This document shows, piece after piece, positions 1 to 64,000 of a stretch of 64,000 nt of DNA (its first letter is position 1; each line of letters begins with the position of its first letter). The stretch is from Pirellulales bacterium. GTDB taxonomy: Bacteria; Planctomycetota; Planctomycetia; Pirellulales; Thermoguttaceae. The notes below the pieces were generated by a model. That model was not told the origin of the DNA. It saw nothing but the letters and a program-made list of their open reading frames with translations, and did no database searches. The stretch lies in assembly GCA_020846145.1 (NCBI GenBank), contig JADLEL010000121.1, positions 1 to 64,000 on the forward strand, given 5' to 3'. The position numbers and the translations under genes were made by a program.

Positions 1-148
1 AAAAGTGCTTAATCGCCGCGAAAATGGGACTGTCCCCCTCGCGCCGCGGGAAGGGGACAGGTCCATGTTTTCGGCCTACCGTTTGTCCACAAAATACGTT
101 TTCACGCCGAAAAATGGACCAGTCCCCAACCGGGGCGTGAACGCTTAC
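1..148. mobile_element. MITE-like 205-bp element, copy 1 (left part outside window)
   Basis: This stretch matches the last 148 bases of the two complete 205-bp elements at 51288-51492 and 53571-53775 almost base for base. It contains the internal palindrome GGGACTGTCCC and ends in the terminal repeat GTGAACGCTTAC at 137-148. The left terminal repeat lies before the window. It has no convincing coding content. Confidence 0.85.
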
Positions 149-412
149 AAAAAACAGAGTGAAAAAGATAAACAAAAAAACGCAAATAGTAACATGAAAA
201 TACTCAGGGGGGCTGGTCGCTAGGCAGTTTTCCCGCTACCTTATAGGTTTGCCCGGAGATTAGTTTGGATAAATTAGCTCCGGCCGGATTTCTGGGCAAT
301 GGGGCATCCCCCTAGCCGAAGGCGTATCTCCGGCACCTAGTGCGGAGTTTTCGTTATCGTTCATGATTGCGTCGAACAACCTTTAGCTCGTTTCTCTTGA
401 GGAGAGTAGCTC
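149..412 (+). other. Leader region of the corrinoid protein gene
   Basis: No gene is visible here. After the repeat comes an A-rich stretch, then about 190 bases with several short complementary segments, including the GGGG/CCCC hairpin near 299-311 and CTCCGG pairing with CCGGAG-type segments. The length before a corrinoid-protein gene makes a structured leader plausible, but I could not match the conserved cobalamin (B12-box), SAM, SAH or THF riboswitch cores. A purine-rich GAGGAGAG site at about 399-406 is a good ribosome binding site for the gene at 413. Confidence 0.4.
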
Positions 413-1048
413 ATGTCTGACCCTGCGGAACTGTACAATGCAATTCTCACCGGCAACGCCAAGAAGGCGGAGGAAGTCACCAAGGCGGCCATTGCGGCAA
501 ACGCCGATCCCGGCGAATTGGTGCAAAAATACATGATCCCGGCGATGGATGAAGTCGGCCGGCGGTTCGAGTGCAACGAATACTTCGTGCCCGAACTGCT
601 GATCGCCGCCCGGGCGATGAAGACCGCGTTGGAACTCATCACGCCGCACCTGATGGCGTCGGGCGCGGAGCCGATGGGCCGCGTGGTCATCGGCACCGTG
701 CAGGGCGACTTGCACGATATCGGCAAGAACCTCGTGGCGTCGATGCTCGAAGGCGGCGGCTTCCAAGTCGTTGACCTGGGGGTCGATGTGCCCGCCGAGA
801 AATTCGTCGAGGCCGCCAAGGAAAAGGACGGCACGATCCTCGCGCTCTCCGCGCTGTTGACCACCACCATGACGATGATGAAGAACGTGATCGACGCCCT
901 GGAGAAGGCCGGCGTCCGCTCGAGGGTCAAGGTCATGATCGGCGGCGCGCCGATCACCCAGCAATACGCCAACGAAATCGGCGCCGACGGCTTCAGCGAC
1001 AACGCCAGCGCCGCCGTGGCCGTCGCGCGCAAGCTGGTCGCGAACTAA
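413..1048 (+). CDS. Corrinoid (cobalamin-binding) methyltransferase protein, MtxC type
   Basis: This 211-residue protein has the two-part structure of methyltransferase corrinoid proteins. A helical cap (B12-binding-2, about residues 1-85) is followed by a Rossmann-like B12-binding domain (about 88-210). The lower-ligand motif DxHxxG is visible as D99-L-H101-D-I-G104, within GDLHDIGKN. Such proteins carry a methyl group on cobalt between a methyl donor enzyme and an acceptor such as tetrahydrofolate. It is followed by methylene-THF reductase and a pterin-binding methyltransferase, which argues for methyl transfer to or from folate. No substrate-specific MtxB and no RamA-type activator gene is visible in the window. 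The start has a strong upstream GAGGAGAG. Confidence 0.9.
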   Translation: MSDPAELYNAILTGNAKKAEEVTKAAIAANADPGELVQKYMIPAMDEVGRRFECNEYFVPELLIAARAMKTALELITPHLMASGAEPMGRVVIGTVQGDLHDIGKNLVASMLEGGGFQVVDLGVDVPAEKFVEAAKEKDGTILALSALLTTTMTMMKNVIDALEKAGVRSRVKVMIGGAPITQQYANEIGADGFSDNASAAVAVARKLVAN

Positions 1049-1064
1049 CGAGTTTCCATTATTA

Positions 1065-1147
1065 AAGCGAGCCGCCGGGTTTATCCCGGCGCTTCGCGTT
1101 GATAGTGGCGACGAACGAAGCGCCGGGATAAACCCGGCGTCTCGCTA
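1065..1147. repeat. REP-like inverted repeat (AGCGAGCC family)
   Basis: The left arm, beginning AGCGAGCCGCCGGG at about 1066, pairs with a right arm ending GCCGGGATAAACCCGGC...TCGCT. Two short palindromes face each other around a short centre. Related elements occur at 18716-18801, 24081-24114 and 29876-29962. Confidence 0.8.
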
Positions 1148-1256
1148 GAAAGGCAGAATGTGTCCGAAAAGGGCTTTCGCGCAATTCCGTCGCTGTTTTC
1201 TTGCACTCCGTTCTTCTTCCCAAAGCGGATAACCGATTTAGCAAGCGTTTTTTACC

Positions 1257-2837
1257 ATGTCCGACACCGATGCACCCGCGACGAACGACAGCGTGAACTT
1301 CGCGCAGATGCTCGCTGGCGAGGGGTTTTATTACGGCGTCGAGGTGGTTACCACCCGTGGCTTCGAACCGCCCGACAAACCCGGCAATCTGGCGGCTTTC
1401 GCCCAGGATTTGCTGGGCGATGCGCGCGTGGGTTGGATTTCGATCACCGACAATCCGGGCGGCGGGCCGATGCTCCCGCCCGACTGGCTCGGCGGCCTGG
1501 TCGCCGACCGCCGGCAGCGGGTCGTGCTGCATCTGACCTGCAAGGACATGAACCGCAACGGCATCGAGGCCGCCGCGTGGCGCTACGCCGCCGAGGGTTT
1601 CAATAACCTCTTGGCCATCACCGGCGATTATCCGACCGGCGGCTTCGGCGGATTGGCCGAGCCGGTCTTCGACCTCGATTCGGTGTCGCTCATCACGCTG
1701 TTGAAGTCGATGAACGACGGGCTGACGGTTCTCGGACGCACGGGCAAGCCGGAAACTCTGCCGCAAACGCATTTCTTCATCGGCTGCGCGGTCTCGCCCT
1801 TCAAGCGCCACGAGCGCGAACTGCTGCCGCAATTCTTCAAGCTCATCCGCAAGATCGGCTGCGGCGCGAAATGGGTCATCCCGCAGCTCGGCTACGACAT
1901 GCGGAAGCACCACGAGGTAAAACTGTTCCTCGACGCCCGCGGCATCGACGTGCCGATCATCGGCAACGTCTATCTACTGACGAAAGGCGTGGCGAAACTG
2001 TTCAACAGCGGCAAGCTGGCGGGCTGCGTCGTCACCGACAAGCTCGTCGAAGACGTGGAAAAATACGCCGCCGGGCCGGACAAGGGCAAACAGTTCTTCC
2101 AAGAACTTGCCGCCAAGCAGTTGGCCGTCTTCAAGGGCTTGGGCTTCGCCGCCGGATACTTGGGCGGCATGGCCAAGGCCGAGACCTTCGGGCAGATCAT
2201 CGATCTGGCCAAGAGCTACGGCGAAAACGATTGGCGCGACTTCATCAAGGAAATCCAGTACGCCCAGCCCGACGAGTTCTTCCTTTTCGAGCACGATCCG
2301 GCCACCGGACTGTGCGAATCGAAGCAGATGAACCGGCAGTATTTGGATTCGCTCAAGCATCCGCCGAAGTCGAAAGAAGTGAACGTGAACTACCGGCTCT
2401 CGCGGCTGGTGCATAAGCTGGCGTTTACGCGCGACAAGGCGCTGTACCCGCTGTTGACGAAGATTTTCGCCCGGCTCGACAAGAAGCCCGGCTTCCTGCT
2501 CCGCATGGCGCACACGATCGAACACGCCGGAAAATCGGCGATGTACGGCTGCCAGGATTGCGGCGATTGCAGCCTGCCCGACTGTGCGTACCTGTGCCCG
2601 AGAAAATCCTGCTCGAAATGTGCCCGCAACGGACCCTGCGGCGGTTCGGCCGGCGGACGCTGCGAACTGGACGACAAGGAATGCTTCTGGGCGCGGATTT
2701 ACGAGCGGCTGAAATACTACGGCGAATCGGAATCCATGCTCGAACGCCCGGTGACGATCTACAACGCTTCGCTGAAAAACACCAGTTCCTGGGCGAATAC
2801 GTATTTGGATCGAGATCATCACGCGAAGAAGAAGTGA
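1257..2837 (+). CDS. metF: Methylenetetrahydrofolate reductase with C-terminal MetV-like zinc/Cys domain
   Basis: The 526-residue protein has the MetF TIM-barrel in about residues 20-330 (for example LLAITGDYP at 118-125) and a Cys-rich C-terminal domain in about 425-500. Cysteines at 432, 435, 438, 443, 447, 452, 455 and 461 follow the pattern seen in MetV, the partner of MetF in acetogens. The enzyme interconverts 5,10-methylene-THF and 5-methyl-THF. Fusion with the MetV-like domain suggests an electron donor other than simple NADH, or complex formation; that is inference. The corrinoid protein lies upstream and a methyl-THF methyltransferase downstream, after the inserted gene at 3152. The ATG at 1257 lacks a clear Shine-Dalgarno site. 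Confidence 0.88.
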   Translation: MSDTDAPATNDSVNFAQMLAGEGFYYGVEVVTTRGFEPPDKPGNLAAFAQDLLGDARVGWISITDNPGGGPMLPPDWLGGLVADRRQRVVLHLTCKDMNRNGIEAAAWRYAAEGFNNLLAITGDYPTGGFGGLAEPVFDLDSVSLITLLKSMNDGLTVLGRTGKPETLPQTHFFIGCAVSPFKRHERELLPQFFKLIRKIGCGAKWVIPQLGYDMRKHHEVKLFLDARGIDVPIIGNVYLLTKGVAKLFNSGKLAGCVVTDKLVEDVEKYAAGPDKGKQFFQELAAKQLAVFKGLGFAAGYLGGMAKAETFGQIIDLAKSYGENDWRDFIKEIQYAQPDEFFLFEHDPATGLCESKQMNRQYLDSLKHPPKSKEVNVNYRLSRLVHKLAFTRDKALYPLLTKIFARLDKKPGFLLRMAHTIEHAGKSAMYGCQDCGDCSLPDCAYLCPRKSCSKCARNGPCGGSAGGRCELDDKECFWARIYERLKYYGESESMLERPVTIYNASLKNTSSWANTYLDRDHHAKKK

Positions 2838-3140
2838 AGAGTGAAGAGTGGAGAGTGAAGAGTGGAGAGTGGAGAGTTCCTCGTTTTCACGCCCCGGTAA
2901 TATTTTTTCGGCCAAAGGCCGAGCCGTTCTCCCAGCCCAGGGCAACGCCCTGGGGAAGGTGCATAGGATGAAATACATCGGCCCAACGGGCCATCAGTTC
3001 GCCAGAGTATGACTGGCCCGCTGGGCCGAAAATAGTTTTTCTTTCTCTCGTCCCCAGGGCGTTGCCCTGGGCTGGGAGAACGGCTGCCCCGTTGGGGCAA
3101 ACGAAATACGGAATGTAAAAGTTTTTTCAGGTTGCTCAAG
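2832..3140. repeat. Composite spacer: GAGAGTGGAGAG repeats plus large nested inverted repeat
   Basis: The 314-base gap holds no gene. It begins with tandem GAGAGTGAAGA/GAGAGTGGAGA units overlapping the metF stop (2834-2876). A large inverted repeat follows: a GTTCTCCCAGCCCAGGGC arm near 2930 pairs with GCCCTGGGCTGGGAGAAC near 3065-3082. Inner arms around GGCCCAACGGGCC and GGCCCGCTGGGCC also pair. Confidence 0.8.
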
Positions 3141-3151
3141 GATTTGCGCTC

Positions 3152-3865
3152 ATGCAATCTCTGATTGAAAAAGCGAAAGTAGCATTCGATAAGGCACCAG
3201 CAGAAATAAAAGTTACACCTTCGATCCCAATTTTGTATTTTGGCGATTACGAGGCATATAGTCGATCAACAACTCGCATCGTAACAGTTGGCTTAAATCC
3301 ATCATTGAATGAATTTCCAGAAGTCAAGCCTTTCCGAAGATTTCCTAACGCAGAAATATCATATACAGATGCCCTGAACAAGTATTTTCAAAATTGCCCG
3401 TATGACGAATGGTTCTCGACATTTGACTATCTATTGAAAGGATTTGAAGCTGGTTTTTATGGCAATTCGAAGAACACTGCTCTTCATACCGACTTGTTTT
3501 CACCGGTAGCTACTGATCCAACTTGGAGCGGACTTAATGAAAGATTTAGGAACGAATTAGGGAATTTCGGAAGACCGTTGTGGCGAGAACTAATAAAATT
3601 TCTTAAACCACATATCATCTTGATATCAATAGCTGAAAAATATTGCGAGAATATTACTTTCGAGTTTGTACAGAGATGGAAAGGGATTTTTACGATTCCT
3701 AGATCAAGACCGTATGTAATCAAACATGCGATAATCAAGATATCGGAAGATTCTAGGGCGGATTTATTGTTTGGACAAGCAGCACAGAAGCCATTCGGTA
3801 CATTGTCCAATGAAATTAAAGAAACGATAGGAAAAACACTAAAAAATAAACTCTCAAATTGGTAA
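3152..3865 (+). CDS. Uncharacterised AT-rich protein, uracil-DNA-glycosylase-like fold suspected
   Basis: This 237-residue protein is not a family I can name with certainty. The segment TVGLNPS near residues 45-51 resembles the first motif of the uracil-DNA glycosylase-like superfamily. Its base composition is strikingly AT-rich beside the GC-rich neighbours, and its codons favour A/T endings. It sits between metF and the methyltransferase, flanked upstream by a large inverted repeat. This pattern suggests horizontal gain into a one-carbon operon, so its role is probably unrelated to folate. A defence or DNA-repair role is only a guess. Confidence 0.6.
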   Translation: MQSLIEKAKVAFDKAPAEIKVTPSIPILYFGDYEAYSRSTTRIVTVGLNPSLNEFPEVKPFRRFPNAEISYTDALNKYFQNCPYDEWFSTFDYLLKGFEAGFYGNSKNTALHTDLFSPVATDPTWSGLNERFRNELGNFGRPLWRELIKFLKPHIILISIAEKYCENITFEFVQRWKGIFTIPRSRPYVIKHAIIKISEDSRADLLFGQAAQKPFGTLSNEIKETIGKTLKNKLSNW

Positions 3866-3898
3866 TACAACCAACAATTCTAACGGGAGAAATCAAAC

Positions 3899-4768
3899 AT
3901 GCCCCTGCCCGGACTGACGATCATCGGGGAATCGATCAACGATTCCGTCCCCTCGACGAAGAAACTTTTCGACGCGAACGACATCGCCGGACTTTTGGAG
4001 CTTGCGAAGTCGCAAGACGAGGGCGGGGCGGGCTATATCGACGTGAACGTCGGCCCGCGCTCGCCGGAATTCATGGCCGAAATGGTCAAGAAAATCCAAA
4101 GCGTAACGGCCAAGCCGCTGTCGATCGATTCGCCCGACTACAACATCATCAAGGCCGGCCTCGAGGCCTACGACCTCGCCCGTGCGGGCGGCAAGAAGCC
4201 GATCCTCAATTCGATCAGCGCGCTTCGGTCGAAGATGTTCGATTTGTACGCGATTCAGCCGTTCATGCCGATTTTGCTGGTTTCCGAAAACGTGGTGAAC
4301 GGCCAATCGCAGCCCTGCCGCACCGCCGAGGAAACCTACGCGGCGGCGAAAAGCATCGTGGGGGAGTTCCGCACGCGCTGCCCCGGCGTGAAGAATAGCG
4401 ACTACATTATCGATCCGGGCATTGCGCCGTTGGGGAGCGATTCGGAAGGCAACATCCACCGCCTCTTGGCCTCGATGAAGCTGATCCGCGCCGACGCCGA
4501 TTTCGCCGGCTTCCACGCTTCGGTGGGCTTGAGCAATTTCACGGTCATGCTGCCGCCGAAGCGCGCCGACGGCTCGCCGGTCAAAGGCCCGTTGGAAAGC
4601 GCGTTCCTCACCCTCGCCATGCCGCTGGGACTGGACATGGTCATCGGCTCGGTGAAACGCAAGTACGAGAAGCTAACGCCCGATCATCCCGCGATGGCCT
4701 GTTTGAACGCATGCCTCAAGCTCGAAGGCTTCGACGTGCTGATGCGCGTCCGCGAGTTTTATGCGTAG
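3899..4768 (+). CDS. Pterin-binding methyltransferase (AcsE/MtgA-like, methyl-THF:corrinoid)
   Basis: The 289-residue protein is a single pterin-binding TIM barrel like AcsE, MtgA or the folate module of MetH. Visible hallmarks are an N-terminal IIGESIND, a DVNVGPRSPE stretch, an LSIDSPD strand near residue 80 and the IDPGIAPLGSD segment near 167-177. These enzymes move a methyl group between methyl-THF and the cobalt of a corrinoid protein, which fits the corrinoid protein at 413. Direction cannot be told from sequence. The Shine-Dalgarno-like ACGGGAGAA lies about 10 bases before the ATG. Confidence 0.85.
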   Translation: MPLPGLTIIGESINDSVPSTKKLFDANDIAGLLELAKSQDEGGAGYIDVNVGPRSPEFMAEMVKKIQSVTAKPLSIDSPDYNIIKAGLEAYDLARAGGKKPILNSISALRSKMFDLYAIQPFMPILLVSENVVNGQSQPCRTAEETYAAAKSIVGEFRTRCPGVKNSDYIIDPGIAPLGSDSEGNIHRLLASMKLIRADADFAGFHASVGLSNFTVMLPPKRADGSPVKGPLESAFLTLAMPLGLDMVIGSVKRKYEKLTPDHPAMACLNACLKLEGFDVLMRVREFYA

Positions 4769-4785
4769 CGCAAGATGATATTCGA

Positions 4786-4976
4786 GATTGCAAATTGTAA
4801 ATCTCAAATTTCAAATTGAACAACGGCGCGAGTCGCCGTGGGTGTACCATCGCGATCGAGCGCGTTGCGAAGCCGCAAGCGGCTTTTCCCTATTCACGAT
4901 CCATATTCCACATCGCCCCCGCGTGGACGCGGGGGCTAAACTATCCCCTGTCCCCCATCCCCTATCCCCTGTTTCC
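4786..4976. repeat. Spacer repeats before fhs
   Basis: Three different repeat types stand in a row: an ATTGCAAATTG/CAAATTTCAAATT unit (about 4786-4819), a perfect hairpin GCCCCCGCGTGGACGCGGGG around 4915-4936 (same palindrome family as 24818-24841), and degenerate CCCCTATCCCCTGT units running up to the fhs start codon. No Shine-Dalgarno sequence remains. Confidence 0.75.
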
Positions 4977-6668
4977 ATGCCCGACACTGCCCGTACGCTA
5001 CCGCCCGACATTGAAATCGCCCGCCGCGCCACCCTTTTGCCCATCGCGCAAATCGCCGAGAAATTGGACATCGCCGAAGAAGATTTGGAGCATTACGGCA
5101 AGGTGAAGGCGAAGGTCTCGATGGATCTCTATCATCGGCTGGACGATGCTCCGACCGGCAAGCTGGTGCTGGTGACGGCCATCACGCCCACACCCGCCGG
5201 CGAAGGCAAAACGACCACCAGCATCGGCCTCTGCGACGGGCTGAATCGCATCGGCAAGCAGGCCACGGTCTGTTTGCGCGAGCCGTCGCTGGGACCGTGT
5301 TTCGGCATGAAGGGCGGGGCCGCCGGCGGCGGCAGAGCGCAGGTCGTGCCGATGGAAGACATCAACCTGCATTTCACCGGCGATTTTCACGCCATCGGCC
5401 TGGCCCACAACCTGCTGGCCGCGCTGTTGGACAATCACATCCACCAAGGCAACAAGTTCGATATCGACCCGCGGCGGATCGTCTGGAAGCGCGTGGTCGA
5501 TATGAACGACCGCGCCCTGCGCGACATCATCGTGGGCCTGGGCGGCACGAACAACTCGATGCCGCACGAGAGCAGCTTCGACATCACCGTCGCCTCCGAG
5601 GTGATGGCCTGCTTCTGCCTCTCCGAATCGCTCGCCGAATTGAAGGAGCGGCTGGGGCGGATCATCGTGGCCTACACCCGCGACCGGAAGCCCGTCACCG
5701 CGGCCGATTTGAAAGCCAACGGCGCGATGGCCGTGCTGCTGAAGGACGCGCTCAAGCCGAACATCGTGCAGACGCTCGAGAACAATCCGGCGTTCATCCA
5801 CGGCGGGCCGTTCGCCAACATCGCCCACGGCTGCAACAGCATCATCGCCACGAAACTGTCGATGCGGCTTTCCGAATACACCGTCACCGAGGCCGGCTTC
5901 GGCGCCGACCTGGGCGCGGAAAAATTCCTCAACATCAAGTGCCGCAAGTCGGGCATCAAGCCCAACGCCGTGGTCATCGTGGCCACGGTCCGGGCCTTGA
6001 AGCTCCACGGCGGCGTGCCGCTCAAGGAGCTTTCCAAGCCCAACGTCGAATCGCTCGACAAGGGCGTGGAAAACCTGAAAAAGCACATCGAGAACATCCA
6101 CCGCTTCGGACTGCCGGTGGTCGTGGCGATCAATCATTTCTCGTCCGACACCGACGCCGAAATCCAATTCATCAAGGACAAGTGCGCCTACCTCTCGGTG
6201 AAGATCATCACCGCCGACCACTGGGCCGAAGGCGGCAAGGGCGCGGAAGAACTCGCCCGCGCGGTGGTCGAAGTGGTCGAGAGCACGAAGACCGACTTTT
6301 CGCTCCTGTATCCCGACACCTGTACGCTGTGGCAGAAGGTGGGCATCATCTGCCGCGAAATCTACGGCGCGACCGACGTGCTGGCCGACAAGAAACTCCG
6401 CGACAAATTCCACGCCCTGCAGGAAGCCGGCTTCGGCAACCTGCCGATCTGCATGGCGAAAACGCAGTATTCGCTCTCGACCGATCCGCTCTTGGTGGGC
6501 CGGCCGAAGAATTTCGACGTGCCGCTCCGCGACGTAATGGTCTCGGCCGGAGCGGGCTTCGTCGTGGTGCTCACCGGGGACATCATGACCATGCCCGGTT
6601 TGCCCAAAATCCCCGCCGCCGAGGCCATCGACATCAACAAAGATGGCGAAATCGTAGGATTGTTCTAG
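4977..6668 (+). CDS. fhs: Formate-tetrahydrofolate ligase
   Basis: The 563-residue protein matches the usual length of FTHFS (about 557). The ATP-binding loop [12 protein letters not shown] (about residues 70-81) and long family-typical stretches such as [10 protein letters not shown] are present. It activates formate with ATP to 10-formyl-THF, the entry to the methyl branch of the folate pathway. The frame is open upstream, but the added residues would come from repeat DNA, so the ATG at 4977 is chosen. The gene ends DGEIVGLF. A second, non-coding copy of that 3' end lies at 6776-6800. Confidence 0.95.
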
Positions 6669-6800
6669 GTATCTATCCAAAAAACATGTCGGTTGGGATG
6701 GCAGTTGTACTGCCACCCCTTGAATCGCCGGTTAGCAGGGGTGGCAGTACAACTGCCGCCCCAACGAATTGAAAAGGGCGAAATCGTGGGTTTGTTCTAA
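6644..6800. repeat. Palindromic element flanked by a duplicated fhs 3' end
   Basis: A 29-base inverted repeat (arms at about 6691-6719 and 6738-6766, containing GGCAGTTGTACTGCCACC) follows fhs. The last 25 bases of fhs (6644-6668, encoding GEIVGLF and stop) recur at 6776-6800 with about four mismatches and again end in a stop codon. This looks like insertion of the palindrome with duplication of the target, or recombination between fhs copies. Confidence 0.8.
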
Positions 6801-6818
6801 TCGCGAAAGGAAAAAACC

Positions 6819-7217
6819 ATGCCTATTCGTCACGAACTTTCGGGCGAGGTCCGCGTCATCATCATCGATGAAGCGCGGCTCTTGGAAGGCTCCGCCATCG
6901 AGCAGTGCTATCGCGAGATTCTCGAAGTGCTCGACAAGACCGAGGAAAGCAACGTGCTGCTGCACTTCGGCCGCGTTACTTTCATGTCCTCCGCGGCGCT
7001 GGGAGTGTTGATCCGCATCAACAAGAAGTGCAAGGAATACCAAGTCGCGCTGAAGCTCTGCGGCATCGCCCCCGAAATCGGCCAGGTGTTCAAGATCACC
7101 GGCCTCGACAAGGTCTTCGACATCCAGCCCGATCTCGCCAAAGCGATGGAGGCCTTTCAGAAAGCGGGCCAGCTCTATTACCGCAAACGGCGTCCCAAGA
7201 GCTATGAAGTAACCTGA
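6819..7217 (+). CDS. STAS-domain protein (anti-sigma factor antagonist-like)
   Basis: The 132-residue protein has the STAS layout: a strand VRVIIIDEARLLEG, a helix, VLLHFGRVTFMSSAALGVLIRINKKC with the serine pair in the position phosphorylated in SpoIIAA-type antagonists, then a helix and the KLCGIAPEIGQVFKITGLDKVFDI segment. Such proteins bind anti-sigma kinases or act in larger stress modules. No partner kinase or sigma factor is adjacent. A GAAAGGAAAAAACC ribosome site precedes the ATG. Confidence 0.88.
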   Translation: MPIRHELSGEVRVIIIDEARLLEGSAIEQCYREILEVLDKTEESNVLLHFGRVTFMSSAALGVLIRINKKCKEYQVALKLCGIAPEIGQVFKITGLDKVFDIQPDLAKAMEAFQKAGQLYYRKRRPKSYEVT

Positions 7218-7585
7218 GATTGTCGGACAGCGATTTCGCGCGGCTTTTCCGCCGTCGCGCGCATTACCCAGCGTCGCCGGCGCGTGCTTTGTCGGCTGCC
7301 GCGTCATCGAATCGCCCGCCCTTCCCAACGGCGATTCCAGCCTCGTCTCGATCTCCGCGCGCGCATCTTTATGAGGGGGGGGATCGTCGCGAACCGCTGC
7401 AAGCTGGACGATTACTGCATAATTCGCGGCGGCATCGGTAGGCGATTCGCGCGATCCCGGACTTGCGGCGGATATTCATTTTTTCGCGGCGATTTTCGGC
7501 ATTTTCAGCAGTCGCAATCGATTTCACTTCGGCCATTCGCGCCCTATAATTGCGGGAGGGCGGATTTGCTTAGGAGGAGGGAAAC
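7218..7585 (+). other. Intergenic region with promoter for the small-protein/glucosidase unit
   Basis: About 370 bases without a convincing gene. It is GC-rich at the left and AT-richer towards a promoter at 7523-7550. No repeat of the families seen elsewhere is obvious. Confidence 0.5.
7523..7550 (+). promoter_or_regulatory. Sigma70-type promoter
   Basis: A perfect -10 box TATAAT lies at 7545-7550, with TTCACT (4 of 6 to consensus) at 7523-7528 and a 16-base spacer. Transcription would start near 7557. An excellent AGGAGGAGGG ribosome site follows before the ATG at 7586. Confidence 0.65.
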
Positions 7586-7792
7586 ATGACCGCCTTGGGA
7601 AAGCAAGTTTCGGGCCTCTTTGTGGATCGGATGTGCCGGCAGTGGATCGTGCAGGATCCCGAAGGCAATTTCTGGCTCCTGCCTTCAGTCGAAGATCCTT
7701 GGGAGCTTCGCCAACCTTTTTATCCGAACGCCGAAACCGATCTGGAACCCGTGCCCGGACACTATAAAGACATGCTCGGACTGCCCTTTTAA
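7586..7792 (+). CDS. Small conserved-looking protein of unknown function
   Basis: This 68-residue protein has a strong Shine-Dalgarno (TTAGGAGGAGGGAAAC) and its own promoter upstream, so it is probably real. It is acidic and aromatic-rich (WIVQDPEGNFWLLPSVEDPWE), without a signal peptide or membrane segment. It lies 17 bases before the glucosidase gene, so the two are probably cotranscribed. I do not recognise the family. Confidence 0.7.
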   Translation: MTALGKQVSGLFVDRMCRQWIVQDPEGNFWLLPSVEDPWELRQPFYPNAETDLEPVPGHYKDMLGLPF

Positions 7793-7809
7793 CTCGATCC
7801 AGGTGCATT

Positions 7810-10542
7810 ATGACCGCGGAACAAATTCGGCTCGACGAAGCCCGGGACCGAAAGGCTCCTTGGAAAAAGTGGGGACCCTACCTCAGCGAACGCCAATGGG
7901 GGACGGTGCGCGAAGATTACAGCGAAGGCGGCGACGCCTGGAACTATTTCACCCACGACCAGGCCCGCTCCCGCGCCTATCGCTGGGGCGAGGACGGGTT
8001 GGCCGGCATCTCGGACGACCAACAGCGACTGTGCTTCGCGCTGGCCCTGTGGAACGGCAAGGACCCGATTTTGAAAGAACGCCTGTTCGGGCTGACCAAC
8101 AGCGAGAGCAACCACGGGGAGGACGTGAAGGAATACTACTTCTACCTCGACAGTACGCCAACCCACTCGTACATGAAGTACTTGTACAAGTATCCGCAGG
8201 CGGCCTTTCCGTACTCCGATCTCGTCGAGACCAGCCGCCGCCGCAGCCGGCAGGAAATGGAGTACGAACTGCTCGATACGGGCGTATTCGAGCAAAATCG
8301 CTACTTCGACGTATTCGTGGAATACGCCAAGGAAACGCCCGAAGATATCCTGGTGCAGATCACGGTTCACAATTGCGGACCGGAACCGGCCGAGTTGCAC
8401 GTCCTGCCGACGCTCTGGTTTCGCAACCAATGGTCGTGGCGCGCCAATTCGGAGCGGCCGATGCTCTTCCAGGCCGACGGCGCCGCCGGGCGGAACGTGG
8501 TCCATGCCGCCGATCCCGACCTGGGTTCGCGCTATCTCTATTGCGATGGCGACGCGACGTTGCTGTTTACCGAAAACGAAACCAACACGCAGCGCATCTT
8601 CGGCGTTCCCAACCGAACGCCTTACGTGAAGGACAGCATCAACGACTATGTCGTTCAGGGCAATGTCGAAGCGGTGAATCCGGAGAAAAAGGGAACGAAA
8701 GCCGCCGCCCATTACCACATGGTCGTCGAGCCGGGCCAAAGCCAGGCGGTCCGCCTGCGGCTTTGCGACCGCGCGCCCGCCGACTTCGCATCGCACGATG
8801 GCAAGGGCGCAAACCCGCTCGGCAAGCCGTTCGACAAGGCACTCTGCGCCCGCCGCAAGGAGGCCGACGAATTCTATGCGAACCTCACTCCGCCGTCGTT
8901 GAGCGCCGATCAGGCCAACGTCATGCGCCAAGCCCTGGCGGGCATGATGTGGAGCAAGCAGTTTTACCACTACGACGTCGATAAGTGGCTCGAAGAGCGC
9001 GGAAGCGATCCCTTCAAGCCCGCGCAAAAAGCCGCGCCGCGCAACGACCAATGGCACCACATGTACAACGGCGACATCATTTCCATGCCCGACAAGTGGG
9101 AGTATCCCTGGTACGCGGCGTGGGATTTGGCGTTCCACGTGATTGCCCTGACGCTGGTCGATGTCGATTTCGGCAAGCAGCAATTGCAGTTGATGCTCCG
9201 CGAGCGCTACTTGCACCCCAACGGCCAGATTCCGGCCTACGAGTGGAACTTCGGCGACGTCAATCCGCCGGTCCACGCCTGGTCCACGATCTTCACCTAT
9301 CGCCTGGACAAGGCTCAAAAAGGAGAAGGCGACACGAAATGGCTCAAGAGCTGCTTTCAAAAACTGCTCCTGAATTTCACGTGGTGGGTCAACCGCAAGG
9401 ATCGTTCGGGGCGGAACGTCTTCGAGGGCGGATTTTTGGGCCTGGACAATATCGGCGTCTTCGACCGCAGCGCCCCCTTGCCTACCGGCGGGTATCTGGA
9501 ACAGGCCGACGGCACCGCCTGGATGGCGCTGTTCGCCGACAACATGCTGGAAATCGCCATCGAACTGGCGATGACCGACGACGACTACGCCGACATGGTG
9601 CTCAAGTTCCTCGAACACGACACCTGGATTACCTCCTCGCTGGTGCATTTGGGCGGCGGCACGGGGATGTGGGACGAGGAAGACGGCTTTTTCTACGACG
9701 TGCTGCGGCTTCCCGACGGCCAAGCCCAGCGGCTGAAGGTTCGCTCGATGGTCGGATTGCTGCCCTTATGCGCGGCCACGTCATTCGAGCGGACGCTGCT
9801 CGTGAAATATCCCGAGATTGCGACGCGATACCGGCGATTCATCGACGCTCGCCCCGAGCTGACCGCGGCTTTTCACGATCCGCGAAAAGTCGGCCCCACC
9901 GGCCGCAGTCTCTTTGCCGTCCTCGATGAGCCCAAGCTTCGCTGCGTACTGGCGAAGATGCTCGACGAGAACGAGTTTTTGAGCGAGTACGGAATCCGCT
10001 CGCTGTCGCGCTATCACGCCGACCATCCCTATGTCTTCCATACGGACGGACGGGAATACCGCGTGGGCTATCTCCCGGCGGAATCCGATACCGGCATGTT
10101 CGGGGGCAACTCGAATTGGCGCGGCCCGATCTGGATGCCCGTCAACGCGCTGATCGTCCGCGCCTTGCTGCAATTCTACGCCTATTACGGGGACGAATTC
10201 ACGGTCGAGTGCCCCACCGGTTCCGGCCGGCGGATGAACCTCTATCAAGTGGCCCAGGAAATCTCGCGCCGGTTGGGCAATATGTTCCTGAAAGACGAGA
10301 ACGGGCGGCGACCGGTGTATGGCGGAGCGGGCAAGTTCCAGGACGATCCGCATTGGCGCGACTGCCTGCTGTTCTACGAATACTTCCACGGCGACAACGG
10401 CGCGGGCCTCGGCGCGAGCCACCAGACCGGCTGGACGGGAATCATCGCCCGGCTGCTGCACTTGTTCGAAACCCTTAAGCCCGAAGATATCCTCACGCGC
10501 CGCAAGGGGACGCTTGCCGCTTCCCCGGCCGAAGAATGTTGA
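7810..10542 (+). CDS. Large cytoplasmic glucosidase, GH63/MGH-like (alpha/alpha)6 glycoside hydrolase
   Basis: The 910-residue protein resembles bacterial GH63-type glucosidases and mannosylglycerate-hydrolase-like enzymes. An N-terminal beta-rich domain (to about residue 370) precedes an (alpha/alpha)6 barrel. Recognisable segments are DKWEYPWYAAWDLAFH, where an Asp of the AWDL stretch is a catalytic candidate, and GNSNWRGPIWMPVNALIV near residue 770. There is no signal peptide, so it should act on cytoplasmic alpha-glucosides such as compatible-solute sugars or glycogen fragments; that substrate is inference. It shares an operon with the small protein upstream. Confidence 0.85.
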   Translation: MTAEQIRLDEARDRKAPWKKWGPYLSERQWGTVREDYSEGGDAWNYFTHDQARSRAYRWGEDGLAGISDDQQRLCFALALWNGKDPILKERLFGLTNSESNHGEDVKEYYFYLDSTPTHSYMKYLYKYPQAAFPYSDLVETSRRRSRQEMEYELLDTGVFEQNRYFDVFVEYAKETPEDILVQITVHNCGPEPAELHVLPTLWFRNQWSWRANSERPMLFQADGAAGRNVVHAADPDLGSRYLYCDGDATLLFTENETNTQRIFGVPNRTPYVKDSINDYVVQGNVEAVNPEKKGTKAAAHYHMVVEPGQSQAVRLRLCDRAPADFASHDGKGANPLGKPFDKALCARRKEADEFYANLTPPSLSADQANVMRQALAGMMWSKQFYHYDVDKWLEERGSDPFKPAQKAAPRNDQWHHMYNGDIISMPDKWEYPWYAAWDLAFHVIALTLVDVDFGKQQLQLMLRERYLHPNGQIPAYEWNFGDVNPPVHAWSTIFTYRLDKAQKGEGDTKWLKSCFQKLLLNFTWWVNRKDRSGRNVFEGGFLGLDNIGVFDRSAPLPTGGYLEQADGTAWMALFADNMLEIAIELAMTDDDYADMVLKFLEHDTWITSSLVHLGGGTGMWDEEDGFFYDVLRLPDGQAQRLKVRSMVGLLPLCAATSFERTLLVKYPEIATRYRRFIDARPELTAAFHDPRKVGPTGRSLFAVLDEPKLRCVLAKMLDENEFLSEYGIRSLSRYHADHPYVFHTDGREYRVGYLPAESDTGMFGGNSNWRGPIWMPVNALIVRALLQFYAYYGDEFTVECPTGSGRRMNLYQVAQEISRRLGNMFLKDENGRRPVYGGAGKFQDDPHWRDCLLFYEYFHGDNGAGLGASHQTGWTGIIARLLHLFETLKPEDILTRRKGTLAASPAEEC

Positions 10543-10549
10543 ATAGAGT

Positions 10550-10651
10550 GTACACGCACGCGATAAGGTCGAGTGCGTGCTTGCACGCATGCGAGGTAAT
10601 TTTCAAGAGATTCCGCACGCAGAATAAACGTGCGTACAAGCACGCATCCTA
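10550..10651. repeat. Inverted repeat, GCGTGCTTGCACGC family
   Basis: Short palindromes around GTGCGTGCTTGCACGCATGC (left) and ACGTGCGTACAAGCACGC (right) face each other across about 30 bases between the glucosidase and ppk2 genes. Confidence 0.7.
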
Positions 10652-10684
10652 CAATTTTTTCCCAATCGCTCGAAAGGTGCTTTC

Positions 10685-11503
10685 ATGAAAAAAAGCGACG
10701 CCGACGAACCGATCCCGAAAATGAAAGAAAAAGAGTACGCCAAGGAACTCCGCAAGCTGCAAACGGAACTCTGCCACTTGCAGGAGTGGGTGAAGCTGAA
10801 GGGGCTGCGGGTGATGGTGCTGTTCGAGGGGCGCGACGCCGCCGGCAAGGGCGGGACCATCAAGGCGATTACCGAGCGCGTCAGCCCGCGCGTGTTCCGG
10901 CTCGTTGCGCTGCCGGCCCCGTCGGACCGCGAAAAGACGCAAATGTATTTGCAGCGCTACATGCAGCACTTCCCGGCGGCCGGCGAGGTCGTGATCTTCG
11001 ACCGCAGTTGGTACAACCGCGCCGGCGTCGAGCGCGTGATGGGCTTCTGTTCGGAAAAGCAGTACCGGGGCTTTCTGCGCGATTGCCCGCAGGTGGAAAA
11101 ATACATCGTCGAGGGCGGGATCATACTCATCAAGTTCTGGCTGGAGGTCGGCAAAAAGGAGCAGGAGCGGCGGTTCGAGGCCCGCATCGACGATCCGCTG
11201 CGCCAGTGGAAGCTCAGCCCGATGGACGTCGAGTCGTGGACCCGCTGGTACGATTACTCCCGCGCGCGGGACGCGATGCTGGACGCCACTGACACCGCGC
11301 ACGCGCCGTGGCACATCGTCCGCTCGGACGATAAGAAGCGGGCGCGGCTGAACTGCATCGCGCAGTTGCTCCGCCTCATTCCCTACGAAAGAGTGCCGCG
11401 AAAAAAGGTGAAACTTCCCCCGCGGTCGAACAAGGGCAAATACGACGACCAAGCCGCGCTCGCAGGCAGGAAGATCGTGCCGGAAAAGTTTCGAGGCGAG
11501 TGA
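10685..11503 (+). CDS. ppk2: Polyphosphate kinase 2 family protein
   Basis: The 272-residue length is typical of one-domain PPK2. Walker A is EGRDAAGKGG at residues 48-57, and the Walker B/DRSWYNR segment (EVVIFDRSWYNRAGVE) is at 101-116. These enzymes move phosphate between polyphosphate and nucleotides (ATP/ADP/AMP). The subclass cannot be fixed by eye. An AAAGGTGC ribosome site precedes the ATG. It stands alone between hairpin repeats. Confidence 0.93.
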   Translation: MKKSDADEPIPKMKEKEYAKELRKLQTELCHLQEWVKLKGLRVMVLFEGRDAAGKGGTIKAITERVSPRVFRLVALPAPSDREKTQMYLQRYMQHFPAAGEVVIFDRSWYNRAGVERVMGFCSEKQYRGFLRDCPQVEKYIVEGGIILIKFWLEVGKKEQERRFEARIDDPLRQWKLSPMDVESWTRWYDYSRARDAMLDATDTAHAPWHIVRSDDKKRARLNCIAQLLRLIPYERVPRKKVKLPPRSNKGKYDDQAALAGRKIVPEKFRGE

Positions 11504-11668
11504 GCTGATCGCGGACGACAGCCCCTGATATTTTAGTCCCTGCATATCGAGATAGAAATCATATTCACAAAATGTAAAAATTCTTCTCTTCGCCATTGGC
11601 TTTCCCGCACCCGGAAAAAATGGTCGATATTTCGTAAAACGCGGAATTTCGAGGGGGAATAGCGGGGC

Positions 11669-11698
11669 TTGTCGTTTTATCCCCTCGTTGGTTATAAT
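11669..11698 (+). promoter_or_regulatory. Promoter of the toxin-antitoxin pair
   Basis: TATAAT at 11693-11698 and TTGTCG at 11669-11674 are separated by 18 bases. The start would be about 13 bases before the GAAGAGG ribosome site of the antitoxin gene. Confidence 0.6.
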
Positions 11699-11717
11699 GA
11701 ATTGAAGAGGTATCGTT

Positions 11718-11975
11718 ATGTTGCCCATTCATTTTCAAGCCGTTATCGGTCCCGAGCAGGTCATTCGGCCCCCGAATGGCATCAATTTGCCGGAGGGGCC
11801 GATCGAGGTTATCGTTACGACACCGGATGAGATGCGGCAATCCAACGACCGTCCACCGGCCGTGCGCGAGTGGCTGCTTGGTTTGGCAACGGAGTCGGAA
11901 CGAGTCGCACCCCAGTTGCCGGCCGATTTGGCGGAGCTTCACGATCATTATGCGCATGGGAAACCGCGATCGTGA
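11718..11975 (+). CDS. Putative antitoxin of a PIN-domain toxin
   Basis: This 85-residue protein starts with a short beta-rich part (IHFQAVIGPEQVIRPP...PIEVIVTTP) and ends in a helical, charged tail. It is the first gene of a two-gene unit and overlaps the PIN gene by 4 bases (GTGA). Small size, operon order and overlap indicate an antitoxin, although I see no ribbon-helix-helix or AbrB signature. Confidence 0.65.
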   Translation: MLPIHFQAVIGPEQVIRPPNGINLPEGPIEVIVTTPDEMRQSNDRPPAVREWLLGLATESERVAPQLPADLAELHDHYAHGKPRS

Positions 11976-12376
11976 TCGGGTTATTCGCCGACTCATTCTA
12001 CTTTATCGCTCTTTTGAATCCGCGCGATCGCTATCATCGTGCGGCGGTTGAAGCTACCCATTCGATCGAAACTCCGTTAATCACGACGGCCTGGATCTTG
12101 GTGGAAACGGCCGATGCGTTATCCGCTCCCGATATTCGCCGCACGGTGTTTCGCTTCCTGAAGGATGCCGGACAAAATGATCAATTGAAAGTCGTTTCCG
12201 GCCCGGAGTGGCATGAACGAGGACTTTCGCTCTTCGGTCTGCGATCCGATAAAGACTGGTCGCTCACCGATTGCATCAGCTTTGCCGTAATGAAATCGTT
12301 TGATATTCGTTCGGCATTAACCGCGGACCATCATTTTGAACAAGCCGGTTTCCAGGCATTGTTAAAAAATGGATGA
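11972..12376 (+). CDS. PIN-domain ribonuclease toxin (VapC-like)
   Basis: With the GTG start at 11972, overlapping the upstream stop, the protein has 134 residues, normal for VapC. The acidic quartet of the PIN fold is visible: D in LFADSFY, E in ILVETADAL, D in SLTDCISFAVM and D in LTADHHFEQAGF. PIN toxins cut RNA and are held in check by the antitoxin from the preceding gene. Longer versions starting further upstream would run over the antitoxin gene and lack similarity. Confidence 0.85.
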   Translation: MIGLFADSFYFIALLNPRDRYHRAAVEATHSIETPLITTAWILVETADALSAPDIRRTVFRFLKDAGQNDQLKVVSGPEWHERGLSLFGLRSDKDWSLTDCISFAVMKSFDIRSALTADHHFEQAGFQALLKNG

Positions 12377-12449
12377 AGCGCAATAAACCATGGATATGCC
12401 AAGTTCGACATAACTACAATCAGGATCGACTTCTCCGGCGATTAACGGG

Positions 12450-12506
12450 AAAAAAGGACCGGGTGGCTTCGGGCGGGCAACTGTCAGGCCGCCCGGTCCT
12501 TTTTTG
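12450..12506. terminator. Strong bidirectional rho-independent terminator
   Basis: Arms AAAAAAGGACCGGGTGGC (12450-12467) and GCCGCCCGGTCCTTTTTT (12488-12505) form an almost perfect GC-rich stem. A T-run follows on the plus strand, and its mirror on the minus strand. It ends the toxin-antitoxin unit. Confidence 0.88.
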
Positions 12507-12517
12507 TTATCCCATCT

Positions 12518-12642
12518 ACTTCGACAGTGCAAACTCGCTTAGAAGCGTTAAAATACGTAGTTTTATTGGTATAATAGGCAACTTAATGGCTTCGCTAAGT
12601 TACCCAATTTAATCATTGAATTCAAGTTAGCGCTGTCGAACT
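12518..12642. mobile_element. MITE-like 125-bp AT-rich element
   Basis: Terminal inverted repeats of about 20 bases (ACTTCGACAGTGCAAACT left, the complement of AGTTCGACAGCGCTAACTT right) agree at 16 of 20 positions. They enclose AT-rich DNA with a further imperfect inverted repeat (CTTAGAAGC / GCTTCGCTAAG). No coding potential is seen. Confidence 0.5.
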
Positions 12643-12723
12643 ACCCACCCCCCCGATGATTGTGTAAACTTAAGATATTATACTTTGAAGGGCATTCATT
12701 CATGTTTAAATCGCATCCCTTTC

Positions 12724-13551
12724 ATGTCCAACGATATTTCCAAAATCCTGAGCGAATGGCCGTACCAACCGGAAGAGGTCTTGGTGCGGATCGTGGCGGG
12801 CGACGACGGCAGGCGAAAATTGCAGTTGCGGATCGATTTGGGGATTTTGCAAATGGAACTGGACGGTCGGCCCGACGGACTGAAGCCCGAGAAGTGCGAT
12901 TCGTGGCTCGATTATTACGAGCATCGGCAGCGGACGCACGACGAATTTCGTCCCGACAGCCCCCCTTTCTCGCTGAAGCCCGACGATTGCGCGCGGCTGT
13001 GGCGCGAAGGCGTACAGTATTATCACCGTTACTTGAGTTTTTGGCATTTGGACATGTACGAGCTTTGCGCCCGCGATACCCAGCGGAATTTGCGGCTGTT
13101 CGCTTTCGTTTGCGCGTTCGCCGAGGACGACCGGCAGAAGATGCAATTCGACCAGTGGCGGCCTTACGTGCTGATGATGCATACCCGGGCGGCGGCCATG
13201 CCGCTGGTGCTGAAAAAGGCGTACCGCGAGGCGTTTCGGGCGATCGATTCGGGGATCGAGGGAATCCGCGAATTTTTGGAAGAATATCACCAGAGTCATC
13301 GCGCCGAGGAGTGCGTCGAGTTGGCGAGCCTGGAGCGTTGGCGCGCGGAACTGCTGGCCCACGAGGAAACCGTCGCCGCGCTCGATCCCCAGAGCAAGAT
13401 GCAGATTTTACGGCAAAAACTCGAACGAGCCATCGACGCCGAGGAATTCGAGGACGCCGCGAAGTTGAGAGATGAAATACGAAGTTTGGGGGAGAAAAGT
13501 GGAGAGTGGAGAGTGGAGAGTGGAGAGGGGAGAGGGGAGAGAGGTGAATGA
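12724..13551 (+). CDS. UvrB/UvrC-motif protein of unknown function
   Basis: The 275-residue protein from ATG 12724 (MSNDISK...) has an unassigned N-terminal body with many aromatic and acidic residues. Near residues 215-245 lies a UvrB/UvrC (UVR) motif: KMQILRQKLERAIDAEEFEDAAKLRDEIRSL is the helical-hairpin signature used in UvrB-UvrC and Clp-adaptor contacts. The last 20 or so residues (GEWRVESGEGRGERGE) are encoded by the GAGAGTGGAGAG repeat and are probably not native. The function is unknown. Confidence 0.8.
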   Translation: MSNDISKILSEWPYQPEEVLVRIVAGDDGRRKLQLRIDLGILQMELDGRPDGLKPEKCDSWLDYYEHRQRTHDEFRPDSPPFSLKPDDCARLWREGVQYYHRYLSFWHLDMYELCARDTQRNLRLFAFVCAFAEDDRQKMQFDQWRPYVLMMHTRAAAMPLVLKKAYREAFRAIDSGIEGIREFLEEYHQSHRAEECVELASLERWRAELLAHEETVAALDPQSKMQILRQKLERAIDAEEFEDAAKLRDEIRSLGEKSGEWRVESGEGRGERGE

Positions 13552-13742
13552 CGAAATCCAAAATCCGAATGACGAAAAATGTTCAAAATCCGAATGTCAA
13601 AGTGGCATGGAGTTTTTTCGTCATTCGTCATTTATCATTCGGCTTTCTTTCGTCCTTCGAACTTCGTCATTCGTCATGCCCCTCTCTCCCCTCTCCCCTC
13701 TCCCCTATCCCCCATCCCCTATTCCCTAAACCCTATCCCCTA
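13495..13742. repeat. Fuzzy hairpins: GAGAGTGGAGAG, GAATGACGAA and CCCCTATCCCC units
   Basis: Three degenerate repeat families are chained from inside the 3' end of the upstream gene to three bases before the aroDE start. GAATGACGAAAATCC-type units (13547-13600) pair with TTCGTCATTCGTCATT units (13617-13678), and CCCTCTCCCC units follow. Confidence 0.8.
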
Positions 13743-13744
13743 AA

Positions 13745-15244
13745 ATGATTTGCGTCAGCATCGGTCGCGGCCGGCATCGGCACATGCTTGCGGAACACAA
13801 GCACCTGGTGGAACAGGGCGCTCGCCTGGTCGAGTTGCGCCTGGATTACATTAGCGGTGAAGTGAATATCAAACGGCTGGTCACGGACCGCCCTTGCCCG
13901 GTGGTGATCACCTGCCGCCGCCCGCAAGACGGCGGGAAGTACAACGGCGCGGAGGAGCAACGGCTGCTGTTGTTGCGGACCGCGATCGCCGAGGGCGTGG
14001 AGTACGTCGATCTGGAGGAGGACGTGGCCGGCCAGATTCCGCGCTTCGGCCGCACGAAACGGATCGTCAGCACGCACGATTTCCGCAAAACGCCGGAAAC
14101 GATCGAGGAAACCCACCGCCGCCTCGCGGCCTGCGACCCGGACATCGTCAAAATTTCGGCGATGGCCAACCATCCCCACGACAATCTGCGGATGCTCGAA
14201 CTCTCGCGGAAGAGCAAGGTCCCGACGATCGCGCTGTGCATGGGCGATATCGGCGTCCCCTCCCGCATCCTGGCCGGTAAATTCCGCTCCCCCATGACCT
14301 ACGCCACGTTCTCCCACGAACGGACGCTCGCGCCGGGTCAGCTCAGCTTCCAGCAGATGACCGAAATCTATCGCTACGACGCGATCAACGCCGAGACCGA
14401 AGTCTATGGCGTGATCGCCGATCCGATCGGGCACAGTTTAAGCCCGCAGATTCACAACGCCGCCTTTCATTCGCTGGGATTGAATAAGGTTTACGTTCCC
14501 TTCCGCGTGCCGCGCGAAGATTTGGCCCGCTTCCTCGACGACGCCCCGGCGCTGGGCGTCCGCGGCCTGAGCGTAACCATTCCGCACAAGGAGGAGGTCA
14601 TCAAGAAGCTTTCCGAGTGCGACGCTTCGGTCCGCGGCATCGGCGCGGCCAACACCGTGATATTCAACGGCAATAAGCGGCTAGGCTACAACACCGACTA
14701 TCACGCCGCCATGAGCACGCTCGAAGAAACGTTGCGCCAGGAAGGCATGACCGAAACCCGCGAGGAATACATGCTCCGCGGCCGAACCGCGCTGGTGCTG
14801 GGGGCGGGCGGAGTGGGCAAGGCCATCGTCCACGGCCTGCTGCGGCGCGGCGCGCAGGTGGTCGTAACCGACGGACTGCCCAAGCAAGCCGCAACCCTGG
14901 CGAAAAACTTCAACTGCCGCTCGGTCGATTGGGTCGGGCGGCATTCGATCTCCGCCGACCTGCTGTTCAACTGCACGCCGGTGGGCATGCACCCGAACGT
15001 CGATGAAACGCCCTACGACAAGCACCACATGCGGCCGTCGATGATCGTCTTCGACGCGGTCTATAATCCCGAAAACACCCTGTTGATCAAGGACGCGCGG
15101 AGCCGCAATTGCACGGTCGTCACCGGCGTCGAGATGTTCGTCCGCCAGGCCTGCCTGCAATTCAAGCTCTTCACCGGCCGGGATGGCCCCGCCGAACTGA
15201 TGCGCGAAGTGATCCGCCGGGCAATCGGGGCCGCCAAGCACTAA
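13745..15244 (+). CDS. aroDE: Bifunctional 3-dehydroquinate dehydratase / shikimate dehydrogenase
   Basis: The 499-residue protein joins two shikimate-pathway enzymes. The type I dehydroquinase (about residues 1-215) shows ELRLDYI, H111 in STHDF and the Schiff-base lysine K136 in IVKISAM. Shikimate dehydrogenase (about 220-495) shows GVIADPIGHSLSPQIHN, the VTIPHK lysine, GYNTDYHAA and the NADP loop VLGAGGVGKA. It converts 3-dehydroquinate to shikimate. Shikimate kinase follows directly, giving three consecutive steps from two genes. The ATG follows a CCCCTAAA repeat tract and has no Shine-Dalgarno. Confidence 0.94.
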   Translation: MICVSIGRGRHRHMLAEHKHLVEQGARLVELRLDYISGEVNIKRLVTDRPCPVVITCRRPQDGGKYNGAEEQRLLLLRTAIAEGVEYVDLEEDVAGQIPRFGRTKRIVSTHDFRKTPETIEETHRRLAACDPDIVKISAMANHPHDNLRMLELSRKSKVPTIALCMGDIGVPSRILAGKFRSPMTYATFSHERTLAPGQLSFQQMTEIYRYDAINAETEVYGVIADPIGHSLSPQIHNAAFHSLGLNKVYVPFRVPREDLARFLDDAPALGVRGLSVTIPHKEEVIKKLSECDASVRGIGAANTVIFNGNKRLGYNTDYHAAMSTLEETLRQEGMTETREEYMLRGRTALVLGAGGVGKAIVHGLLRRGAQVVVTDGLPKQAATLAKNFNCRSVDWVGRHSISADLLFNCTPVGMHPNVDETPYDKHHMRPSMIVFDAVYNPENTLLIKDARSRNCTVVTGVEMFVRQACLQFKLFTGRDGPAELMREVIRRAIGAAKH

Positions 15245-15246
15245 CT

Positions 15247-15370
15247 AATGCTGAATGCTGAATGATGAGGGAAAATTAACCACAGAAAAACTTTTTTGAT
15301 TCCATCCTATCCCTTCGTAATTCGACATTCGTCATCCCCATTCATCATTCATCATTCAGCATTCCTACTT
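15247..15370. repeat. Fuzzy hairpin of GAATGATGA / TCATCATTCA units
   Basis: TGCTGAATGCTGAATGATGA on the left pairs with TTCATCATTCATCATTCAGC on the right, just 7 bases before the shikimate kinase ATG. The open frame through the right arm would give a spurious N-terminal extension. Confidence 0.8.
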
Positions 15371-15376
15371 CCTCCC

Positions 15377-16303
15377 ATGCTTTCCCTCATCGGCTATCGC
15401 GCGACCGGAAAAACGACGCTGGCGAAACTGCTCGCCGAAAAACTGGGCTGGGAGTGGCTCGACGCCGACGTGGAGATCGAGCGCGCGGCGGGCAAGAGCA
15501 TCGCGCGGATTTTCGCCGAGGACGGCGAACCGGCCTTCCGCGACTTGGAAGCGCGGATCATCGCCGATCTCTGCCGCCGCGAACGCCTGGTCCTGGCGAC
15601 CGGCGGCGGCGCGCCGCTGCGCGAGGAAACCCGCCGCGCGCTGCGCGCGGCCGGCAAAGTCGTCTGGCTCACCGCGCAGCCGGAAACGATCCACGCCCGC
15701 ATGACGGGCGACGCCACCACGGCCGAGCGTCGGCCGAGCCTGACCGACCGCGCGCCGCTGGAGGAGATCGTGCAACTTCTCGCCCGCCGCGAACCGATCT
15801 ACCGCGAAACGGCGGATTTCGCCGTCGAAACCGAAGGCCGCCAACCGGAGGAACTGGCCGAGAAAATTTTACGTCTCGTTCGAAACGAAAGCGACCTGCC
15901 CCAATCGGACGCCGAGTGGAAGAAGATTCTCACGCCCGAACAATACGACGTAACGCGAAAAAAGGGCACGGAACCCGCTTTCACCGGCGAATACACCGAT
16001 TGCTTCAAGGACGGCGTCTATCGTTGCGTCTGTTGCGGCGCGCCGCTGTTCGCATCGGACGACAAGTATCATTCGGGCTGCGGCTGGCCCGCCTTCTCCA
16101 AACCGGCCGGCGGCGACAGCGTCGAGGAATCGCGCGACGAGAGCCACTTCATGGTCCGCACGGAAATTACGTGCCGCCGTTGCGGCGCGCATCTCGGCCA
16201 CGTCTTCGACGACGGCCCCGGCCCCGCCGGCTTGCGCTACTGCATCAATTCCATCGCCCTGAAATTGGAAGAGCGCGGATCCAACGACCCGCCGCGCAAA
16301 TAA
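15377..16303 (+). CDS. Shikimate kinase - MsrB (methionine-R-sulfoxide reductase) fusion
   Basis: The 308-residue protein contains a complete shikimate kinase (about 1-168: Walker loop GYRATGKTT at 6-14, DADVEIE around D32, GGGAP at 76-80). In the same frame follows a complete MsrB (about 174-302). MsrB hallmarks are zinc pairs C217-x2-C220 and C266-x2-C269, the resolving-type Cys235 in SGCGWPAF, and catalytic Cys289 in LRYCINS. The kinase phosphorylates shikimate after aroDE; MsrB repairs oxidised methionine. The join RLVRNESDLPQSDAEWKK shows no stop or frameshift. I know of no standard annotation for this pairing. Confidence 0.9.
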   Translation: MLSLIGYRATGKTTLAKLLAEKLGWEWLDADVEIERAAGKSIARIFAEDGEPAFRDLEARIIADLCRRERLVLATGGGAPLREETRRALRAAGKVVWLTAQPETIHARMTGDATTAERRPSLTDRAPLEEIVQLLARREPIYRETADFAVETEGRQPEELAEKILRLVRNESDLPQSDAEWKKILTPEQYDVTRKKGTEPAFTGEYTDCFKDGVYRCVCCGAPLFASDDKYHSGCGWPAFSKPAGGDSVEESRDESHFMVRTEITCRRCGAHLGHVFDDGPGPAGLRYCINSIALKLEERGSNDPPRK

Positions 16304-16573
16304 TTCATTAGCGGATTCTCCGCGATTTTGCGGCGAGTTTTCCTGGCGGGCAGGCTGCTTCCGCCGGGAGATGATTTTTCGCAACCGACTCGTCCGCGCG
16401 TTCCTCCGCGAATCGGAAGAATTATCTTTCGCCGCAACCTCTTGCCTCCCTTGAACTTCCGCTCGAAAACGGAAAATATTCGTGGAAAAAAGCCGGGCCT
16501 TTCGCTATCGTGGGTCTTAGTACATGTACACAAGTACATTATCTACCGTCACCCCTTCCGAAAGGAGCATTTC
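16304..16573. other. Intergenic region before the 16.6 kb gene
   Basis: 270 bases without a gene. An AT-rich stretch GGAAGAATTATCTTTCG lies centrally. A strong AAAGGAG ribosome site at 16561-16567 ends it. No clear repeat is seen. Confidence 0.4.
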
Positions 16574-16963
16574 ATGGCCCGCCTCCCCTATCCCGCACTC
16601 GCGCTCGACAACATCACCCGGGCGATCGATATCGTCCGCGCCGGCCAAGTCGTGGAAAAACGCGACTTGTTCGCCAATCTCGCCTGGAACCTCCAAGGAC
16701 CGCTGCAAGCCTTGGTGTTTGGCAATCCCGACGCGCCCCCGACCGCCGCGGCGATTGACGAGGACGCCGATCTCGCGGCCGATCTCGACGAACGCCTCGA
16801 CGAATTCGCCTGGGTTCTCGATTGCGCCCGGTCGCAATACAACGCCGTCGCGGCGGCCAACGACGTGGCCGCCGACGCGAAGTCCATCGATCCCGCGACA
16901 ATTCTGGCCATCGTCAATATCGTGCTGCAACTGATCGACGCCTGGCGAAAGCGGCGGAATTAG
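16574..16963 (+). CDS. Small protein of unknown function, C-terminal hydrophobic helix
   Basis: The 129-residue protein has an AAAGGAG ribosome site 7 bases before its ATG. The body is helical and acidic. The C-terminus SIDPATILAIVNIVLQLIDA is a hydrophobic helix capped by WRKRRN, suggesting membrane association. It is the first gene of a plus-strand series up to 21641 with phage-like character. No known family is recognised. Confidence 0.65.
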   Translation: MARLPYPALALDNITRAIDIVRAGQVVEKRDLFANLAWNLQGPLQALVFGNPDAPPTAAAIDEDADLAADLDERLDEFAWVLDCARSQYNAVAAANDVAADAKSIDPATILAIVNIVLQLIDAWRKRRN

Positions 16964-16967
16964 ATCT

Positions 16968-17045
16968 TGGGACTTGGGTCTTAGGACTTGGGTCTTGGAT
17001 TCCAAGCTCCAAGACCAAAGACTCAAAACCAAAGTCCCAAACTAC
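16968..17045. repeat. Fuzzy hairpin of CTTGGGACTTGGGTCTTAGG units
   Basis: Left-arm units CTTGGGACTTGGGTC pair with right-arm units CCAAGACCAAAGACTC and CCAAAGTCCCAA, ending about 18 bases before the next ATG. The same family occurs at 35071-35160, at 62416-62550 and, in frame, at 41475-41503. Confidence 0.8.
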
Positions 17046-17063
17046 CATTCCTAGGAGTCCGAT

Positions 17064-17777
17064 ATGAAAATCCCGCATTTTATTCCAATCGTACTTTTGC
17101 TTGCCGGCCTTGGCCGCGCCGGCGAACCGTCGCTCCAACTCCTGGCCGCGGAGGCCGAGCCGGCGGCGAAAATCACCGCTCCGGCGAAGGCGCAGGTCGG
17201 ATTCCCCGTCCAACTGCAAACCGAAGGCTCCGTCGGCAAGGCCCTGAAGTGGATCGTCTTTCCCGCCGAGCCCGACGCGGTTTTTCTCGCGGTGGTAACC
17301 GAGGACGGCCAGCGCGTCGGGCTGTTCGTCAGCCCCAAGCCGGGCACTTTTTATTTCGCGCTCGTGGCCGCGTCGGGCGAGAAGATCGCCGTGGCGAAGC
17401 ATACGCTCGTCGTCGAAGGACCGCGGCCGAATCCCGATCCCGCGCCCCAGCCCGTCCCGCCTCCGCCCGTGGGCAAACTGTGGACCGTGATCGTCGCGGA
17501 GTCGGGCCAACTCACGCCGGCCCAGGGCAAGCTCGTCGCCTCGAAGGCCGTCGCCGATTACCTCCGGGCGAAGGGATTCCCCAAGGCGTGGATGATCGAC
17601 AAGGACGTTTTGGACGAAAACGACCGGCAGCCGCCGACCCTCGCGGAATACATCGCCCGCGCGAAATCGCTCCCCTACCTGTTTCTCGTCTCCGATGCCG
17701 GCGCCGTGCTTCACGAGGGCTCGCTGCCGGAAAGCGAAGAAGCATTGCTGCAATTGTTGAAGAAGTTCGGTGGCTAA
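17064..17777 (+). CDS. Secreted protein with beta-sandwich-like N-domain, unknown function
   Basis: The 237-residue protein begins with a signal peptide (KIPHFIPIVLLLAGLGRAGE). A domain rich in beta strands (about 30-125) follows, then a proline linker (PNPDPAPQPVPPPP at about 130-145) and a C-terminal alpha/beta domain. The C-terminal part (VIVAESGQLTPAQGKLV...YLRAKGFPKAWMIDKD...YLFLVSDAGAVLHEGSLP) is thioredoxin-like in rhythm but lacks a CxxC pair. AGGAGTCCGAT precedes the ATG. Its neighbours suggest a surface or phage-derived role. Confidence 0.65.
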   Translation: MKIPHFIPIVLLLAGLGRAGEPSLQLLAAEAEPAAKITAPAKAQVGFPVQLQTEGSVGKALKWIVFPAEPDAVFLAVVTEDGQRVGLFVSPKPGTFYFALVAASGEKIAVAKHTLVVEGPRPNPDPAPQPVPPPPVGKLWTVIVAESGQLTPAQGKLVASKAVADYLRAKGFPKAWMIDKDVLDENDRQPPTLAEYIARAKSLPYLFLVSDAGAVLHEGSLPESEEALLQLLKKFGG

Positions 17778-17783
17778 AAAAAT

Positions 17784-17935
17784 GAATGACGAATGACGAA
17801 GCTCGAATGACGAAAGAAATCCGAATGACGAATGACGAATGAGTACATATTCCGTTAGTGAAACTACACTTTAGGGCTTCGAGCTTTGAACTTCTTTCGT
17901 CATTCGAGCTTCGTCATTCGTCATTTCCCATCCCT
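17784..17935. repeat. Fuzzy hairpin of GAATGACGAA / TTCGTCATTC units
   Basis: GAATGACGAATGACGAAGC units on the left pair with CGTCATTCGAGCTTCGTCAT on the right. The hairpin lies between the secreted protein gene and the papain-like gene, and ends about 20 bases before the latter's start. Confidence 0.8.
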
Positions 17936-17956
17936 TTACCTCCAGCCCACGCTCCC

Positions 17957-18706
17957 ATGCACACCAACCATCATATCGAAGAAACTCCTCAAGCCACCGG
18001 CTGCCTGCCGCGAAGCTCGAAAGTCGGCGAAAACGCCCTCTTTCCCGTGGCCGGAACGGTCGATGCCTGTCCGCTCCTTTCGCGGTCGGACTGGATTGAA
18101 TGTTCGATCCGCCACAAAGTCTGGACGGTCATCGACCAGAATCCGCAAAGCTCCTGCTGTCCTTCGGCGGCGGCCGGCGCGGCGATGATCCTCCGCGAAA
18201 TCGCCGGCCAAAAGCGGATTTTGCTCTCGCAAGGCTCGCTCTACGGGCAGATCAACGGCGGGCGGGACGCCGGCGCGAATATCGAAGACGCGCTCGACGC
18301 GATGATGAACGTCGGCGTCTGCCCGGCGTCGCAAATCGATCCGAAAAACTGGCAAGGCCGCGGTTGGCCGCGCGATTGGAAGGCGGAAGCGAAAAAATTC
18401 CGCGTCCTCGAAGCCTTCGATTGCCCCACGTTCGACGCCGTCGCCTCCGCCGTGCAGCGCGGAATGCCCGTGGTCTTCGGCGTCTTCTGGGGCGCGGGCG
18501 GACACGCCCTAACCGCCGTCGGCCTGAAGAAGAACGGCGGCGGCTGGAACCTGGAATTTTTGAATAGCTGGGGAGCATCCTGGGGCGACGGCGGCTTGGG
18601 CTTCCTCCCCGAAGCGAAGTGCCGCGGCATCGCTACCTTCGGCGCATTCGCCCTCCGCAGCGTTGCCATCCCCGCCGGCGAAGACCTGCCGCCGGCGTTG
18701 AAATAA
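17957..18706 (+). CDS. Papain-like (C1-family) cysteine peptidase
   Basis: The 249-residue protein shows the papain triad in order: Q61 and C67 with the same six-residue spacing as Gln19/Cys25 of papain (QNPQSSC), H183 in GGHALTAVG and N203 in LNSWGASWGDGGLGF. There is no signal peptide and no pro-domain of the usual kind; the first 50 residues are short and Cys-containing. The upstream open frame is repeat DNA, so the ATG at 17957 is preferred. In this cluster it may process or lyse, as tail- or lysis-associated peptidases do, which is inference. Confidence 0.82.
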   Translation: MHTNHHIEETPQATGCLPRSSKVGENALFPVAGTVDACPLLSRSDWIECSIRHKVWTVIDQNPQSSCCPSAAAGAAMILREIAGQKRILLSQGSLYGQINGGRDAGANIEDALDAMMNVGVCPASQIDPKNWQGRGWPRDWKAEAKKFRVLEAFDCPTFDAVASAVQRGMPVVFGVFWGAGGHALTAVGLKKNGGGWNLEFLNSWGASWGDGGLGFLPEAKCRGIATFGAFALRSVAIPAGEDLPPALK

Positions 18707-18715
18707 ATCGAAATA

Positions 18716-18801
18716 AAGCGAGCCGAGGGGGTTTATCCCTCGGCTCAACCGGCTGACCAATTTCGCGTTTCAGCCAAGGGGATAAACCCCTCGGCTCGCT
18801 T
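18716..18801. repeat. REP-like inverted repeat, AGCGAGCCGAGGG family
   Basis: AGCGAGCCGAGGGGGTTTAT on the left pairs with the AAACCCCTCGGCTCGCT right arm. Each half has its own CCGAGGG/CCCTCGG palindrome. Confidence 0.85.
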
Positions 18802-18844
18802 GACACAAGAACATCCATCCATTCCACACTTTCAGGAGACCATC

Positions 18845-19138
18845 ATGCGTATCCATCCCTATGTTCTCGCATCGATTGCCGCGGCCGTCTTATGTTGCGG
18901 CTCGGCCTCGTTCGCCGGCGGCTGCAAAACCTGTCCCAACGGTTTTTGCCCCTTTCCCGTGCCGATCGGAAAACCGATCGCTCCGCCGTCGATTAAGAAT
19001 CCGCCGAAACTTGCGGCGCCGACCTGTACGTCTTGTGCGTCCGCCGCCTCCGCTCGTCCCCGCCGCGCCATCGTTCGCGTCGTCGGCCGTTTGTTGCATC
19101 CTTGCGGAATCATCCGCTATCGGTGCCCAAGGAACTAA
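18845..19138 (+). CDS. Small secreted Cys/Pro-rich protein
   Basis: 97 residues follow a CAGGAGACC ribosome site. A signal peptide (VLASIAAAVLCCGSASFAGG) is followed by a Cys-rich segment (CKTCPNGFCPFP), a proline-rich middle and a basic C-terminus (RPRRAIVRVVGRLLHPCGIIRYRCPRN). It might be disulfide-bonded and cell-surface. No family is recognised. Confidence 0.6.
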   Translation: MRIHPYVLASIAAAVLCCGSASFAGGCKTCPNGFCPFPVPIGKPIAPPSIKNPPKLAAPTCTSCASAASARPRRAIVRVVGRLLHPCGIIRYRCPRN

Positions 19139-19212
19139 AACGAGAAACTCCAAGACTTAAAACCAAAGACCAATAATCCTCAATCCAAAACCATTCCTAC
19201 GGAAACCAAATC

Positions 19213-19662
19213 ATGTTCGCGCAAACCGATATTTTCAGCCTCGACAAATGGGTCATGGTCGGGAAAGACCTGGGCATCGGTGCCATGTTCGCCCTCGTGC
19301 TGTTGGCCCTCGGCGCTTGCGGATCGTTCTATATTCTTCGCGCCGGCTTCGGCAAGCGGGGCTTCGTGCGCGAGTTTTTCGACGGCGTGAAGAACGCGGC
19401 GATCGAATTTTTCGACCGTCTCACGCAAACGCTCGACCGCCTCGAAGCGGCCGCCGCCGAAAGCCGCGACTATCACCGGCAGCAAGCCGCCGTTTGCCGG
19501 ACGATGCTCGATGCCCATACCGATCCCGCGGGACCGTGCAACCTCGCCGGCATCCGCGCGGCGGCCGCCTGCGGCCTCGACGCCCTCGAATCGATCGGCG
19601 AGCAAGTCGGCGCGGACGTCGCCAAGCACGTCGAAGCCGCGAAAAACAAACTCATCGCTTGA
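19213..19662 (+). CDS. Single-span membrane protein, holin-like layout
   Basis: The 149-residue protein has one transmembrane helix (about residues 22-44, IGAMFALVLLALGACGSFYIL), followed by basic residues and a long helical cytoplasmic-type tail with coiled-coil character. The layout resembles some phage holins or tail-module membrane proteins, but there is no specific signature. It lies in the plus-strand series with the papain-like and SGNH genes. Confidence 0.6.
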   Translation: MFAQTDIFSLDKWVMVGKDLGIGAMFALVLLALGACGSFYILRAGFGKRGFVREFFDGVKNAAIEFFDRLTQTLDRLEAAAAESRDYHRQQAAVCRTMLDAHTDPAGPCNLAGIRAAAACGLDALESIGEQVGADVAKHVEAAKNKLIA

Positions 19663-19687
19663 CGATCGTCGAACAAATCCGACGGTG

Positions 19688-19794
19688 CCATGCCCACGCT
19701 TGTCGTGGGCATGATGTTGGATGGGCGTGAGTATTCGGCAATCGTACTCAGCCCCCCACATGCCCACGACAAGCGTGGGCATGGCACCCATCAA
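19688..19794. repeat. Inverted repeat, GCCATGCCCACGCTTG family
   Basis: GGTGCCATGCCCACGCTTGT at the left pairs with the right-arm CAAGCGTGGGCATGGCACC across about 65 bases. A relative lies at 40931-41014. Confidence 0.85.
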
Positions 19795-19839
19795 GCTATC
19801 GGAAAATCAAACCTCCCTTCCCCGAAAGGAACCCACATT

Positions 19840-20688
19840 ATGGCAAACTCATTCGACACGCAGGCCAACGGCTGGCGGGACGACGGCAGCGAAAGCGGCG
19901 TCCTCCGCACCGAATTGGCCCGCGGAAACCTGGTCCTCCGCCCGCTCCCGGCGGCCGATTTCTCGATCGTTACGGCGGGCAGCGGCGTCTGCAATCCCGT
20001 TGCCGACGGCGGCGGATCGCGCTGCGGAAACCAATACGCGTTCCTCAGCGTGCCCGACGCCGCATCGTTCGTCGGCCTGACCTTCTCGTTCAACGGCCGC
20101 GCGCTGGGATTATGTTACAGCACGACCTCGACGCCGGGAACGAAGAACGCCTCGGCGATCATCGACGGCGTCGCTTATCCCCTGCCGCCGGCGCCGCGCA
20201 AGGTCCTGGACCCCGCCGACTGCAATCCCGGCGCGGGCTATCACTACTATCCGGTGGCCGAGAATCTTGCCGACGGCCCGCATCAATGCACGCTCGCCGT
20301 AACCGGCGACGCCGCCGGCGCCGCGCAGATCGTTTACCTGTACGGCATCTTCGTCGAGGAACGGGTGGGCAATCGGCCCGCCCCGCCCAGCGCGGCGCTG
20401 GCCAATTCCGCGCTGGTAACGACCGCCGCGCGGCAAACGCTCAACGCGCTGTTCGCTTACAACAACGCCGCCAACTACATTTCGGCGATCCATCTGGCCA
20501 ACGTTTCGGGCGCCGATTGCCTCGTAACGCTCGATAAGAATAGCGTCGCCTTCTGGCGCGAGATCGTTTCGGCCAACAAAACGCGGGAGATCAACTTCCC
20601 GCTGCCGGTGGCCATCAGTTTCAACTACGGCATCGCCTGCCAGTCCGCCAACGCCATCCAAACTTCGTTATGGGGGTACGCACTATGA
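19840..20688 (+). CDS. Beta-rich protein of unknown function (adhesin/tail-like)
   Basis: The 282-residue protein starts at the ATG 19840 after CGAAAGGAACC. It is rich in short strands, Asn, Gly and Ala (SFDTQANGWRDDGSESGVLR...), without a signal peptide. The composition recalls carbohydrate-binding or phage tail proteins. Its stop overlaps the start of the SGNH hydrolase gene (ATGA), so the two are translationally coupled and likely work together. Confidence 0.65.
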   Translation: MANSFDTQANGWRDDGSESGVLRTELARGNLVLRPLPAADFSIVTAGSGVCNPVADGGGSRCGNQYAFLSVPDAASFVGLTFSFNGRALGLCYSTTSTPGTKNASAIIDGVAYPLPPAPRKVLDPADCNPGAGYHYYPVAENLADGPHQCTLAVTGDAAGAAQIVYLYGIFVEERVGNRPAPPSAALANSALVTTAARQTLNALFAYNNAANYISAIHLANVSGADCLVTLDKNSVAFWREIVSANKTREINFPLPVAISFNYGIACQSANAIQTSLWGYAL

Positions 20689-21641
20689 GAAAAATCCAAA
20701 CCAACTACGCGAAATCTCCCGTCAAAACGCTGGCGGCGATGGGCGACAGCCTGACCTTCGCGTCGGCGCTGGGAGTCCCCGCTCATTTATATTGGCCGGA
20801 AGTACTGGCGGCAAGCCTGCGAAGCCTCGACGCGCCCCTGAAAGCGCGGAATTTCGGCGCCGGTGGATCGACTTCGCTGGAAATGCTCGAACGGCAAGCG
20901 AGCATGACGCAGTTCGACGTGCCCGCGCTGGGTATCCTCTTCGCCGGACACAACGATCTCAACCTGAACGGCACGCTCGCCGCCGGATCGGGCAACGCCA
21001 ACCGCACGATCACCATCTGCTTGCGTCCTTCCAAAGGCGCGAACAACGCCGCGGTCGTCGGCGCGGCCGTGGCCTTTATTTCCTGGAACGGCGGCGCGAA
21101 TAAAGCAACCGCCGTCAGCGTAACCGCGCAAACCTCGACGACCATCACCGTCTCCACGGCGTCCGGCGACAATCTGCCGTCGGGAAGCACCGCGGTCAAT
21201 GTCCGCCTCGACGCCAAGGCGAATATCGAGAGCATGACGGACTTCCTGCTCGAGGCCGGCTGTCCGAAGGTCGTCGTCTGCTCGACCCATTTTCAGAATT
21301 TCAACGGCGGCGGAGACAATTCGGCGGGCAACGTGCCCTATCCCGCGCCGCAGACCGGCCTCCGGCTCGATCTCTGGAACGCGCAGCGCGCGGCGGCCCT
21401 CGAAACGGCCGCCGCATGGCCGGGCAAAGTCGCGTTCTGCAACCTTTACGCGGCAATGCACAACGCGCTGACGAATCCCAATAATCCGTTCCATCAGGCG
21501 AACCAAGCGGGCGTCGATGCCTTTTGGCACGTCGCCGCCGCCAATACGCACCTGAACGCGCTCGGCAACCGGATCGTCGCCCACGCGTTATTGGCGACCC
21601 TGCAAAGTCAAACGGGTTGGCTCAATGACTTGAAGAGTTGA
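20685..21641 (+). CDS. SGNH/GDSL-type hydrolase
   Basis: The 318-residue protein has block I AAMGDSLTF with nucleophile Ser22, a GHND segment (FAGHNDLNLNG) for the oxyanion Asn, and block V AANTHLNALGNRI carrying the His. The Asp usually two or three residues before that His is replaced, so the triad may be modified. A low-complexity beta-rich insertion (NAAVVGAAVAFISWNGG...) lies in the middle. Such esterases deacetylate glycans, a role found in phage tailspikes. It is coupled to the upstream gene by a 4-base overlap. Confidence 0.8.
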   Translation: MRKIQTNYAKSPVKTLAAMGDSLTFASALGVPAHLYWPEVLAASLRSLDAPLKARNFGAGGSTSLEMLERQASMTQFDVPALGILFAGHNDLNLNGTLAAGSGNANRTITICLRPSKGANNAAVVGAAVAFISWNGGANKATAVSVTAQTSTTITVSTASGDNLPSGSTAVNVRLDAKANIESMTDFLLEAGCPKVVVCSTHFQNFNGGGDNSAGNVPYPAPQTGLRLDLWNAQRAAALETAAAWPGKVAFCNLYAAMHNALTNPNNPFHQANQAGVDAFWHVAAANTHLNALGNRIVAHALLATLQSQTGWLNDLKS

Positions 21642-21661
21642 GAGCCGATATCCCCGATAGT

Positions 21662-21702
21662 CGCCCTCTTCGGGCACCGACCGAAGGGGGCGGAGGCGGC
21701 GG
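21662..21702. terminator. Possible terminator between convergent genes
   Basis: CGCCCTCTTCGG pairs with CCGAAGGGGGCG around a short loop, between the ends of the SGNH gene (plus) and bioB (minus). No T-run is evident. Confidence 0.35.
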
Positions 21703-21745
21703 GATAAAAGGGAGCGCGGGGATCGGATTCCCTGCTCCTATGTCC

Positions 21746-22741
21746 TTACTTCACCGCGGTAAAGCCCAGGGCTTCGATCATGCGGAAATCTTCGCTGGGC
21801 GGCTGGCCGGCGGTGGTGAGGTAGTCGCCGACGAAGATCGAATTGGCGGCGTAGAGGCCCAGCGGCTGCAAGGGGCCGAGGTGCATTTCGCGGCCGGCGG
21901 CGATGCGGAGTTCGCATTTCGGATTGCTCAAGCGGAAGAGGCACAGCGCTTTCAGGCAGTAGCGCGGATTGAGCCGCCGGATGCCGGCCAGGGGCGTGCC
22001 GGGGATCGGCTGCAAAAAGTTGATCGGCGTGGCTTCGACGGCGAGCCGGCCGAGTTGCAGCGCCAGATCGACCACGTCGGTTTCGTCCTCGCCCATGCCG
22101 ACGATGCCCCCGGAGCATATTTCCAATCCGGCGGCGCCGACGGCTTCGAGCGTGGCCAGCCGTTGGTCGTAAGAATGCGTGCTGCAAATTTGCGGGTAGA
22201 AGCGGCGGCTCGCGTTGAGATTGTGATTGACTCGATCGATGCCGGCGGCCGCGATTTTCGCCGCTTGCCCGGGCGTAAGCAGGCCGACCGATGCGCAGAC
22301 GGCCAGGCGATGCCGCCGCTTGATTTGCGGCACGGCCTCGGCCAGCACGTCGAGTTCCCTTTCGCCGGGCGTGCGGCCGGAGAGGACGATGCAATAGGTG
22401 CGGGCGCCGAGTTCGGCGGTGATCCGCGCTCCGTCGAGGATTTTTTCCGGCTCGACGAGGTTGTATTTCGGGATTTCGGCGGTCGAGACCCGCGATTGCG
22501 AGCAATAACCGCAATCTTCGCCGCAGTGTCCGCTTTTGGCGTTGATGAGGAAATTCAGGTGCACCGCGTTGCCGAAATAGCGGCGCCGCACGCGGTAGGC
22601 GGCGGCGAGGATTTCGAGGAGCTCTTCGTCGGGGGCGCGGAGCAGGGCGAGGCCCTCTTCGGCTGAAATCGCATGGCCCGACAAGACGCGATCGGCCAGA
22701 TCGAGCCAGGGAGAATCGTTGGGGGAAGGGAGATCGATCAT
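21746..22741 (-). CDS. bioB: Biotin synthase
   Basis: The 331-residue protein carries the radical-SAM triad C73-x3-C77-x2-C80 (GHCGEDCGYCSQS), followed by BioB-typical segments such as YCIVLSGRTPG and HNLNASRRFYPQI. It inserts sulfur into dethiobiotin to make biotin. The start at 22741 is preferred because the longer frame from 22807 runs through a spacer. No other bio genes are nearby. Confidence 0.94.
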   Translation of the reverse strand: MIDLPSPNDSPWLDLADRVLSGHAISAEEGLALLRAPDEELLEILAAAYRVRRRYFGNAVHLNFLINAKSGHCGEDCGYCSQSRVSTAEIPKYNLVEPEKILDGARITAELGARTYCIVLSGRTPGERELDVLAEAVPQIKRRHRLAVCASVGLLTPGQAAKIAAAGIDRVNHNLNASRRFYPQICSTHSYDQRLATLEAVGAAGLEICSGGIVGMGEDETDVVDLALQLGRLAVEATPINFLQPIPGTPLAGIRRLNPRYCLKALCLFRLSNPKCELRIAAGREMHLGPLQPLGLYAANSIFVGDYLTTAGQPPSEDFRMIEALGFTAVK

Positions 22742-22794
22742 GATGCCAAGTTTAGCGTCGTGCCTTAGACCAATGGTTATTGATGATTTTTGGG

Positions 22795-22822
22795 GTGCCA
22801 CGGGCATCTTGCCCGTGCTTCA
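22795..22822. repeat. Short hairpin CACGGGCATCTTGCCCGTG
   Basis: A perfect 8-base stem in the divergent spacer between bioB and manC. It is a small REP-type palindrome. Confidence 0.65.
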
Positions 22823-22949
22823 CAAGGCGCCGGCGAGACGCAGGCGGCGCCCAAAATGCGACGGTCTGCATGAGTTGAATGATAAATGTTTTATCGCTAA
22901 ACTTACAGAGGGGTGGATGGAGTTATCCGAACCGGGAGAGTCGAAAAAC

Positions 22950-24050
22950 ATGCGATATGCCCTCATTATGGCGGGCGGATCGGGGACGCGGCTGTGGCCG
23001 ATGAGCCGCGGCGATCGGCCCAAGCAACTGCTCCCCTTCCTCGAAGGCAAGAGCCTGCTCGAAATCGCATTCGATCGGCTGGAAGGCTTGATCGACCGCG
23101 AAAATCGCTACGTCTGCGCGGGCCGGCGGCACGAGCGGGCGATTCTCGCCGAAATCCACGGCCTCGAAAAGCAAAACTTCCTCGGCGAACCGGTGGGCCG
23201 CGACACGCTGGCCGCCGTGGGTCTATCCGCCGCGGTCCTGGCGGCGCAAGACCCTAAGGCGGTCATCGGCGTCTTCACGGCCGATCATCTCATCGAGCGG
23301 GCGGAGGAGTTCCGCCGCATCGTTGCGCTGGGTTTCGAGTTGGTCGAGCATTGCCCGGAAACGCTGGTTACGTTCGGCATCGCGCCGACCGCGCCCGCGA
23401 CGGGCTACGGCTACCTGGAACTCGGCGAGAAGATCGCAAACCACGATTTCGCCTGGAAGGTCCGCCGATTCAAGGAAAAACCGCCGCTCGAACTGGCGCA
23501 AAAATATCTCGCGGAAGGGCCGGCACGCTACCTGTGGAACAGCGGCATGTTCGTTTGGCGAGCGAATACGCTTTTGGACTGCGTCCGCCGCTACGAGCCG
23601 GAGGTGCACGAAGGGCTTTGCGAAATCGCCGCGGCCTGGCAAACGAACCGGCGAATCGAAGTGCTGGAAAAAGTCTTTCCGCGGCTGAAGAAGATCAGCG
23701 TCGATTTCGCGGTGATGGAGCGGGCCTCGCGCGAGGAAACAATCCGCGTGGCCGCCCTGCCGATGCCGCTTACCTGGCTCGATATCGGTTCCTGGCCGTC
23801 GTTCGCGCAAACCTGCCGCCGCGACGAACGGTCGAACGCGCTGGCCGGAGGAGAATGCGTGCTCCTCGACAGCGCGAATTGCCTTGCCGCGTCGAGCGAT
23901 CCGGAGCATTTAATCGCCCTTGTCGGCTGCGAGAATCTGCTCGTCATCCACACGCCCGACGCCACGTTGGTTTGCCCCGCCGACCGGGCCGAGCAGATCA
24001 AGGAACTCTACCAGCAGATCGAAAGCCGATACGGGGGGAAGTATTTGTAA
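22950..24050 (+). CDS. manC: Mannose-1-phosphate guanylyltransferase
   Basis: The 366-residue protein starts with the nucleotidyltransferase loop MAGGSGTRLWPMSR, followed by RPKQ, and has the family segment YLWNSGMFVW. It makes GDP-mannose from mannose-1-phosphate and GTP. The length corresponds to the transferase alone, without the C-terminal isomerase domain of bifunctional ManC/AlgA. GGGAGAG at 22933-22939 serves as ribosome site for ATG 22950; an in-frame ATG at 22917 is an alternative. Confidence 0.92.
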   Translation: MRYALIMAGGSGTRLWPMSRGDRPKQLLPFLEGKSLLEIAFDRLEGLIDRENRYVCAGRRHERAILAEIHGLEKQNFLGEPVGRDTLAAVGLSAAVLAAQDPKAVIGVFTADHLIERAEEFRRIVALGFELVEHCPETLVTFGIAPTAPATGYGYLELGEKIANHDFAWKVRRFKEKPPLELAQKYLAEGPARYLWNSGMFVWRANTLLDCVRRYEPEVHEGLCEIAAAWQTNRRIEVLEKVFPRLKKISVDFAVMERASREETIRVAALPMPLTWLDIGSWPSFAQTCRRDERSNALAGGECVLLDSANCLAASSDPEHLIALVGCENLLVIHTPDATLVCPADRAEQIKELYQQIESRYGGKYL

Positions 24051-24080
24051 CCGATCAAGGAGAAAGGCGATCCTGGAACC

Positions 24081-24114
24081 AGCGAGCCGAGGGGATAAAG
24101 CCCTCGGCTCGCTC
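24081..24114. repeat. REP half-element, AGCGAGCCGAGGG family
   Basis: AGCGAGCCGAGGG and CCCTCGGCTCGCT form a single short palindrome, half of the two-palindrome units at 18716 and 29876. It lies between convergent genes and may also terminate transcription. Confidence 0.8.
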
Positions 24115-24131
24115 TGTTACCGCCTTCACTT

Positions 24132-24704
24132 TTACGCCGCCTTTCGGCGGTGGGAGTTGTCGGCCCAGCGGTCGATTTCGCCGCGGTCGATGCGGCGGAT
24201 CGTTTTCTCCCCATTGGCCGCAATGGTTTCGTGCAGCGCCAGCGAGCGCGGGTGGAGCATTCGCGGCACGAAGAACCACATCCGCTCCAAGCGTTCGGTT
24301 TCCCGCGGTGCGGAGATGAGGAGCAGATCGATATCGGTCAGCGAATTGGCCGAGCGCATGAGCGCGTCGCAGGGATCGCCGGGGATGAGCTTGATTCTCG
24401 CCGCGGATTTCTTGAGCAGCCGGTAGGCTTCGATCAGCGTCAAGCCGGGGCCTTCGGCGGAATCGCGATCTTCGAAGGAATCGATGCCGACGTAATGGAT
24501 CTTGGGTCGCTCGCAGTGCCGCGCGGCGGCGTCGATCATTTTAAGCGCCCGGCTGCCATCGCCGATGCCCATCTCGACGATGCGAGTAATCTTTTCCTCA
24601 AGAATCGCCCGATAAATGAGCCGATCGGCGGCGGGTTTGGCGAAATGCGAAAGATAGAATGTCTTCCAGCGGCTGGTCGGTGGCAAAGTTACCCTCCCTG
24701 GCAA
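24132..24704 (-). CDS. Class I SAM-dependent methyltransferase-like protein
   Basis: The 190-residue protein contains ITRIVEMGIGDGSRALKMI (about residues 39-57), which resembles the glycine-rich SAM site, then IHYVGIDSFEDRDS as the acidic second strand. The C-terminus is less clear. The target is unknown. It is transcribed away from the DUF11 protein gene region and has no obvious partner. Confidence 0.6.
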   Translation of the reverse strand: MPGRVTLPPTSRWKTFYLSHFAKPAADRLIYRAILEEKITRIVEMGIGDGSRALKMIDAAARHCERPKIHYVGIDSFEDRDSAEGPGLTLIEAYRLLKKSAARIKLIPGDPCDALMRSANSLTDIDLLLISAPRETERLERMWFFVPRMLHPRSLALHETIAANGEKTIRRIDRGEIDRWADNSHRRKAA

Positions 24705-24817
24705 CTGCGCGAGTCCTTGGAGCGGTCATTCATGGTTGTATTCGTCATTTGGCATACGAGAAGTTTAATCGGGGGATTTTGGAATCGCCAAGAAGGAAGC
24801 GATTTACCACCGCGTTT

Positions 24818-24841
24818 AGCCCCCGCGTCCACGCGGGGGCT
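24818..24841. repeat. Hairpin AGCCCCCGCGTCCACGCGGG
   Basis: A near-perfect palindrome, the same sequence family as 4915-4936, between the methyltransferase-like gene and the DUF11 gene. Confidence 0.75.
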
Positions 24842-24867
24842 ATCATGCTTCGCCAACGCTCGTCCGT

Positions 24868-27327
24868 TTACTGCCGTTGCGTGCGATAGTTTTCCGGCAC
24901 GGCGCGGTAGCGATTGGCTTCGACGGGGGCGTTCGCGTCGGGCGTTTCTTGGGTGACGCGGTCTTGGTAATAGAGCGTGTTCTTTTCGGAGATCAGCCGC
25001 GTGCCCATCGCCTTGCAATGCACTTCGGCGCGGAAGACGTGGTTGCCCGCCGTTTCGGCCTTGGCGCGGACTTTGAAGACGATCTCCGCGCCGGGGGCGA
25101 GAGTGGCCAGCGGTGCAAAGGCCACTTGTCCGGGGCCGATGCGGTTCGGGCCGCCTTCGGCGGCGATCGGTTCGATGCCCCGCGAAAAATAGCTCAACAC
25201 CTCGACGCCCTCGGCGATTTTCGTGCCCCGGTTGCGGACGCGGACTTCATAAATCGCCTCGTCGCCGAGCGAAACGGGACCGGGGGGATCCTGCACGTCG
25301 AGGGCGAGGCTGGCGGCGGCATCGACCTGCGTGCTCGCGCCGGCGGCGGTGGTCAACTCATCCTCGGCGGCGGCGGCGACGTCCAACCGCGCCGTGCCCG
25401 CAGCTCCCAGGCGGCACTTCATGGAGTAAACCTGCTCGAGTTGCGGATTGAGGCTTTCCAAAATCCATTGCAGCTTGGCGCCCTCGGCATCGGCGCGGAC
25501 GCCTTCGATGCCGCCGATGTATTTCATGCCGGCCGGCAGCGCGGCCGAAAAGCGGATATTCGCGGCGGGGGCGTTCCCCGGATTCCGCACGCGGATGAGG
25601 TACGTGCCCGTCGCGCCGACGTATTGCAGCCGCGGCCCTTCGACGATCACTTCCAAGCCCGCCCGGCGGACCAGCACCCGCTCGGTCAATTCGGCGTGGA
25701 TGCCGGCATCCCCCTTGGCCTCGACTTGAATGCTCAATTCGCCGGCCTGCCGGGCGGTGAGTTCGATATCGATGTTCTTGCTTTCGCCGGCGGGCAGCAC
25801 GCCGAGCTGGTAGGTCGCCGGGACGTTCTCGCCGGAGCCGATCGGCATGAGTTTGACGACCACGCCCTCGGCGTCGCCCGTGCCGGCGTTCATCATCTTC
25901 AACCGATACGTTTCTTTCTTGCCGTAGAATACGTCGCGGGGGCCTTCGAGTTGCATTTCCAGCTTCGGTTCTTGGACCTCGATCATCGCCTGGGAGGCGA
26001 CGGGCTTGTAGTCCCAACGCACGACGAGATCGAACGGCTTGCTCTGCCGGGGGATGATCTTGAGCGACAGTTTTTCCTTCGATTTGGCCTCCAGCCGCCC
26101 GACTTTCCATTGAAACGCCGCGGCGGATTGGCCCGGCGTCGCGAGCTGCGGCGTTCCGGTCGATGCATCGGCGTTGGCCACTTCGGCCCATTCGGGCAGG
26201 CTGACGAAAACGATCAGCTCTTCGGCGGCGACTTCGCCGGAGTTCGCGAGTTCGACCTCGTAGGTCGATTCCTTGCCCACGATGATCTTCCGCGGTCCGA
26301 GCGTCTCGACGCTCAGCACCGGCCCGCGGCGGGTAAAGAGCAGTCCGTCATCTTTCGCGTTATGCGGGGGATTCGCGGTCCGGGCCGGATTGGAAGCCGA
26401 CGCGGCTTGCGGAAGGCTCGAAGTCGCGCCGTCGCTTTTCTCGCGGACGTTCGGCGAAGTGCGTTGGGCGAGAGCGGGTCGATTCGCGGGCGCGGAAACC
26501 GCCGGCCGTTTGGCGGGCGTCGGTTGATCGGCGGGCGTCGCCTGAGCGGCGATTGTCGGCCGGCTTGCCGGCGTCGGTCGATCGGCGGCGCGAGTCCCTT
26601 GCGCGCCGGAAATCGACGCTTGGCGCGCGATTCGCTCGTCAACCGAAGGCGAATCCGCGACGGCGGGCGCGTTGCTCGAGCCGGCGGCCGGGCGCGGTTC
26701 CGTCGGCGCGGTCGTTTTGAAGGCCGAAGTCCGCGATTGCATCAACCGATTCTGGATCGGCTGAGACGGCGGAGGGCCGAAATCGGCGATCTGCGCCGCT
26801 TGCGGAATTCGATTGCCGGACGAAACGGCGGGACCCGATGCAGCGGCGGATGGTTCCGGCTTGGCGGCGGCATGGGACGGTTCATCATTATCCAACAACG
26901 AAGTGCCCAACAAGGGACGATAAGGTTTTGCCGTCACGGACGGCGGCGCAACCGGCGTTCTCGCCGCGGATTGAGGAGCGGAATGAGGTATCTCGATGCG
27001 GTTGGCGGGAGCAGATGGGGCGGAGGTCCCGGCAACCGGACTGCTTTGCGGCGCATTCGGCGCGGCGATGCTGCCCGCGCGCTGCGCGGCGTTCTCGTAG
27101 GGCAAGCTGTCCGAATTGGTTTTTTTCGGAGCGGTTTGCGTGCTCGGCCGTGCCGGAGGCGCTTCCGCTTCCTTTTCCGGCCCCGTGCCGAAAAGCGTGC
27201 GGCCTAAATCGTCCAGCCGCTGGCCGAACGTCTTACCGCCGAATAGACCCTGGGCGTTGGCCTGGGGGCCGAAACCGAGAATGGCACTGCAGAGCAATGT
27301 AAAGACGATTGATTTTGCTACCGACAT
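24868..27327 (-). CDS. Large secreted protein with DUF11-type repeats
   Basis: The 819-residue protein has a signal peptide (SIVFTLLCSAILGFGPQANAQG). A low-complexity Pro/Ala/Ser/Thr linker runs to about residue 335, and then at least three immunoglobulin-like DUF11/CARDB-type repeats. The repeats recur as LSVETLGPRKIIVGKESTYEVEL, LEMQLEGPRDVFYGKKETYRLKM and LEVIVEGPRLQYVGATGTYLIRV, with a last one at VQDPPGPVSLGDEAIYEV. This is a cell-envelope or surface protein of unknown role. It may span an envelope layer, but no anchor is seen. Confidence 0.82.
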   Translation of the reverse strand: MSVAKSIVFTLLCSAILGFGPQANAQGLFGGKTFGQRLDDLGRTLFGTGPEKEAEAPPARPSTQTAPKKTNSDSLPYENAAQRAGSIAAPNAPQSSPVAGTSAPSAPANRIEIPHSAPQSAARTPVAPPSVTAKPYRPLLGTSLLDNDEPSHAAAKPEPSAAASGPAVSSGNRIPQAAQIADFGPPPSQPIQNRLMQSRTSAFKTTAPTEPRPAAGSSNAPAVADSPSVDERIARQASISGAQGTRAADRPTPASRPTIAAQATPADQPTPAKRPAVSAPANRPALAQRTSPNVREKSDGATSSLPQAASASNPARTANPPHNAKDDGLLFTRRGPVLSVETLGPRKIIVGKESTYEVELANSGEVAAEELIVFVSLPEWAEVANADASTGTPQLATPGQSAAAFQWKVGRLEAKSKEKLSLKIIPRQSKPFDLVVRWDYKPVASQAMIEVQEPKLEMQLEGPRDVFYGKKETYRLKMMNAGTGDAEGVVVKLMPIGSGENVPATYQLGVLPAGESKNIDIELTARQAGELSIQVEAKGDAGIHAELTERVLVRRAGLEVIVEGPRLQYVGATGTYLIRVRNPGNAPAANIRFSAALPAGMKYIGGIEGVRADAEGAKLQWILESLNPQLEQVYSMKCRLGAAGTARLDVAAAAEDELTTAAGASTQVDAAASLALDVQDPPGPVSLGDEAIYEVRVRNRGTKIAEGVEVLSYFSRGIEPIAAEGGPNRIGPGQVAFAPLATLAPGAEIVFKVRAKAETAGNHVFRAEVHCKAMGTRLISEKNTLYYQDRVTQETPDANAPVEANRYRAVPENYRTQRQ

Positions 27328-27515
27328 GATTTTGACCCTGTGCTAGACGAGGGTTGGCATGAAGAGGGAATTCCACCATGCGGTATCGACAGGATGATAT
27401 TGAGGGTTTAGTAAACTTTTTTGATTTTCGCGTTAAAGCAAGATGGGTAAGATGAGCATTTCAGGAAAACCATTCATTAGGATAATAGATGCTGAATCAG
27501 GAATGAAGCATAGAT

Positions 27516-28319
27516 TCATCTCTGTGCGGTTTGAGAATTTGCCGCGCGTTTGATTGAGACTTTGAATTCGGACGAGAGGGACGGAATTCGGCGGGCGAGG
27601 CGTTCGCTCAGCAGACCGGGGGGTTTTTGTGCAGCGAGATCACCCAGGTATTCCACCAATTCATCACGAGCCGCCGATGGCCCATGGCACATAAAATGAA
27701 TCCACGCCCAGGAGTCCCGGTATTCCGCTTTGCCCATTGAGGCCACATCGCCGATTTTTTCCAGTTTTTCCATTTTTGGAACGCTGCCGAATCGCGCATT
27801 CCAAAGAACGCTGGAAAAATAGGGCGCTCCGTTCAGTCGATTTCGAGCGGAAACTTCAAAATAACTCGCCAGCCCTTCGTCCAGCCAAAGCGGAACGAAC
27901 GGCAAAACGGCGTGCAGCAGGGCATGGGTGCATTCGTGCCGCAAGTCGGCCTCGAATTGAGAGCTTTTATAAGCAAAGACCCGGCCCAATCCATTAGCCC
28001 GGATGAAGAACGCCCGCCGAAAGGGCAAAGTCGGATAAATCCGCTCCAAATAGCGGCGATAGGTAACTTCATCGTGGAAAAGGTAAACCTCGATGGCTTC
28101 CTTGGCGGGCGCGATTTGCAGCGTCCGCACCAGTTCGGCCTGCAATGCGGCAAGTTCGCTCAGTAATTCGTGCTGAGGCTCCAAGTTGAAATCCGCCCGA
28201 CACACAAAAGGTCCGACCGTGCGGATATAGGGCCACTCGGCGGCGGGGGCAATTTCTAGCGAAAGTAATAGGGGAATAAGCCCTACTGCTATCGTGATGG
28301 TTTTGTGGTAAAGCGACAT
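27516..28319 (-). CDS. Secreted DUF1570-like zinc metallopeptidase
   Basis: The 267-residue protein has a signal peptide (TIAVGLIPLLLSLEIAPAAEWP) and the gluzincin-like motif HECTH in LRHECTHALLHAVLP, followed by WLDEGLASYFE whose Glu is the likely third zinc ligand. The family is common in Planctomycetes and its substrates are unknown. It lies in the same orientation as the DUF11 gene, 190 bases upstream of it, so they may be cotranscribed. Confidence 0.8.
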   Translation of the reverse strand: MSLYHKTITIAVGLIPLLLSLEIAPAAEWPYIRTVGPFVCRADFNLEPQHELLSELAALQAELVRTLQIAPAKEAIEVYLFHDEVTYRRYLERIYPTLPFRRAFFIRANGLGRVFAYKSSQFEADLRHECTHALLHAVLPFVPLWLDEGLASYFEVSARNRLNGAPYFSSVLWNARFGSVPKMEKLEKIGDVASMGKAEYRDSWAWIHFMCHGPSAARDELVEYLGDLAAQKPPGLLSERLARRIPSLSSEFKVSIKRAANSQTAQR

Positions 28320-28642
28320 GGGAGCGAGATGATCCGAAACTGACCCTCAATTGGGGAGTGAAAAAATCCCCTTTGCATTTCGCGGTGAAAATTCGTATAA
28401 AGGTGGACTGCGAAGATTAAAGCGGCTTGCCGAAGAGGTCAAGGGCAATCGTCCCCCTCTCGAAAGTCGTTGAGTTTCCCGTTAAAATGTGATTTTATCC
28501 CGCCTTGTTTGGTGGCATAGTTCGGAATTTTTTTACCCCAAGTTCGGCTTTTTTTCCTTTTTGCCACCCGCCTGCTTTGCCCCGTTGCCCCAATTCCCCT
28601 AAATTTGGCGATGCGCAGGTTCATTTATTTGACGTGTAGAGG
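28320..28642. other. Intergenic region between divergent genes
   Basis: 323 bases with no credible gene. A T-rich stretch (GGAATTTTTTTACC and TTTTTTTCC near 28530-28560) could hold promoters, but I cannot place one with confidence. Confidence 0.4.
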
Positions 28643-29662
28643 ATGAACTCGGCTATGCCACATTCCGCGATTGGACCGATTGCCGTACACCTGCCGGAAC
28701 GAGTTGAAGACATCGACCAATTGGCGGCCGAGTTTCCGCGATGGGACATCCCCACGATTTATGCCAAGACGGGCATTCGCGCGCGGCACATCGCCGCGCC
28801 CGACGAGTGCGCCTCGGACCTCGGCGTGGCGGCGGCCGAAAAGCTCTTTCGCGAGCACGACCTCGACCGCGGCTCGATCGATTTCCTGCTTTTCTGCACG
28901 CAAACGCCCGACTACGCCTTGCCCACCACGGCGTGCTTGATGCAAGATCGGCTGGGACTGCCCACTACGGTCGGCGCGATCGATTTCAATTTAGGCTGTT
29001 CGGGCTTCGTCTATGGCTTGGCGTTGGCCGACGGCATGATCCAAAGCCGGCTCGCCCGGAGGGTGCTGCTCATCACCTCCGAGACGTATTCGAAATATAT
29101 CGATCCCATCGATCGTTCGCTGCGGACGATCTTCGGCGACGGCGCGGCGGCCACGTTAGTCGAAGCATCGGAGGAGCCTTCGATCGGCGCGTTCGTTCTC
29201 GGCACCGACGGCCGCGGAGCGAACTCGCTGATGGTGATCGGCCAGGGCGCGCGGAAGCCGGAGCAGGCCCTCCAGCCCACCAAGCGCAAGCGCTGGCCGA
29301 GCAGTTTGTACATGGACGGGCCGGAACTGGTCAAGTTCACGCTCGAAGTCGTGCCGCCGATGGTCGAACGGTTGCTCGACATGTCGGGCTGGACCCGCGA
29401 AACACTCGATCTCTATCTCATGCACCAGGCCACGTCGTTCATGCTCGAGCACATCCGCGAGCGGATGAAGCTGGCGCCGGAGAAAACGCCGGAGGCCATC
29501 GAAATGTACGGCAACACCGTTTCCTCGACGATTCCGATCCTGATCGACGATCTCCGCGCCGCGGGCCGCCTGAAGCCCGGCGTAAAATCGCTGTTGATCG
29601 GCTTCGGCGTGGGCCTCTCCTGGGGCGGCTGTGCGTGGACGGAAACGTGGCCGGGGAAATGA
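28643..29662 (+). CDS. 3-oxoacyl-ACP synthase III-like (KAS III) enzyme
   Basis: The 339-residue thiolase-fold protein keeps the KAS III triad: C119 in NLGCSGF, H261 in LMHQATS and N291 in YGNTVSST. GFGVGLSWGG closes the fold. It would condense an acyl-CoA with malonyl-ACP or a related pair. Because the gene stands alone without fab neighbours, it may serve a special lipid rather than general fatty-acid initiation. I therefore do not assign fabH. Confidence 0.88.
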   Translation: MNSAMPHSAIGPIAVHLPERVEDIDQLAAEFPRWDIPTIYAKTGIRARHIAAPDECASDLGVAAAEKLFREHDLDRGSIDFLLFCTQTPDYALPTTACLMQDRLGLPTTVGAIDFNLGCSGFVYGLALADGMIQSRLARRVLLITSETYSKYIDPIDRSLRTIFGDGAAATLVEASEEPSIGAFVLGTDGRGANSLMVIGQGARKPEQALQPTKRKRWPSSLYMDGPELVKFTLEVVPPMVERLLDMSGWTRETLDLYLMHQATSFMLEHIRERMKLAPEKTPEAIEMYGNTVSSTIPILIDDLRAAGRLKPGVKSLLIGFGVGLSWGGCAWTETWPGK

Positions 29663-29710
29663 ATGCGGCAAGAACGCGAATTGCCATATTGCGTTCGCTT
29701 GAAATTGTCG

Positions 29711-29866
29711 CTTAGTACCTGTCCAACGTCAACGCCGCGATTTTCTCGTTCCCAGGCTCCCGCCTGGGAACGCAATGTCCGCGAGGCTCCCGCCTCGCAG
29801 AATCGCCAACCAAACCGTGTCCGCACCGAACAAAACGCGGTCTTGATACTGGACAGGTTCTTATTA
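29711..29866. repeat. Inverted-repeat-bounded spacer with CGTTCCCAGG hairpins
   Basis: CTTAGTACCTGTCCA at the left pairs with TGGACAGGTTCTTA at the right, about 155 bases apart. Two inner hairpins, CGTTCCCAGGCTCCCGCCTG and GCGAGGCTCCCGCCTCGC, lie between. It may be a MITE-like element; no target duplication is evident. Confidence 0.5.
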
Positions 29867-29875
29867 AAAAAACGA

Positions 29876-29962
29876 TAGCGAGCCGAGGGATATATCCCTT
29901 CGGTTGAAAGTGTGAAGTCGTTCGGCGGTTCTCGCCCAGGGGATCAATCCCTCGGCTCGCTG
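29876..29962. repeat. REP-like inverted repeat, AGCGAGCCGAGGG family
   Basis: A left AGCGAGCCGAGGGATATATC arm and a right GATCAATCCCTCGGCTCGCT arm. This is the fourth member of the family in the window. Confidence 0.85.
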
Positions 29963-30025
29963 GAAATCGGACAATTCCCACAAAATGCAGCAAATATTTT
30001 AGGCGACAATTCCAATCTCCCCACC

Positions 30026-30586
30026 CTAATCCCTAATCCCTAGTCCCGCTTCCCCCCGGATCAACTCCCACAGTTCTTCGAGCGATTGGGGGATGACGCG
30101 GATGCCGGCCAAGATGGGCATGAAGTGGGTGTCGCCGCTCCAGCGGGGAACGATGTGCCAGTGCAGGTGGGCGGGCAGGCCCGCCCCGGCCACTTTGCCG
30201 AGGTTCAGGCCCACGTTGAAGCCCTCGGGCTGGATGGTTTTCTTGAGCGCGACGATCATTCGGCGGAGCGTTTGCATTAGTTCCAGGTGCGTGGCGTCGT
30301 CGAGCTCCTCGAGGCCGGCGAGATGCCGCCGCGGGGCCACTAATAAATGACCGTTGTTGTAAGGGTAGCGGTTCAATACCGTGAGCGTGAGTTGCCCGCG
30401 ATGCACGACCAGCCGCCGGTGATCTTCCTCCTCGTTTCCTTCGGGCACGGCTTGGCAGAGAAAGCAGGCGGGATCGGCTCCGGGCAAAAACCGCTCGGCG
30501 GGAATCGGTTCCCGGACAGGCTCTTCCCCTTCTTCCCCTTTGATGTATGCCAATCGCCAAGGCGCCCAAAGTTGTTCGTAATTCAC
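30026..30586 (-). CDS. HIT-family nucleotide hydrolase/phosphorylase
   Basis: The 186-residue protein has the HIT motif H140-L-H142-W-H144 (HLHWHIVPR), an N-terminal CFLC pair (C41, C44) like the zinc-binding CxxC of Ap4A-phosphorylase-type HIT proteins, and NRYPYNNGHLLV. It likely cleaves dinucleoside polyphosphates or nucleotide adducts. It is separated from the next upstream gene by a MITE-like element. Confidence 0.9.
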   Translation of the reverse strand: MNYEQLWAPWRLAYIKGEEGEEPVREPIPAERFLPGADPACFLCQAVPEGNEEEDHRRLVVHRGQLTLTVLNRYPYNNGHLLVAPRRHLAGLEELDDATHLELMQTLRRMIVALKKTIQPEGFNVGLNLGKVAGAGLPAHLHWHIVPRWSGDTHFMPILAGIRVIPQSLEELWELIRGEAGLGIRD

Positions 30587-30601
30587 CGGAAGTACTCCTC
30601 G

Positions 30602-30717
30602 TACCTCATTTCATTTGATTTTTGCAGTAGGTCGTAGGTTATGCTTCAGCATAACACCTTTGTTATGCTAAAGCATAACCTACTCGATGCACCCACCATT
30701 ACAAATGAAATGAGGTA
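30602..30717. mobile_element. MITE-like 116-bp element with 16-bp perfect terminal repeats
   Basis: The left end TACCTCATTTCATTTG is the exact reverse complement of the right end CAAATGAAATGAGGTA. The interior is a strong hairpin (GTAGGTTATGCTTCAGCATA / TATGCTAAAGCATAACCTAC). The flanks share CTCG on both sides (30598-30601 and 30718-30721), compatible with a 4-bp target duplication. It contains no gene. Confidence 0.75.
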
Positions 30718-30744
30718 CTCGCTCGTTTTAATTTGCTTCGCGCG

Positions 30745-33700
30745 TTATTCGGTTTTCGATTGTTCCACCAAGGCGATTTCCTCCTCGGTCAGGCCGTAAA
30801 GTTCATAGACCAATCGGTCGATCTGCCCGTCGGTGGCGTCGATCAGCCGCTTCAGGGCGATCTTGTCGTGCGGCGTCCGCACCGTTTCCAGCTTTTTGTG
30901 CAAGGCCAAAATCGTTTCCACCAAGTTCGCCATTTTATCGTGGCGGGCGCGGTCTTTGCGGTTGGAAATATCGATTAGACATACAGGTAGTCTCTTGAGG
31001 TAGGGGGCGCTGAATTTATGATAACCGCCTTGAAATACGGGACTGTGAGAGATCGCGTAAAAAGACAACAAGGAGGAATTAAGAATGCCAAGAAGATAAT
31101 AGATATTGCACGATTCTTTTGGAATAATGGAAGTCACTCCCGCCGTTCCGGTCGTGAAAAAAGAGCCCGTTCCGATCGTGAAATTCGCTTTGTCGCTCAA
31201 GCTGGGAGTGAGCAAGTGCGGTTTGGTGAAAGTCCAATGAGCATCCAAGTACATCACGCCATACCACTTCCCGGAAAGCTGCTTCGCATTTTTTCCGAAC
31301 CAAATCCGTTTCGATAGAGCGGTTCGGTTTTCCTCGAGGTGAGCGTAAACCTTTGGATATTTCGATTGCATCGGTTTTTCGTCGCATATCGCAAATTCAT
31401 TGCGTTTTACTTCGTAAGGAAATATTAGTAGTTTTTGGTTTTCCGAAACCTGATATCGCCTCACATCCCTACCGCGAAGGAATGGCTGCAATATACTTTT
31501 TTCGTATTTCAACTTCCTCGCGTCGGCCACATCCACCGATAGAAATTTATCGGCGCCGGTTTGAACGCCCGTTCCGAATCTTTCGACGATTGTTTCGAGC
31601 GGCACATTTGCTTTATCGATTTTTCTGAATAACGCCTGAACTTTCGGCTCCGCGAATTGCCAGGGATTGTCTTTTAGATTGCTCCATGAAACGTCAAACG
31701 ATGCTATCAGCTCCAATTCCGTTTTGGCCCGGATGAAATGGATTTTCTCGGTCGGATTATTTTGCATCAACATAATACAGGAGTAGTTCGTTGCGCCCGA
31801 GAATAGCTTTTCATATCCAAAATCGATGAGCGTATGAATCGTACGCAAGGAAGCGAGTTGAGATCGAAGGTTGCGCGCCGCTCGCGTATGAAAGAATTTA
31901 TTCGGAACGATCATTCCAAACAATCCCTCCTTGTTTAGGCGACGAAGGGCCATTTCAATAAACAAATAGTAGAGATCGAATTTGCCTTCGGCGGTTCGGT
32001 AGTGCAGTTTGAGGTAATTCATTTCATCGGGAAAATGGTATCCTGCCATCACCCAAGGCGGATTCCCGATCACCGCGTCGAAACCATCGCCTTCCTTGAA
32101 AACGCCGGGGAATTCTTTTTTCCAGTCGAAGACGTTGATCCGGTAGCGTTCGTCGTCGTCGAAGAGGCTGAGCTGATTGCCGTTATAGAAGTCGGGAGCA
32201 ATGAGCGAGTTTCCGCACTTGATGTTGCCGCCCAGGTCGGGCAGCGCGCGCTCGTGGAAGATGCGCAACTGGTTCGCCAGGGTTTCGCCCGACTCGCCTT
32301 CCAGCACTTTCAGCAGCAGCGAGAGTTTCGTGACCTCGACCGCCTGTTGATCGATATCGACTCCGTAGATGTTGTTCAGCAGGATGCGTTTTTTTTCCGC
32401 CGTGGTCAGCCGCCAATCGCCCGCCGTGCCGCAATAGAGCCGGGGGCTTTTGGCGCGGGCATGCTTCTCGGGATCGTGATTGACGTACCATTCGCGGTGC
32501 CAATCGAGCAGAAATGCGTAGGCTCCGATCAGAAACGAACCGGAGCCGCAGGCGGGATCGAGGATTTTCAGCTTCGCGGCCTGAATGGGCGTCAAACTCT
32601 CCCTCATCCCTCGCCCCTCGCCCCTCGCCCCTTCTTCTCCGTCCCCTGTCCCCCGTCTCCCGTCCCCTAATAGTTTGCCAACCGTTTGCCGCACGATGTA
32701 ATCGACGATGTAGGAAGGCGTATAAAAAACGCCGCCAGCCTTGCGAACTTCGGGCTTTTCCTCGACTTTCGCTTGATGCCCTTTGGTGAGCCGAATGACC
32801 TTGCCCAGGAATTGCTCGTAAACCTGTCCCAATATCTCGATGGGAAAAACGGAGAATTCGTAGGGGCTTGCGGGGAAATACAGGCTGCCCAGGATTTTCT
32901 TGAGCGGCTTGTCGTCGATCGAGAGCGCAAGGGTCATTTCGTCGGGCGGCTCGGGGCGGTCTTTTTCGGGAGAGAAGTGAAAGATGCCCGAGTTGTAGCG
33001 GTCGTCGGCCCGGCGAAACAGTTCGCCCAAGCGGAGATAGACGTTCGCGCCGTTTTGCAGCGACTCGAGCGTGCCGTAAGGTTCGATGCCGCGATCCTCG
33101 CAGATTCGCAGAAAAACTGTGCGGTCGATGGTCCGCTGCACGGCGATATTCAAATCGCGCTGCGAGATATCCGGATTGCGGAGGGCGACGTTTTGCGCGA
33201 GGTCGATCCGCCACGTTTCGATCTCCGCCAGGAACGAGGCATCGACTTCGGCGGTGCCCTTCTTGATCTTCTTATTGGCGATGAACCGCTCCAGCGATCC
33301 GCGGCGGATGGCCTCGGGCGAGAAGAGATCGAAAAGTTCGTCCCAGTGGGCGAGATAATCGGTGTATTTGAGGAAGATCACCCGGGCCGCGGCGGCCTTG
33401 TCGTTCCGGTCGGGCCGGATGCGGCAATCGTAAACCGCGAATTCCTCGAAATCGCTCAGAACGCTCACCGGCAGCTTGGCCGACCAAGCGTAGCGCCGCA
33501 GTTGGTAGGCGGGGCCGGCCGCCTCGGCGATATCGACCGAAGGTTTTTTCGCTTCCAGAAAGAAACTCCGCTGCCCGCCGCCGGCGCGGAAACAATAATC
33601 CGGGGCCTTCGTCCGCCCGCCGATCTTGATGGCGTCCTCGTGGATGACTTCCTTGTACGAGCCGGAGTAGCCCTTGCGATTGAAAACGTCCCAGCCGAGG

Positions 33701-33825
33701 GCCTCGAAGAACGGATTCAGGAATTCCTCGCGGAGTTGGGCTTCGTTATATTGTCCCGATCGGTAACCTTCCTTGTGGGCGATGAATCGCTCGACCAATT
33801 CGATCACGACCGGCGGCGCAGGCAT
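30745..33825 (-). CDS. Type IIG restriction-modification enzyme (Eco57I-like methylase-endonuclease)
   Basis: The 1026-residue protein is a one-polypeptide restriction-modification enzyme. The N-terminal nuclease shows PD75-76 and E91-A-K93 (PD-ExK). A helical connector follows, with FYTPSYIVDYIV at about 367-378. The gamma N6-adenine methylase has the SAM loop DPACGSGSF at 423-431 and NPPW at 588-591. A C-terminal TaqI-like target-recognition part and helical tail complete it. Residues about 387-410 (LGDGRRGTGDGEEGARGEG) are coded by repeat DNA. The target-recognition segment is visibly AT-richer than the rest. It stands alone, as Type IIG genes can. Confidence 0.9.
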   Translation of the reverse strand: MPAPPVVIELVERFIAHKEGYRSGQYNEAQLREEFLNPFFEALGWDVFNRKGYSGSYKEVIHEDAIKIGGRTKAPDYCFRAGGGQRSFFLEAKKPSVDIAEAAGPAYQLRRYAWSAKLPVSVLSDFEEFAVYDCRIRPDRNDKAAAARVIFLKYTDYLAHWDELFDLFSPEAIRRGSLERFIANKKIKKGTAEVDASFLAEIETWRIDLAQNVALRNPDISQRDLNIAVQRTIDRTVFLRICEDRGIEPYGTLESLQNGANVYLRLGELFRRADDRYNSGIFHFSPEKDRPEPPDEMTLALSIDDKPLKKILGSLYFPASPYEFSVFPIEILGQVYEQFLGKVIRLTKGHQAKVEEKPEVRKAGGVFYTPSYIVDYIVRQTVGKLLGDGRRGTGDGEEGARGEGRGMRESLTPIQAAKLKILDPACGSGSFLIGAYAFLLDWHREWYVNHDPEKHARAKSPRLYCGTAGDWRLTTAEKKRILLNNIYGVDIDQQAVEVTKLSLLLKVLEGESGETLANQLRIFHERALPDLGGNIKCGNSLIAPDFYNGNQLSLFDDDERYRINVFDWKKEFPGVFKEGDGFDAVIGNPPWVMAGYHFPDEMNYLKLHYRTAEGKFDLYYLFIEMALRRLNKEGLFGMIVPNKFFHTRAARNLRSQLASLRTIHTLIDFGYEKLFSGATNYSCIMLMQNNPTEKIHFIRAKTELELIASFDVSWSNLKDNPWQFAEPKVQALFRKIDKANVPLETIVERFGTGVQTGADKFLSVDVADARKLKYEKSILQPFLRGRDVRRYQVSENQKLLIFPYEVKRNEFAICDEKPMQSKYPKVYAHLEENRTALSKRIWFGKNAKQLSGKWYGVMYLDAHWTFTKPHLLTPSLSDKANFTIGTGSFFTTGTAGVTSIIPKESCNIYYLLGILNSSLLSFYAISHSPVFQGGYHKFSAPYLKRLPVCLIDISNRKDRARHDKMANLVETILALHKKLETVRTPHDKIALKRLIDATDGQIDRLVYELYGLTEEEIALVEQSKTE
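32595..32672. repeat. In-frame CCCCTCGCCCC/CCCCTGTCCCC repeat inside the Type IIG gene
   Basis: Degenerate C-rich units of the family seen before fhs and aroDE lie inside the coding region, between the codons for VGKLL and AAKLKILDPACGSG. About 25 codons are added without breaking the frame. Confidence 0.8.
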
Positions 33826-34169
33826 TCCATTCGCTCCCTAATCCGACGGGATTGCTATTCCCATGCGATGAAAAGAGCATTTTAATGCCATCCTCCCGGA
33901 GAAGTAAGCGGGGGAGGCCGGCCTTGCGGATTTATCGCGGGATTTCCGGTCGAAAGCGGGGCCAAGCCCAGGAGAACTGTAAAGTCGAATAAACCAGGAC
34001 GCCGGACATTCCCGTCTGGCGGAAAAGACGGGCAAGGATGCTCGTCTTCCGGACTTTGCAACGATCTCGAGAGCGGGAGGGATTTCCAATTCGCCATCGG
34101 ACGCGGGCGAAGATCGCCAACGAGCGGTTGGAAACTTGCCCGACGCATGAATAGGATTTCGAACCGCGC
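33826..34169. other. Intergenic region without recognisable gene
   Basis: 344 bases between the Type IIG gene start and the end of the NRDE gene (both minus strand). A weak hairpin (CCCGTCTGGCGGAAAAGACGGG, about 34010-34032) is present. Nothing else is evident. Confidence 0.4.
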
Positions 34170-35060
34170 TCACCCCTTCTTCTTTGCCTTGGCTTTTTCC
34201 TTCTCTTTTTGCTTGACGAGCACGGCGGCGGCGGCTTTGCGGTCCATTTCGGCTTCGCGTTCGCGCTGCTTGGCTTTCGCCTTTTCGCGCTCGGCGGCCT
34301 CGCGGTTCTTGCGGCTGCGGTCGGCGGAGAGGACTTGGCGCAAGAGCGCGGAGAGGTCGTCGTAGGGATGATCGCACGGGGGACCGGGGCTGTACTGCAT
34401 GATCGCCTGCTGAATCTTCCGCGGCAGCGAGAGCAGCGTCGAGGAGACCGTGCCGTACTCTTCGCCCGGGATCACCACGCCGCGGCGGCCGAAGCTGTCG
34501 GGCTTGCGCGAAAACGTGCGGCTGGCGACGGCCAGAAAGGTAACCGCCGAATCGAGCGTGTGCAGCGTGAGCATCCGCCGCACCAGTTCGTGCCGCTCAT
34601 CGCGGTAATCGTTCAGATTGCCGTTGGTGATGACGTGCAGGCCCGGCGTAATCTCGACGATCTTGATTTCCTCGCCCCCGTAGATCACGGCGGCGAACTT
34701 GGCGTCGGCGCAGACGTAATTCGCGCCGGCGTACTTGCCCGCGGAAAGCTCCTTGGCCGCGAATTCGGCGGCGTCGCGCGCGTTGCGCAGGTCGAGCATC
34801 TCGCGGCACAGCAGGCCCCGCGAACGCGGTTCGGCCGGCAACCGCTTTTTCGGGCGATTCAAAACCGTGCAGAACAGCCCGTGCTGATTGACCCCCAGCC
34901 ACGTGCCGCCCGCCTTGCGGTCGATGCCGCACACGATCCGCGGCGTGCCGGACTGGATTTTCGGATATTGCGTGGGCCGCTCGCGCAGTTCCTCGCGGTT
35001 CGCCGCCACGAGGATCGGCGTGCCGCGAACGGTCCGATATAAAATCGCCAAAGTACACAT
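34170..35060 (-). CDS. NRDE/TANGO2-family protein
   Basis: The 296-residue protein starts MCTLAILYR and has the NRDE signature AANREELRERP, then GGTWLGVNQHGLFC and VITNGNLND, as in the TANGO2 family with a predicted N-terminal-nucleophile fold (Cys2). The biochemical role is not established. The last 60 residues are a Lys/Glu/Ala-rich helix (KNREAAEREKAKAKQREREA...), an unusual basic tail for this family. Confidence 0.82.
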   Translation of the reverse strand: MCTLAILYRTVRGTPILVAANREELRERPTQYPKIQSGTPRIVCGIDRKAGGTWLGVNQHGLFCTVLNRPKKRLPAEPRSRGLLCREMLDLRNARDAAEFAAKELSAGKYAGANYVCADAKFAAVIYGGEEIKIVEITPGLHVITNGNLNDYRDERHELVRRMLTLHTLDSAVTFLAVASRTFSRKPDSFGRRGVVIPGEEYGTVSSTLLSLPRKIQQAIMQYSPGPPCDHPYDDLSALLRQVLSADRSRKNREAAEREKAKAKQREREAEMDRKAAAAVLVKQKEKEKAKAKKKG

Positions 35061-35070
35061 GATTATTTTT

Positions 35071-35160
35071 TAGGTCTTAGGGCTTGGGTCTTAGGGCTTG
35101 GGCCTTAGAACGTGCGGTTATTGGCAACTGAGACCTAAGTCCCAAGACCTAAGACCTAAT
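35071..35160. repeat. Fuzzy hairpin of GGTCTTAGGGCTTGGG units
   Basis: Left units GGTCTTAGGGCTTGGGTCTT pair with right units AGACCTAAGTCCCAAGACC, just upstream (on the minus strand) of the NRDE gene start. The remaining spacer up to 35352 is AT-rich without a gene. Confidence 0.8.
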
Positions 35161-35352
35161 TATCAATAATTCTTTCAGAATAGCGGATAATAATCGGCTC
35201 TTGCACCCCCTTAATTAACTACAAGTAAGATTTCTTTTCGATGATGATGCTCAAGTAAATTCAACTAGCTCTAAAGAGGGGATAGTTTCGGCTTGGAAAT
35301 CGGCTGTCAGTCGTTAAAATGACTCGTTTTAAGCAGTATAAATCATATTTAT

Positions 35353-35416
35353 GGGGTGGGCTATGCCCACCATAATTGTAAACTTTGAAAAAATGGTGGG
35401 CATTGCTCACCCTACG
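35353..35416. repeat. Inverted repeat GGTGGGCTATGCCCACC / GGTGGGCATTGCTCACCC
   Basis: Two palindromes face each other with about 25 AT-rich bases between. A short CCAAGACCCAAGATCCAAGA tract (about 35470-35490) continues up to the pepF start. Confidence 0.7.
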
Positions 35417-35499
35417 ATTACTGATTCAAGATTCCGCCAAGCTCGCAGCCCCGTTTAATGCGGTTATTTTCCAAGACCCAAGATCCAAGACCCCTTCCC

Positions 35500-37305
35500 A
35501 TGAAAAACGTCAAAAAACTTCCGCCGCGCAACAAAGTCAAACCGGCCGACACTTGGGATTTGGGCAGTCTCTTCCCCCACGACGATGCGTGGGAAGAAGC
35601 CTTCTCCATCTGGGAAAAACGGATTGAAGGCTATGCCGCCTTCCAGGGCAAATTGGCCGTGAGCGCGAAAATCCTCGCTGCGTGCCTCAAATTCGACGAG
35701 GAACTCGATTTGGCCGCCGAACGGCTGGGAACTTACGCCTTCCTCAAAACCGCCGAAGACACCGGGGAAAGCAAGTACCAGCGGATGCAGGGCCGGTTCA
35801 TGCACGCCGCCAGTCAATCGTCCCAGGCCGCGAGCTTCATCCGCCCGGAGGTTCTGGCGATTCCCGCGGCGAAGATGAAGGAATTTCTGTCCGCGAAGGA
35901 GCTATCGCATTACCGGCTGCTGCTCACGCGGCTGTTGCGGTTCAAGCCGCACACCTTGGGAAAGAAGGAAGAAAACCTGCTGGCCATGCAGACCGAAATG
36001 TCGCAGGCCGCGAGTCAAATCTTCCGCCAGCTTACCGACGCCGATTTTCGCTTCGGCACGATCCGCAACGATCGGGGGGAGCAGATCGAACTCACGCACG
36101 CCTCGTTCAGTTCGCTCTTGCACTCGCCCAAACGATCGGTCCGCAAGACGGCGTTTCATCAATACTACCGCGAGTTCGCCGATCACGAGCATGGGCTGGC
36201 CTCTGCGCTGGCCGGCTCGATGCAGCGCGACATCTATTACGCCAAGGCGCGGAATTACGAAAGCGCGCTCGAAGCCGCGCTCTTTCCCGACCAGATGCCG
36301 GTCCAAGTTTATGACAACCTGATCGAGTCGGTGCATCGGCACTTGCCGGCCGTGTATCGCTATTACGACGTGCGGCGGCGGAAGATGAAACTGAAGGACA
36401 TCCACCACTACGACACCTACGTGCCGATCCTCGCCGATCTGCAAAAGCGGCACAACTGGAACCAGGCGGTGTCGCTGGTGCTCGAAGCCTTGCAGCCCTT
36501 GGGCAGCGCATACTGTGGCGAGTTGGAAAAAGGGCTGACCGCCGCCCGCTGGTGCGACCGCTACGAAAATCGCGGCAAGCAGAGCGGGGCGTTTAGCTGC
36601 GGTTCGTTCCTGGGCGAGCCGTATATCTTGATGAACTATCAGCCCGACGTGCTCGACCACGTCTTCACGCTCGCCCACGAGGCGGGCCATTCGATGCACA
36701 GCCGGCTCTCGGCGAAAAACCGGCCGTTCATCTACTACGATTACGCGATTTTCGTGGCCGAAGTGGCCAGCACCTTCAACGAGCAGCTTCTGAGCAACCA
36801 TCTATTAAAAAAAGCCAACGACAACGCCGAACGGGCGTTCCTCGTCAACCGGCAGATCGACGCCATTCGCGGCACACTCATTCGGCAGACGATGTTCGCC
36901 GAGTTCGAGAAACTCGCCCACGCCTCGGCCGAAAGCGGCGAGCCGCTCACGCTCGATAAGTTCAAGGAAATCTACCGCGGCCTGTTAAAACTCTATTTCG
37001 GCCCCGAGTTCGCGCTCGACGACGAGCTAAGCCTCGAATGCCTGCGGATCCCGCATTTCTACCGCGCGTTCTACGTTTATAAATACGCCACCGGCATTTC
37101 CGCCGCAATGGCGCTGGCCGACCGAGTGCTTAGCGGCGGCCCGCGTGAATTGGCCGACTACCTCCATTTCCTCCAAGGCGGCTGCTCGCGCGACCCCCTC
37201 GACCTGCTCCGCGCCGCCGGCGTCGATATGGAACAGCCCGCTGCCGTGGAGACGGCATTGAAAGAGTTCGGGCGGTTGGTCGATGAGTTGAATGGGCTGA
37301 TTTGA
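35500..37305 (+). CDS. pepF: Oligoendopeptidase F (M3 family)
   Basis: The 601-residue protein has the M3 zinc motif HEAGH in FTLAHEAGHSMHSRL (around residue 388) and the typical ISAAMALADRVL end. It degrades oligopeptides in the cytoplasm. The ATG at 35500 is chosen because the upstream open frame is repeat DNA (AAGACCCAAG units). No Shine-Dalgarno is visible; the start follows CCCCTTCCC directly. The stop lies 3 bases before the promoter of the next gene. Confidence 0.94.
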   Translation: MKNVKKLPPRNKVKPADTWDLGSLFPHDDAWEEAFSIWEKRIEGYAAFQGKLAVSAKILAACLKFDEELDLAAERLGTYAFLKTAEDTGESKYQRMQGRFMHAASQSSQAASFIRPEVLAIPAAKMKEFLSAKELSHYRLLLTRLLRFKPHTLGKKEENLLAMQTEMSQAASQIFRQLTDADFRFGTIRNDRGEQIELTHASFSSLLHSPKRSVRKTAFHQYYREFADHEHGLASALAGSMQRDIYYAKARNYESALEAALFPDQMPVQVYDNLIESVHRHLPAVYRYYDVRRRKMKLKDIHHYDTYVPILADLQKRHNWNQAVSLVLEALQPLGSAYCGELEKGLTAARWCDRYENRGKQSGAFSCGSFLGEPYILMNYQPDVLDHVFTLAHEAGHSMHSRLSAKNRPFIYYDYAIFVAEVASTFNEQLLSNHLLKKANDNAERAFLVNRQIDAIRGTLIRQTMFAEFEKLAHASAESGEPLTLDKFKEIYRGLLKLYFGPEFALDDELSLECLRIPHFYRAFYVYKYATGISAAMALADRVLSGGPRELADYLHFLQGGCSRDPLDLLRAAGVDMEQPAAVETALKEFGRLVDELNGLI

Positions 37306-37308
37306 TAT

Positions 37309-37337
37309 TTGACAATTCCACGCCGCAATCGTATAAT
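37309..37337 (+). promoter_or_regulatory. Consensus sigma70 promoter giving a leaderless transcript
   Basis: TTGACA at 37309-37314 and TATAAT at 37332-37337 with exactly 17 bases between, a perfect match at both boxes. The expected start site (37343-37346) coincides with the ATG at 37346, so the mRNA should be leaderless. Confidence 0.85.
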
Positions 37338-37345
37338 TGTCAACT

Positions 37346-38587
37346 ATGTGGATCGAACGCCAAATAGGCAATCAAATAAGTAAACTATCAAAAAGCTTCC
37401 CCGTCCTCGTCCTTACCGGGGCGCGGCAGACGGGGAAGACGAGTTTGCTGCGGCGGGTGTTTCCCGATCATGCCTACATCAGTTTGGATGCGGTCGAGGC
37501 GGCGGAGTTGGCGGAAAATAGCCCGCTGGAATTTTTGGAGCGGTTTCCGCCGCCGGTGGTGATCGACGAGGTGCAATACGCCCCGGGCTTGTTTCGAAAT
37601 CTCAAAATCGCCATCGACCGCGACCGGCATCGGATGGGCCAGTTCATCCTCACCGGCTCGATTGCGCGAAACCCTCACCCCCGGCCCCTCTCCCAAAGGG
37701 AGAGGGGAGTTACGGTGGCGGAAATCTCTGAAAGTCTCGCCGGGCGGTGCGTCATTTTGGAACTGGAAAGCCTGCTTGCGGGCGAAATCCTGACAACGCG
37801 AAAATTAAAACCGAATCATGCGAATCTATTGAAATTGCTCGTCCGCGGCACCTTTCCCGAACTCTGGCGCGATCTGAAAATTCCCCACGAACAGTTTTAC
37901 CGCTCCTATTTGCAGTCGTATTTGGAGCGCGATCTGCGGCAACTGTTGAACGTTTCGCGGCTCCGCGATTTCGAGCGGTTCCTGCGGAGTTGCGCGATCC
38001 GGGCGGGGCAACTGCTCAATCATGCCGAGTTGGCCCGAGACGTGGGCATTGCCCCCTCGACGGCGCACGAATGGATTTCCGCGATGCAGGCCGGAAATAT
38101 CATCGTGCTTTTGGAGCCGTATTTCGCCAATCTCGGCAAGCGGCTCGTGAAATCGCCCAAACTCTATTTCACCGAAACCGGCTTGCTCTGCCACCTGTTG
38201 GGCCTGACCGAAGAAGGCTTGGAGCGAACGCCGCTCATCGGATCGGTCTGGGAAAATTTCGTCTTCGCCGAACTCCGCCGGCTGTTGCATCTCCGCGCCC
38301 CGCAATCGTCGATCTTTTTTTATCGCGATCAACAATCGCGGGAGATAGATTTTCTGGTCGAAGCGGACGGAATGGTGAGTCTATTGGAGACCAAGTGGAC
38401 CGAACGGCCGGATAAGTCGGACGCCCGGACGATCGAGCAAATCGCCGCCCTGTTGGCCGAAGCCAAACCCCATCCCCTCACCCTCGGCCGCCAAGCGGTG
38501 ATTTGCCGCGCCGCAATGGATTATCCGCTGACCGATACGGTTGAAGCAGCGAACTGGTATCATTTAGCGGAGAAGATCGCAAAGTAG
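37346..38587 (+). CDS. AAA-family ATPase with DUF4143 domain
   Basis: The 413-residue protein has Walker A GARQTGKTSLL near residue 25, Walker B VVIDEVQYAPG near 74-84, sensor ILTGS and a C-terminal DUF4143 part ending in a nuclease-like EIDFLVEADG...LLETKW. The family is abundant, of unclear function, often linked to mobile DNA or toxin-like modules. Residues about 110-125 (NPHPRPLSQRERGV) derive from an intergenic-type palindrome inserted in frame between ILTGSIAR and ISESLAGR. The ATG is chosen over an in-frame TTG three codons upstream. Confidence 0.88.
   Translation: MWIERQIGNQISKLSKSFPVLVLTGARQTGKTSLLRRVFPDHAYISLDAVEAAELAENSPLEFLERFPPPVVIDEVQYAPGLFRNLKIAIDRDRHRMGQFILTGSIARNPHPRPLSQRERGVTVAEISESLAGRCVILELESLLAGEILTTRKLKPNHANLLKLLVRGTFPELWRDLKIPHEQFYRSYLQSYLERDLRQLLNVSRLRDFERFLRSCAIRAGQLLNHAELARDVGIAPSTAHEWISAMQAGNIIVLLEPYFANLGKRLVKSPKLYFTETGLLCHLLGLTEEGLERTPLIGSVWENFVFAELRRLLHLRAPQSSIFFYRDQQSREIDFLVEADGMVSLLETKWTERPDKSDARTIEQIAALLAEAKPHPLTLGRQAVICRAAMDYPLTDTVEAANWYHLAEKIAK
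37671..37713. repeat. In-frame palindrome CCCTCTCCCAAAGGGAGAGG in the AAA ATPase gene
   Basis: CCTCACCCCCGGCCCCTCTC...AAAGGGAGAGGGG is the familiar intergenic palindrome type of many bacteria, here translated within the coding frame of a conserved domain. Confidence 0.85.
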
Positions 38588-38628
38588 GTCCCGCATGCCG
38601 GGCGGGACTTTACGGTATCGGCCACGGC

Positions 38629-39915
38629 TTACTTCGCGCTCGGCAATTTTCCCAGCGAGCGGACGAAATTCACGACGTGCCATATATCCTCGGGCGCGAG
38701 GATGCCTTTGCTGCCGGGGCCGGGACCGGCGGGGGGCATGGGGGTGCCTTTGATGCCGACTGCGATGCGATAGTATTGATCGATGGGCCGGTCGCCGCCG
38801 CGAAAGATGCCTTCCGTGAAATTCCGCGGCTTGATGCCGACAAGCGGCAAGGAAAAAAGAGCGGCCATCTGCCGAGTCCGTTCGGGCGTGGCCCCTTTTT
38901 TCTTCTTGTTCCAATCGTCGTAGAGCGCCGACTGTTCGCCGTCGCCCTTGCCCTGCGGCCCGTGGCATTTGTAACATTGGGCGCCCGTCGAGAGGAAAAT
39001 CGCACGGCCCGCCGCGAGCGACGCCGCCATTTTTTCGGGCGTATCGGTTGGCGGCGGAGGCGGCGGAATCACGCGGAGGGAGTCGGCCGCTTCCCAGGCG
39101 TTCGCGATCGGCATCACGGCCTCTTCGACGAGTTCGTCCACTTTCGCGGGATCGAGCGCTTCGTCTTCATCGACCACCAGTTGCACGAGATAAAGTTCCG
39201 TCTCGCCGCGCAGACTGAGGTATTTGACGTATTCGACCAGCGACTCCAATTGATCCGCGGGCAGTTTGCCGAACGACGGCATGGCCGTGCCGGGGATGCC
39301 GGTCCGCAGGGTTCGGAGCAAATCTTCCCGCACGGGCTTGCCGCCGCCGGCGGTCGAGGTGAATTTGAAGATGCCCGGCCGATAATCGCGCGGATACGGC
39401 AGGAGCGCGGCGGCGTTCGGACCGGCCCCGTCGCCCGAAATGCCGTGGCAGGCGACGCAGTGCTTGCGATACAATCCACGCGGATTGTCGTTCTCGTCGC
39501 TGCCGACCGGCCCCGCGGCGACGGCGAGCAGTTTCTCATCCAAACCGGTCCCTTCCGGCAGGGCCGCTTTGTCGGGCGTGCCAAAGAGCTTTTCCAGCGT
39601 TTGACGAATCGACTCGCGTTGCGAATCCCCGATCGAGTGCGGATCGCGCCCCTCGGCATTCAATTTGAACTCCGGCGGCGGAGACCAGGAGCAGCCGAAG
39701 AGGAAGAGGAGGCAGAAGGCAAAGGGGAGAGGGGAGAGTGGAGAGGGGAGAGGGGAGAGGGGAGAGGGGAGCGTGATGAGAAAACGGGATGCCGGGGACG
39801 ACTCGGCAGCCGGTTTTTTTCCGCCTTCCGCCTTCCGCCTTCCGCCTTCGTTAAATTTTTCTCTCTCCCCTCTCCCCTCTCCCCTCTCCCCTTTCTTTGC
39901 CGGGGCAGTGAACAT
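38629..39915 (-). CDS. Dihaem c-type cytochrome, probable lipoprotein
   Basis: The conserved part has two haem sites, CVACH (in YRKHCVACHGISGDG) and CYKCH (in AQCYKCHGPQGKGDG), each in a monohaem-cytochrome-like domain. An N-terminal FAFCLLFLFGCS looks like a lipobox, so it would be an anchored periplasmic lipoprotein. The start is uncertain. The hydrophobic stretch SPLSPLPSPLSPLPFAF is encoded by CCCTCTCCCC repeats, and the nearest in-frame ATG (39915) also lies in repeat DNA. It belongs to a minus-strand set with the copper-type protein and the octahaem cytochrome. Confidence 0.75.
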   Translation of the reverse strand: MFTAPAKKGERGEGRGEREKFNEGGRRKAEGGKKPAAESSPASRFLITLPSPLSPLPSPLSPLPFAFCLLFLFGCSWSPPPEFKLNAEGRDPHSIGDSQRESIRQTLEKLFGTPDKAALPEGTGLDEKLLAVAAGPVGSDENDNPRGLYRKHCVACHGISGDGAGPNAAALLPYPRDYRPGIFKFTSTAGGGKPVREDLLRTLRTGIPGTAMPSFGKLPADQLESLVEYVKYLSLRGETELYLVQLVVDEDEALDPAKVDELVEEAVMPIANAWEAADSLRVIPPPPPPTDTPEKMAASLAAGRAIFLSTGAQCYKCHGPQGKGDGEQSALYDDWNKKKKGATPERTRQMAALFSLPLVGIKPRNFTEGIFRGGDRPIDQYYRIAVGIKGTPMPPAGPGPGSKGILAPEDIWHVVNFVRSLGKLPSAK

Positions 39916-40084
39916 CCGCCGTAAACCGCGACCACTGGTCGCGGCTTTGCACGAACCCCTCTCCCCTCTCCACTCTCCCCTCTCCCCTTTCTTTGCCGGG
40001 GCAGTGAACATCCGCCGTAAACCGCGACCACTGGTCGCGGCTTTGCACGAACCCCTCTCCCCTCTCCACTCTCCACTCTCCACT
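39715..40084. repeat. CCCTCTCCCC repeats plus tandem 96-bp units with GCGACCACTGGTCGC palindrome
   Basis: GAGAGGGGAGAGTGGAGAGG units (39722-39772) face CCCTCTCCCCTCTCC tracts. Two direct copies of a 96-base unit (starting 39895 and 39991) contain CCGCGACCACTGGTCGCGG. The block reaches the stop codon of the gene at 40085 and continues into the N-terminal region of the dihaem cytochrome. Confidence 0.85.
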
Positions 40085-40879
40085 TTACGTTCCTCCCTTC
40101 TCGAACATTTTCGGCGGCAGCGCGATCGTGCCCAAGTCGTTTTTGCCGGGCTTGACGGCGATTTTGAAGCGGCCCTTGGGCCATTCGGACCGAGCGAGGT
40201 TTTCCGTCCGTTCGTGCCAGGCTTGAAATTCCCACTCGCCCACCGGCAGTTTGGCGATGGCGAACGCGCCGTCTTTTTTCGAGACCGCCATGTAGGGATT
40301 GTCGCGGGGCAAAATCCAGCCGGACTCCCAGGGATGATAGTTGCAGGCGATATGCACCGGCGCATTTTGCTTCCGCGCGAATTTATGCGTGGCGTCGGCG
40401 CCCACGGCCAGCACGATGTTCGCCGGGGCATCGCCCAGCGGCGAAAAGGCCACGTTTTGCGCCACCGGATCGGAATTCACGATGTGCAACTCCTGCCGCG
40501 AATACCAGATCGTCAGGCAATGCGGCTGGAAGATGCAATCCAGGTTATCGAGCAGCACCTGTTTTGCCGCCGTTTTTTCCAGTTCGGGATGGATCGGAAC
40601 CTTGACCGAGCGGAGATAAATATAGACGTTCGCCAACCCGCCGTCCGCGGCGACCGAGAGCGATTCATCGCGGATATCGAACTTGCCGCAGCATTCGAGA
40701 TCCTTATCGACCGTCAGTTTTTTTCGTTCGGGCGGCTTGCCGTCGTAAAGGAAGCGGCCCGTCAAATCGCCCCATCGATCTTCCGCGGCGCGAAGCGCGC
40801 GGGGCGCGCCGATGCTCGCCGCCAGCGCGCCGGCGGCGGCATTCCGCAAGAAACGACGGCGGGTGAAGTAGCGCGTCAT
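40085..40879 (-). CDS. Tat-exported cupredoxin-like copper protein (methylamine-utilisation-like)
   Basis: The 264-residue protein starts with a twin-arginine signal (TRRRFLRNAAAGALAASIG). A plastocyanin-like pattern follows: His in LHIVNSDPVAQNVAF and the CNYHPWESGW segment, with Cys and His as expected for type 1 copper, but Glu where Met is usual. A carboxypeptidase-regulatory-like beta domain (KDGAFAIAKLPVGEWEFQAWHE) ends it. It could carry electrons in the periplasm between the adjacent cytochromes. The start ATG 40879 is chosen because further upstream is repeat DNA. Confidence 0.75.
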   Translation of the reverse strand: MTRYFTRRRFLRNAAAGALAASIGAPRALRAAEDRWGDLTGRFLYDGKPPERKKLTVDKDLECCGKFDIRDESLSVAADGGLANVYIYLRSVKVPIHPELEKTAAKQVLLDNLDCIFQPHCLTIWYSRQELHIVNSDPVAQNVAFSPLGDAPANIVLAVGADATHKFARKQNAPVHIACNYHPWESGWILPRDNPYMAVSKKDGAFAIAKLPVGEWEFQAWHERTENLARSEWPKGRFKIAVKPGKNDLGTIALPPKMFEKGGT

Positions 40880-40930
40880 GGAGGAAACTTCGGGTCTAAC
40901 AGCCCGTTGCAAAAGGGAGTTATTTGGTTT

Positions 40931-41014
40931 TGGGTGCCATGCCCACGCTTGCGTGGGCATGTTTTTCGCGGGATTCTCATGCTCACGCAAGCGTGAGCAT
41001 GGCGCCCGATCACT
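40931..41014. repeat. Inverted repeat, CCATGCCCACGC family
   Basis: GGTGCCATGCCCACGCTTGC at the left, GCAAGCGTGAGCATGGCGCC at the right; related to 19688-19794. It lies between the octahaem cytochrome and the copper-type protein gene. Confidence 0.8.
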
Positions 41015-41064
41015 TTTTCAGCGTACAGCTAAGGGCGGGCGCCACGCCCGCCGCCGGCATTCGG

Positions 41065-44000
41065 TCACAACTTATCATCCTTGGGCCGCGGCGGCATCAG
41101 CTTTTTGATCGACAACTTGCTTTTCGCGTATTCATGGTATTCTAACAGCAATTGTGCGACGGCGTCGAGTTGTTCCAGGGAACTGCCGGGCAATAGCTCT
41201 TGACCCTGCGGATCGCCGACGGGCGGGAAAATCTGCGGCATGGGGGTGTAAGGCAGCACCGACTTCGGATCGGCCAGCCAGCGGCGGAGGTAGCGCGGCC
41301 GCAAACGGTTTCCGGCATCGGCCAAATTCGGGGCGAGAATCGCGCGTCCTTCACCGCCGGGGCGATAATCGCCGAGGAGATGGCATTTCGCGCAGAAGCT
41401 GCCCGCGTCGAGCATGAGCCGAAACGCCTGATCGAGTCGCTCGTCGCTCACCGCGAGCCGGGACGTCCCCGGCTTTAGGTCTTGGGTCTTAGGACTTAGA
41501 AGTGAATCCTCGCGGTCTTCGGCCGCCGCCGCGAAATACTCGGCCAGCGCCGCCGATTCCTTCTCCGAAAGATTGAATTTCGGCATCGGCATCACGCCGG
41601 CGGGCCGGATCGTCGTGGGATTCGAGAGATATTTCGCAAGCCACGCCGGCTCGACTTTTCCGCCTTCCCCAACGAGCGCGGGCGGCAGCCAACCCCAAAC
41701 TTGCAGCTCCGGCGAACTGAAATTTTTCTCCTTGGCGACGGCCGCAATCGCCGGATAGAGGATTCGCGCCAGCGTTCCACCCCATGCCGGCCGCTTTTTC
41801 AAGATTTGCGAAAGGGGAACGGTTACGTCCGCTCCGCCGACCGTCCAAATCCGCCCGTCGATGGCCGCCGGCTTCCAAAGCGTGAAGTAGGCGATCGGCC
41901 GGCCCTCGTCGTCTTCGTCTTCCAAGATATTTCCGTCGGCGTCGAGCCGGGGCATGCCCGCGATTTCGGCCTGGGCGAAGCCGCTCTCTTTCGCCTTCCG
42001 CGAAGCGGCCAGCGCTTTTTCCGAAAAGCGCGGTTCCAGGAACGCGAAGTTTTCCGGCTGCGGCGGGCGGGGCATTTCGCCCGGCTTGTAGGCAATCGTC
42101 CAACGCTCCATTTCCAGCGCGTGGCATTCGGCGCAGGCGTAGCGGTCGAGCACTTTGCGGCCCTCGATGATCGCCGTCCGCTTCGCGTCGGGCCGATAGG
42201 CGTATTTGCCTTGCGGCGAGTCGGCCGTCAAGCCCAGCACGAAGGTCGCGATCGCCTCGCGTTCGGCGTCGGAGAGGTTGAACCGGCCCATCCGCAGATA
42301 CTCGTTGAATTGCTTCTTCGCCGCGACGCGGAAGTCGAAACTCCGCGGCGCGCGAAGTTTTTGCATCAAAAAACCTTCCCGCCGACGCTCGCGCAGGGCC
42401 TCGAGGTTGATATCCTCGCGGGGGAGATTGGCTTTTTGTGCGGCGACGAACTCGTCGATCTTCTCGAAAGCCAATTGCGAAGTCGGCTTCCTTCCCCAAT
42501 CGCCGAGCGCCGGTCCGATGCGTTGCGATTGCTCGAAGCCCGCGATCTCATGGCAGCCGAAGCAGCCGCGTTTGGCGATCGCCAACCGGCCGAGTTCCCG
42601 CAGTTTTTTCTCCGCTCGCTCGTTTAGCCCGGAGCCGACGGCGACGGCGTTGGGAGTGCTCGTTGATATCGTCGATGATTGCACGCCATCATCCCTCTTC
42701 GCCGTCGCCGTTGGCTCCGGGCTAAACGATGGATCGCCTTGCAGCGAATACAGCGCGGCCAGGGAATCGAGGTCTTTTTCCGCGAACGGCGGCAGGGGCG
42801 CAGTTCGGAAATCGCCCTTCGAGGCCAGCAGATACGCCGCCAGATCCAACGCGGGATCGGTCGTTTTTCCGCCGTTCGCGGGAATGGTCTTCTCCAGACG
42901 CGGATTGGGCATCGACGTTTGCGGCGCGCAGCGCGCCGGATCGCGCAACCAATCGACCAGCCATCGCGGGGCGTTTGCGGCCGCGTATTTCGCGCCCACG
43001 CGGGATAAATCCGGCCCTTGCACCGCTTGCCCTTGCGGAAAATCATCGTGATTATGGCACGCCAGGCAGCCTTGCAGCGCGAACAATTTCCGGCCGCGCT
43101 CGGCCGAAGGGGATTCGGTCGCCGTGGAAAGCGGCGCCTCGGAAGCGGCGGCCGGTTCGCTCGCGCCGAGCAGATACGTGGCGATCGCGCGAATTTCGAC
43201 GGCCTCGAACCGCTTCGCATCGGCCAGCGCGGAACCTTCGAGATGCTCCGCGAGGCCGAACAGCCGCGGCATCCTGCTATCCGGCAGAAAATGCGCGGGA
43301 TCGGCGATCCGATCGGCGAGAAACTCGAACGACGTTTTTTGGGCGACCTGCCGCAAGCTGGGCCCGACTTTTCGCGCCGTGTCGCCCGTCCAGTGTCCGA
43401 CATTTCCTTCCGTCGCGTTTTCCAATTCGTGGCAGCCGTAACAGCCCAACCGCCGCACCAATTGGTAGCCGGCCACCAGTTTCGCCGCCGGCGGATCGGG
43501 AAATCGGGCGGTCGGCTCCAGGTCGGTTACGTCGCGATGGCACTGCAAACAGCGGCTTTCGGCGAACCGCGCGGGCAGCATGGGGAAGTCCCAATCGGGA
43601 TTCCGCGACCAGGCGTATTTTTCTTTCCAAGATCGCGCGGCGGCGGAATCGTTCGGCGCGTGCGCCGCCCGGCGGAAATCGGTCGCGCTCCCCTGTCCTT
43701 GGTGGCAAACCGTGCAGCCGTAATCCTGCGCGGGATGCGGGCTGCCCGCCCCCACGAAAAGATCGAGCCGCGGATGACTGCGAAACGGCTGGGGATTATC
43801 GGGAAGTTTATCTTGACTGGGCGTCTGCTCGATCCCCAAATGGCAGGTCGGGCAGCGGTCGCAGCGGGCGATGCGGCGGAAATTCAGGTCGAACGTCAGT
43901 TCCGGGAGCACGATCTGCCGGATGCCCGCCGGCGCGTTGGAAGAAAAACTTTCCCGATATTCCCGCTGAAAATGCTTCCACGGACGATCCGCGTCGCGCA

Positions 44001-44100
44001 GCAGCATCCACGCCGTTGCCGCCAACAATCCCACGGACGAGAGCCAGAACAGCCCGTGCATGCGCCGCAAGGAACGAAACGTTTTTTCGCTGGCTCGCAT
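41065..44100 (-). CDS. Octahaem c-type cytochrome, membrane-anchored
   Basis: The 1011-residue protein has one N-terminal membrane helix (GLFWLSSVGLLAATAWML). Eight CxxCH sites occur in order: CPTCH, CTVCH, CLQCH, CYGCH, CLACH, CFGCH, CAECH, CAKCH. The first part (HPRLDLFVGAGSPHPAQDYG, then CTVCHQGQGSATDF) resembles cytochromes tied to planctomycete quinol-oxidising complexes, but no cytochrome b or Rieske gene is in the window. Two segments are repeat-encoded: PEPTATAKRDDGVQSS... and LLSPKTQDLKPGTSRL. The start ATG 44100 is preferred because upstream sequence is repeat. The downstream genes are a copper-type protein and a dihaem cytochrome. Confidence 0.85.
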   Translation of the reverse strand: MRASEKTFRSLRRMHGLFWLSSVGLLAATAWMLLRDADRPWKHFQREYRESFSSNAPAGIRQIVLPELTFDLNFRRIARCDRCPTCHLGIEQTPSQDKLPDNPQPFRSHPRLDLFVGAGSPHPAQDYGCTVCHQGQGSATDFRRAAHAPNDSAAARSWKEKYAWSRNPDWDFPMLPARFAESRCLQCHRDVTDLEPTARFPDPPAAKLVAGYQLVRRLGCYGCHELENATEGNVGHWTGDTARKVGPSLRQVAQKTSFEFLADRIADPAHFLPDSRMPRLFGLAEHLEGSALADAKRFEAVEIRAIATYLLGASEPAAASEAPLSTATESPSAERGRKLFALQGCLACHNHDDFPQGQAVQGPDLSRVGAKYAAANAPRWLVDWLRDPARCAPQTSMPNPRLEKTIPANGGKTTDPALDLAAYLLASKGDFRTAPLPPFAEKDLDSLAALYSLQGDPSFSPEPTATAKRDDGVQSSTISTSTPNAVAVGSGLNERAEKKLRELGRLAIAKRGCFGCHEIAGFEQSQRIGPALGDWGRKPTSQLAFEKIDEFVAAQKANLPREDINLEALRERRREGFLMQKLRAPRSFDFRVAAKKQFNEYLRMGRFNLSDAEREAIATFVLGLTADSPQGKYAYRPDAKRTAIIEGRKVLDRYACAECHALEMERWTIAYKPGEMPRPPQPENFAFLEPRFSEKALAASRKAKESGFAQAEIAGMPRLDADGNILEDEDDEGRPIAYFTLWKPAAIDGRIWTVGGADVTVPLSQILKKRPAWGGTLARILYPAIAAVAKEKNFSSPELQVWGWLPPALVGEGGKVEPAWLAKYLSNPTTIRPAGVMPMPKFNLSEKESAALAEYFAAAAEDREDSLLSPKTQDLKPGTSRLAVSDERLDQAFRLMLDAGSFCAKCHLLGDYRPGGEGRAILAPNLADAGNRLRPRYLRRWLADPKSVLPYTPMPQIFPPVGDPQGQELLPGSSLEQLDAVAQLLLEYHEYAKSKLSIKKLMPPRPKDDKL
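41466..41503. repeat. In-frame AAGACCCAAGACC repeat in the octahaem cytochrome
   Basis: CTTTAGGTCTTGGGTCTTAG and a small GGGACGTCCC palindrome, both normally intergenic, are translated here as SPKTQDLKPGTS before the last haem domain. Confidence 0.8.
42627..42724. repeat. In-frame 98-bp palindromic element in the octahaem cytochrome
   Basis: AGCCCGGAGCCGACGGCGAC at the left pairs with GTCGCCGTTGGCTCCGGGCT at the right (long imperfect inverted repeat). It is translated without a stop between the fifth and sixth haem sites. Confidence 0.85.
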
Positions 44101-44105
44101 GGGGA

Positions 44106-44256
44106 AGAGCACCTCGTTCCCATGCTCCGCGTGGGAACGCAATTATTGGACGCTCTTGCGTCCCAAGCGTAAGGATCGGTATTGACGTTGGTTAGCACTT
44201 CAGCGACGCTCCTTGCGTCGCGGAATATCGTTCCCACGCCAGAGCATGAGAGCGAG
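44106..44256. repeat. GTTCCCATGCTC / GAGCATG hairpin spacer
   Basis: CGTTCCCATGCTCCGCGTGG forms a hairpin with CGTGGGAACG, followed by a GACGCTCTTGCGTC hairpin and CGTTCCCACGCCAGAGCATG. No gene is present. The CCTTCCGCCTTCCCCCTTCC tract continues to the gcvPB stop. Confidence 0.7.
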
Positions 44257-44299
44257 TTTTTTTTCACTCCCCCTTCCGCCTTCCCCCTTCCCCCTTCCG

Positions 44300-45751
44300 T
44301 CACCCTCCGTGCTTGAGCACCGGTTTCCGGGCGGCGAGGACTTCATCGGCCCGGCTGACGGGCGTGGTGTGCGGGGCGTCGTGCAGCAGGTCGGCCGATT
44401 CGCCGGTGATGCGGAACAGCGCTTCGGCGAAGGCGTCCAGCGTCGCTTTACTTTCCGTCTCCGTCGGCTCGATCATCATCGCTTCCTTGACGATCAGCGG
44501 GAAATAGACCGTCGGCGCGTGATAGCCGTAATCGAGGAGCCGCTTGGCGATGTCCATCGTCGAAATGTTTTTCTCGTTCTTGAGTTTCACCGGCGAGGCC
44601 ACGAACTCGTGCATGCAGCGGTCGCCGTGGGGGACTTCGAGGAAATGCTTGACTTTCGCCAGCAGGTAATTCGCGTTGAGCACCGCGTGCTCGGACACCT
44701 CCCGCAAGCCCTTCGCACCGTGCGTGCGAATGTAGCAGTACATCCGCACCAGCACGCCCACGTTGCCGAAAAAGCTCCGCACCCGGCCGATCGACTTGGG
44801 ACGGTCGTAATCGAGCCGATACACGCCGTTTTCCTTCACGACGATCGGGCTGGGCAGGTAGGGAGCTAGTTTTTCCGCCACCGCAATCGGCCCCGCCCCG
44901 GGACCGCCGCCGCCGTGCGGTCCGGAGAAGGTCTTGTGCGGATTGTAGTGCATCAGGTCCGCGCCGAAATCGCCCGGCCGGGTGATGCCCAGGATGGCGT
45001 TCATGTTCGCGCCGTCGAGATACACGAGCGCCCCGACGGCGTGGACCATCTCGACGATCTTTTTGATGTTCTTTTCGAAGATTCCCAGCGTATTGGGATT
45101 GGTGATCATGAACACCGCCGTGCGCTCGTTCAGATGCGTGGCGAACTCTTCGAGATCGACGAAGCCGTCTTCGTCGCAGCGGATGGGCTGCACGTCGAAG
45201 CCGGCCATCGCCGCGCTGGCCGGATTGGTGCCGTGCGCGCCGTCGGGGATGAGCACCGTGGTACGCTTTTCGCCGCGGTCGCGGAAATACGCCGCCGCCA
45301 CCAACAGCGCCGTCATCTCGCCGTGCGCGCCGGCCGCCGGTTGCAGCGAAACCGCCGGCAAACCGGAAATTTCCGCCAGAAAATACTGCGATTCGTGCAG
45401 CAGTTCCAACAAGCCCTGGACCGCCGACTCCGGCTGATAGGGATGCAGATCGACCATGCCGGGCAGCGAGGCCAGCCGCTCGTTTCGCTTGGGATTGTAC
45501 TTCATCGTGCAGGAGCCGAGCGGATAAAAGTGCGTATCGACCGACATGTTCTGCGTCGAGAGGTTCACGAAATGCCGCACCACGTCCGGCTCTGAAAGCT
45601 CGGGCAGCGGCAGCGGCGCGGGATTGATTGCCCCAGCCGGCAGCAATTCGCTTATAGGCCGCTCGGGCACGTCGCAAACAGGCAAATCCACGCCCACGCA
45701 GCCGGGACGGGAAAGCTCGAATAAAAGTTGAGTGGAGCGAGTGTTGCGCAT
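44300..45751 (-). CDS. gcvPB: Glycine dehydrogenase (decarboxylating) subunit 2
   Basis: The 483-residue protein is the C-terminal half of the P-protein. The PLP-lysine segment NPHKTFSGPHGGGGPGAGP and GSCTMKYNPK are visible. With GcvPA it decarboxylates glycine and loads the aminomethyl group onto GcvH. It is the last gene of gcvT-gcvH-gcvPA-gcvPB, separated from gcvPA by a tandem palindromic repeat. The start lacks a Shine-Dalgarno. Confidence 0.95.
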   Translation of the reverse strand: MRNTRSTQLLFELSRPGCVGVDLPVCDVPERPISELLPAGAINPAPLPLPELSEPDVVRHFVNLSTQNMSVDTHFYPLGSCTMKYNPKRNERLASLPGMVDLHPYQPESAVQGLLELLHESQYFLAEISGLPAVSLQPAAGAHGEMTALLVAAAYFRDRGEKRTTVLIPDGAHGTNPASAAMAGFDVQPIRCDEDGFVDLEEFATHLNERTAVFMITNPNTLGIFEKNIKKIVEMVHAVGALVYLDGANMNAILGITRPGDFGADLMHYNPHKTFSGPHGGGGPGAGPIAVAEKLAPYLPSPIVVKENGVYRLDYDRPKSIGRVRSFFGNVGVLVRMYCYIRTHGAKGLREVSEHAVLNANYLLAKVKHFLEVPHGDRCMHEFVASPVKLKNEKNISTMDIAKRLLDYGYHAPTVYFPLIVKEAMMIEPTETESKATLDAFAEALFRITGESADLLHDAPHTTPVSRADEVLAARKPVLKHGG

Positions 45752-45774
45752 AGTAGTTCAATTTGTATGATTGC

Positions 45775-45943
45775 AAAGCCGCGACCATTGGTCGCGGTTT
45801 AGCGTTCGCGGAATCGTGTCGATAATCAATACACCGCGACCAATGGTCGCGGTTCGTTTGCAAAGCCGCGACCATTGGTCGCGGTTTAGCGTTCGCGGAT
45901 TCGCGTCGATAATCAATACACCGCGACCAATAGTCGCGGCTTT
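45775..45943. repeat. Tandem double REP with GCGACCATTGGTCGC palindromes
   Basis: Two direct 83-base units (about 45775-45857 and 45861-45943), each carrying CCGCGACCATTGGTCGCGG and its mirror, CCGCGACCAATGGTCGCGG, around AGCGTTCGCGGATTCG. They fill the whole gcvPA-gcvPB spacer. Confidence 0.9.
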
Positions 45944-45954
45944 CCAAGGCGATT

Positions 45955-47292
45955 TTACCCGAAAATATCCGCCAAGCGGTCGATCTCCGCTTTGGTCCGT
46001 TTCTCCGTAACGGCGATGAGCAGGCAATCGGCCAATTCGGGATACCATTTTCCCAACTGTACGCCGGGGAAGAGATATTGCTTGGCGGCGGCGGCCAAAA
46101 CCTTTTCCATCCGCCCGTCTTTCACGCGGACGACGAATTCCTTGAACGTGGGCCGCTCGAAGACCTTTTCCAGCTTTCCGCAGGCGGTCAATCGTTCGAG
46201 GGCGTAATGCGACTTTTGCAAACAGAGTTCGGCGACTTTTCTCATCCCTTGCGGACCCATCAGCGAAAGATAGACCGCCGCCCGCAGGGCGAAGAGTCCT
46301 TGGTTGGTGCAGATGTTGCTCGTGGCCTTTTCGCGGCGGATGTGCTGCTCGCGGGTTTGCAGGGTGAGCGTCCAACAGCGGCGGCCGCGGCGATCGGCCG
46401 TCTGGCCGACGAGCCTGCCGGGCATGCGTCGCAGGAACGGCTCGCGGCAGGCCATGATCCCCAAATACGGCCCGCCGTAGGCCATCGGATTGCCCAGCGA
46501 TTGCCCTTCGGCCACGGCGATGTCGGCCCCGTAATCGCCGGGGCGTTTTAACAGCCCGAGGCTGATCGGATCGAAGACGACGATGAACATCGCCCCTTTT
46601 TTATGCGTAATTTCCGCCAGCGCTTCCACTTCCTCCAGGCAGCCGAAAAAGTTCGGATGCTGCACCAACACGCAGGCCGTCTGATCGGTAACCGACGCCT
46701 CGACTTCGGCCGGCGCGACGGAGCCATCCTTCGCGCCGACCGCGAGCAATTCGGTATCCGTATTGGCGAGATACGTCTTCAGCGTCTGCCGATATTCGGG
46801 ATGGACGCTTTGGGCCACGACCACGCGGCCGGTGCGCTTGCCGACGTGCAAGGCCATCAGCACCGCCTCGACCGCCGCGCTGCCGCCGTCGTACATGCTG
46901 GCGTTGGAGAAATCCATGCCGGTCAACTCCGCGATGAGCGTCTGGTACTCGAACATCGCCTGCAAGGTGCCTTGGCTGGCCTCGGCCTGGTACGGCGTAT
47001 AAGCGGTGTAGAATTCGCTCCGCGAGGCAATCACATCGACGACCGCGGGTATGAAATGGTCGTAGCAGCCGCCCCCCAGGAAACACGGCACGCAGGCGGC
47101 CGAAACGTTCTTGCCCGCCAATTCGACGATATGCGCGGTAAGTTCCATTTCTCCCAGCGCGGGCGGCAGGCATAGATCGCGGTTCAACCGCAATTCGCCG
47201 GGCACCATCGAAAAAAGTTCGTCTAATGATTTTGCGCCGATGGTCGCAAGCATCTCGCGTTGGTCGTCGATCGTATTGGGAAAGTAAGGCAT
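45955..47292 (-). CDS. gcvPA: Glycine dehydrogenase (decarboxylating) subunit 1
   Basis: The 445-residue protein is the N-terminal half of the P-protein, with FLGGGCYDHFIP, YTPYQAEASQGTLQ and MDFSNASMYDG segments typical of GcvPA. It works as a heterodimer pair with GcvPB. The start lies 11 bases after an ATTCATCATTC repeat arm and has no clear Shine-Dalgarno. Confidence 0.95.
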   Translation of the reverse strand: MPYFPNTIDDQREMLATIGAKSLDELFSMVPGELRLNRDLCLPPALGEMELTAHIVELAGKNVSAACVPCFLGGGCYDHFIPAVVDVIASRSEFYTAYTPYQAEASQGTLQAMFEYQTLIAELTGMDFSNASMYDGGSAAVEAVLMALHVGKRTGRVVVAQSVHPEYRQTLKTYLANTDTELLAVGAKDGSVAPAEVEASVTDQTACVLVQHPNFFGCLEEVEALAEITHKKGAMFIVVFDPISLGLLKRPGDYGADIAVAEGQSLGNPMAYGGPYLGIMACREPFLRRMPGRLVGQTADRRGRRCWTLTLQTREQHIRREKATSNICTNQGLFALRAAVYLSLMGPQGMRKVAELCLQKSHYALERLTACGKLEKVFERPTFKEFVVRVKDGRMEKVLAAAAKQYLFPGVQLGKWYPELADCLLIAVTEKRTKAEIDRLADIFG

Positions 47293-47296
47293 TTCT

Positions 47297-47425
47297 TGAA
47301 TGATGAATGCGGAATGATGAATGATGAATGCGCGAGAAAGATGATTTCAGAATTTTATATTGTTGCAGCACGAGATCGAGATTCTGCAATTGCTCAATTC
47401 ATCATTCATCATTCAGCATTCATCA
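47297..47425. repeat. Fuzzy hairpin of GAATGATGA / TCATCATTCA units (gcvH-gcvPA spacer)
   Basis: GAATGATGAATGCGGAATGA on one side pairs with CAATTCATCATTCATCATTC on the other, around an AT-rich centre. Same family as 15247-15370 and 61921-62015. Confidence 0.85.
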
Positions 47426-47431
47426 TTTGTT

Positions 47432-47833
47432 TCAGCCGTGTTCTTCGGAGCATTGCTTATCGTACGCGGCGGCGTCGAGCAGTTGGGCGATGGTCGATTC
47501 GTCGGCGATCTTCACCTTGATGAACCAGCCTTTGCCGTAGGGGTCCTTGGGGAGCGATTCTAATTTACCGGGCAAATCGGCGTTCACGGCGACCACCTCG
47601 CCGGTAACCGGGCTGTTCAAGTCGCTGACCGCCTTGACCGATTCGATCTCGCCGAACGATTGGCCGGCCTCGACCTTCCGGCCGACTTCGGGCAGCGCGA
47701 CATAGACCAGGTCGGTGAGCAACTCCAAGGCGAAGGCCGTAATGCCCACCACGGCGATTTTCCCGCCGGCCGGATCGCTTTCGATCTTCACCCATTCGTG
47801 CGTTTTCGCGTACAACAAGTTTTGCGGTGTCAC
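47432..47833 (-). CDS. gcvH: Glycine cleavage system H protein
   Basis: The 133-residue protein carries the lipoyl lysine K67 in GEIESVKAVSD and starts (GTG) with the typical THEWVKIE. It shuttles the aminomethyl group between the P and T proteins. AAAAGGAAC lies before the GTG start as a ribosome site. It is the second gene of the gcv operon. Confidence 0.95.
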   Translation of the reverse strand: MTPQNLLYAKTHEWVKIESDPAGGKIAVVGITAFALELLTDLVYVALPEVGRKVEAGQSFGEIESVKAVSDLNSPVTGEVVAVNADLPGKLESLPKDPYGKGWFIKVKIADESTIAQLLDAAAYDKQCSEEHG

Positions 47834-47857
47834 GGATTTTGTTCCTTTTGAAAAAGT

Positions 47858-47932
47858 GGTCAGTGGCCAGTGGCCAGTGGAAAGATTCTATTTCGGCATT
47901 ACTGGCCACTGGCCACTAACCACTGGCCACTA
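47858..47932. repeat. Fuzzy hairpin of GGCCAGTGGCCAGTGG units (gcvT-gcvH spacer)
   Basis: GGTCAGTGGCCAGTGGCCAG pairs with CTGGCCACTGGCCACTAACC. The repeat includes the TAG stop codon of gcvT (47930-47932). Confidence 0.85.
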
Positions 47933-49096
47933 CTTCCCCTTCTTATTCCGATTATAAAACGGCAGCGGGACGACGCGAGACGGTTCGAGGCTGCCGCGAA
48001 TGTCGATCTGCAGCGTCGTGCCGGGCGCGGCGTGGTTCGGCGAAACGTAGCCCATGGCGATGGGCTTTTGCAGCGTCGGCGAGAAGGTGCCGCTGGTGAC
48101 GGTGCCCACGCGCTGCCCGCCCGAAAAAATCGCGCAATCCTGCCGCGCCACGCGGCGGGAAAGCATCTCCAAACCAACCCGCGACAACATGGGCGGCTGC
48201 TTCTCGATTTTCAACAGCGCGTCGCGGCCGGGGAAATCGTATCCCGACAGGTGGCAGGCGAATCCCAACCCGGCTTGGAAGGGATCGATCTCCTCGGTCA
48301 ACTCGTGCCCGTAGAGCGGCATCCCGGCTTCGAGCCGCAGCGTATCGCGTGCGCCCAGGCCGGTCGCCATGATGCCCAGCGACTCGCCGTACTCCATCAG
48401 CGCTTCCCAAATCCCCACGCAAATGCCCATGCCCAAGCTCAGTTCGAAACCGTCTTCGCCGGTGTAGCCGGTGCGGCTGATGATGCCGCCTTGGCGTTTG
48501 GCCGCCGGATGAAGCAAGCGGACCGTGTCGCCGCGGTAGTATTTCATGTTTTGCAGATCGGCATCGACGAACGGCTGCAATAAATCCATCGCCCGCGGAC
48601 CTTGGATGGCGAACATCGCCCAAAGATTGCTGACATCGGAAAAGACGATTTCCTGGCCGGGCCGATTCGCCCTTTCGGGCGAAAGATGCCGCTGGACCCA
48701 GGCCACGATTTTATCGCAGTTCGAGGCGTTGACGACCATCAAATAAAACGGCTGGCCCAATTCGTTGTGATAGTAGCCCACCAGCACGTCGTCCAAGACC
48801 CCACCTTTGTCGTTCGTCACCAGCGAATAGCGGACTTGACCCAAAGCCATGTCGGCCACGCGGCGGGTGAGCAATTCGGCCAGGAAGACCGCCGCCCCCG
48901 GCCCCTCGAACCGCAGGCGGCCCATGTGCGAGACGTCGGTCATGCCCACCCCCGATCGGGTGGCGTTGTGTTCTTCAATAATCGACGCATACTGAATCGG
49001 CATGGCCCAGCCGGTAAAATCGATCATCCGCCCGCCGTGTGCGACGTGCCAATCGAAGAGGGGCGTTTTGCCGATTTGATCGAAATTCGTGGTCAT
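47930..49096 (-). CDS. gcvT: Glycine cleavage system T protein (aminomethyltransferase)
   Basis: The 388-residue protein shows the GcvT folate-binding features FDVSHMGR-like TDVSHMGRLRF, GYTGEDGFE and a C-terminal GTVTSGTFSPTL. It transfers the methylene group to THF, giving 5,10-methylene-THF and ammonia. It is the first gene of the gcv operon, and the product links to the folate enzymes at 1257-6668. Confidence 0.95.
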   Translation of the reverse strand: MTTNFDQIGKTPLFDWHVAHGGRMIDFTGWAMPIQYASIIEEHNATRSGVGMTDVSHMGRLRFEGPGAAVFLAELLTRRVADMALGQVRYSLVTNDKGGVLDDVLVGYYHNELGQPFYLMVVNASNCDKIVAWVQRHLSPERANRPGQEIVFSDVSNLWAMFAIQGPRAMDLLQPFVDADLQNMKYYRGDTVRLLHPAAKRQGGIISRTGYTGEDGFELSLGMGICVGIWEALMEYGESLGIMATGLGARDTLRLEAGMPLYGHELTEEIDPFQAGLGFACHLSGYDFPGRDALLKIEKQPPMLSRVGLEMLSRRVARQDCAIFSGGQRVGTVTSGTFSPTLQKPIAMGYVSPNHAAPGTTLQIDIRGSLEPSRVVPLPFYNRNKKGK

Positions 49097-49576
49097 ATTC
49101 AGGCTAAAGTCTCGTTTTGGAAAAAAATCGGAAAAAGACCCCCCCTTTATGCGAACTCATTGCTGGAATGAATATCCAATGCTTCTCCTTCAATCCCTTC
49201 AAGATGGAAACCAATTATAGTTCTGACCTATTGATGAACAAGTGGACGCGATCCAATGCCGGACTCAACTGAGGGAAATCCGGCTGAAGATCGAGTTTTC
49301 TGCAGAATTTCCGACCACTTGGCGGTGAATTGTCCGCAAAGTATTTGAGCCTTCGTATTCAACGACACGACAAGTTCGGCAATCTGGGAAATATCTATCG
49401 ATTGAATAACGATTGCCGCAAAATCCGCATATTAGGCCAAAAAGGATTCGTATGTGCCTGATTTATCGCCTTTGCCGAATGTCATAGAAAGACCGGCTTT
49501 ATGGATTTTGCATGGTTTTACGATTTTTACGCATCTCGACATGCCTGTTGGCCGGCGCGATCAAGGAGGAGAACGG
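49097..49576. other. Intergenic region upstream of gcvT and of the efflux gene
   Basis: 480 bases between divergent genes, relatively AT-rich. I looked for a tandem glycine riboswitch before gcvT and found no GGAGAG-type core. A strong AAGGAGGAGAA ribosome site at 49563-49573 serves the gene at 49577. No repeat family from elsewhere appears here. Confidence 0.5.
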
Positions 49577-51283
49577 ATGCTCCACGCATTACGCTTGCGA
49601 TTGGCGGTCTTTTCGGCCCTGGCGGCGTTGGTTTCCCTCTTCGGCGGATGCACGACGCCGCAGGAATACTTTCGCAACGCATTCAAGGTCGGCCCCAGCT
49701 ACGGTCCGCCCGCCGCGCCCCTGCCGAAGCAATGGATCGACGCCGACGATAAACGCTTACAGCAATGCGACGCCGATCTGAGTTGCTGGTGGGGCGTGTT
49801 CAACGATCCGCTGTTGAACCGGCTGATCGTGAACGCCTACCGGCAAAACCTCACGCTGCGTCAGGCGGGCTATCGCGTGCTGCAAGCCCGGGCGCTGCGC
49901 GGCATCGCGGCGGGCAACATCTTCCCCCAACAACAGAACGTAACCGGCAGCTACAATCGGATCGCCACGACCGGCGGCGGAGCGGGGGACCGCTACTTCA
50001 GCGCGTGGAACACCGATTTCAATTTATCGTGGGAATTGGATTTTTGGGGCCGTTTCCGCCGCGCAATCGCCGCCGCGGACGACAACCTGGACGCCTCGGT
50101 GGCCGATTACGACCAGGTGATCGTTACACTCTTGAGCGACGTCGCCGCGAATTACGTGCAAATCCGCACCGACCAAGAGCGAATCAAGTTATTGTGGAAA
50201 AACGTGAAAATCCAGGTCGGCGTTTTCCAATTCATCGAGAAGCAATACAAAGTCGGCTTCGGCCACGTAACCGAACTGGATTACGATCAAGCGCTGAGCA
50301 ATTTGCGGCAAACGCAAGCCGCGATTCCGCAACTGACGATCGACATGCGGCAGGCCGAGAACCGGCTCTGCGTTTTGCTGGGCATGCCGGTGGTCGATCT
50401 GGATAAAATCCTGGGCATCCAGGAGGTCAACCTCGGCGAGGAAGAGTTGGCGAAAATCAGCGATGAGGATTTCGACAAGATGCTGGGCAACAACCGGATT
50501 CCCACCGCGCCGCCGGAAGTGGTCATCAATCTGCCGGCCGACTTGCTCCGCCAGCGACCGGACATCCGCGCCGCCGAGCGCCGCGCCGCCGCGCAGGGCG
50601 AATTGATCGGCATCGCCGAATCCGACCTCTATCCCGCCTTCTCGATCAACGGCACGCTGGGATTTTCAGCGCTGCAATTTCGCGACCTGTTCCGGCCCGA
50701 AGCCTTCAACGGCAGCGTGGGTCCGAGCTTCCGCTGGAACGTGCTGAATTACGGGCGGATATTGAACAACGTCCGTTTCGAGGACGCCCGCTTCCGGGAG
50801 TTGGTGCTGGCCTATCAGCAGACGGTGCTGCTGGCGAACGAGGAAGTCGAGGACGGGATCGTCGCCTACTTGCGTTCGCAGGAGCGCGAAAGATTACTCA
50901 AGGACAGCGAAGAGGCGGCGGTCAAGGCGGTGAATATCGTCTTGAAGCAGTACGAGATCGGCACCGTCGATTTCAACCGCTACGCCGTGATCCAACAAAA
51001 TCTGGTGTTCCAACAAGATGCCTACGCGCAGTCCATCGGGCAAATCGCCCAAGGGTTGATTCAGGTTTATCGCGCGTTGGGAGGCGGCTGGGAGATGCGC
51101 TTCGCCCCGGCGATGGCCGCCGCGCCGCTGACGCCCGTCCCCTTGCCCCCGGTCGCACCGAACGCCGCGCCGCAGGCCGCACCGAACGCCGCACCGCAAC
51201 CGGCGCCGGAGCAGGTTCCCACGCCGAATCCGAATAATCCGCCGGTTCCGGCCGAAATCCCGAAACCGCCCGAGCAGCCGTAA
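49577..51283 (+). CDS. Outer-membrane efflux lipoprotein (TolC/NodT family)
   Basis: The 568-residue protein has a signal peptide with lipobox LFGGC (Cys25) and two outer-membrane-efflux repeats with long helices (DYDQALSNLRQTQAAIPQLT and VNIVLKQYEIGTVDFNRYAV). A Pro/Ala/Asn tail (PNAAPQAAPNAAPQPAPE) ends it. It would form the outer channel of an RND or MacAB pump. No pump or adaptor gene is next to it, which is unusual. The ATG 49577 is preferred for its excellent Shine-Dalgarno over longer starts. Confidence 0.92.
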   Translation: MLHALRLRLAVFSALAALVSLFGGCTTPQEYFRNAFKVGPSYGPPAAPLPKQWIDADDKRLQQCDADLSCWWGVFNDPLLNRLIVNAYRQNLTLRQAGYRVLQARALRGIAAGNIFPQQQNVTGSYNRIATTGGGAGDRYFSAWNTDFNLSWELDFWGRFRRAIAAADDNLDASVADYDQVIVTLLSDVAANYVQIRTDQERIKLLWKNVKIQVGVFQFIEKQYKVGFGHVTELDYDQALSNLRQTQAAIPQLTIDMRQAENRLCVLLGMPVVDLDKILGIQEVNLGEEELAKISDEDFDKMLGNNRIPTAPPEVVINLPADLLRQRPDIRAAERRAAAQGELIGIAESDLYPAFSINGTLGFSALQFRDLFRPEAFNGSVGPSFRWNVLNYGRILNNVRFEDARFRELVLAYQQTVLLANEEVEDGIVAYLRSQERERLLKDSEEAAVKAVNIVLKQYEIGTVDFNRYAVIQQNLVFQQDAYAQSIGQIAQGLIQVYRALGGGWEMRFAPAMAAAPLTPVPLPPVAPNAAPQAAPNAAPQPAPEQVPTPNPNNPPVPAEIPKPPEQP

Positions 51284-51287
51284 CGAG

Positions 51288-51492
51288 GTAACCGTTCACA
51301 GGGGACTGTCCCGATTTTTGCGGCGCGAAAGATGATGGTGCCGTAAATGTGCTTGATCGCCGCGAAAATGGGACTGTCCCCCTCGCGCCGCGGGAAGGGG
51401 ACAGGTCCATGTTTTCGGCCTACCGTTTGTCCGCAAAATACGTTTTCACGCCGATAAATGGACCAGTCCCCGACCGGGACGTGAACGCTTAC
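51288..51492. mobile_element. MITE-like 205-bp element, copy 2
   Basis: Terminal repeats GTAACCGTTCAC and GTGAACGCTTAC (11 of 12 paired) bound 205 bases nearly identical to copy 3. The interior holds GGGACTGTCCC and GGACCAGTCCCC palindromes. No target duplication is obvious. It sits between the convergent ends of the efflux gene and the gene at 51505. Confidence 0.88.
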
Positions 51493-51504
51493 GAAAACTT
51501 CAGT

Positions 51505-53511
51505 TCATTCTTTCCCCGGATCGGCCTGCGGCGTTATCGCGGCTTCGTAAGTCGAGATGGCCTGGCCTTTTTTCCATTCTCGTTCGCCGTCGAGATAGTT
51601 GAGGTAGAGTTTGTCGGTGGCGCGGCCGCGATCGATTTTCTTCGCGCCCAGATATCGGGCGGAAAGCGGCTTTCGGCTCTCGATGCTTAACGCGCCATCA
51701 ACGCCGATCCGTCGGACGCCGTCGCCCGCGATGGACTTACCGCTCAGGCAGGGCACCTCGGCGGTTCGCCCGTCGAAGGAAATCTTCCGCCGGTGCGTTT
51801 CGTAGATCCACTTGGGATTATTCAAAACGCCTATCAATCCGGTGGCGATTTCGTCGGTCGCGATATCCTCGAGTGCCGCCAGTTTCTCCTCGATGACGAA
51901 CGAACCGTCGGCATTCGAGCGGAAGCGGAGTTCCGCGCGGACGGCGTCGCCGTGATCGAGGGTCAAGTGGGCGGTGAAGCCGTCGGGAGAGTCCTGGACG
52001 TCGGCCGAAACGAGTTTGACGGGGAGGATTTTCTTGTCGTTTTTCAGCCGAACGTGCCCGACGCCGTCGCGCTGGTCGGGCGAGACCACGCGATCCATCC
52101 GCCAGGGGACGCACTGCGCCATGACGACCGCTCCCCAACTGAGCGTGTGAATGGCGTTGGGCGTGCGGTGGATAATGAGTTTCCCGATATCGAGCCGCTT
52201 CACGCCCAAGAGCGGCCGCGGACGATCGTTGAGCTCATTCATGGATTGCAGCGCGAGCCATTCCCGGCCGAGTTCTTCGCCGGCCAAAAGCTGCTGGCCC
52301 CCGTAAACGGTCTCCTCGTCCTCGTAGAGCGCTCCGGTGGAATCGCGGGCTTGCATTTTTTCGCCGGTCGCCACGTTTCGTTTTATATAGGTCCAGGCAT
52401 CGGCGTCGCCCGCGACGGCGGCCATCAAACCGTTCACTTCGAGCCAATTGAAGGTGTTGTTAAACAGGTCCCAATCTTGGCCGTTGGGGTAAACGCAGCC
52501 GCCGTCGGGAAGGAAAAACCATTTGAGGTTTTCGTACACCTCGCGGACGTTGTGCAAAATCGCTTCCGGCGGCCGCCGGCCGGAAAGGACCTGATCGACG
52601 GCGCAAGTCAGGGTCAAGGTGAAGCAGCCCATGTAATCGGGATGGATGCGATCGTGGTTTTCGAGCGTGAAATCGTCGTAGAGGTTCGGGCCGTTGAATT
52701 GCGCGGAAACCGGCCGGCCATCGACGATTTTTGGCGAATGTTCGTCGGCGGGCCGGAGGTAGGACGACATCGCCCAATACTGAAATGCCTTTTCCCACGC
52801 GGGACGCCGCGGATCGTGAGGCATGAGCAGAATGGCCATATCGAAGATCATGCTGTTCCAGGCGTTTTCTTCGGCCTTGGTGTCGGATGCCAGATTGTGC
52901 GGCGGGATTTTATCGACATATCGCTGCGCTTCGTGAGCGACCACGCGGCGCACGCCCTCGCGCAAGTCGCCGGGCAGGTCGGCCCAAAGCCACCAAGCCG
53001 ACCGGCCAAGCATGCTCGCCCAATAGGCCGATTGCCAATGATCGCCCCAATGCTTGCCGTCGCTCGTCGGACGGGAGCCGGCGACATGCGTGGAAGCGAT
53101 GTAGCGGATCATCGGGATGATGTACTTCTCCAGCAATTCCGCGCGGCTTAAGCCCACGACTTTCTCGTCATAGGGGCCGAAGCGGTAAAGGAAGGCGAAG
53201 GCCGCGATCGCGCCGGTGTTCGGGCGAATAAAGTGTTCGATGCTCTTGCTTTCGGTCGCCAACTTCATGCCGGGATCTTCCGACCAGGGATGCACCAGCG
53301 TTAAAATGTGTCGCGCCTGATGAAGCGCAAGACGATAGAGCCGATCCTGGACGTTCTTGATTTCGGGATTCGCCTGTTCCGGCATCTTGAGCGGCAGCAC
53401 GCCGGCGGTATTTTCGGCGGCCGAGCTATTCGCGATCGTCGGATTCGCCGTACAAATCGATGCCATCGCCATTGCGGCGGCGAGAAACGAACGGAGGGAA
53501 CGGATTGCCAT
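51505..53511 (-). CDS. Secreted polysaccharide-active protein, (alpha/alpha)-toroid type suspected
   Basis: The 668-residue protein has a signal peptide (FLAAAMAMASICTANPTIA). A helical domain (to about 420) contains AENAWNSMIFDM, HPDYMGCF and PNGQDWDLFNNTFNW, in the style of alpha/alpha-toroid polysaccharide lyases or hydrolases. A beta-rich C-terminal half follows. The exact family is not recognised. It is transcribed from the same strand as the GH106-like gene upstream, with a mobile element between, so both may degrade a rhamnose- or uronate-rich glycan. Confidence 0.7.
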   Translation of the reverse strand: MAIRSLRSFLAAAMAMASICTANPTIANSSAAENTAGVLPLKMPEQANPEIKNVQDRLYRLALHQARHILTLVHPWSEDPGMKLATESKSIEHFIRPNTGAIAAFAFLYRFGPYDEKVVGLSRAELLEKYIIPMIRYIASTHVAGSRPTSDGKHWGDHWQSAYWASMLGRSAWWLWADLPGDLREGVRRVVAHEAQRYVDKIPPHNLASDTKAEENAWNSMIFDMAILLMPHDPRRPAWEKAFQYWAMSSYLRPADEHSPKIVDGRPVSAQFNGPNLYDDFTLENHDRIHPDYMGCFTLTLTCAVDQVLSGRRPPEAILHNVREVYENLKWFFLPDGGCVYPNGQDWDLFNNTFNWLEVNGLMAAVAGDADAWTYIKRNVATGEKMQARDSTGALYEDEETVYGGQQLLAGEELGREWLALQSMNELNDRPRPLLGVKRLDIGKLIIHRTPNAIHTLSWGAVVMAQCVPWRMDRVVSPDQRDGVGHVRLKNDKKILPVKLVSADVQDSPDGFTAHLTLDHGDAVRAELRFRSNADGSFVIEEKLAALEDIATDEIATGLIGVLNNPKWIYETHRRKISFDGRTAEVPCLSGKSIAGDGVRRIGVDGALSIESRKPLSARYLGAKKIDRGRATDKLYLNYLDGEREWKKGQAISTYEAAITPQADPGKE

Positions 53512-53570
53512 TTTCTGGTCCTTTCGATGCGGTTGAGGAATGTATAGCCGCGGCGCACTATCGGTTTTCT

Positions 53571-53775
53571 GTAACCGTTCACAGGGGACTGTCCCGATTT
53601 TCGCGGCGCAAAAGATTATGGTGCTCTAAAAGTGCTTAATCGCCGCGAAAATGGGACTGTCCCCCTCGCACCGCGGGAAGGGGACAGGTCCATGTTTTCG
53701 GCCTACCGTTTGTCCACAAAATACGTTTTCCCGCCGAAAAATGGACCAGTCCCCGACCGGGGCGTGAACGATTAC
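53571..53775. mobile_element. MITE-like 205-bp element, copy 3, with 8-bp target duplication
   Basis: Terminal repeats GTAACCGTTCAC and GTGAACGATTAC bound exactly 205 bases. Immediately outside, GGTTTTCT occurs at 53563-53570 and again at 53776-53783: a perfect 8-bp direct repeat, the mark of transposition. Insertion was just past the stop codon of the GH106-like gene. Confidence 0.93.
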
Positions 53776-53782
53776 GGTTTTC

Positions 53783-56700
53783 TCAAGGGGATCGCTTCGG
53801 CGAATCCCCGCGCGGCACGGGGCCGTTCGCGCACGTTTTTTGCACCGTCACCGGTCCGAGGAGGCCGGAGCGCATCGGCGGGCGGTTGAGTTGCACGCTC
53901 GTTTTCGCCAGCCGTTTTTCGGGCGGCAGACGGGAGTCGCCGACGAGCCGATTCACCCAGGTATTGACCACTTCGATTTCCAACTCGTTGTCCTTGGCTT
54001 GCACCGCGCCCGAAATATGCACGCGCCAGGGCGCGGTCCAAAGGATGCCGAGGTCCTTGCCGTTGAGCCGCACCCGGGCCAGATAGTTGACCTTGCCGAG
54101 ATCGAGGGATAATTCTTTCCGTTCTTCGGCGGAAAGCGCTTCGATGCCGGGCAGATCGAACGTTTTTTTATAGACCGCCGTGCCGCTGTAATGCTTGATG
54201 CCTTCCTCGGACCGCTCGGTCCAATCGACTAGCTCCTCGAAGACGACTTTTTCCGGTCCGCCCCATTGCGGATCGAACGCGACCGTCCACGGGCCGGAGA
54301 TCGTGGCGGCCGTTTCGAAAACGGGAAAGTTCCTGGCGCGTTCCGGTTCCGCCGTCGGCTTTTTTTCCAAAGCGCCGGTCGTGCGTGAAGGAAATACGAT
54401 GAAAAAGCTTTGATGCGGGGCGAACGTCAAGGGAATTTTCGTGCGCAAGCCAACGATGGAGCACTCGTGCAATTCGCGCGTTGTTCCCGCGACGGGATCC
54501 CAGAGCTCCGGCTTGCTGCGAAGGGCGTTGGAAAAGAGAAAGTCGCCGGTTTTCGTTTCGTTCGTCTGATTCGACACGAAATAAAAGTTCCCTTCGTCGT
54601 GCGTGCGATGGATGAACTCGAAACCGCGATTCTCGCCGGGGGCCGTGAAGTCAGGCTCGATGCGCATGCTCGCGAGCGCTACGGCCGGCGTTTCGCCCCA
54701 AATCAGGACGCCTTTGCCGATGCTTCTCCGGCCTTTCTCCGGCGGATTTTTTCCCCAAAGCTCGCCGGCGGTTTTCGCCAATTCCTCGTCACATGCGGGC
54801 CAATTCGTCAAGCCTGGCGCGCGGAGTGGTTTTTCGCCCAAGACCGTCGCCCCGCCTTCGATCAGTTTTTTGACTTTTTGTAGGACGGCGGGCGACATCA
54901 CGCGCTCGGTCGGCAGCACCAGCAGTAGGTAGTTTACGCCATTTGGGAGCACCAATCGTCCCTCTTTGACGGTCATCCGATTCAAGAGCACGTCGGCGTT
55001 GATGCAGTCGAAGTTGTAGCCCGGCGGGAGCGCGGGCTTGAGATATTTCTTGCCGGGAACGTATTTCGCCGAGCCTTCGCCGTTCAAGTAGCACACGTCG
55101 GCGTGAAAGCGGCCTTCTTGCAGCAGGTATTGGCAGCGCGTCAGGTAGGTTAAAAACGGTTCGGCCATGTTCCACCAGGTAACGTGGCGGTCGATGTGCG
55201 TGCCGGCGAAGTATTGATAGCCCGGCCGGTCTTCGTTGGGCTGGTGCGTCCATTGATGGAACATGACGCGGTTCAGGCCGTCGCAGAAAGCCTCGTCGCC
55301 CACCGGCTTCAAGGCGGCGGGATATTCGCGGAAATGCTCCCAGGAGGTGAACGATTCGGCCTGGACGATCTTCTTGCCGTAAATGTGGGCGGGCGAGGCG
55401 ACCGAGCGAATCACGTTGCAGTAAGGAGCGAATTGCGACATGATTTTTGTGCCCCACCAGAACTCGCCCATCGTGACGTCGCACTGGCCGGCGGCGCGGA
55501 GGCCGTCGAATTGCGGATGCGGATACGTGCCGTAGCCCGTCTCGCAGTGAATGCCCACGCCGCGGTCGTGCGCGAGTTCGGCGAGCCGCCCGTAACACCG
55601 CTCGACCATCAAATCGCCGATCGTCGCGCGGATGTCGAACAAGAAGCGATCGGTTTTTTCGCGGCTATCGACGATCCGCCGGGCCATCGCCGGTAGATAC
55701 GGCAACAGATCGTAGCCGCGGCGCGCGCGGAACTCTTCCCGGAATTTCGCCGACCATGTGGGCTGCTGCCCCTGGACGTCGGCGCCGACTTCGTAGCTGT
55801 CGGTGTGCAAGTATTTCAAGGTGTTGCCCGCATATTCGCCGGCCGCGGCGAGCAGCGGCTCCGCACAGTGCTTGAAATGCGTTTCGATGCCCAGCGGATC
55901 GAGCATGTCGGCTTCGTAGCCGATCACCGTCGAGGAGCAGCGCGTCCGCTGCCCCTCGAGCGTGTAGCCAAAGCGAAAAATCGTCCAGCGTCCGGCGGGC
56001 GCGGTCCATGCGAGCTTTCCGCTTTTATCCGTATTCGAGGTGATGTCGAGGACTTCCGCGCTCCGGCAATCGGCCTTGCCGTCTTCGCCGTATTCCTCCT
56101 CCATCACCGAGGGGCCTTGTTTCGGCCAATCCCAAAAACTCCGATTGCCCGACTTGAACCACCACCACTTGATGCCGGGCCGCAAGTCCGGCTCGTCCCC
56201 CTTGCGCAGCAGCCACATTTCGGCCAGACGAACGTCGGGCGCGTATGACGACTGCACGACGAGACGATAAATCTTCGCCTTGACTTCGGGAAATTCGACG
56301 CGTTTCGCTTCGCCCTTGGCCATGGTCCACGAAAAAACGGTCTCGAAGGAGGTTCCGTCATCCGAGGTTTGCAGCGCGCAATTTTCCGGCCCGCCGTCGT
56401 TGGCCGGCGCTAAAAAAATCGCCGAAGCGGCAAGCGGTTCCGAAAAGACGTAATCGATCCAAGCCGGCGCATTGGGCGCGGGGCCGGCGGCGGCGCGCCA
56501 TAAGGTGTTCGGATCGCCGTCGGCCAAATCGGCCGGAGGCCAATTTTTTTCATCGCAGTACCCCCCCGCCGCGGAACTCGCGCGAATCTCCGCCGGCTGC
56601 ACGGGCCGGGCGGCTTTTTCGCGTATCGCCAAGACCGCGACCTCCCGATGGAAGCCGTCCACCGTGGGCGGCGGCGGCAACGCTTGCGATACCGCCCGCG

Positions 56701-57133
56701 GACCATCGATCTGCGTCTCGGACCATACGAGTTTCTTGTTGGCGGCCTCGGCGGGAATCCACGGTCCGCCGGCGCACCAGCCGTCGCAAAGACTCACGCT
56801 GGCTTCCATGCCCAACCGCGAAACTTCAGCGAGCGCGAATTTGAAGAGCGCGTTCCATGCGGGGCTGAGGAATTTCGGTCCAGAGGGGGAATCCCCGCCG
56901 CCGGCGTTGAAAATCATTACGCCTTGGATGCCCTGCCGCTTCATTTCTTCGAGATCGCGGGTAATTCCCTCCCGCGTGACGTTGCTATTGAGCCACCACC
57001 AATAGACCCAAGGCCGGGCGGAAACCGGCGGCGACCGGAACCGATCCATTTCCGACTCGGCGGAGGCAAGGCCGAATAGCGAAAGGCCGAGAACGAAGAA
57101 GCGCCTAGCCACGTTCTTCCCGAAATTGCTCAT
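53783..57133 (-). CDS. Secreted GH106-like alpha-L-rhamnosidase
   Basis: The 1116-residue protein has a signal peptide (RRFFVLGLSLFGLASAES). It starts its catalytic part with RPWVYWWWLNSNVTREGITRDLEEMKRQGI, characteristic of the GH106 family. It ends with a beta-sandwich domain (YLARVRLNGKDLGILWTAPWRVHIS) like a sugar-binding fold. It would release rhamnose from plant or algal glycans outside the cytoplasm. Its neighbour on the same strand is another secreted glycan-active protein. Confidence 0.85.
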   Translation of the reverse strand: MSNFGKNVARRFFVLGLSLFGLASAESEMDRFRSPPVSARPWVYWWWLNSNVTREGITRDLEEMKRQGIQGVMIFNAGGGDSPSGPKFLSPAWNALFKFALAEVSRLGMEASVSLCDGWCAGGPWIPAEAANKKLVWSETQIDGPRAVSQALPPPPTVDGFHREVAVLAIREKAARPVQPAEIRASSAAGGYCDEKNWPPADLADGDPNTLWRAAAGPAPNAPAWIDYVFSEPLAASAIFLAPANDGGPENCALQTSDDGTSFETVFSWTMAKGEAKRVEFPEVKAKIYRLVVQSSYAPDVRLAEMWLLRKGDEPDLRPGIKWWWFKSGNRSFWDWPKQGPSVMEEEYGEDGKADCRSAEVLDITSNTDKSGKLAWTAPAGRWTIFRFGYTLEGQRTRCSSTVIGYEADMLDPLGIETHFKHCAEPLLAAAGEYAGNTLKYLHTDSYEVGADVQGQQPTWSAKFREEFRARRGYDLLPYLPAMARRIVDSREKTDRFLFDIRATIGDLMVERCYGRLAELAHDRGVGIHCETGYGTYPHPQFDGLRAAGQCDVTMGEFWWGTKIMSQFAPYCNVIRSVASPAHIYGKKIVQAESFTSWEHFREYPAALKPVGDEAFCDGLNRVMFHQWTHQPNEDRPGYQYFAGTHIDRHVTWWNMAEPFLTYLTRCQYLLQEGRFHADVCYLNGEGSAKYVPGKKYLKPALPPGYNFDCINADVLLNRMTVKEGRLVLPNGVNYLLLVLPTERVMSPAVLQKVKKLIEGGATVLGEKPLRAPGLTNWPACDEELAKTAGELWGKNPPEKGRRSIGKGVLIWGETPAVALASMRIEPDFTAPGENRGFEFIHRTHDEGNFYFVSNQTNETKTGDFLFSNALRSKPELWDPVAGTTRELHECSIVGLRTKIPLTFAPHQSFFIVFPSRTTGALEKKPTAEPERARNFPVFETAATISGPWTVAFDPQWGGPEKVVFEELVDWTERSEEGIKHYSGTAVYKKTFDLPGIEALSAEERKELSLDLGKVNYLARVRLNGKDLGILWTAPWRVHISGAVQAKDNELEIEVVNTWVNRLVGDSRLPPEKRLAKTSVQLNRPPMRSGLLGPVTVQKTCANGPVPRGDSPKRSP

Positions 57134-57507
57134 TGCGAATCTCCTGCGTTGGACGGTTCAGAATAGCGGCTGAAGGAATGGAGGTCAACAATTCGTTCCC
57201 GGGCGAATCGTCTTTAGGGGGGGTAGGCTATGCAATACAGGGGTGGAATCGCGAGATTATTTACGAGGAATAATAGTCTCCGGCGGCCCACCCCTCCGGC
57301 TTGACACCTCATAATTCTCCCGCTATGCTTACCGGATTACCGAACCGCTAAGTCATAGAGGCATAAGATTTTGCGGCGTTTCGGCTTTTTGCCGACGCGC
57401 GGAGCGGGATGCCGTTGTCTTTGCGTAAGTGCTTGGCGCGCAGGTAGATCGAGCGACAAAGCGCTCCTCGGCTGCGGACCTGCCAAGACCTGGGAAAGTG
57501 AGGACCG
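57134..57507 (+). other. Leader region of the nusA operon
   Basis: 374 bases between the divergent GH106-like gene and nusA. It contains the nusA promoter at 57301-57329 and then an untranslated leader of about 170 bases with a GCGTTTCGGCTTTTTGCCGA hairpin. No rimP gene precedes nusA. Confidence 0.55.
57301..57329 (+). promoter_or_regulatory. nusA promoter
   Basis: TTGACA at 57301-57306 and TATGCT at 57324-57329 with a 17-base spacer: consensus -35, good -10. The start would be near 57336. Confidence 0.75.
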
Positions 57508-58848
57508 ATGGATTCCAAAGAAATCCTTCGCATCGTGGATGCGATTCATCGCGAAAAAAATATCAATAAGGAAATTGTCTTCGAGGGAATCGAAGCGGCG
57601 ATCATTTCCGCCGCCAAGAAGCACTACGGAGACCAAGCCGATATTGCCGTGAAGATCGACCGCGCGGACGGAACGATCAGCGGTTTGCTCAATGGCGAAC
57701 CGATGGACCCGGCCGAAATGGTCGAGCGCATCGGCGCGCAGACCGCCAAGCAAGTGATGATCCAGAAGATCCGCGAGGCCGAACGCGATCAATTATTCGA
57801 CGAATACGAAGAGCTCCGCGGTCAGTTGATTACCGGCGTCGTGCAGCGTTACGAAGGGGGGGCGGCCACGGTGGCTTTGGGAAACGTCGAAGCGATTTTG
57901 CCGAAAAGCGAGCAAATCCCCGGCGAAACCCATCACGCCAACGAGCGCGTCCGAGCGACGGTTTACGAAGTCAAGAAGCAAGGCAGCCGGGTTCGCGTGA
58001 TCCTCAGCCGCACCAAACCGCATTTGGTGCAACGCTTGTTCGAACAGGAGATTCCCGAAATCACCGAGAGCGTCATTGAAATCCGCGCCATTTCCCGCGA
58101 GCCGGGCTACCGCACCAAAGTCGCCGTGGCCAGCACCGATCAGCGGGTCGATTGCGTGGGGGCCTGCGTCGGCGTGCGCGGCAACCGCATCAAGAATATC
58201 GTCGATGAGTTGGGCGGCGAGCGGATCGACATCGTGCGCTATAGCGACGACATGCAGGTGTTGATTCCCAACGCCTTGCAGCCGGCCACGACCGAAGAGG
58301 TGATCCTTTGCCAGATGTTGGGCCGGGCGATCGTGCTCGTGCAGGAAGATCAGCTCTCGCTGGCCATCGGCCGCCGGGGACAAAATGTGCGCCTGGCCAG
58401 TAAACTTTGCGGCTGGGATATCGAAATCATGACCCGCGAGGAACTCGACGAGCAGATCGAGCAAGCGGTGTTGGGCTTCTCGTCGCTCGAAGGCGTGGAG
58501 CCGGAATTGGCCGAAAAGCTGGTCGGCGAAGGCTTTTTGAGTTATGATGATCTGTCGGTGATCGAACCGGACGCCTTGATGGAAATGGGCGGCCTAACGC
58601 AAGAAGTGGTCGATCGAATCGTCGAACAAGCCGAAGCCAAAGCCGCCGAAGCCGAAGCCGCCGCCGCCGAGCAGCGCCGCAAGCAGCGCGAGGCCGATCG
58701 CCTCGCCGCCGCCGAGAACGTCGATGAAGGAACGCCGGACTACCTCTCCGAAACCGAGAAATCGAACGGCAAGCCGGCCGCGGGCTCGTCCGAATCGGTC
58801 GAGCCGAAATCGGCGGAACCGCCGGAAGAGGAAGCAAAAAATGTGTAA
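57508..58848 (+). CDS. nusA: Transcription termination/antitermination protein NusA
   Basis: The 446-residue protein has the NusA N-domain (1-125), S1 domain (about 130-198) and tandem KH domains (about 200-345, with [18 protein letters not shown] and [16 protein letters not shown]). A single C-terminal HhH-like module (about 360-400) precedes an Ala/Glu-rich helix and acidic tail. It binds RNA polymerase and controls pausing. It is the first gene of a translation/transcription cluster with infB and rbfA. Confidence 0.95.
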
Positions 58849-59021
58849 CGTCGCGGTGAACCGCCGGTGCGCCCCGGTCGGCATCGCCGCTAGGCAGGTT
58901 CGCCGCATGCGCGGCGGACACTGCCGCCGCTTCGCGATCGAAAACGCGCGGCGAATCAACTCGCCGCTCGAGCGCCGCATCGCACGAAATCGGCGGGAGC
59001 CGTATCAAAGGGAGTCGCCCG

Positions 59022-61916
59022 TTGCCAATCCGCATTTACGCCTTAGCCAAAGAACTGAAGATCGACAACAAGATCCTCGTCGATATCTGCACGAAGGCGG
59101 GGATCACGGGGAAAGGCTCCGCGCTGGCTAGCCTCAGCGATGAGGAGATGGAGAAACTCAAGGCTTTCATGGGCGCGGGCAAGGGGGGGAAAGGGGCCGC
59201 GGCGGCGCATGCCGCCCGGGGCGACGGCGCGGCGGCCGGCGTTTTGCGGCGCGAAGATTACATCGCTCCGATGGGGAGCCGCGGCGGAAAAATACCCGTC
59301 CTCGCTCCCAAACTCGATAAACCGCCGCTTCTCAAGCAACGGACCCCGGAAAAGACGGAAACTTCCGCCGAACCGCCGCCCCTTCCCGCCGCGCCTACGG
59401 GCGAGCCGCTTCCTTCCGCGGAATCCATTCGGGAAGGCTCCCGCATCGAGAGCGTCGCGCCTTTGGAGCTGCCCCCCGCGGCGCCGGAGCCGATGAAATC
59501 CGGCGAATCTCCATTACCCGCGCCCCCGGATCAAAAGCGGCCCGAATCGCCGCGTCCGACCGAATCTCCCGTTCGTCCTTCCCGGCCGCCGGCGTTGGGC
59601 AAGCTGCGCGAAGAGCGACGCGAAGAGAAGAAACCCCGAGACCGCGAGCGGCGCGATCGCGATCGAGGGCCGGCCATCAAACTGGCGCCATTGCCTCCGC
59701 CCTCGAAATCGCCCGCCAAGGCGAAACCCAAGGAGCCGGCGCCGCAGAAGCCCGACATTCGCTTGCCGAAAGACGCGATCCGCGCGGGCAAGGCGGGCGC
59801 TAAACCGCTCTCCGAACACTTGCGCAAAGCCGAGGAAAAGCGAAAAGCCTCGACCGGCCGCGGGCCGAAAAGCGGAATTCCCCGGGAACTGCCGCTTCCG
59901 TCGAGCGAATTGCCCGCCGGCAAGGAACGCAAAAAAATCGCCAAGGACGAAATTCCCGAAAAGGGAGAGGACGGCCTGGTGGCGATGGGCGGGCGCGAGC
60001 AGCGCCAGCTCAAGCGGAAGAAAACCGCTTCGGTCAAACGCCGGCACGGCGGCGAAGAAGAGGAAACCGCCTCCGCCGCTTCGGTCATTGCCCGCAGGAA
60101 GACGCGCATCCGGCGAACGGGAGCGAATACCGCCGCGCCGCGGAAGGAGAGCGTCATCGTGCAGTTGCCCTGCACGGTGCGGACGTTCTCCGAGGCTTTG
60201 GGCGTGCCCGCGCGGACGATTCTCGCCAAACTGCTCGAGATGGGCACGATGACCAACATCGCGGCGAATCTCGACGCCGAATTGGCCGAACTGTTGGCCT
60301 CCGAACTGGGCGTCGATGCCAAGTTCCACCATCAGGCCGATATCGAAGAGCAACTCTTGCCCGAATTGGACGCGCCCGACGATCCCGCGACCTTGGAGCC
60401 GCGCCCGCCGATCGTTACTTTCCTGGGGCACGTCGATCACGGCAAGACCTCGCTCTTGGACCGCATCTTGGGCATCGACGTGGCCTCCAAGGAAAAGGGG
60501 GGCATTACCCAGCACATCCGCGCCTATCGCGTGGCGAAGGCAGGGCGTTCGATCGCCTTCGTCGATACCCCCGGCCACGAAGCCTTCACCGAGATGCGCG
60601 CCCGCGGCGCGAACGTTACCGACATCGCCGTGCTGGTCGTCGCCGCCGAGGACGGGGTGATGCCGCAAACCGAAGAGGCCATCAGCCATGCCCGCGCGGC
60701 GGGAGTGCCCATCGTCGTGGCCTTGAACAAGATGGACCTGCCCGGCGCGAACGCGCAGCGCGTGTACGAGCAATTGGCGGCCAACGAACTGTTGCCCAGC
60801 GAGTGGGGCGGCGAGACCGAAGTCGTCAAATGCAGCGCGATCACCGGCCTGGGCATGGAGGAACTGGTCGATACGCTCTTGACGGTGGCCGAATTGCACG
60901 AATACAAGGCGAATCCCCACCGCCCCGCGCGGGGCACCTGCCTGGAGGCCGAAATCAACGAGGACCGCGGCGTAAGCACGAAACTCCTGGTCCGCGACGG
61001 CACGCTCCGCGTGGGCGACATCGTGGTCTGCGGTGCGACCTACGGCCGCGTCAAGGCGATGAACGACACCTTGGCCCCCTTCGCGCGCCGCCAGGATGCC
61101 GATCCTTCCACCCCCGTGAACGTTACCGGCCTGAACGCCGCGCCGGGCGCGGGCGACCGCTTTTACGTGCTCGACGACATCGGCGAGGCCCGCGAACTGG
61201 CCGAAAAACGCTTCGCCGAAAGCCGTCGGCGCGCGCTCTCCGGCACGCGGGAACACATCACGCTGGAAAACCTCTACGAGCGCCTGGGCCGCGAGAATGA
61301 AGTCCAAACGCTGAACATCATCCTCCGCGCCGACGTTCGCGGCTCGATCGAGGCCATCCGCAAGGAACTCACCAAGCTGGATAACCCGGAGGTGCAGATC
61401 AAGATACTCCAAGCCACGGTGGGCGGCATTACGGAGGCCGACGTGCATCTGGCGCACGCTTCCGACGCGATCATCATCGGCTTCAGCGTGGTCCCCGACG
61501 AAAAGGCCCGCTCGCTCGCCGAGCAGTTGGGCGTGCAAGTCCGCCGCTACGACATCATCTATCAAGTTACCGACGACTTGAAACTCGCCTTGGAAGGCAT
61601 GTTGCGGCCCGAACGGTTGGAACGCGACATGGGCCGGGCTTTGGTGCTGCGGACGTTCCACGTCAGTAAGACCGGCACCGTGGCGGGCTGCCGGGTGCTT
61701 TCGGGCACCATCCTCCGCGATGCCCGGATTCGCGTCATCCGCGAGAATCGGATCATCGGCGACTATCCCCTCGAATCGCTGAAGCGCGAAAAAGACGACG
61801 CCCGCGAAGTCCGCGAGGGCTTCGAGTGCGGCATGAAAATCGCCAATTTCAACGACGTCAAGGAAGGCGACATCCTCGAAGCCTACAAGATCGAGGAAGT
61901 CGCCAGAACGCTCTAG
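59022..61916 (+). CDS. infB: Translation initiation factor IF-2
   Basis: The 964-residue protein starts with an IF2_N domain (PIRIYALAKELKIDNKILVD). A long Pro/Lys/Glu-rich linker (60-370) and a second IF2_N-like domain (about 380-440) follow. The G domain has GHVDHGKT at 469-476, DTPGHEAF and NKMD, and the C-terminal beta-barrels are complete. It places initiator tRNA on the ribosome. The start codon is TTG, about 13 bases after AAAGGGAG. The 173-base nusA-infB gap has no ylxR gene. Confidence 0.95.
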   Translation: MPIRIYALAKELKIDNKILVDICTKAGITGKGSALASLSDEEMEKLKAFMGAGKGGKGAAAAHAARGDGAAAGVLRREDYIAPMGSRGGKIPVLAPKLDKPPLLKQRTPEKTETSAEPPPLPAAPTGEPLPSAESIREGSRIESVAPLELPPAAPEPMKSGESPLPAPPDQKRPESPRPTESPVRPSRPPALGKLREERREEKKPRDRERRDRDRGPAIKLAPLPPPSKSPAKAKPKEPAPQKPDIRLPKDAIRAGKAGAKPLSEHLRKAEEKRKASTGRGPKSGIPRELPLPSSELPAGKERKKIAKDEIPEKGEDGLVAMGGREQRQLKRKKTASVKRRHGGEEEETASAASVIARRKTRIRRTGANTAAPRKESVIVQLPCTVRTFSEALGVPARTILAKLLEMGTMTNIAANLDAELAELLASELGVDAKFHHQADIEEQLLPELDAPDDPATLEPRPPIVTFLGHVDHGKTSLLDRILGIDVASKEKGGITQHIRAYRVAKAGRSIAFVDTPGHEAFTEMRARGANVTDIAVLVVAAEDGVMPQTEEAISHARAAGVPIVVALNKMDLPGANAQRVYEQLAANELLPSEWGGETEVVKCSAITGLGMEELVDTLLTVAELHEYKANPHRPARGTCLEAEINEDRGVSTKLLVRDGTLRVGDIVVCGATYGRVKAMNDTLAPFARRQDADPSTPVNVTGLNAAPGAGDRFYVLDDIGEARELAEKRFAESRRRALSGTREHITLENLYERLGRENEVQTLNIILRADVRGSIEAIRKELTKLDNPEVQIKILQATVGGITEADVHLAHASDAIIIGFSVVPDEKARSLAEQLGVQVRRYDIIYQVTDDLKLALEGMLRPERLERDMGRALVLRTFHVSKTGTVAGCRVLSGTILRDARIRVIRENRIIGDYPLESLKREKDDAREVREGFECGMKIANFNDVKEGDILEAYKIEEVARTL

Positions 61917-61920
61917 GGGA

Positions 61921-62015
61921 ATGATGAATGCTGAATGATGAGTGATGAATTTCGCATCAGTCATCAATGAGTATTCATCATTCATCATTCATCCTTCATC
62001 CTTCATCCTTCATCC
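61921..62015. repeat. Fuzzy hairpin of GAATGATGA / TCATCATTCA units (infB-rbfA spacer)
   Basis: ATGATGAATGCTGAATGATG pairs with TCATTCATCATTCATC arms; CATCCTTCATCC units then run up to 10 bases before the rbfA start. Confidence 0.85.
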
Positions 62016-62024
62016 TCCCCCGCC

Positions 62025-62411
62025 ATGTCCCAACGCCGCGTGCTCAAAGTCGCCGAAGCCATCCGCCAAGTGGTGAGCATGGCCATTTTGACCGAAATCA
62101 AGGATCCCCGCGTCCGCGACGTCACGGTTACCTTTGTCGAGGTTTCGGCCGATTTGCGCGTCGCCAAGGTCCACGTCTCGGTGATGGGCGACGACACGCA
62201 TCAGAACTTGACCGTTCGCGGCCTGGAAAGCGCGGCGGGATTCCTGCAAGCCAAACTCGCCCGCGAGTTGGAACTGCGCTACACGCCCAAAATTACGTTC
62301 TTGCTCGACCAGGGGGTGAAGCGCTCGATCGAAATCGCCAAAATACTGCGCGAAGTCCTGCCGCCGGAAGCCGAGAATACTTCGGAAGAAGACATCGAAA
62401 CCGTGGAATGA
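62025..62411 (+). CDS. rbfA: Ribosome-binding factor A
   Basis: The 128-residue protein matches RbfA length and pattern: RVLKVAEAIRQVVSM, the ITEIKDPRV-like LTEIKDPRVRDVTVT, AKVHVSVMGDD and ELELRYTPKITFLLDQGVKRSIEI. It aids 30S maturation. It follows infB after a hairpin-filled spacer and starts right after a C/T-rich repeat tract without Shine-Dalgarno. Confidence 0.94.
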   Translation: MSQRRVLKVAEAIRQVVSMAILTEIKDPRVRDVTVTFVEVSADLRVAKVHVSVMGDDTHQNLTVRGLESAAGFLQAKLARELELRYTPKITFLLDQGVKRSIEIAKILREVLPPEAENTSEEDIETVE

Positions 62412-62415
62412 AAAA

Positions 62416-62550
62416 GTGGGATTGGGTCTTGGGACTTAGGTCTTGGGACTTAGGACTTAGGTCTTGGGTCTTGGGATTTACAAAATGCCTCCGCTCGAAA
62501 GACTAAGACCCAAAACCTGAGACCCAAGCCCCAAGACTCAAGACCCAATC
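62416..62550. repeat. Fuzzy hairpin of CTTGGGACTTAGGTC / GACCCAAGACC units
   Basis: Left units TTGGGTCTTGGGACTTAGGT pair with right units GACTAAGACCCAAAACCTGA and CCAAGCCCCAAGACTCAAG, around a short AT-rich loop. The hairpin ends 4 bases before the next ATG. Confidence 0.85.
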
Positions 62551-62554
62551 TGCC

Positions 62555-63532
62555 ATGAGCACAGTCAGCCGCACGGCGCAATTCGGCAAGCTGCACAAGG
62601 TTCTCAAGAAGCACTACAAGCCGGTGCCGACGAACGCGGGCCGGACGTTGATGGAGCATTTGTTGTTCGCCTGCTGCTTGGAGGACGCCCGCTACGAAGC
62701 GGCCGAAGAGGCCTTCGCGGCGCTGGTGCATACTTTTTTCGACTGGAACGAAGTGCGCGTAACGTCGATTTCGGAGCTTTCCGAAGTGATGGCGTGCTTG
62801 CCCGATCCGCGCGCGGCGGCGAATCGGATCAAGCGCATCCTGCACGCGGTCTTCGAGGCGCGCTTCAATTTCGATCTCGAGGATTCGAAGAAGAAAAACC
62901 TCGGCCCGACCATCAAATGGCTCGAGGAACTCGACGGCGCCACGCGCAGCGCCGTGGCCTTCGTCGTGCAGGCCTCGCTGGGCGGACATGCGATCCCGAT
63001 CGATGCCGGCGCGATGGCCATCTTGAAACTGCTCGATTTAGTGTCCGAAAAGGACGCCGAGAAAGGCGAGGTTCCCGGCCTGGAGCGGGCGATTCCGAAA
63101 TCGAAGGGCGTGGAATTCGGCTCGCTGCTGCATCAGTTCGCCGCCGATTTCTCGGCGAATCCCTATTCGCCCGCCGTTAAAAACATCTTGCTGGAGATCG
63201 AACCCGCGGTCGCCGGCCGGCTTCCCAAGCGGCGGGCCGAACCGGGAGCGAGAAAAACCGCCGAGCCGAAAGCGGCGGAAGCGGATAAATCGGCATTCGG
63301 CGAACAAAAGAAGGCCGCGCGGAAGGAAGAAAAGAAAAGCGCGGGCGACGAAAAAGCCGGGCCGCGAAAGAAGGCTTCTCCCGCGGATAAACCGACCGAA
63401 CCGGCGAAAAAATCCAAAGCCAAATCCGCTCCGCCGGCCGCGGAGGCGCCGGCCGCCGAAATGCCGCCGCGCGAACCGCTCGAAAGAAAAAAATCGGCCT
63501 CGGAAGGGCTTTCCAAACGCAAACCGCGCTAA
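62555..63532 (+). CDS. HhH-GPD (endonuclease III-like) protein without the catalytic lysine
   Basis: The N-terminal 215 residues follow the HhH-GPD fold. LEELDGATRSAVAFVVQA stands where Nth has its hairpin with the catalytic Lys, here Ser132, and IPID150AGAMAI provides the conserved Asp. No iron-sulfur cysteine cluster follows. Residues 225-325 are Lys/Ala/Pro/Glu-rich and likely disordered. It may be a monofunctional glycosylase or a nonenzymatic nucleic-acid binder; its place after rbfA hints at RNA. The stop overlaps the next gene's ATG by one base. Confidence 0.7.
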   Translation: MSTVSRTAQFGKLHKVLKKHYKPVPTNAGRTLMEHLLFACCLEDARYEAAEEAFAALVHTFFDWNEVRVTSISELSEVMACLPDPRAAANRIKRILHAVFEARFNFDLEDSKKKNLGPTIKWLEELDGATRSAVAFVVQASLGGHAIPIDAGAMAILKLLDLVSEKDAEKGEVPGLERAIPKSKGVEFGSLLHQFAADFSANPYSPAVKNILLEIEPAVAGRLPKRRAEPGARKTAEPKAAEADKSAFGEQKKAARKEEKKSAGDEKAGPRKKASPADKPTEPAKKSKAKSAPPAAEAPAAEMPPREPLERKKSASEGLSKRKPR

Positions 63533-64000
63533 TGATGCCAGCAGTTTCCCGGATCGCGGGATCATTCTTGATGTGCTCCCGTTTCGCCCCGAGCCGTCGG
63601 CGCCGCTTCCGGCGGCAACGCGGTTTCCGATTGCTTCGCCTCGTGGGCCGCGGCGCGCTCTTCGTTGCGCGGCCGGCGATTCTCGCGGTCTGCGTAACAT
63701 CGCTATTCGATGCGCCCCGGCGCGCGCGAGCCGAGGAACCGCCGACCCTTGCGGTCGGTCCCTTGCTTTTGGAGGACGCCCCCGCGCCATTGGCCGCTCG
63801 ACTGCCGCTCGGCGAAGAAGAACGCGATAAAAAAGAGGCGCTGATTCTCTTCGCCGAAGGCCGGGCGCGGGAACAGCGGAACGAATTCGCGCCCGCCCTG
63901 CGCTGTTACCAGCGCGCTTGGCGGTTGGACCCGCGGTCCGCCGAGATCGCCGGGGAAATTATCCCGCTCGCTCTGCGGCTGAATCGCGAAGGCGAGGCGG
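63532..64000 (+). CDS. Secreted TPR protein, cut by window end
   Basis: Starting at ATG 63532 (TAATG overlap with the upstream stop), the frame stays open to the window end, 156 codons. A basic N-terminus and hydrophobic stretch (RPAILAVCVTSLF) ending near ARAEEPP look like a signal peptide. The visible end, ILFAEGRAREQRNEFAPALRCYQRAWRLDPRS, is a tetratricopeptide repeat. It is likely coupled to the HhH-GPD gene. The C-terminus is outside the window. Confidence 0.75.
   Translation, partial: MMPAVSRIAGSFLMCSRFAPSRRRRFRRQRGFRLLRLVGRGALFVARPAILAVCVTSLFDAPRRARAEEPPTLAVGPLLLEDAPAPLAARLPLGEEERDKKEALILFAEGRAREQRNEFAPALRCYQRAWRLDPRSAEIAGEIIPLALRLNREGEA

Follow-up and report, generated by a model that had tools for sequence, protein, structure and literature searches.

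The window, a stretch of 64,000 nucleotides from a Pirellulales bacterium, contains seven plus-strand genes (g1 to g7) at positions 16574-21641, between aroDE / aroK-msrB on one side and bioB / manC on the other (Table 1). An earlier note on this DNA had placed seven genes between housekeeping loci here, and both the number of genes and the nature of their flanks are as it described. We refined the translation starts of all seven; for g3 the start was moved from a GTG codon at 17858, given up because it is encoded by a repeat, to 17957. All frames are open, the catalytic residues are intact, and the ribosome sites are mostly good.

Table 1. Genes and spacer repeats of the cassette
Feature	Position	Strand	Description	Remarks
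g1	16574..16963	+	129 aa, acidic; C-terminal hydrophobic helix IDPATILAIVNIVLQLIDAW then KRR	AAAGGAG Shine-Dalgarno
g2	17064..17777	+	237 aa, secreted	AGGAG Shine-Dalgarno
Interspersed palindromic repeat, GAATGACGAA family	17781..17925	.		g2-g3 spacer
g3	17957..18706	+	249 aa, papain-like C1A peptidase; GCLPR motif at N-terminus	no signal peptide
Inverted repeat, GCCGAGGG family	18716..18801	.		g3-g4 spacer; kin sequences at window 1590 and 24086
g4	18845..19138	+	97 aa, secreted cationic Cys-rich peptide	TCAGGAG Shine-Dalgarno
g5	19213..19662	+	149 aa, one transmembrane span + coiled coil; holin-like	hydrophobic peak 2.21 at residue 24
Inverted repeat TGCCCACGCTTGTCGTGGGCA	19684..19788	.		g5-g6 spacer
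g6	19840..20688	+	282 aa, orphan, predicted beta-rich	no family match
g7	20685..21641	+	318 aa, SGNH/GDSL hydrolase, inserted region between catalytic blocks	Pfam Lipase_GDSL_2

Interspersed repeats of the host occupy the cassette spacers. The GAATGACGAA-family repeat is also present at 13546-13663, within a host spacer, and in the head-tail cluster of another contig, C126 (L034:13747-13761). The neighbourhood is rearranged, with aroK, msrB and bioB apart from one another in 12 relatives. Only host genes flank the interval: the integrase, replication and structural genes of an intact prophage are absent around it. Sheath, baseplate and tube genes were not seen near the cassette either, and we set aside a contractile or tailocin reading, and with it the contractile killing that had been suggested, on that ground. 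At the cassette we found no small RNA or tRNA as a mark of integration, and no direct repeats bounding it as attachment sites. The assembly comprises 224 contigs at 94.9% completeness, so further phage genes may be missing from it.

Properties of the encoded proteins

The product of g3 belongs to the papain family C1A, with a Gln-Cys-His-Asn active site in a papain fold. Its profile (13 homologues) matches the bacterial cysteine protease 3ois at 1e-24, and also cathepsins. Alignment with 12 homologues confirmed that all four residues are intact, as first read from the sequence; the Cys and His columns are invariant, and the Gln is absent or shifted in a few homologues. Amino acid identity is 39-41% to papains of prophages and viral contigs (40-41% for prophage L136), whereas it is 25% to the papain of the L161 cluster, and the tree gave g3 no firm place. 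Homologues in IMG/VR were recovered using the papain of genome G483 as the query; neither the window papain itself nor profile A1 gave a match in that database. Weak papain matches in other planctomycetes (L024, L026, L027 and L028) were set aside, being surrounded by ordinary host genes. We propose that g3 is an endolysin-type lysis peptidase.

The g2 protein consists of a low-confidence beta domain, a Pro-rich linker and a cysteine-free C-terminal domain with a thioredoxin fold. In the AF2 model, pLDDT is 82-94 across most of residues 140-237, and the top Foldseek matches are thioredoxin-fold proteins (E = 1.6e-3, probability 1.0); by sequence, the g2 profile hit solved structures only through the linker and by chance, so the comparison of folds was needed. 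Lacking cysteines, the thioredoxin fold points to a role in binding or as a scaffold, not in redox chemistry. Homologues of g2 found by phmmer lie directly upstream of the papain gene in L136, L310, L311 and the huge phage L089.

The proteins g1, g4 and g5 are like their counterparts at other loci in layout and composition, without a significant sequence match. The earlier note's account of them (a hydrophobic helix ending g1, a Cys-rich secreted peptide, a holin-like single-span protein) held up: hydrophobicity in g1 peaks at residue 105; g4 has a hydrophobic leader, nine Cys and a net charge of +13; and g5 has a single, strongly hydrophobic span. Small proteins that end in a hydrophobic helix, matched to g1 by eye only, adjoin a gene for papain or subtilisin in L019, L023, L025, L080 and L161, and g1 would be an accessory protein of the lysis module. 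Also by eye only, g4-like peptides were seen near the papain in L021, L022, L025 and L089, and g4 was likened to the C-terminal CPDGHC and basic tail of the L161 papain protein. At the module position of g5, one-span proteins with a coil are found in L019, L021, L134, L136 and L161, and its L096 counterpart has a sub-threshold match to XhlA.

Genes g6 and g7 overlap by ATGA, as had been noticed, and are translationally coupled. The g7 protein is an SGNH/GDSL hydrolase with a GDSLT motif and a Lipase_GDSL_2 match of 1.6e-10 over residues 23-302. For g6 there was no match in Pfam, PHROG, NCBIfam or phages, and no convincing one in 147 genomes of the order; its single-sequence AF2 model was unusable (pLDDT 38.6). 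It is possibly a virion surface or fibre protein. The pair is only a candidate part of the lysis module, as g6 is without a convincing homologue.

Homologous cassettes beside terminase genes

Judged by gene content and arrangement, g1-g5 is a phage-type lysis cassette, in which a holin-like membrane protein adjoins a putative wall hydrolase and which, in relatives, stands beside terminase genes. Homologous cassettes lie directly upstream of terminase genes in one prophage (L136), two IMG/VR contigs (L310 and L311, where they adjoin these genes) and four order-level clusters (L019, L020, L134 and L161), which supports the suggestion that a phage lysis module has been kept without its phage. In the prophage, g2, papain and an XhlA-like protein are encoded directly upstream of TerS/TerL. 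The huge phage LR756511 has the same cassette order, and a papain-domain protein is annotated as an endolysin in an Alicyclobacillus phage. The combination of g1, g2, g3 and g5 turns up again in other phages and clusters, so the content of the cassette is not chance; the prophages and IMG/VR contigs concerned are from planctomycetes.

Papain modules in the f2 genomes lie between the ATPase and TerL genes or directly upstream of TerL, with a papain omega of 0.05-0.10. The order in L161 is HTH-NlpC-g1-like-[Trx+papain+Cys tail]-holin-like-ParB-ATPase-TerS-TerL. In two genomes of the same family, G449 and G475, papain cassettes occur apart from a normal cluster, one of them on a contig of prophage type. 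In G470, LamG- and fibre-like genes come after the cassette.

Packaging and head genes on a second contig

The interval contains no capsid, portal, terminase or integrase gene, as had been stated, but terminase, portal and capsid genes are present on contig C126 of the same genome. There, an HTH gene stands directly beside ParB, leaving the lysis slot empty, and is followed by ATPase, TerS, TerL and portal and, further on, by protease, cement, MCP and tail genes. Several of these products match families of phage packaging or structural proteins (TerL phrog_38, 1.6e-73; portal PF05136, 4.6e-18; MCP PF25209, 2.7e-17; cement PF09956; TerS phrog_4102). In relatives (L161 and the f2 genomes) a lysis module with the same composition lies inside the cluster. 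The NlpC and holin-like proteins of relatives were not found in this genome, and queries with terminases and capsids of the G483 and IMG/VR types gave the C126 TerL as their sole match; these searches used joined proteins and bear only on the particular homologues queried. Spacers of the window locus and the C126 locus contain the same repeats. Because the lysis slot on C126 is empty, the cassette more likely serves the C126 set than stands alone, and its description as a stand-alone system is doubtful.

A TerL orthologue is present in 59 of the 98 genomes of the order (E ≤ 1e-100), and in 7 of 392 across the phylum at E ≤ 1e-60. The TerL tree follows the host families (12 label changes, compared with 25.6 when shuffled) and omega in the cluster is mostly 0.05-0.3, so this order-wide cluster combines vertical inheritance with purifying selection. 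Among the genes listed for the fetched TerL loci, no integrase or replication gene lies within the cluster. A neighbouring EEP-nuclease gene is common to 21 of 40 long loci. A Pfam scan of ten proteins from the L206 cluster region returned only a subtilase, with an EEP nuclease in a flanking gene. The nearest phage TerLs are D3112/Mushu-like, at about 34%. Integrase-free, vertically inherited, under purifying selection and with shared neighbour genes at about half of its long loci, the cluster has the profile of a gene transfer agent (GTA). It is present in cultured species, among them Botrimarina colliarenosi, Botrimarina hoheduenensis and Lacipirellula limnantheis.

Possible roles and comparison with known systems

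The window holds a phage-type lysis/release cassette without its phage, and the reading we tentatively favour, at just short of even confidence, is that a split GTA-like element, inherited vertically, most likely has this cassette as its lysis module, either displaced or recruited. The cassette probably serves a phage-derived particle that resembles a DNA-carrying GTA; most of the order has inherited the packaging and head genes of that particle. With the window cassette (contig C121) and the C126 genes expressed jointly, particles able to transfer DNA would be made from the C126 TerS, TerL, portal, protease, cement and capsid; g5 would open the inner membrane during their production, and g3, having no signal peptide, would escape and cut a cell-wall or envelope protein. 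Secreted g2, binding or acting as a scaffold, and g4, the cationic Cys-rich peptide, would work outside the inner membrane, and g6 and g7 may be virion surface or host-recognition proteins. Against this reading, the nearest homologues of g3 are those of the prophage and viral contigs (40%), not the L161 cluster papain (25%), and G449 and G475 combine a normal cluster with separate papain cassettes. Also on this side are the rearranged neighbourhood, the fragmented assembly, and the likeness of g1, g4 and g5 to their counterparts in layout and composition instead of sequence.

The main rival, which we think unlikely, is that an unrelated prophage once stood here and only its lysis and tail-fibre end survives, a relic retained by chance that has no partner and no function today. 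The nearest homologues of g2 as well as g3 are in prophage L136 and IMG/VR contigs, such prophages occur in genomes of the same family, and the absence of integrase and head genes nearby fits a relic. Seven open frames with intact catalytic residues and mostly good ribosome sites argue against it, as does a genome without other phage remnants of the types tested; the presence of host repeats in every large spacer suggests long residence without loss of frame. Distinctly less probable is a juxtaposition of a g1-g5 phage lysis cassette with an unrelated host SGNH hydrolase pair, g6-g7. The pair is missing from the other cassettes seen, g6 is an orphan, and it is preceded by a 177-base spacer with a repeat and then by a ribosome site of its own; yet all seven genes share a strand with no gene in between, the G470 cassette likewise precedes LamG- and fibre-like genes, and g6 and g7 have no clear signal peptide, as expected of virion parts. 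A stand-alone system for killing, matrix digestion or defence would suit the isolated position and hydrolase-rich content but is very improbable, as homologous sets occupy phage lysis positions, no further example of g1-g7 alone was found, and no PADLOC model matched, which leaves the proposed anti-phage defence role unsupported.

Extending the GTA-like reading, we regard it as possible, though doubtful, that most genomes of the order Pirellulales carry an undescribed GTA lineage, independent of the alphaproteobacterial one. Its particles would be released by protease-based lysis modules that can replace one another, with papain, trypsin or subtilisin as the protease and in many cases a thioredoxin fold beside or fused to it; here the element would be split, with the window cassette as its lysis locus. 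A conserved GTA candidate in Planctomycetota that occurs in cultured species would make gene transfer in the phylum directly testable, and a papain-type lysis peptidase with a thioredoxin fold, if true, would be an unusual route to open a bacterial cell.

Proven GTAs are known in a few lineages only, namely alphaproteobacteria, Brachyspira, Desulfovibrio and Methanococcus (PMC11841831), and are spread over several loci (PMC11841831; PMC7947584); the literature we searched contained no description of a planctomycete GTA. GTAs of the RcGTA type occupy several loci and have lysis genes of their own. This genome is alike in that its packaging and head genes, vertically inherited and free of an integrase, stand at more than one locus and a lysis locus lies elsewhere, but the planctomycete element belongs to a different phylum, its TerL is nearest to D3112/Mushu-like phage TerLs, and it is so far a GTA candidate. 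The module of the G483 prophage (L136) and those of L310 and L311 share with the window a g1-like protein, g2, papain and a one-span coil protein in the same order, but adjoin their own terminase and capsid genes; in the window, g4, g6 and g7 come in addition and head genes are absent nearby. Tailed-phage holin-endolysin cassettes similarly place a small one-span, coiled-coil protein beside a cytosolic wall-type hydrolase; in the window, with no phage around, that hydrolase is C1A papain-like, and its partners are a secreted thioredoxin-fold protein without cysteines and a Cys-rich cationic peptide. With 3ois and the cathepsins, g3 has in common the papain fold, the Cys-His-Asn residues and the oxyanion Gln, but it is short, without a pro-domain or signal peptide, begins with GCLPR and lies in a phage lysis context.

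Layout of the cassette and its proteins

Seven plus-strand genes (g1 to g7) lie between aroDE and aroK-msrB on one side and bioB and manC on the other, which confirms the seven genes between housekeeping loci of the earlier note. The G+C content of the interval equals that of the host. Each larger spacer within the cassette (17778-17956, 18707-18844 and 19663-19839) contains a palindromic repeat. Members of the GAATGACGAA family are found again in a spacer between host genes (13546-13663) and in one spacer of a phage-like cluster on C126, another contig of the same genome. Because of these repeats, the cassette has probably been resident in the host genome for a long time. The g3 start is likelier to be the ATG at 17957 than the upstream GTG at 17858, since the GTG falls inside a repeat and encodes a repeat-type peptide. 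In the flank, aroK (shikimate kinase) and msrB form one fused frame (15377-16303); their matches are at separate places in the 12 relatives tested.

Coordinates of the cassette genes (in the window) and of the gene transfer agent (GTA)-like cluster (in two loci of contig C126)
Feature	Position	Strand	Remark
g1	16574-16963	+	gene call
g2	17064-17777	+	gene call
g3	17957-18706	+	ATG start
g4	18845-19138	+	gene call
g5	19213-19662	+	gene call
g6	19840-20688	+	gene call
g7	20685-21641	+	ATGA overlap with g6
Terminase, portal, protease, cement, capsid and tail genes of GTA-like cluster	L030:9474-11099 and L034:8585-14649		C126

The g3 product is a C1A papain-like peptidase: a profile of 13 homologues matches the bacterial cysteine protease 3ois at 1e-24, plus many cathepsins, and the homologue alignment shows no variation at the catalytic Cys and His. 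Residues 140-237 of g2 form a confident thioredoxin fold in an AF2 model, and Foldseek matched g2 to thioredoxin-fold proteins; because g2 has no cysteine, a redox role is unlikely. The g4 protein has a hydrophobic leader, 9 Cys and a net charge of +13, g5 has a single strong hydrophobic span followed by a helical tail, and g7 is an SGNH hydrolase (GDSL_2 match, 1.6e-10). No relatives of g6 were found in Pfam, PHROG, NCBIfam, phages or 147 genomes of the order, and its AF2 model, made from a single sequence, was unusable.

Related modules beside terminase genes

By papain profile search, 10 of the 147 genomes of the order have strong matches. Genes outside the window were called with a simple codon-usage caller. 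Genome G483 has, in order, a 61-aa helical protein, g2, papain, an XhlA-like one-span protein, the terminase subunits TerS and TerL, and prophage head genes; two IMG/VR contigs (L310 and L311) carry the same module adjoining other terminase types, and G449 has papain and a g2-like gene on a prophage-type contig. In one host family (f2) the papain module belongs to a phage-like structural cluster, where it sits either immediately before TerL on the upstream side (G327, G205 and G486; papain omega 0.05-0.10 within this set) or between an ATPase gene and TerL (G121, G339, G474 and G478). The huge phage LR756511 (595 kb, unannotated) has g2, papain and a small protein, with a Cys-rich secreted protein one gene beyond (L089:7171-11805), hinting at a planctomycete host.

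These terminase neighbourhoods make it likely that g1-g5 constitute a phage-type lysis module, although the counterparts of g1, g4 and g5 were matched on layout and composition, without significant sequence similarity. The earlier interpretation is borne out in part: its lysis reading is supported, and its suggestion of defence finds no support, a PADLOC search of g1-g7 having given zero matches. No close relative carrying the same seven genes was found.

An integrase-free cluster across the order

Of 98 genomes sampled from the order, 59 have a TerL orthologue (E<=1e-100), mostly in single copy; these include 11 of 11 in the cassette's own family. A phylum-wide search (E<=1e-60) hit 7 of 392 genomes, only three of them outside the order. 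The TerL tree tracks host families, with 12 label changes against a minimum of 10 and a mean of 25.6 after shuffling. For all cluster genes tested, omega falls mostly within 0.05-0.3, and among 40 long loci an EEP-nuclease neighbour is common to 21, a second neighbour to 16 and moaB to 10. No integrase or replication genes were seen in the gene lists of the fetched TerL loci or in a Pfam scan of ten proteins from the L206 cluster region. IMG/VR holds isolate copies of 14-15 kb containing only this cluster; true phages, on contigs of 28-56 kb, have TerL, portal and capsid genes that are more distantly related. These traits are GTA-like, but a 2024 review holds that a new GTA cannot be definitively located from sequence alone (PMC11841831). 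No planctomycete GTA paper was found in the literature searched, which was thin on subscription journals and preprints.

Two TerL copies have one in-frame stop each (G397:C1:590899-592374 and G435:C1:478763-480283), which may mean that certain lineages are losing the cluster through decay. Two TerL contigs filed under Nealsonbacteria (L155) and Campylobacterota (L189) are 65% and 56% identical to planctomycete TerL, and are probably misplaced.

Of the two, the order-wide cluster is a more important discovery than the cassette. It can be tested directly in species that are in culture; among its named hosts are Botrimarina colliarenosi, Botrimarina hoheduenensis and Lacipirellula limnantheis.

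The cassette and the C126 cluster

The own-genome TerL is on C126, where HTH, ParB-like, ATPase-acetyltransferase, TerS, TerL and portal genes share one strand, and protease, cement, major capsid, connector and tail genes lie about 17 kb further along, on the other strand; genes for a GAF sensor and a recB-like protein separate the parts of the cluster. The conserved ATPase (L030:14348-15883), to which a GNAT acetyltransferase domain is fused, has a match at 2.7e-91 to phrog_11143, a family of unknown function. In-frame read-through repeats occur in the portal frame (ATGILPV-type, L030:7550-9058) and the ATPase frame (GEGGEQ-type).

In relatives, the packaging genes are preceded upstream by a module that lies between HTH and ParB or, in f2, adjoins TerL. 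It encodes a peptidase together with small helical proteins and a protein with one span plus a coil. The peptidase varies: in L095 it is trypsin-like and fused to thioredoxin, in L080 and L206 it is subtilisin-like, and in L161 and f2 it is papain-like. The L161 slot holds a g1-like protein, a fusion of leader, thioredoxin-like, papain and Cys-rich basic tail parts, and then a holin-like protein. On C126 the slot is empty, because HTH directly adjoins ParB. A search of the own genome did not find the NlpC or holin-like proteins that relatives carry, and G483-type and IMG/VR-type prophage queries matched only the C126 TerL. This fragmented assembly thus yielded a single lysis-type module, the window cassette, and a single set of head and packaging genes, the one on C126.

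The cassette probably serves the integrase-free cluster. Its g3 is 40% identical to its nearest, prophage, homologues versus 25% to the L161 papain, and the tree gave it no settled place. The cassette may therefore be a recruit from a phage, or a relic.

Taken alone, the cassette is a variation on a known type of system. GTA release in R. capsulatus uses a holin-endolysin mechanism (PMC13236601), and the genes of the alphaproteobacterial RcGTA are spread over at least five loci (PMC7947584), much as the cassette (C121) and the C126 cluster here lie in separate contigs.
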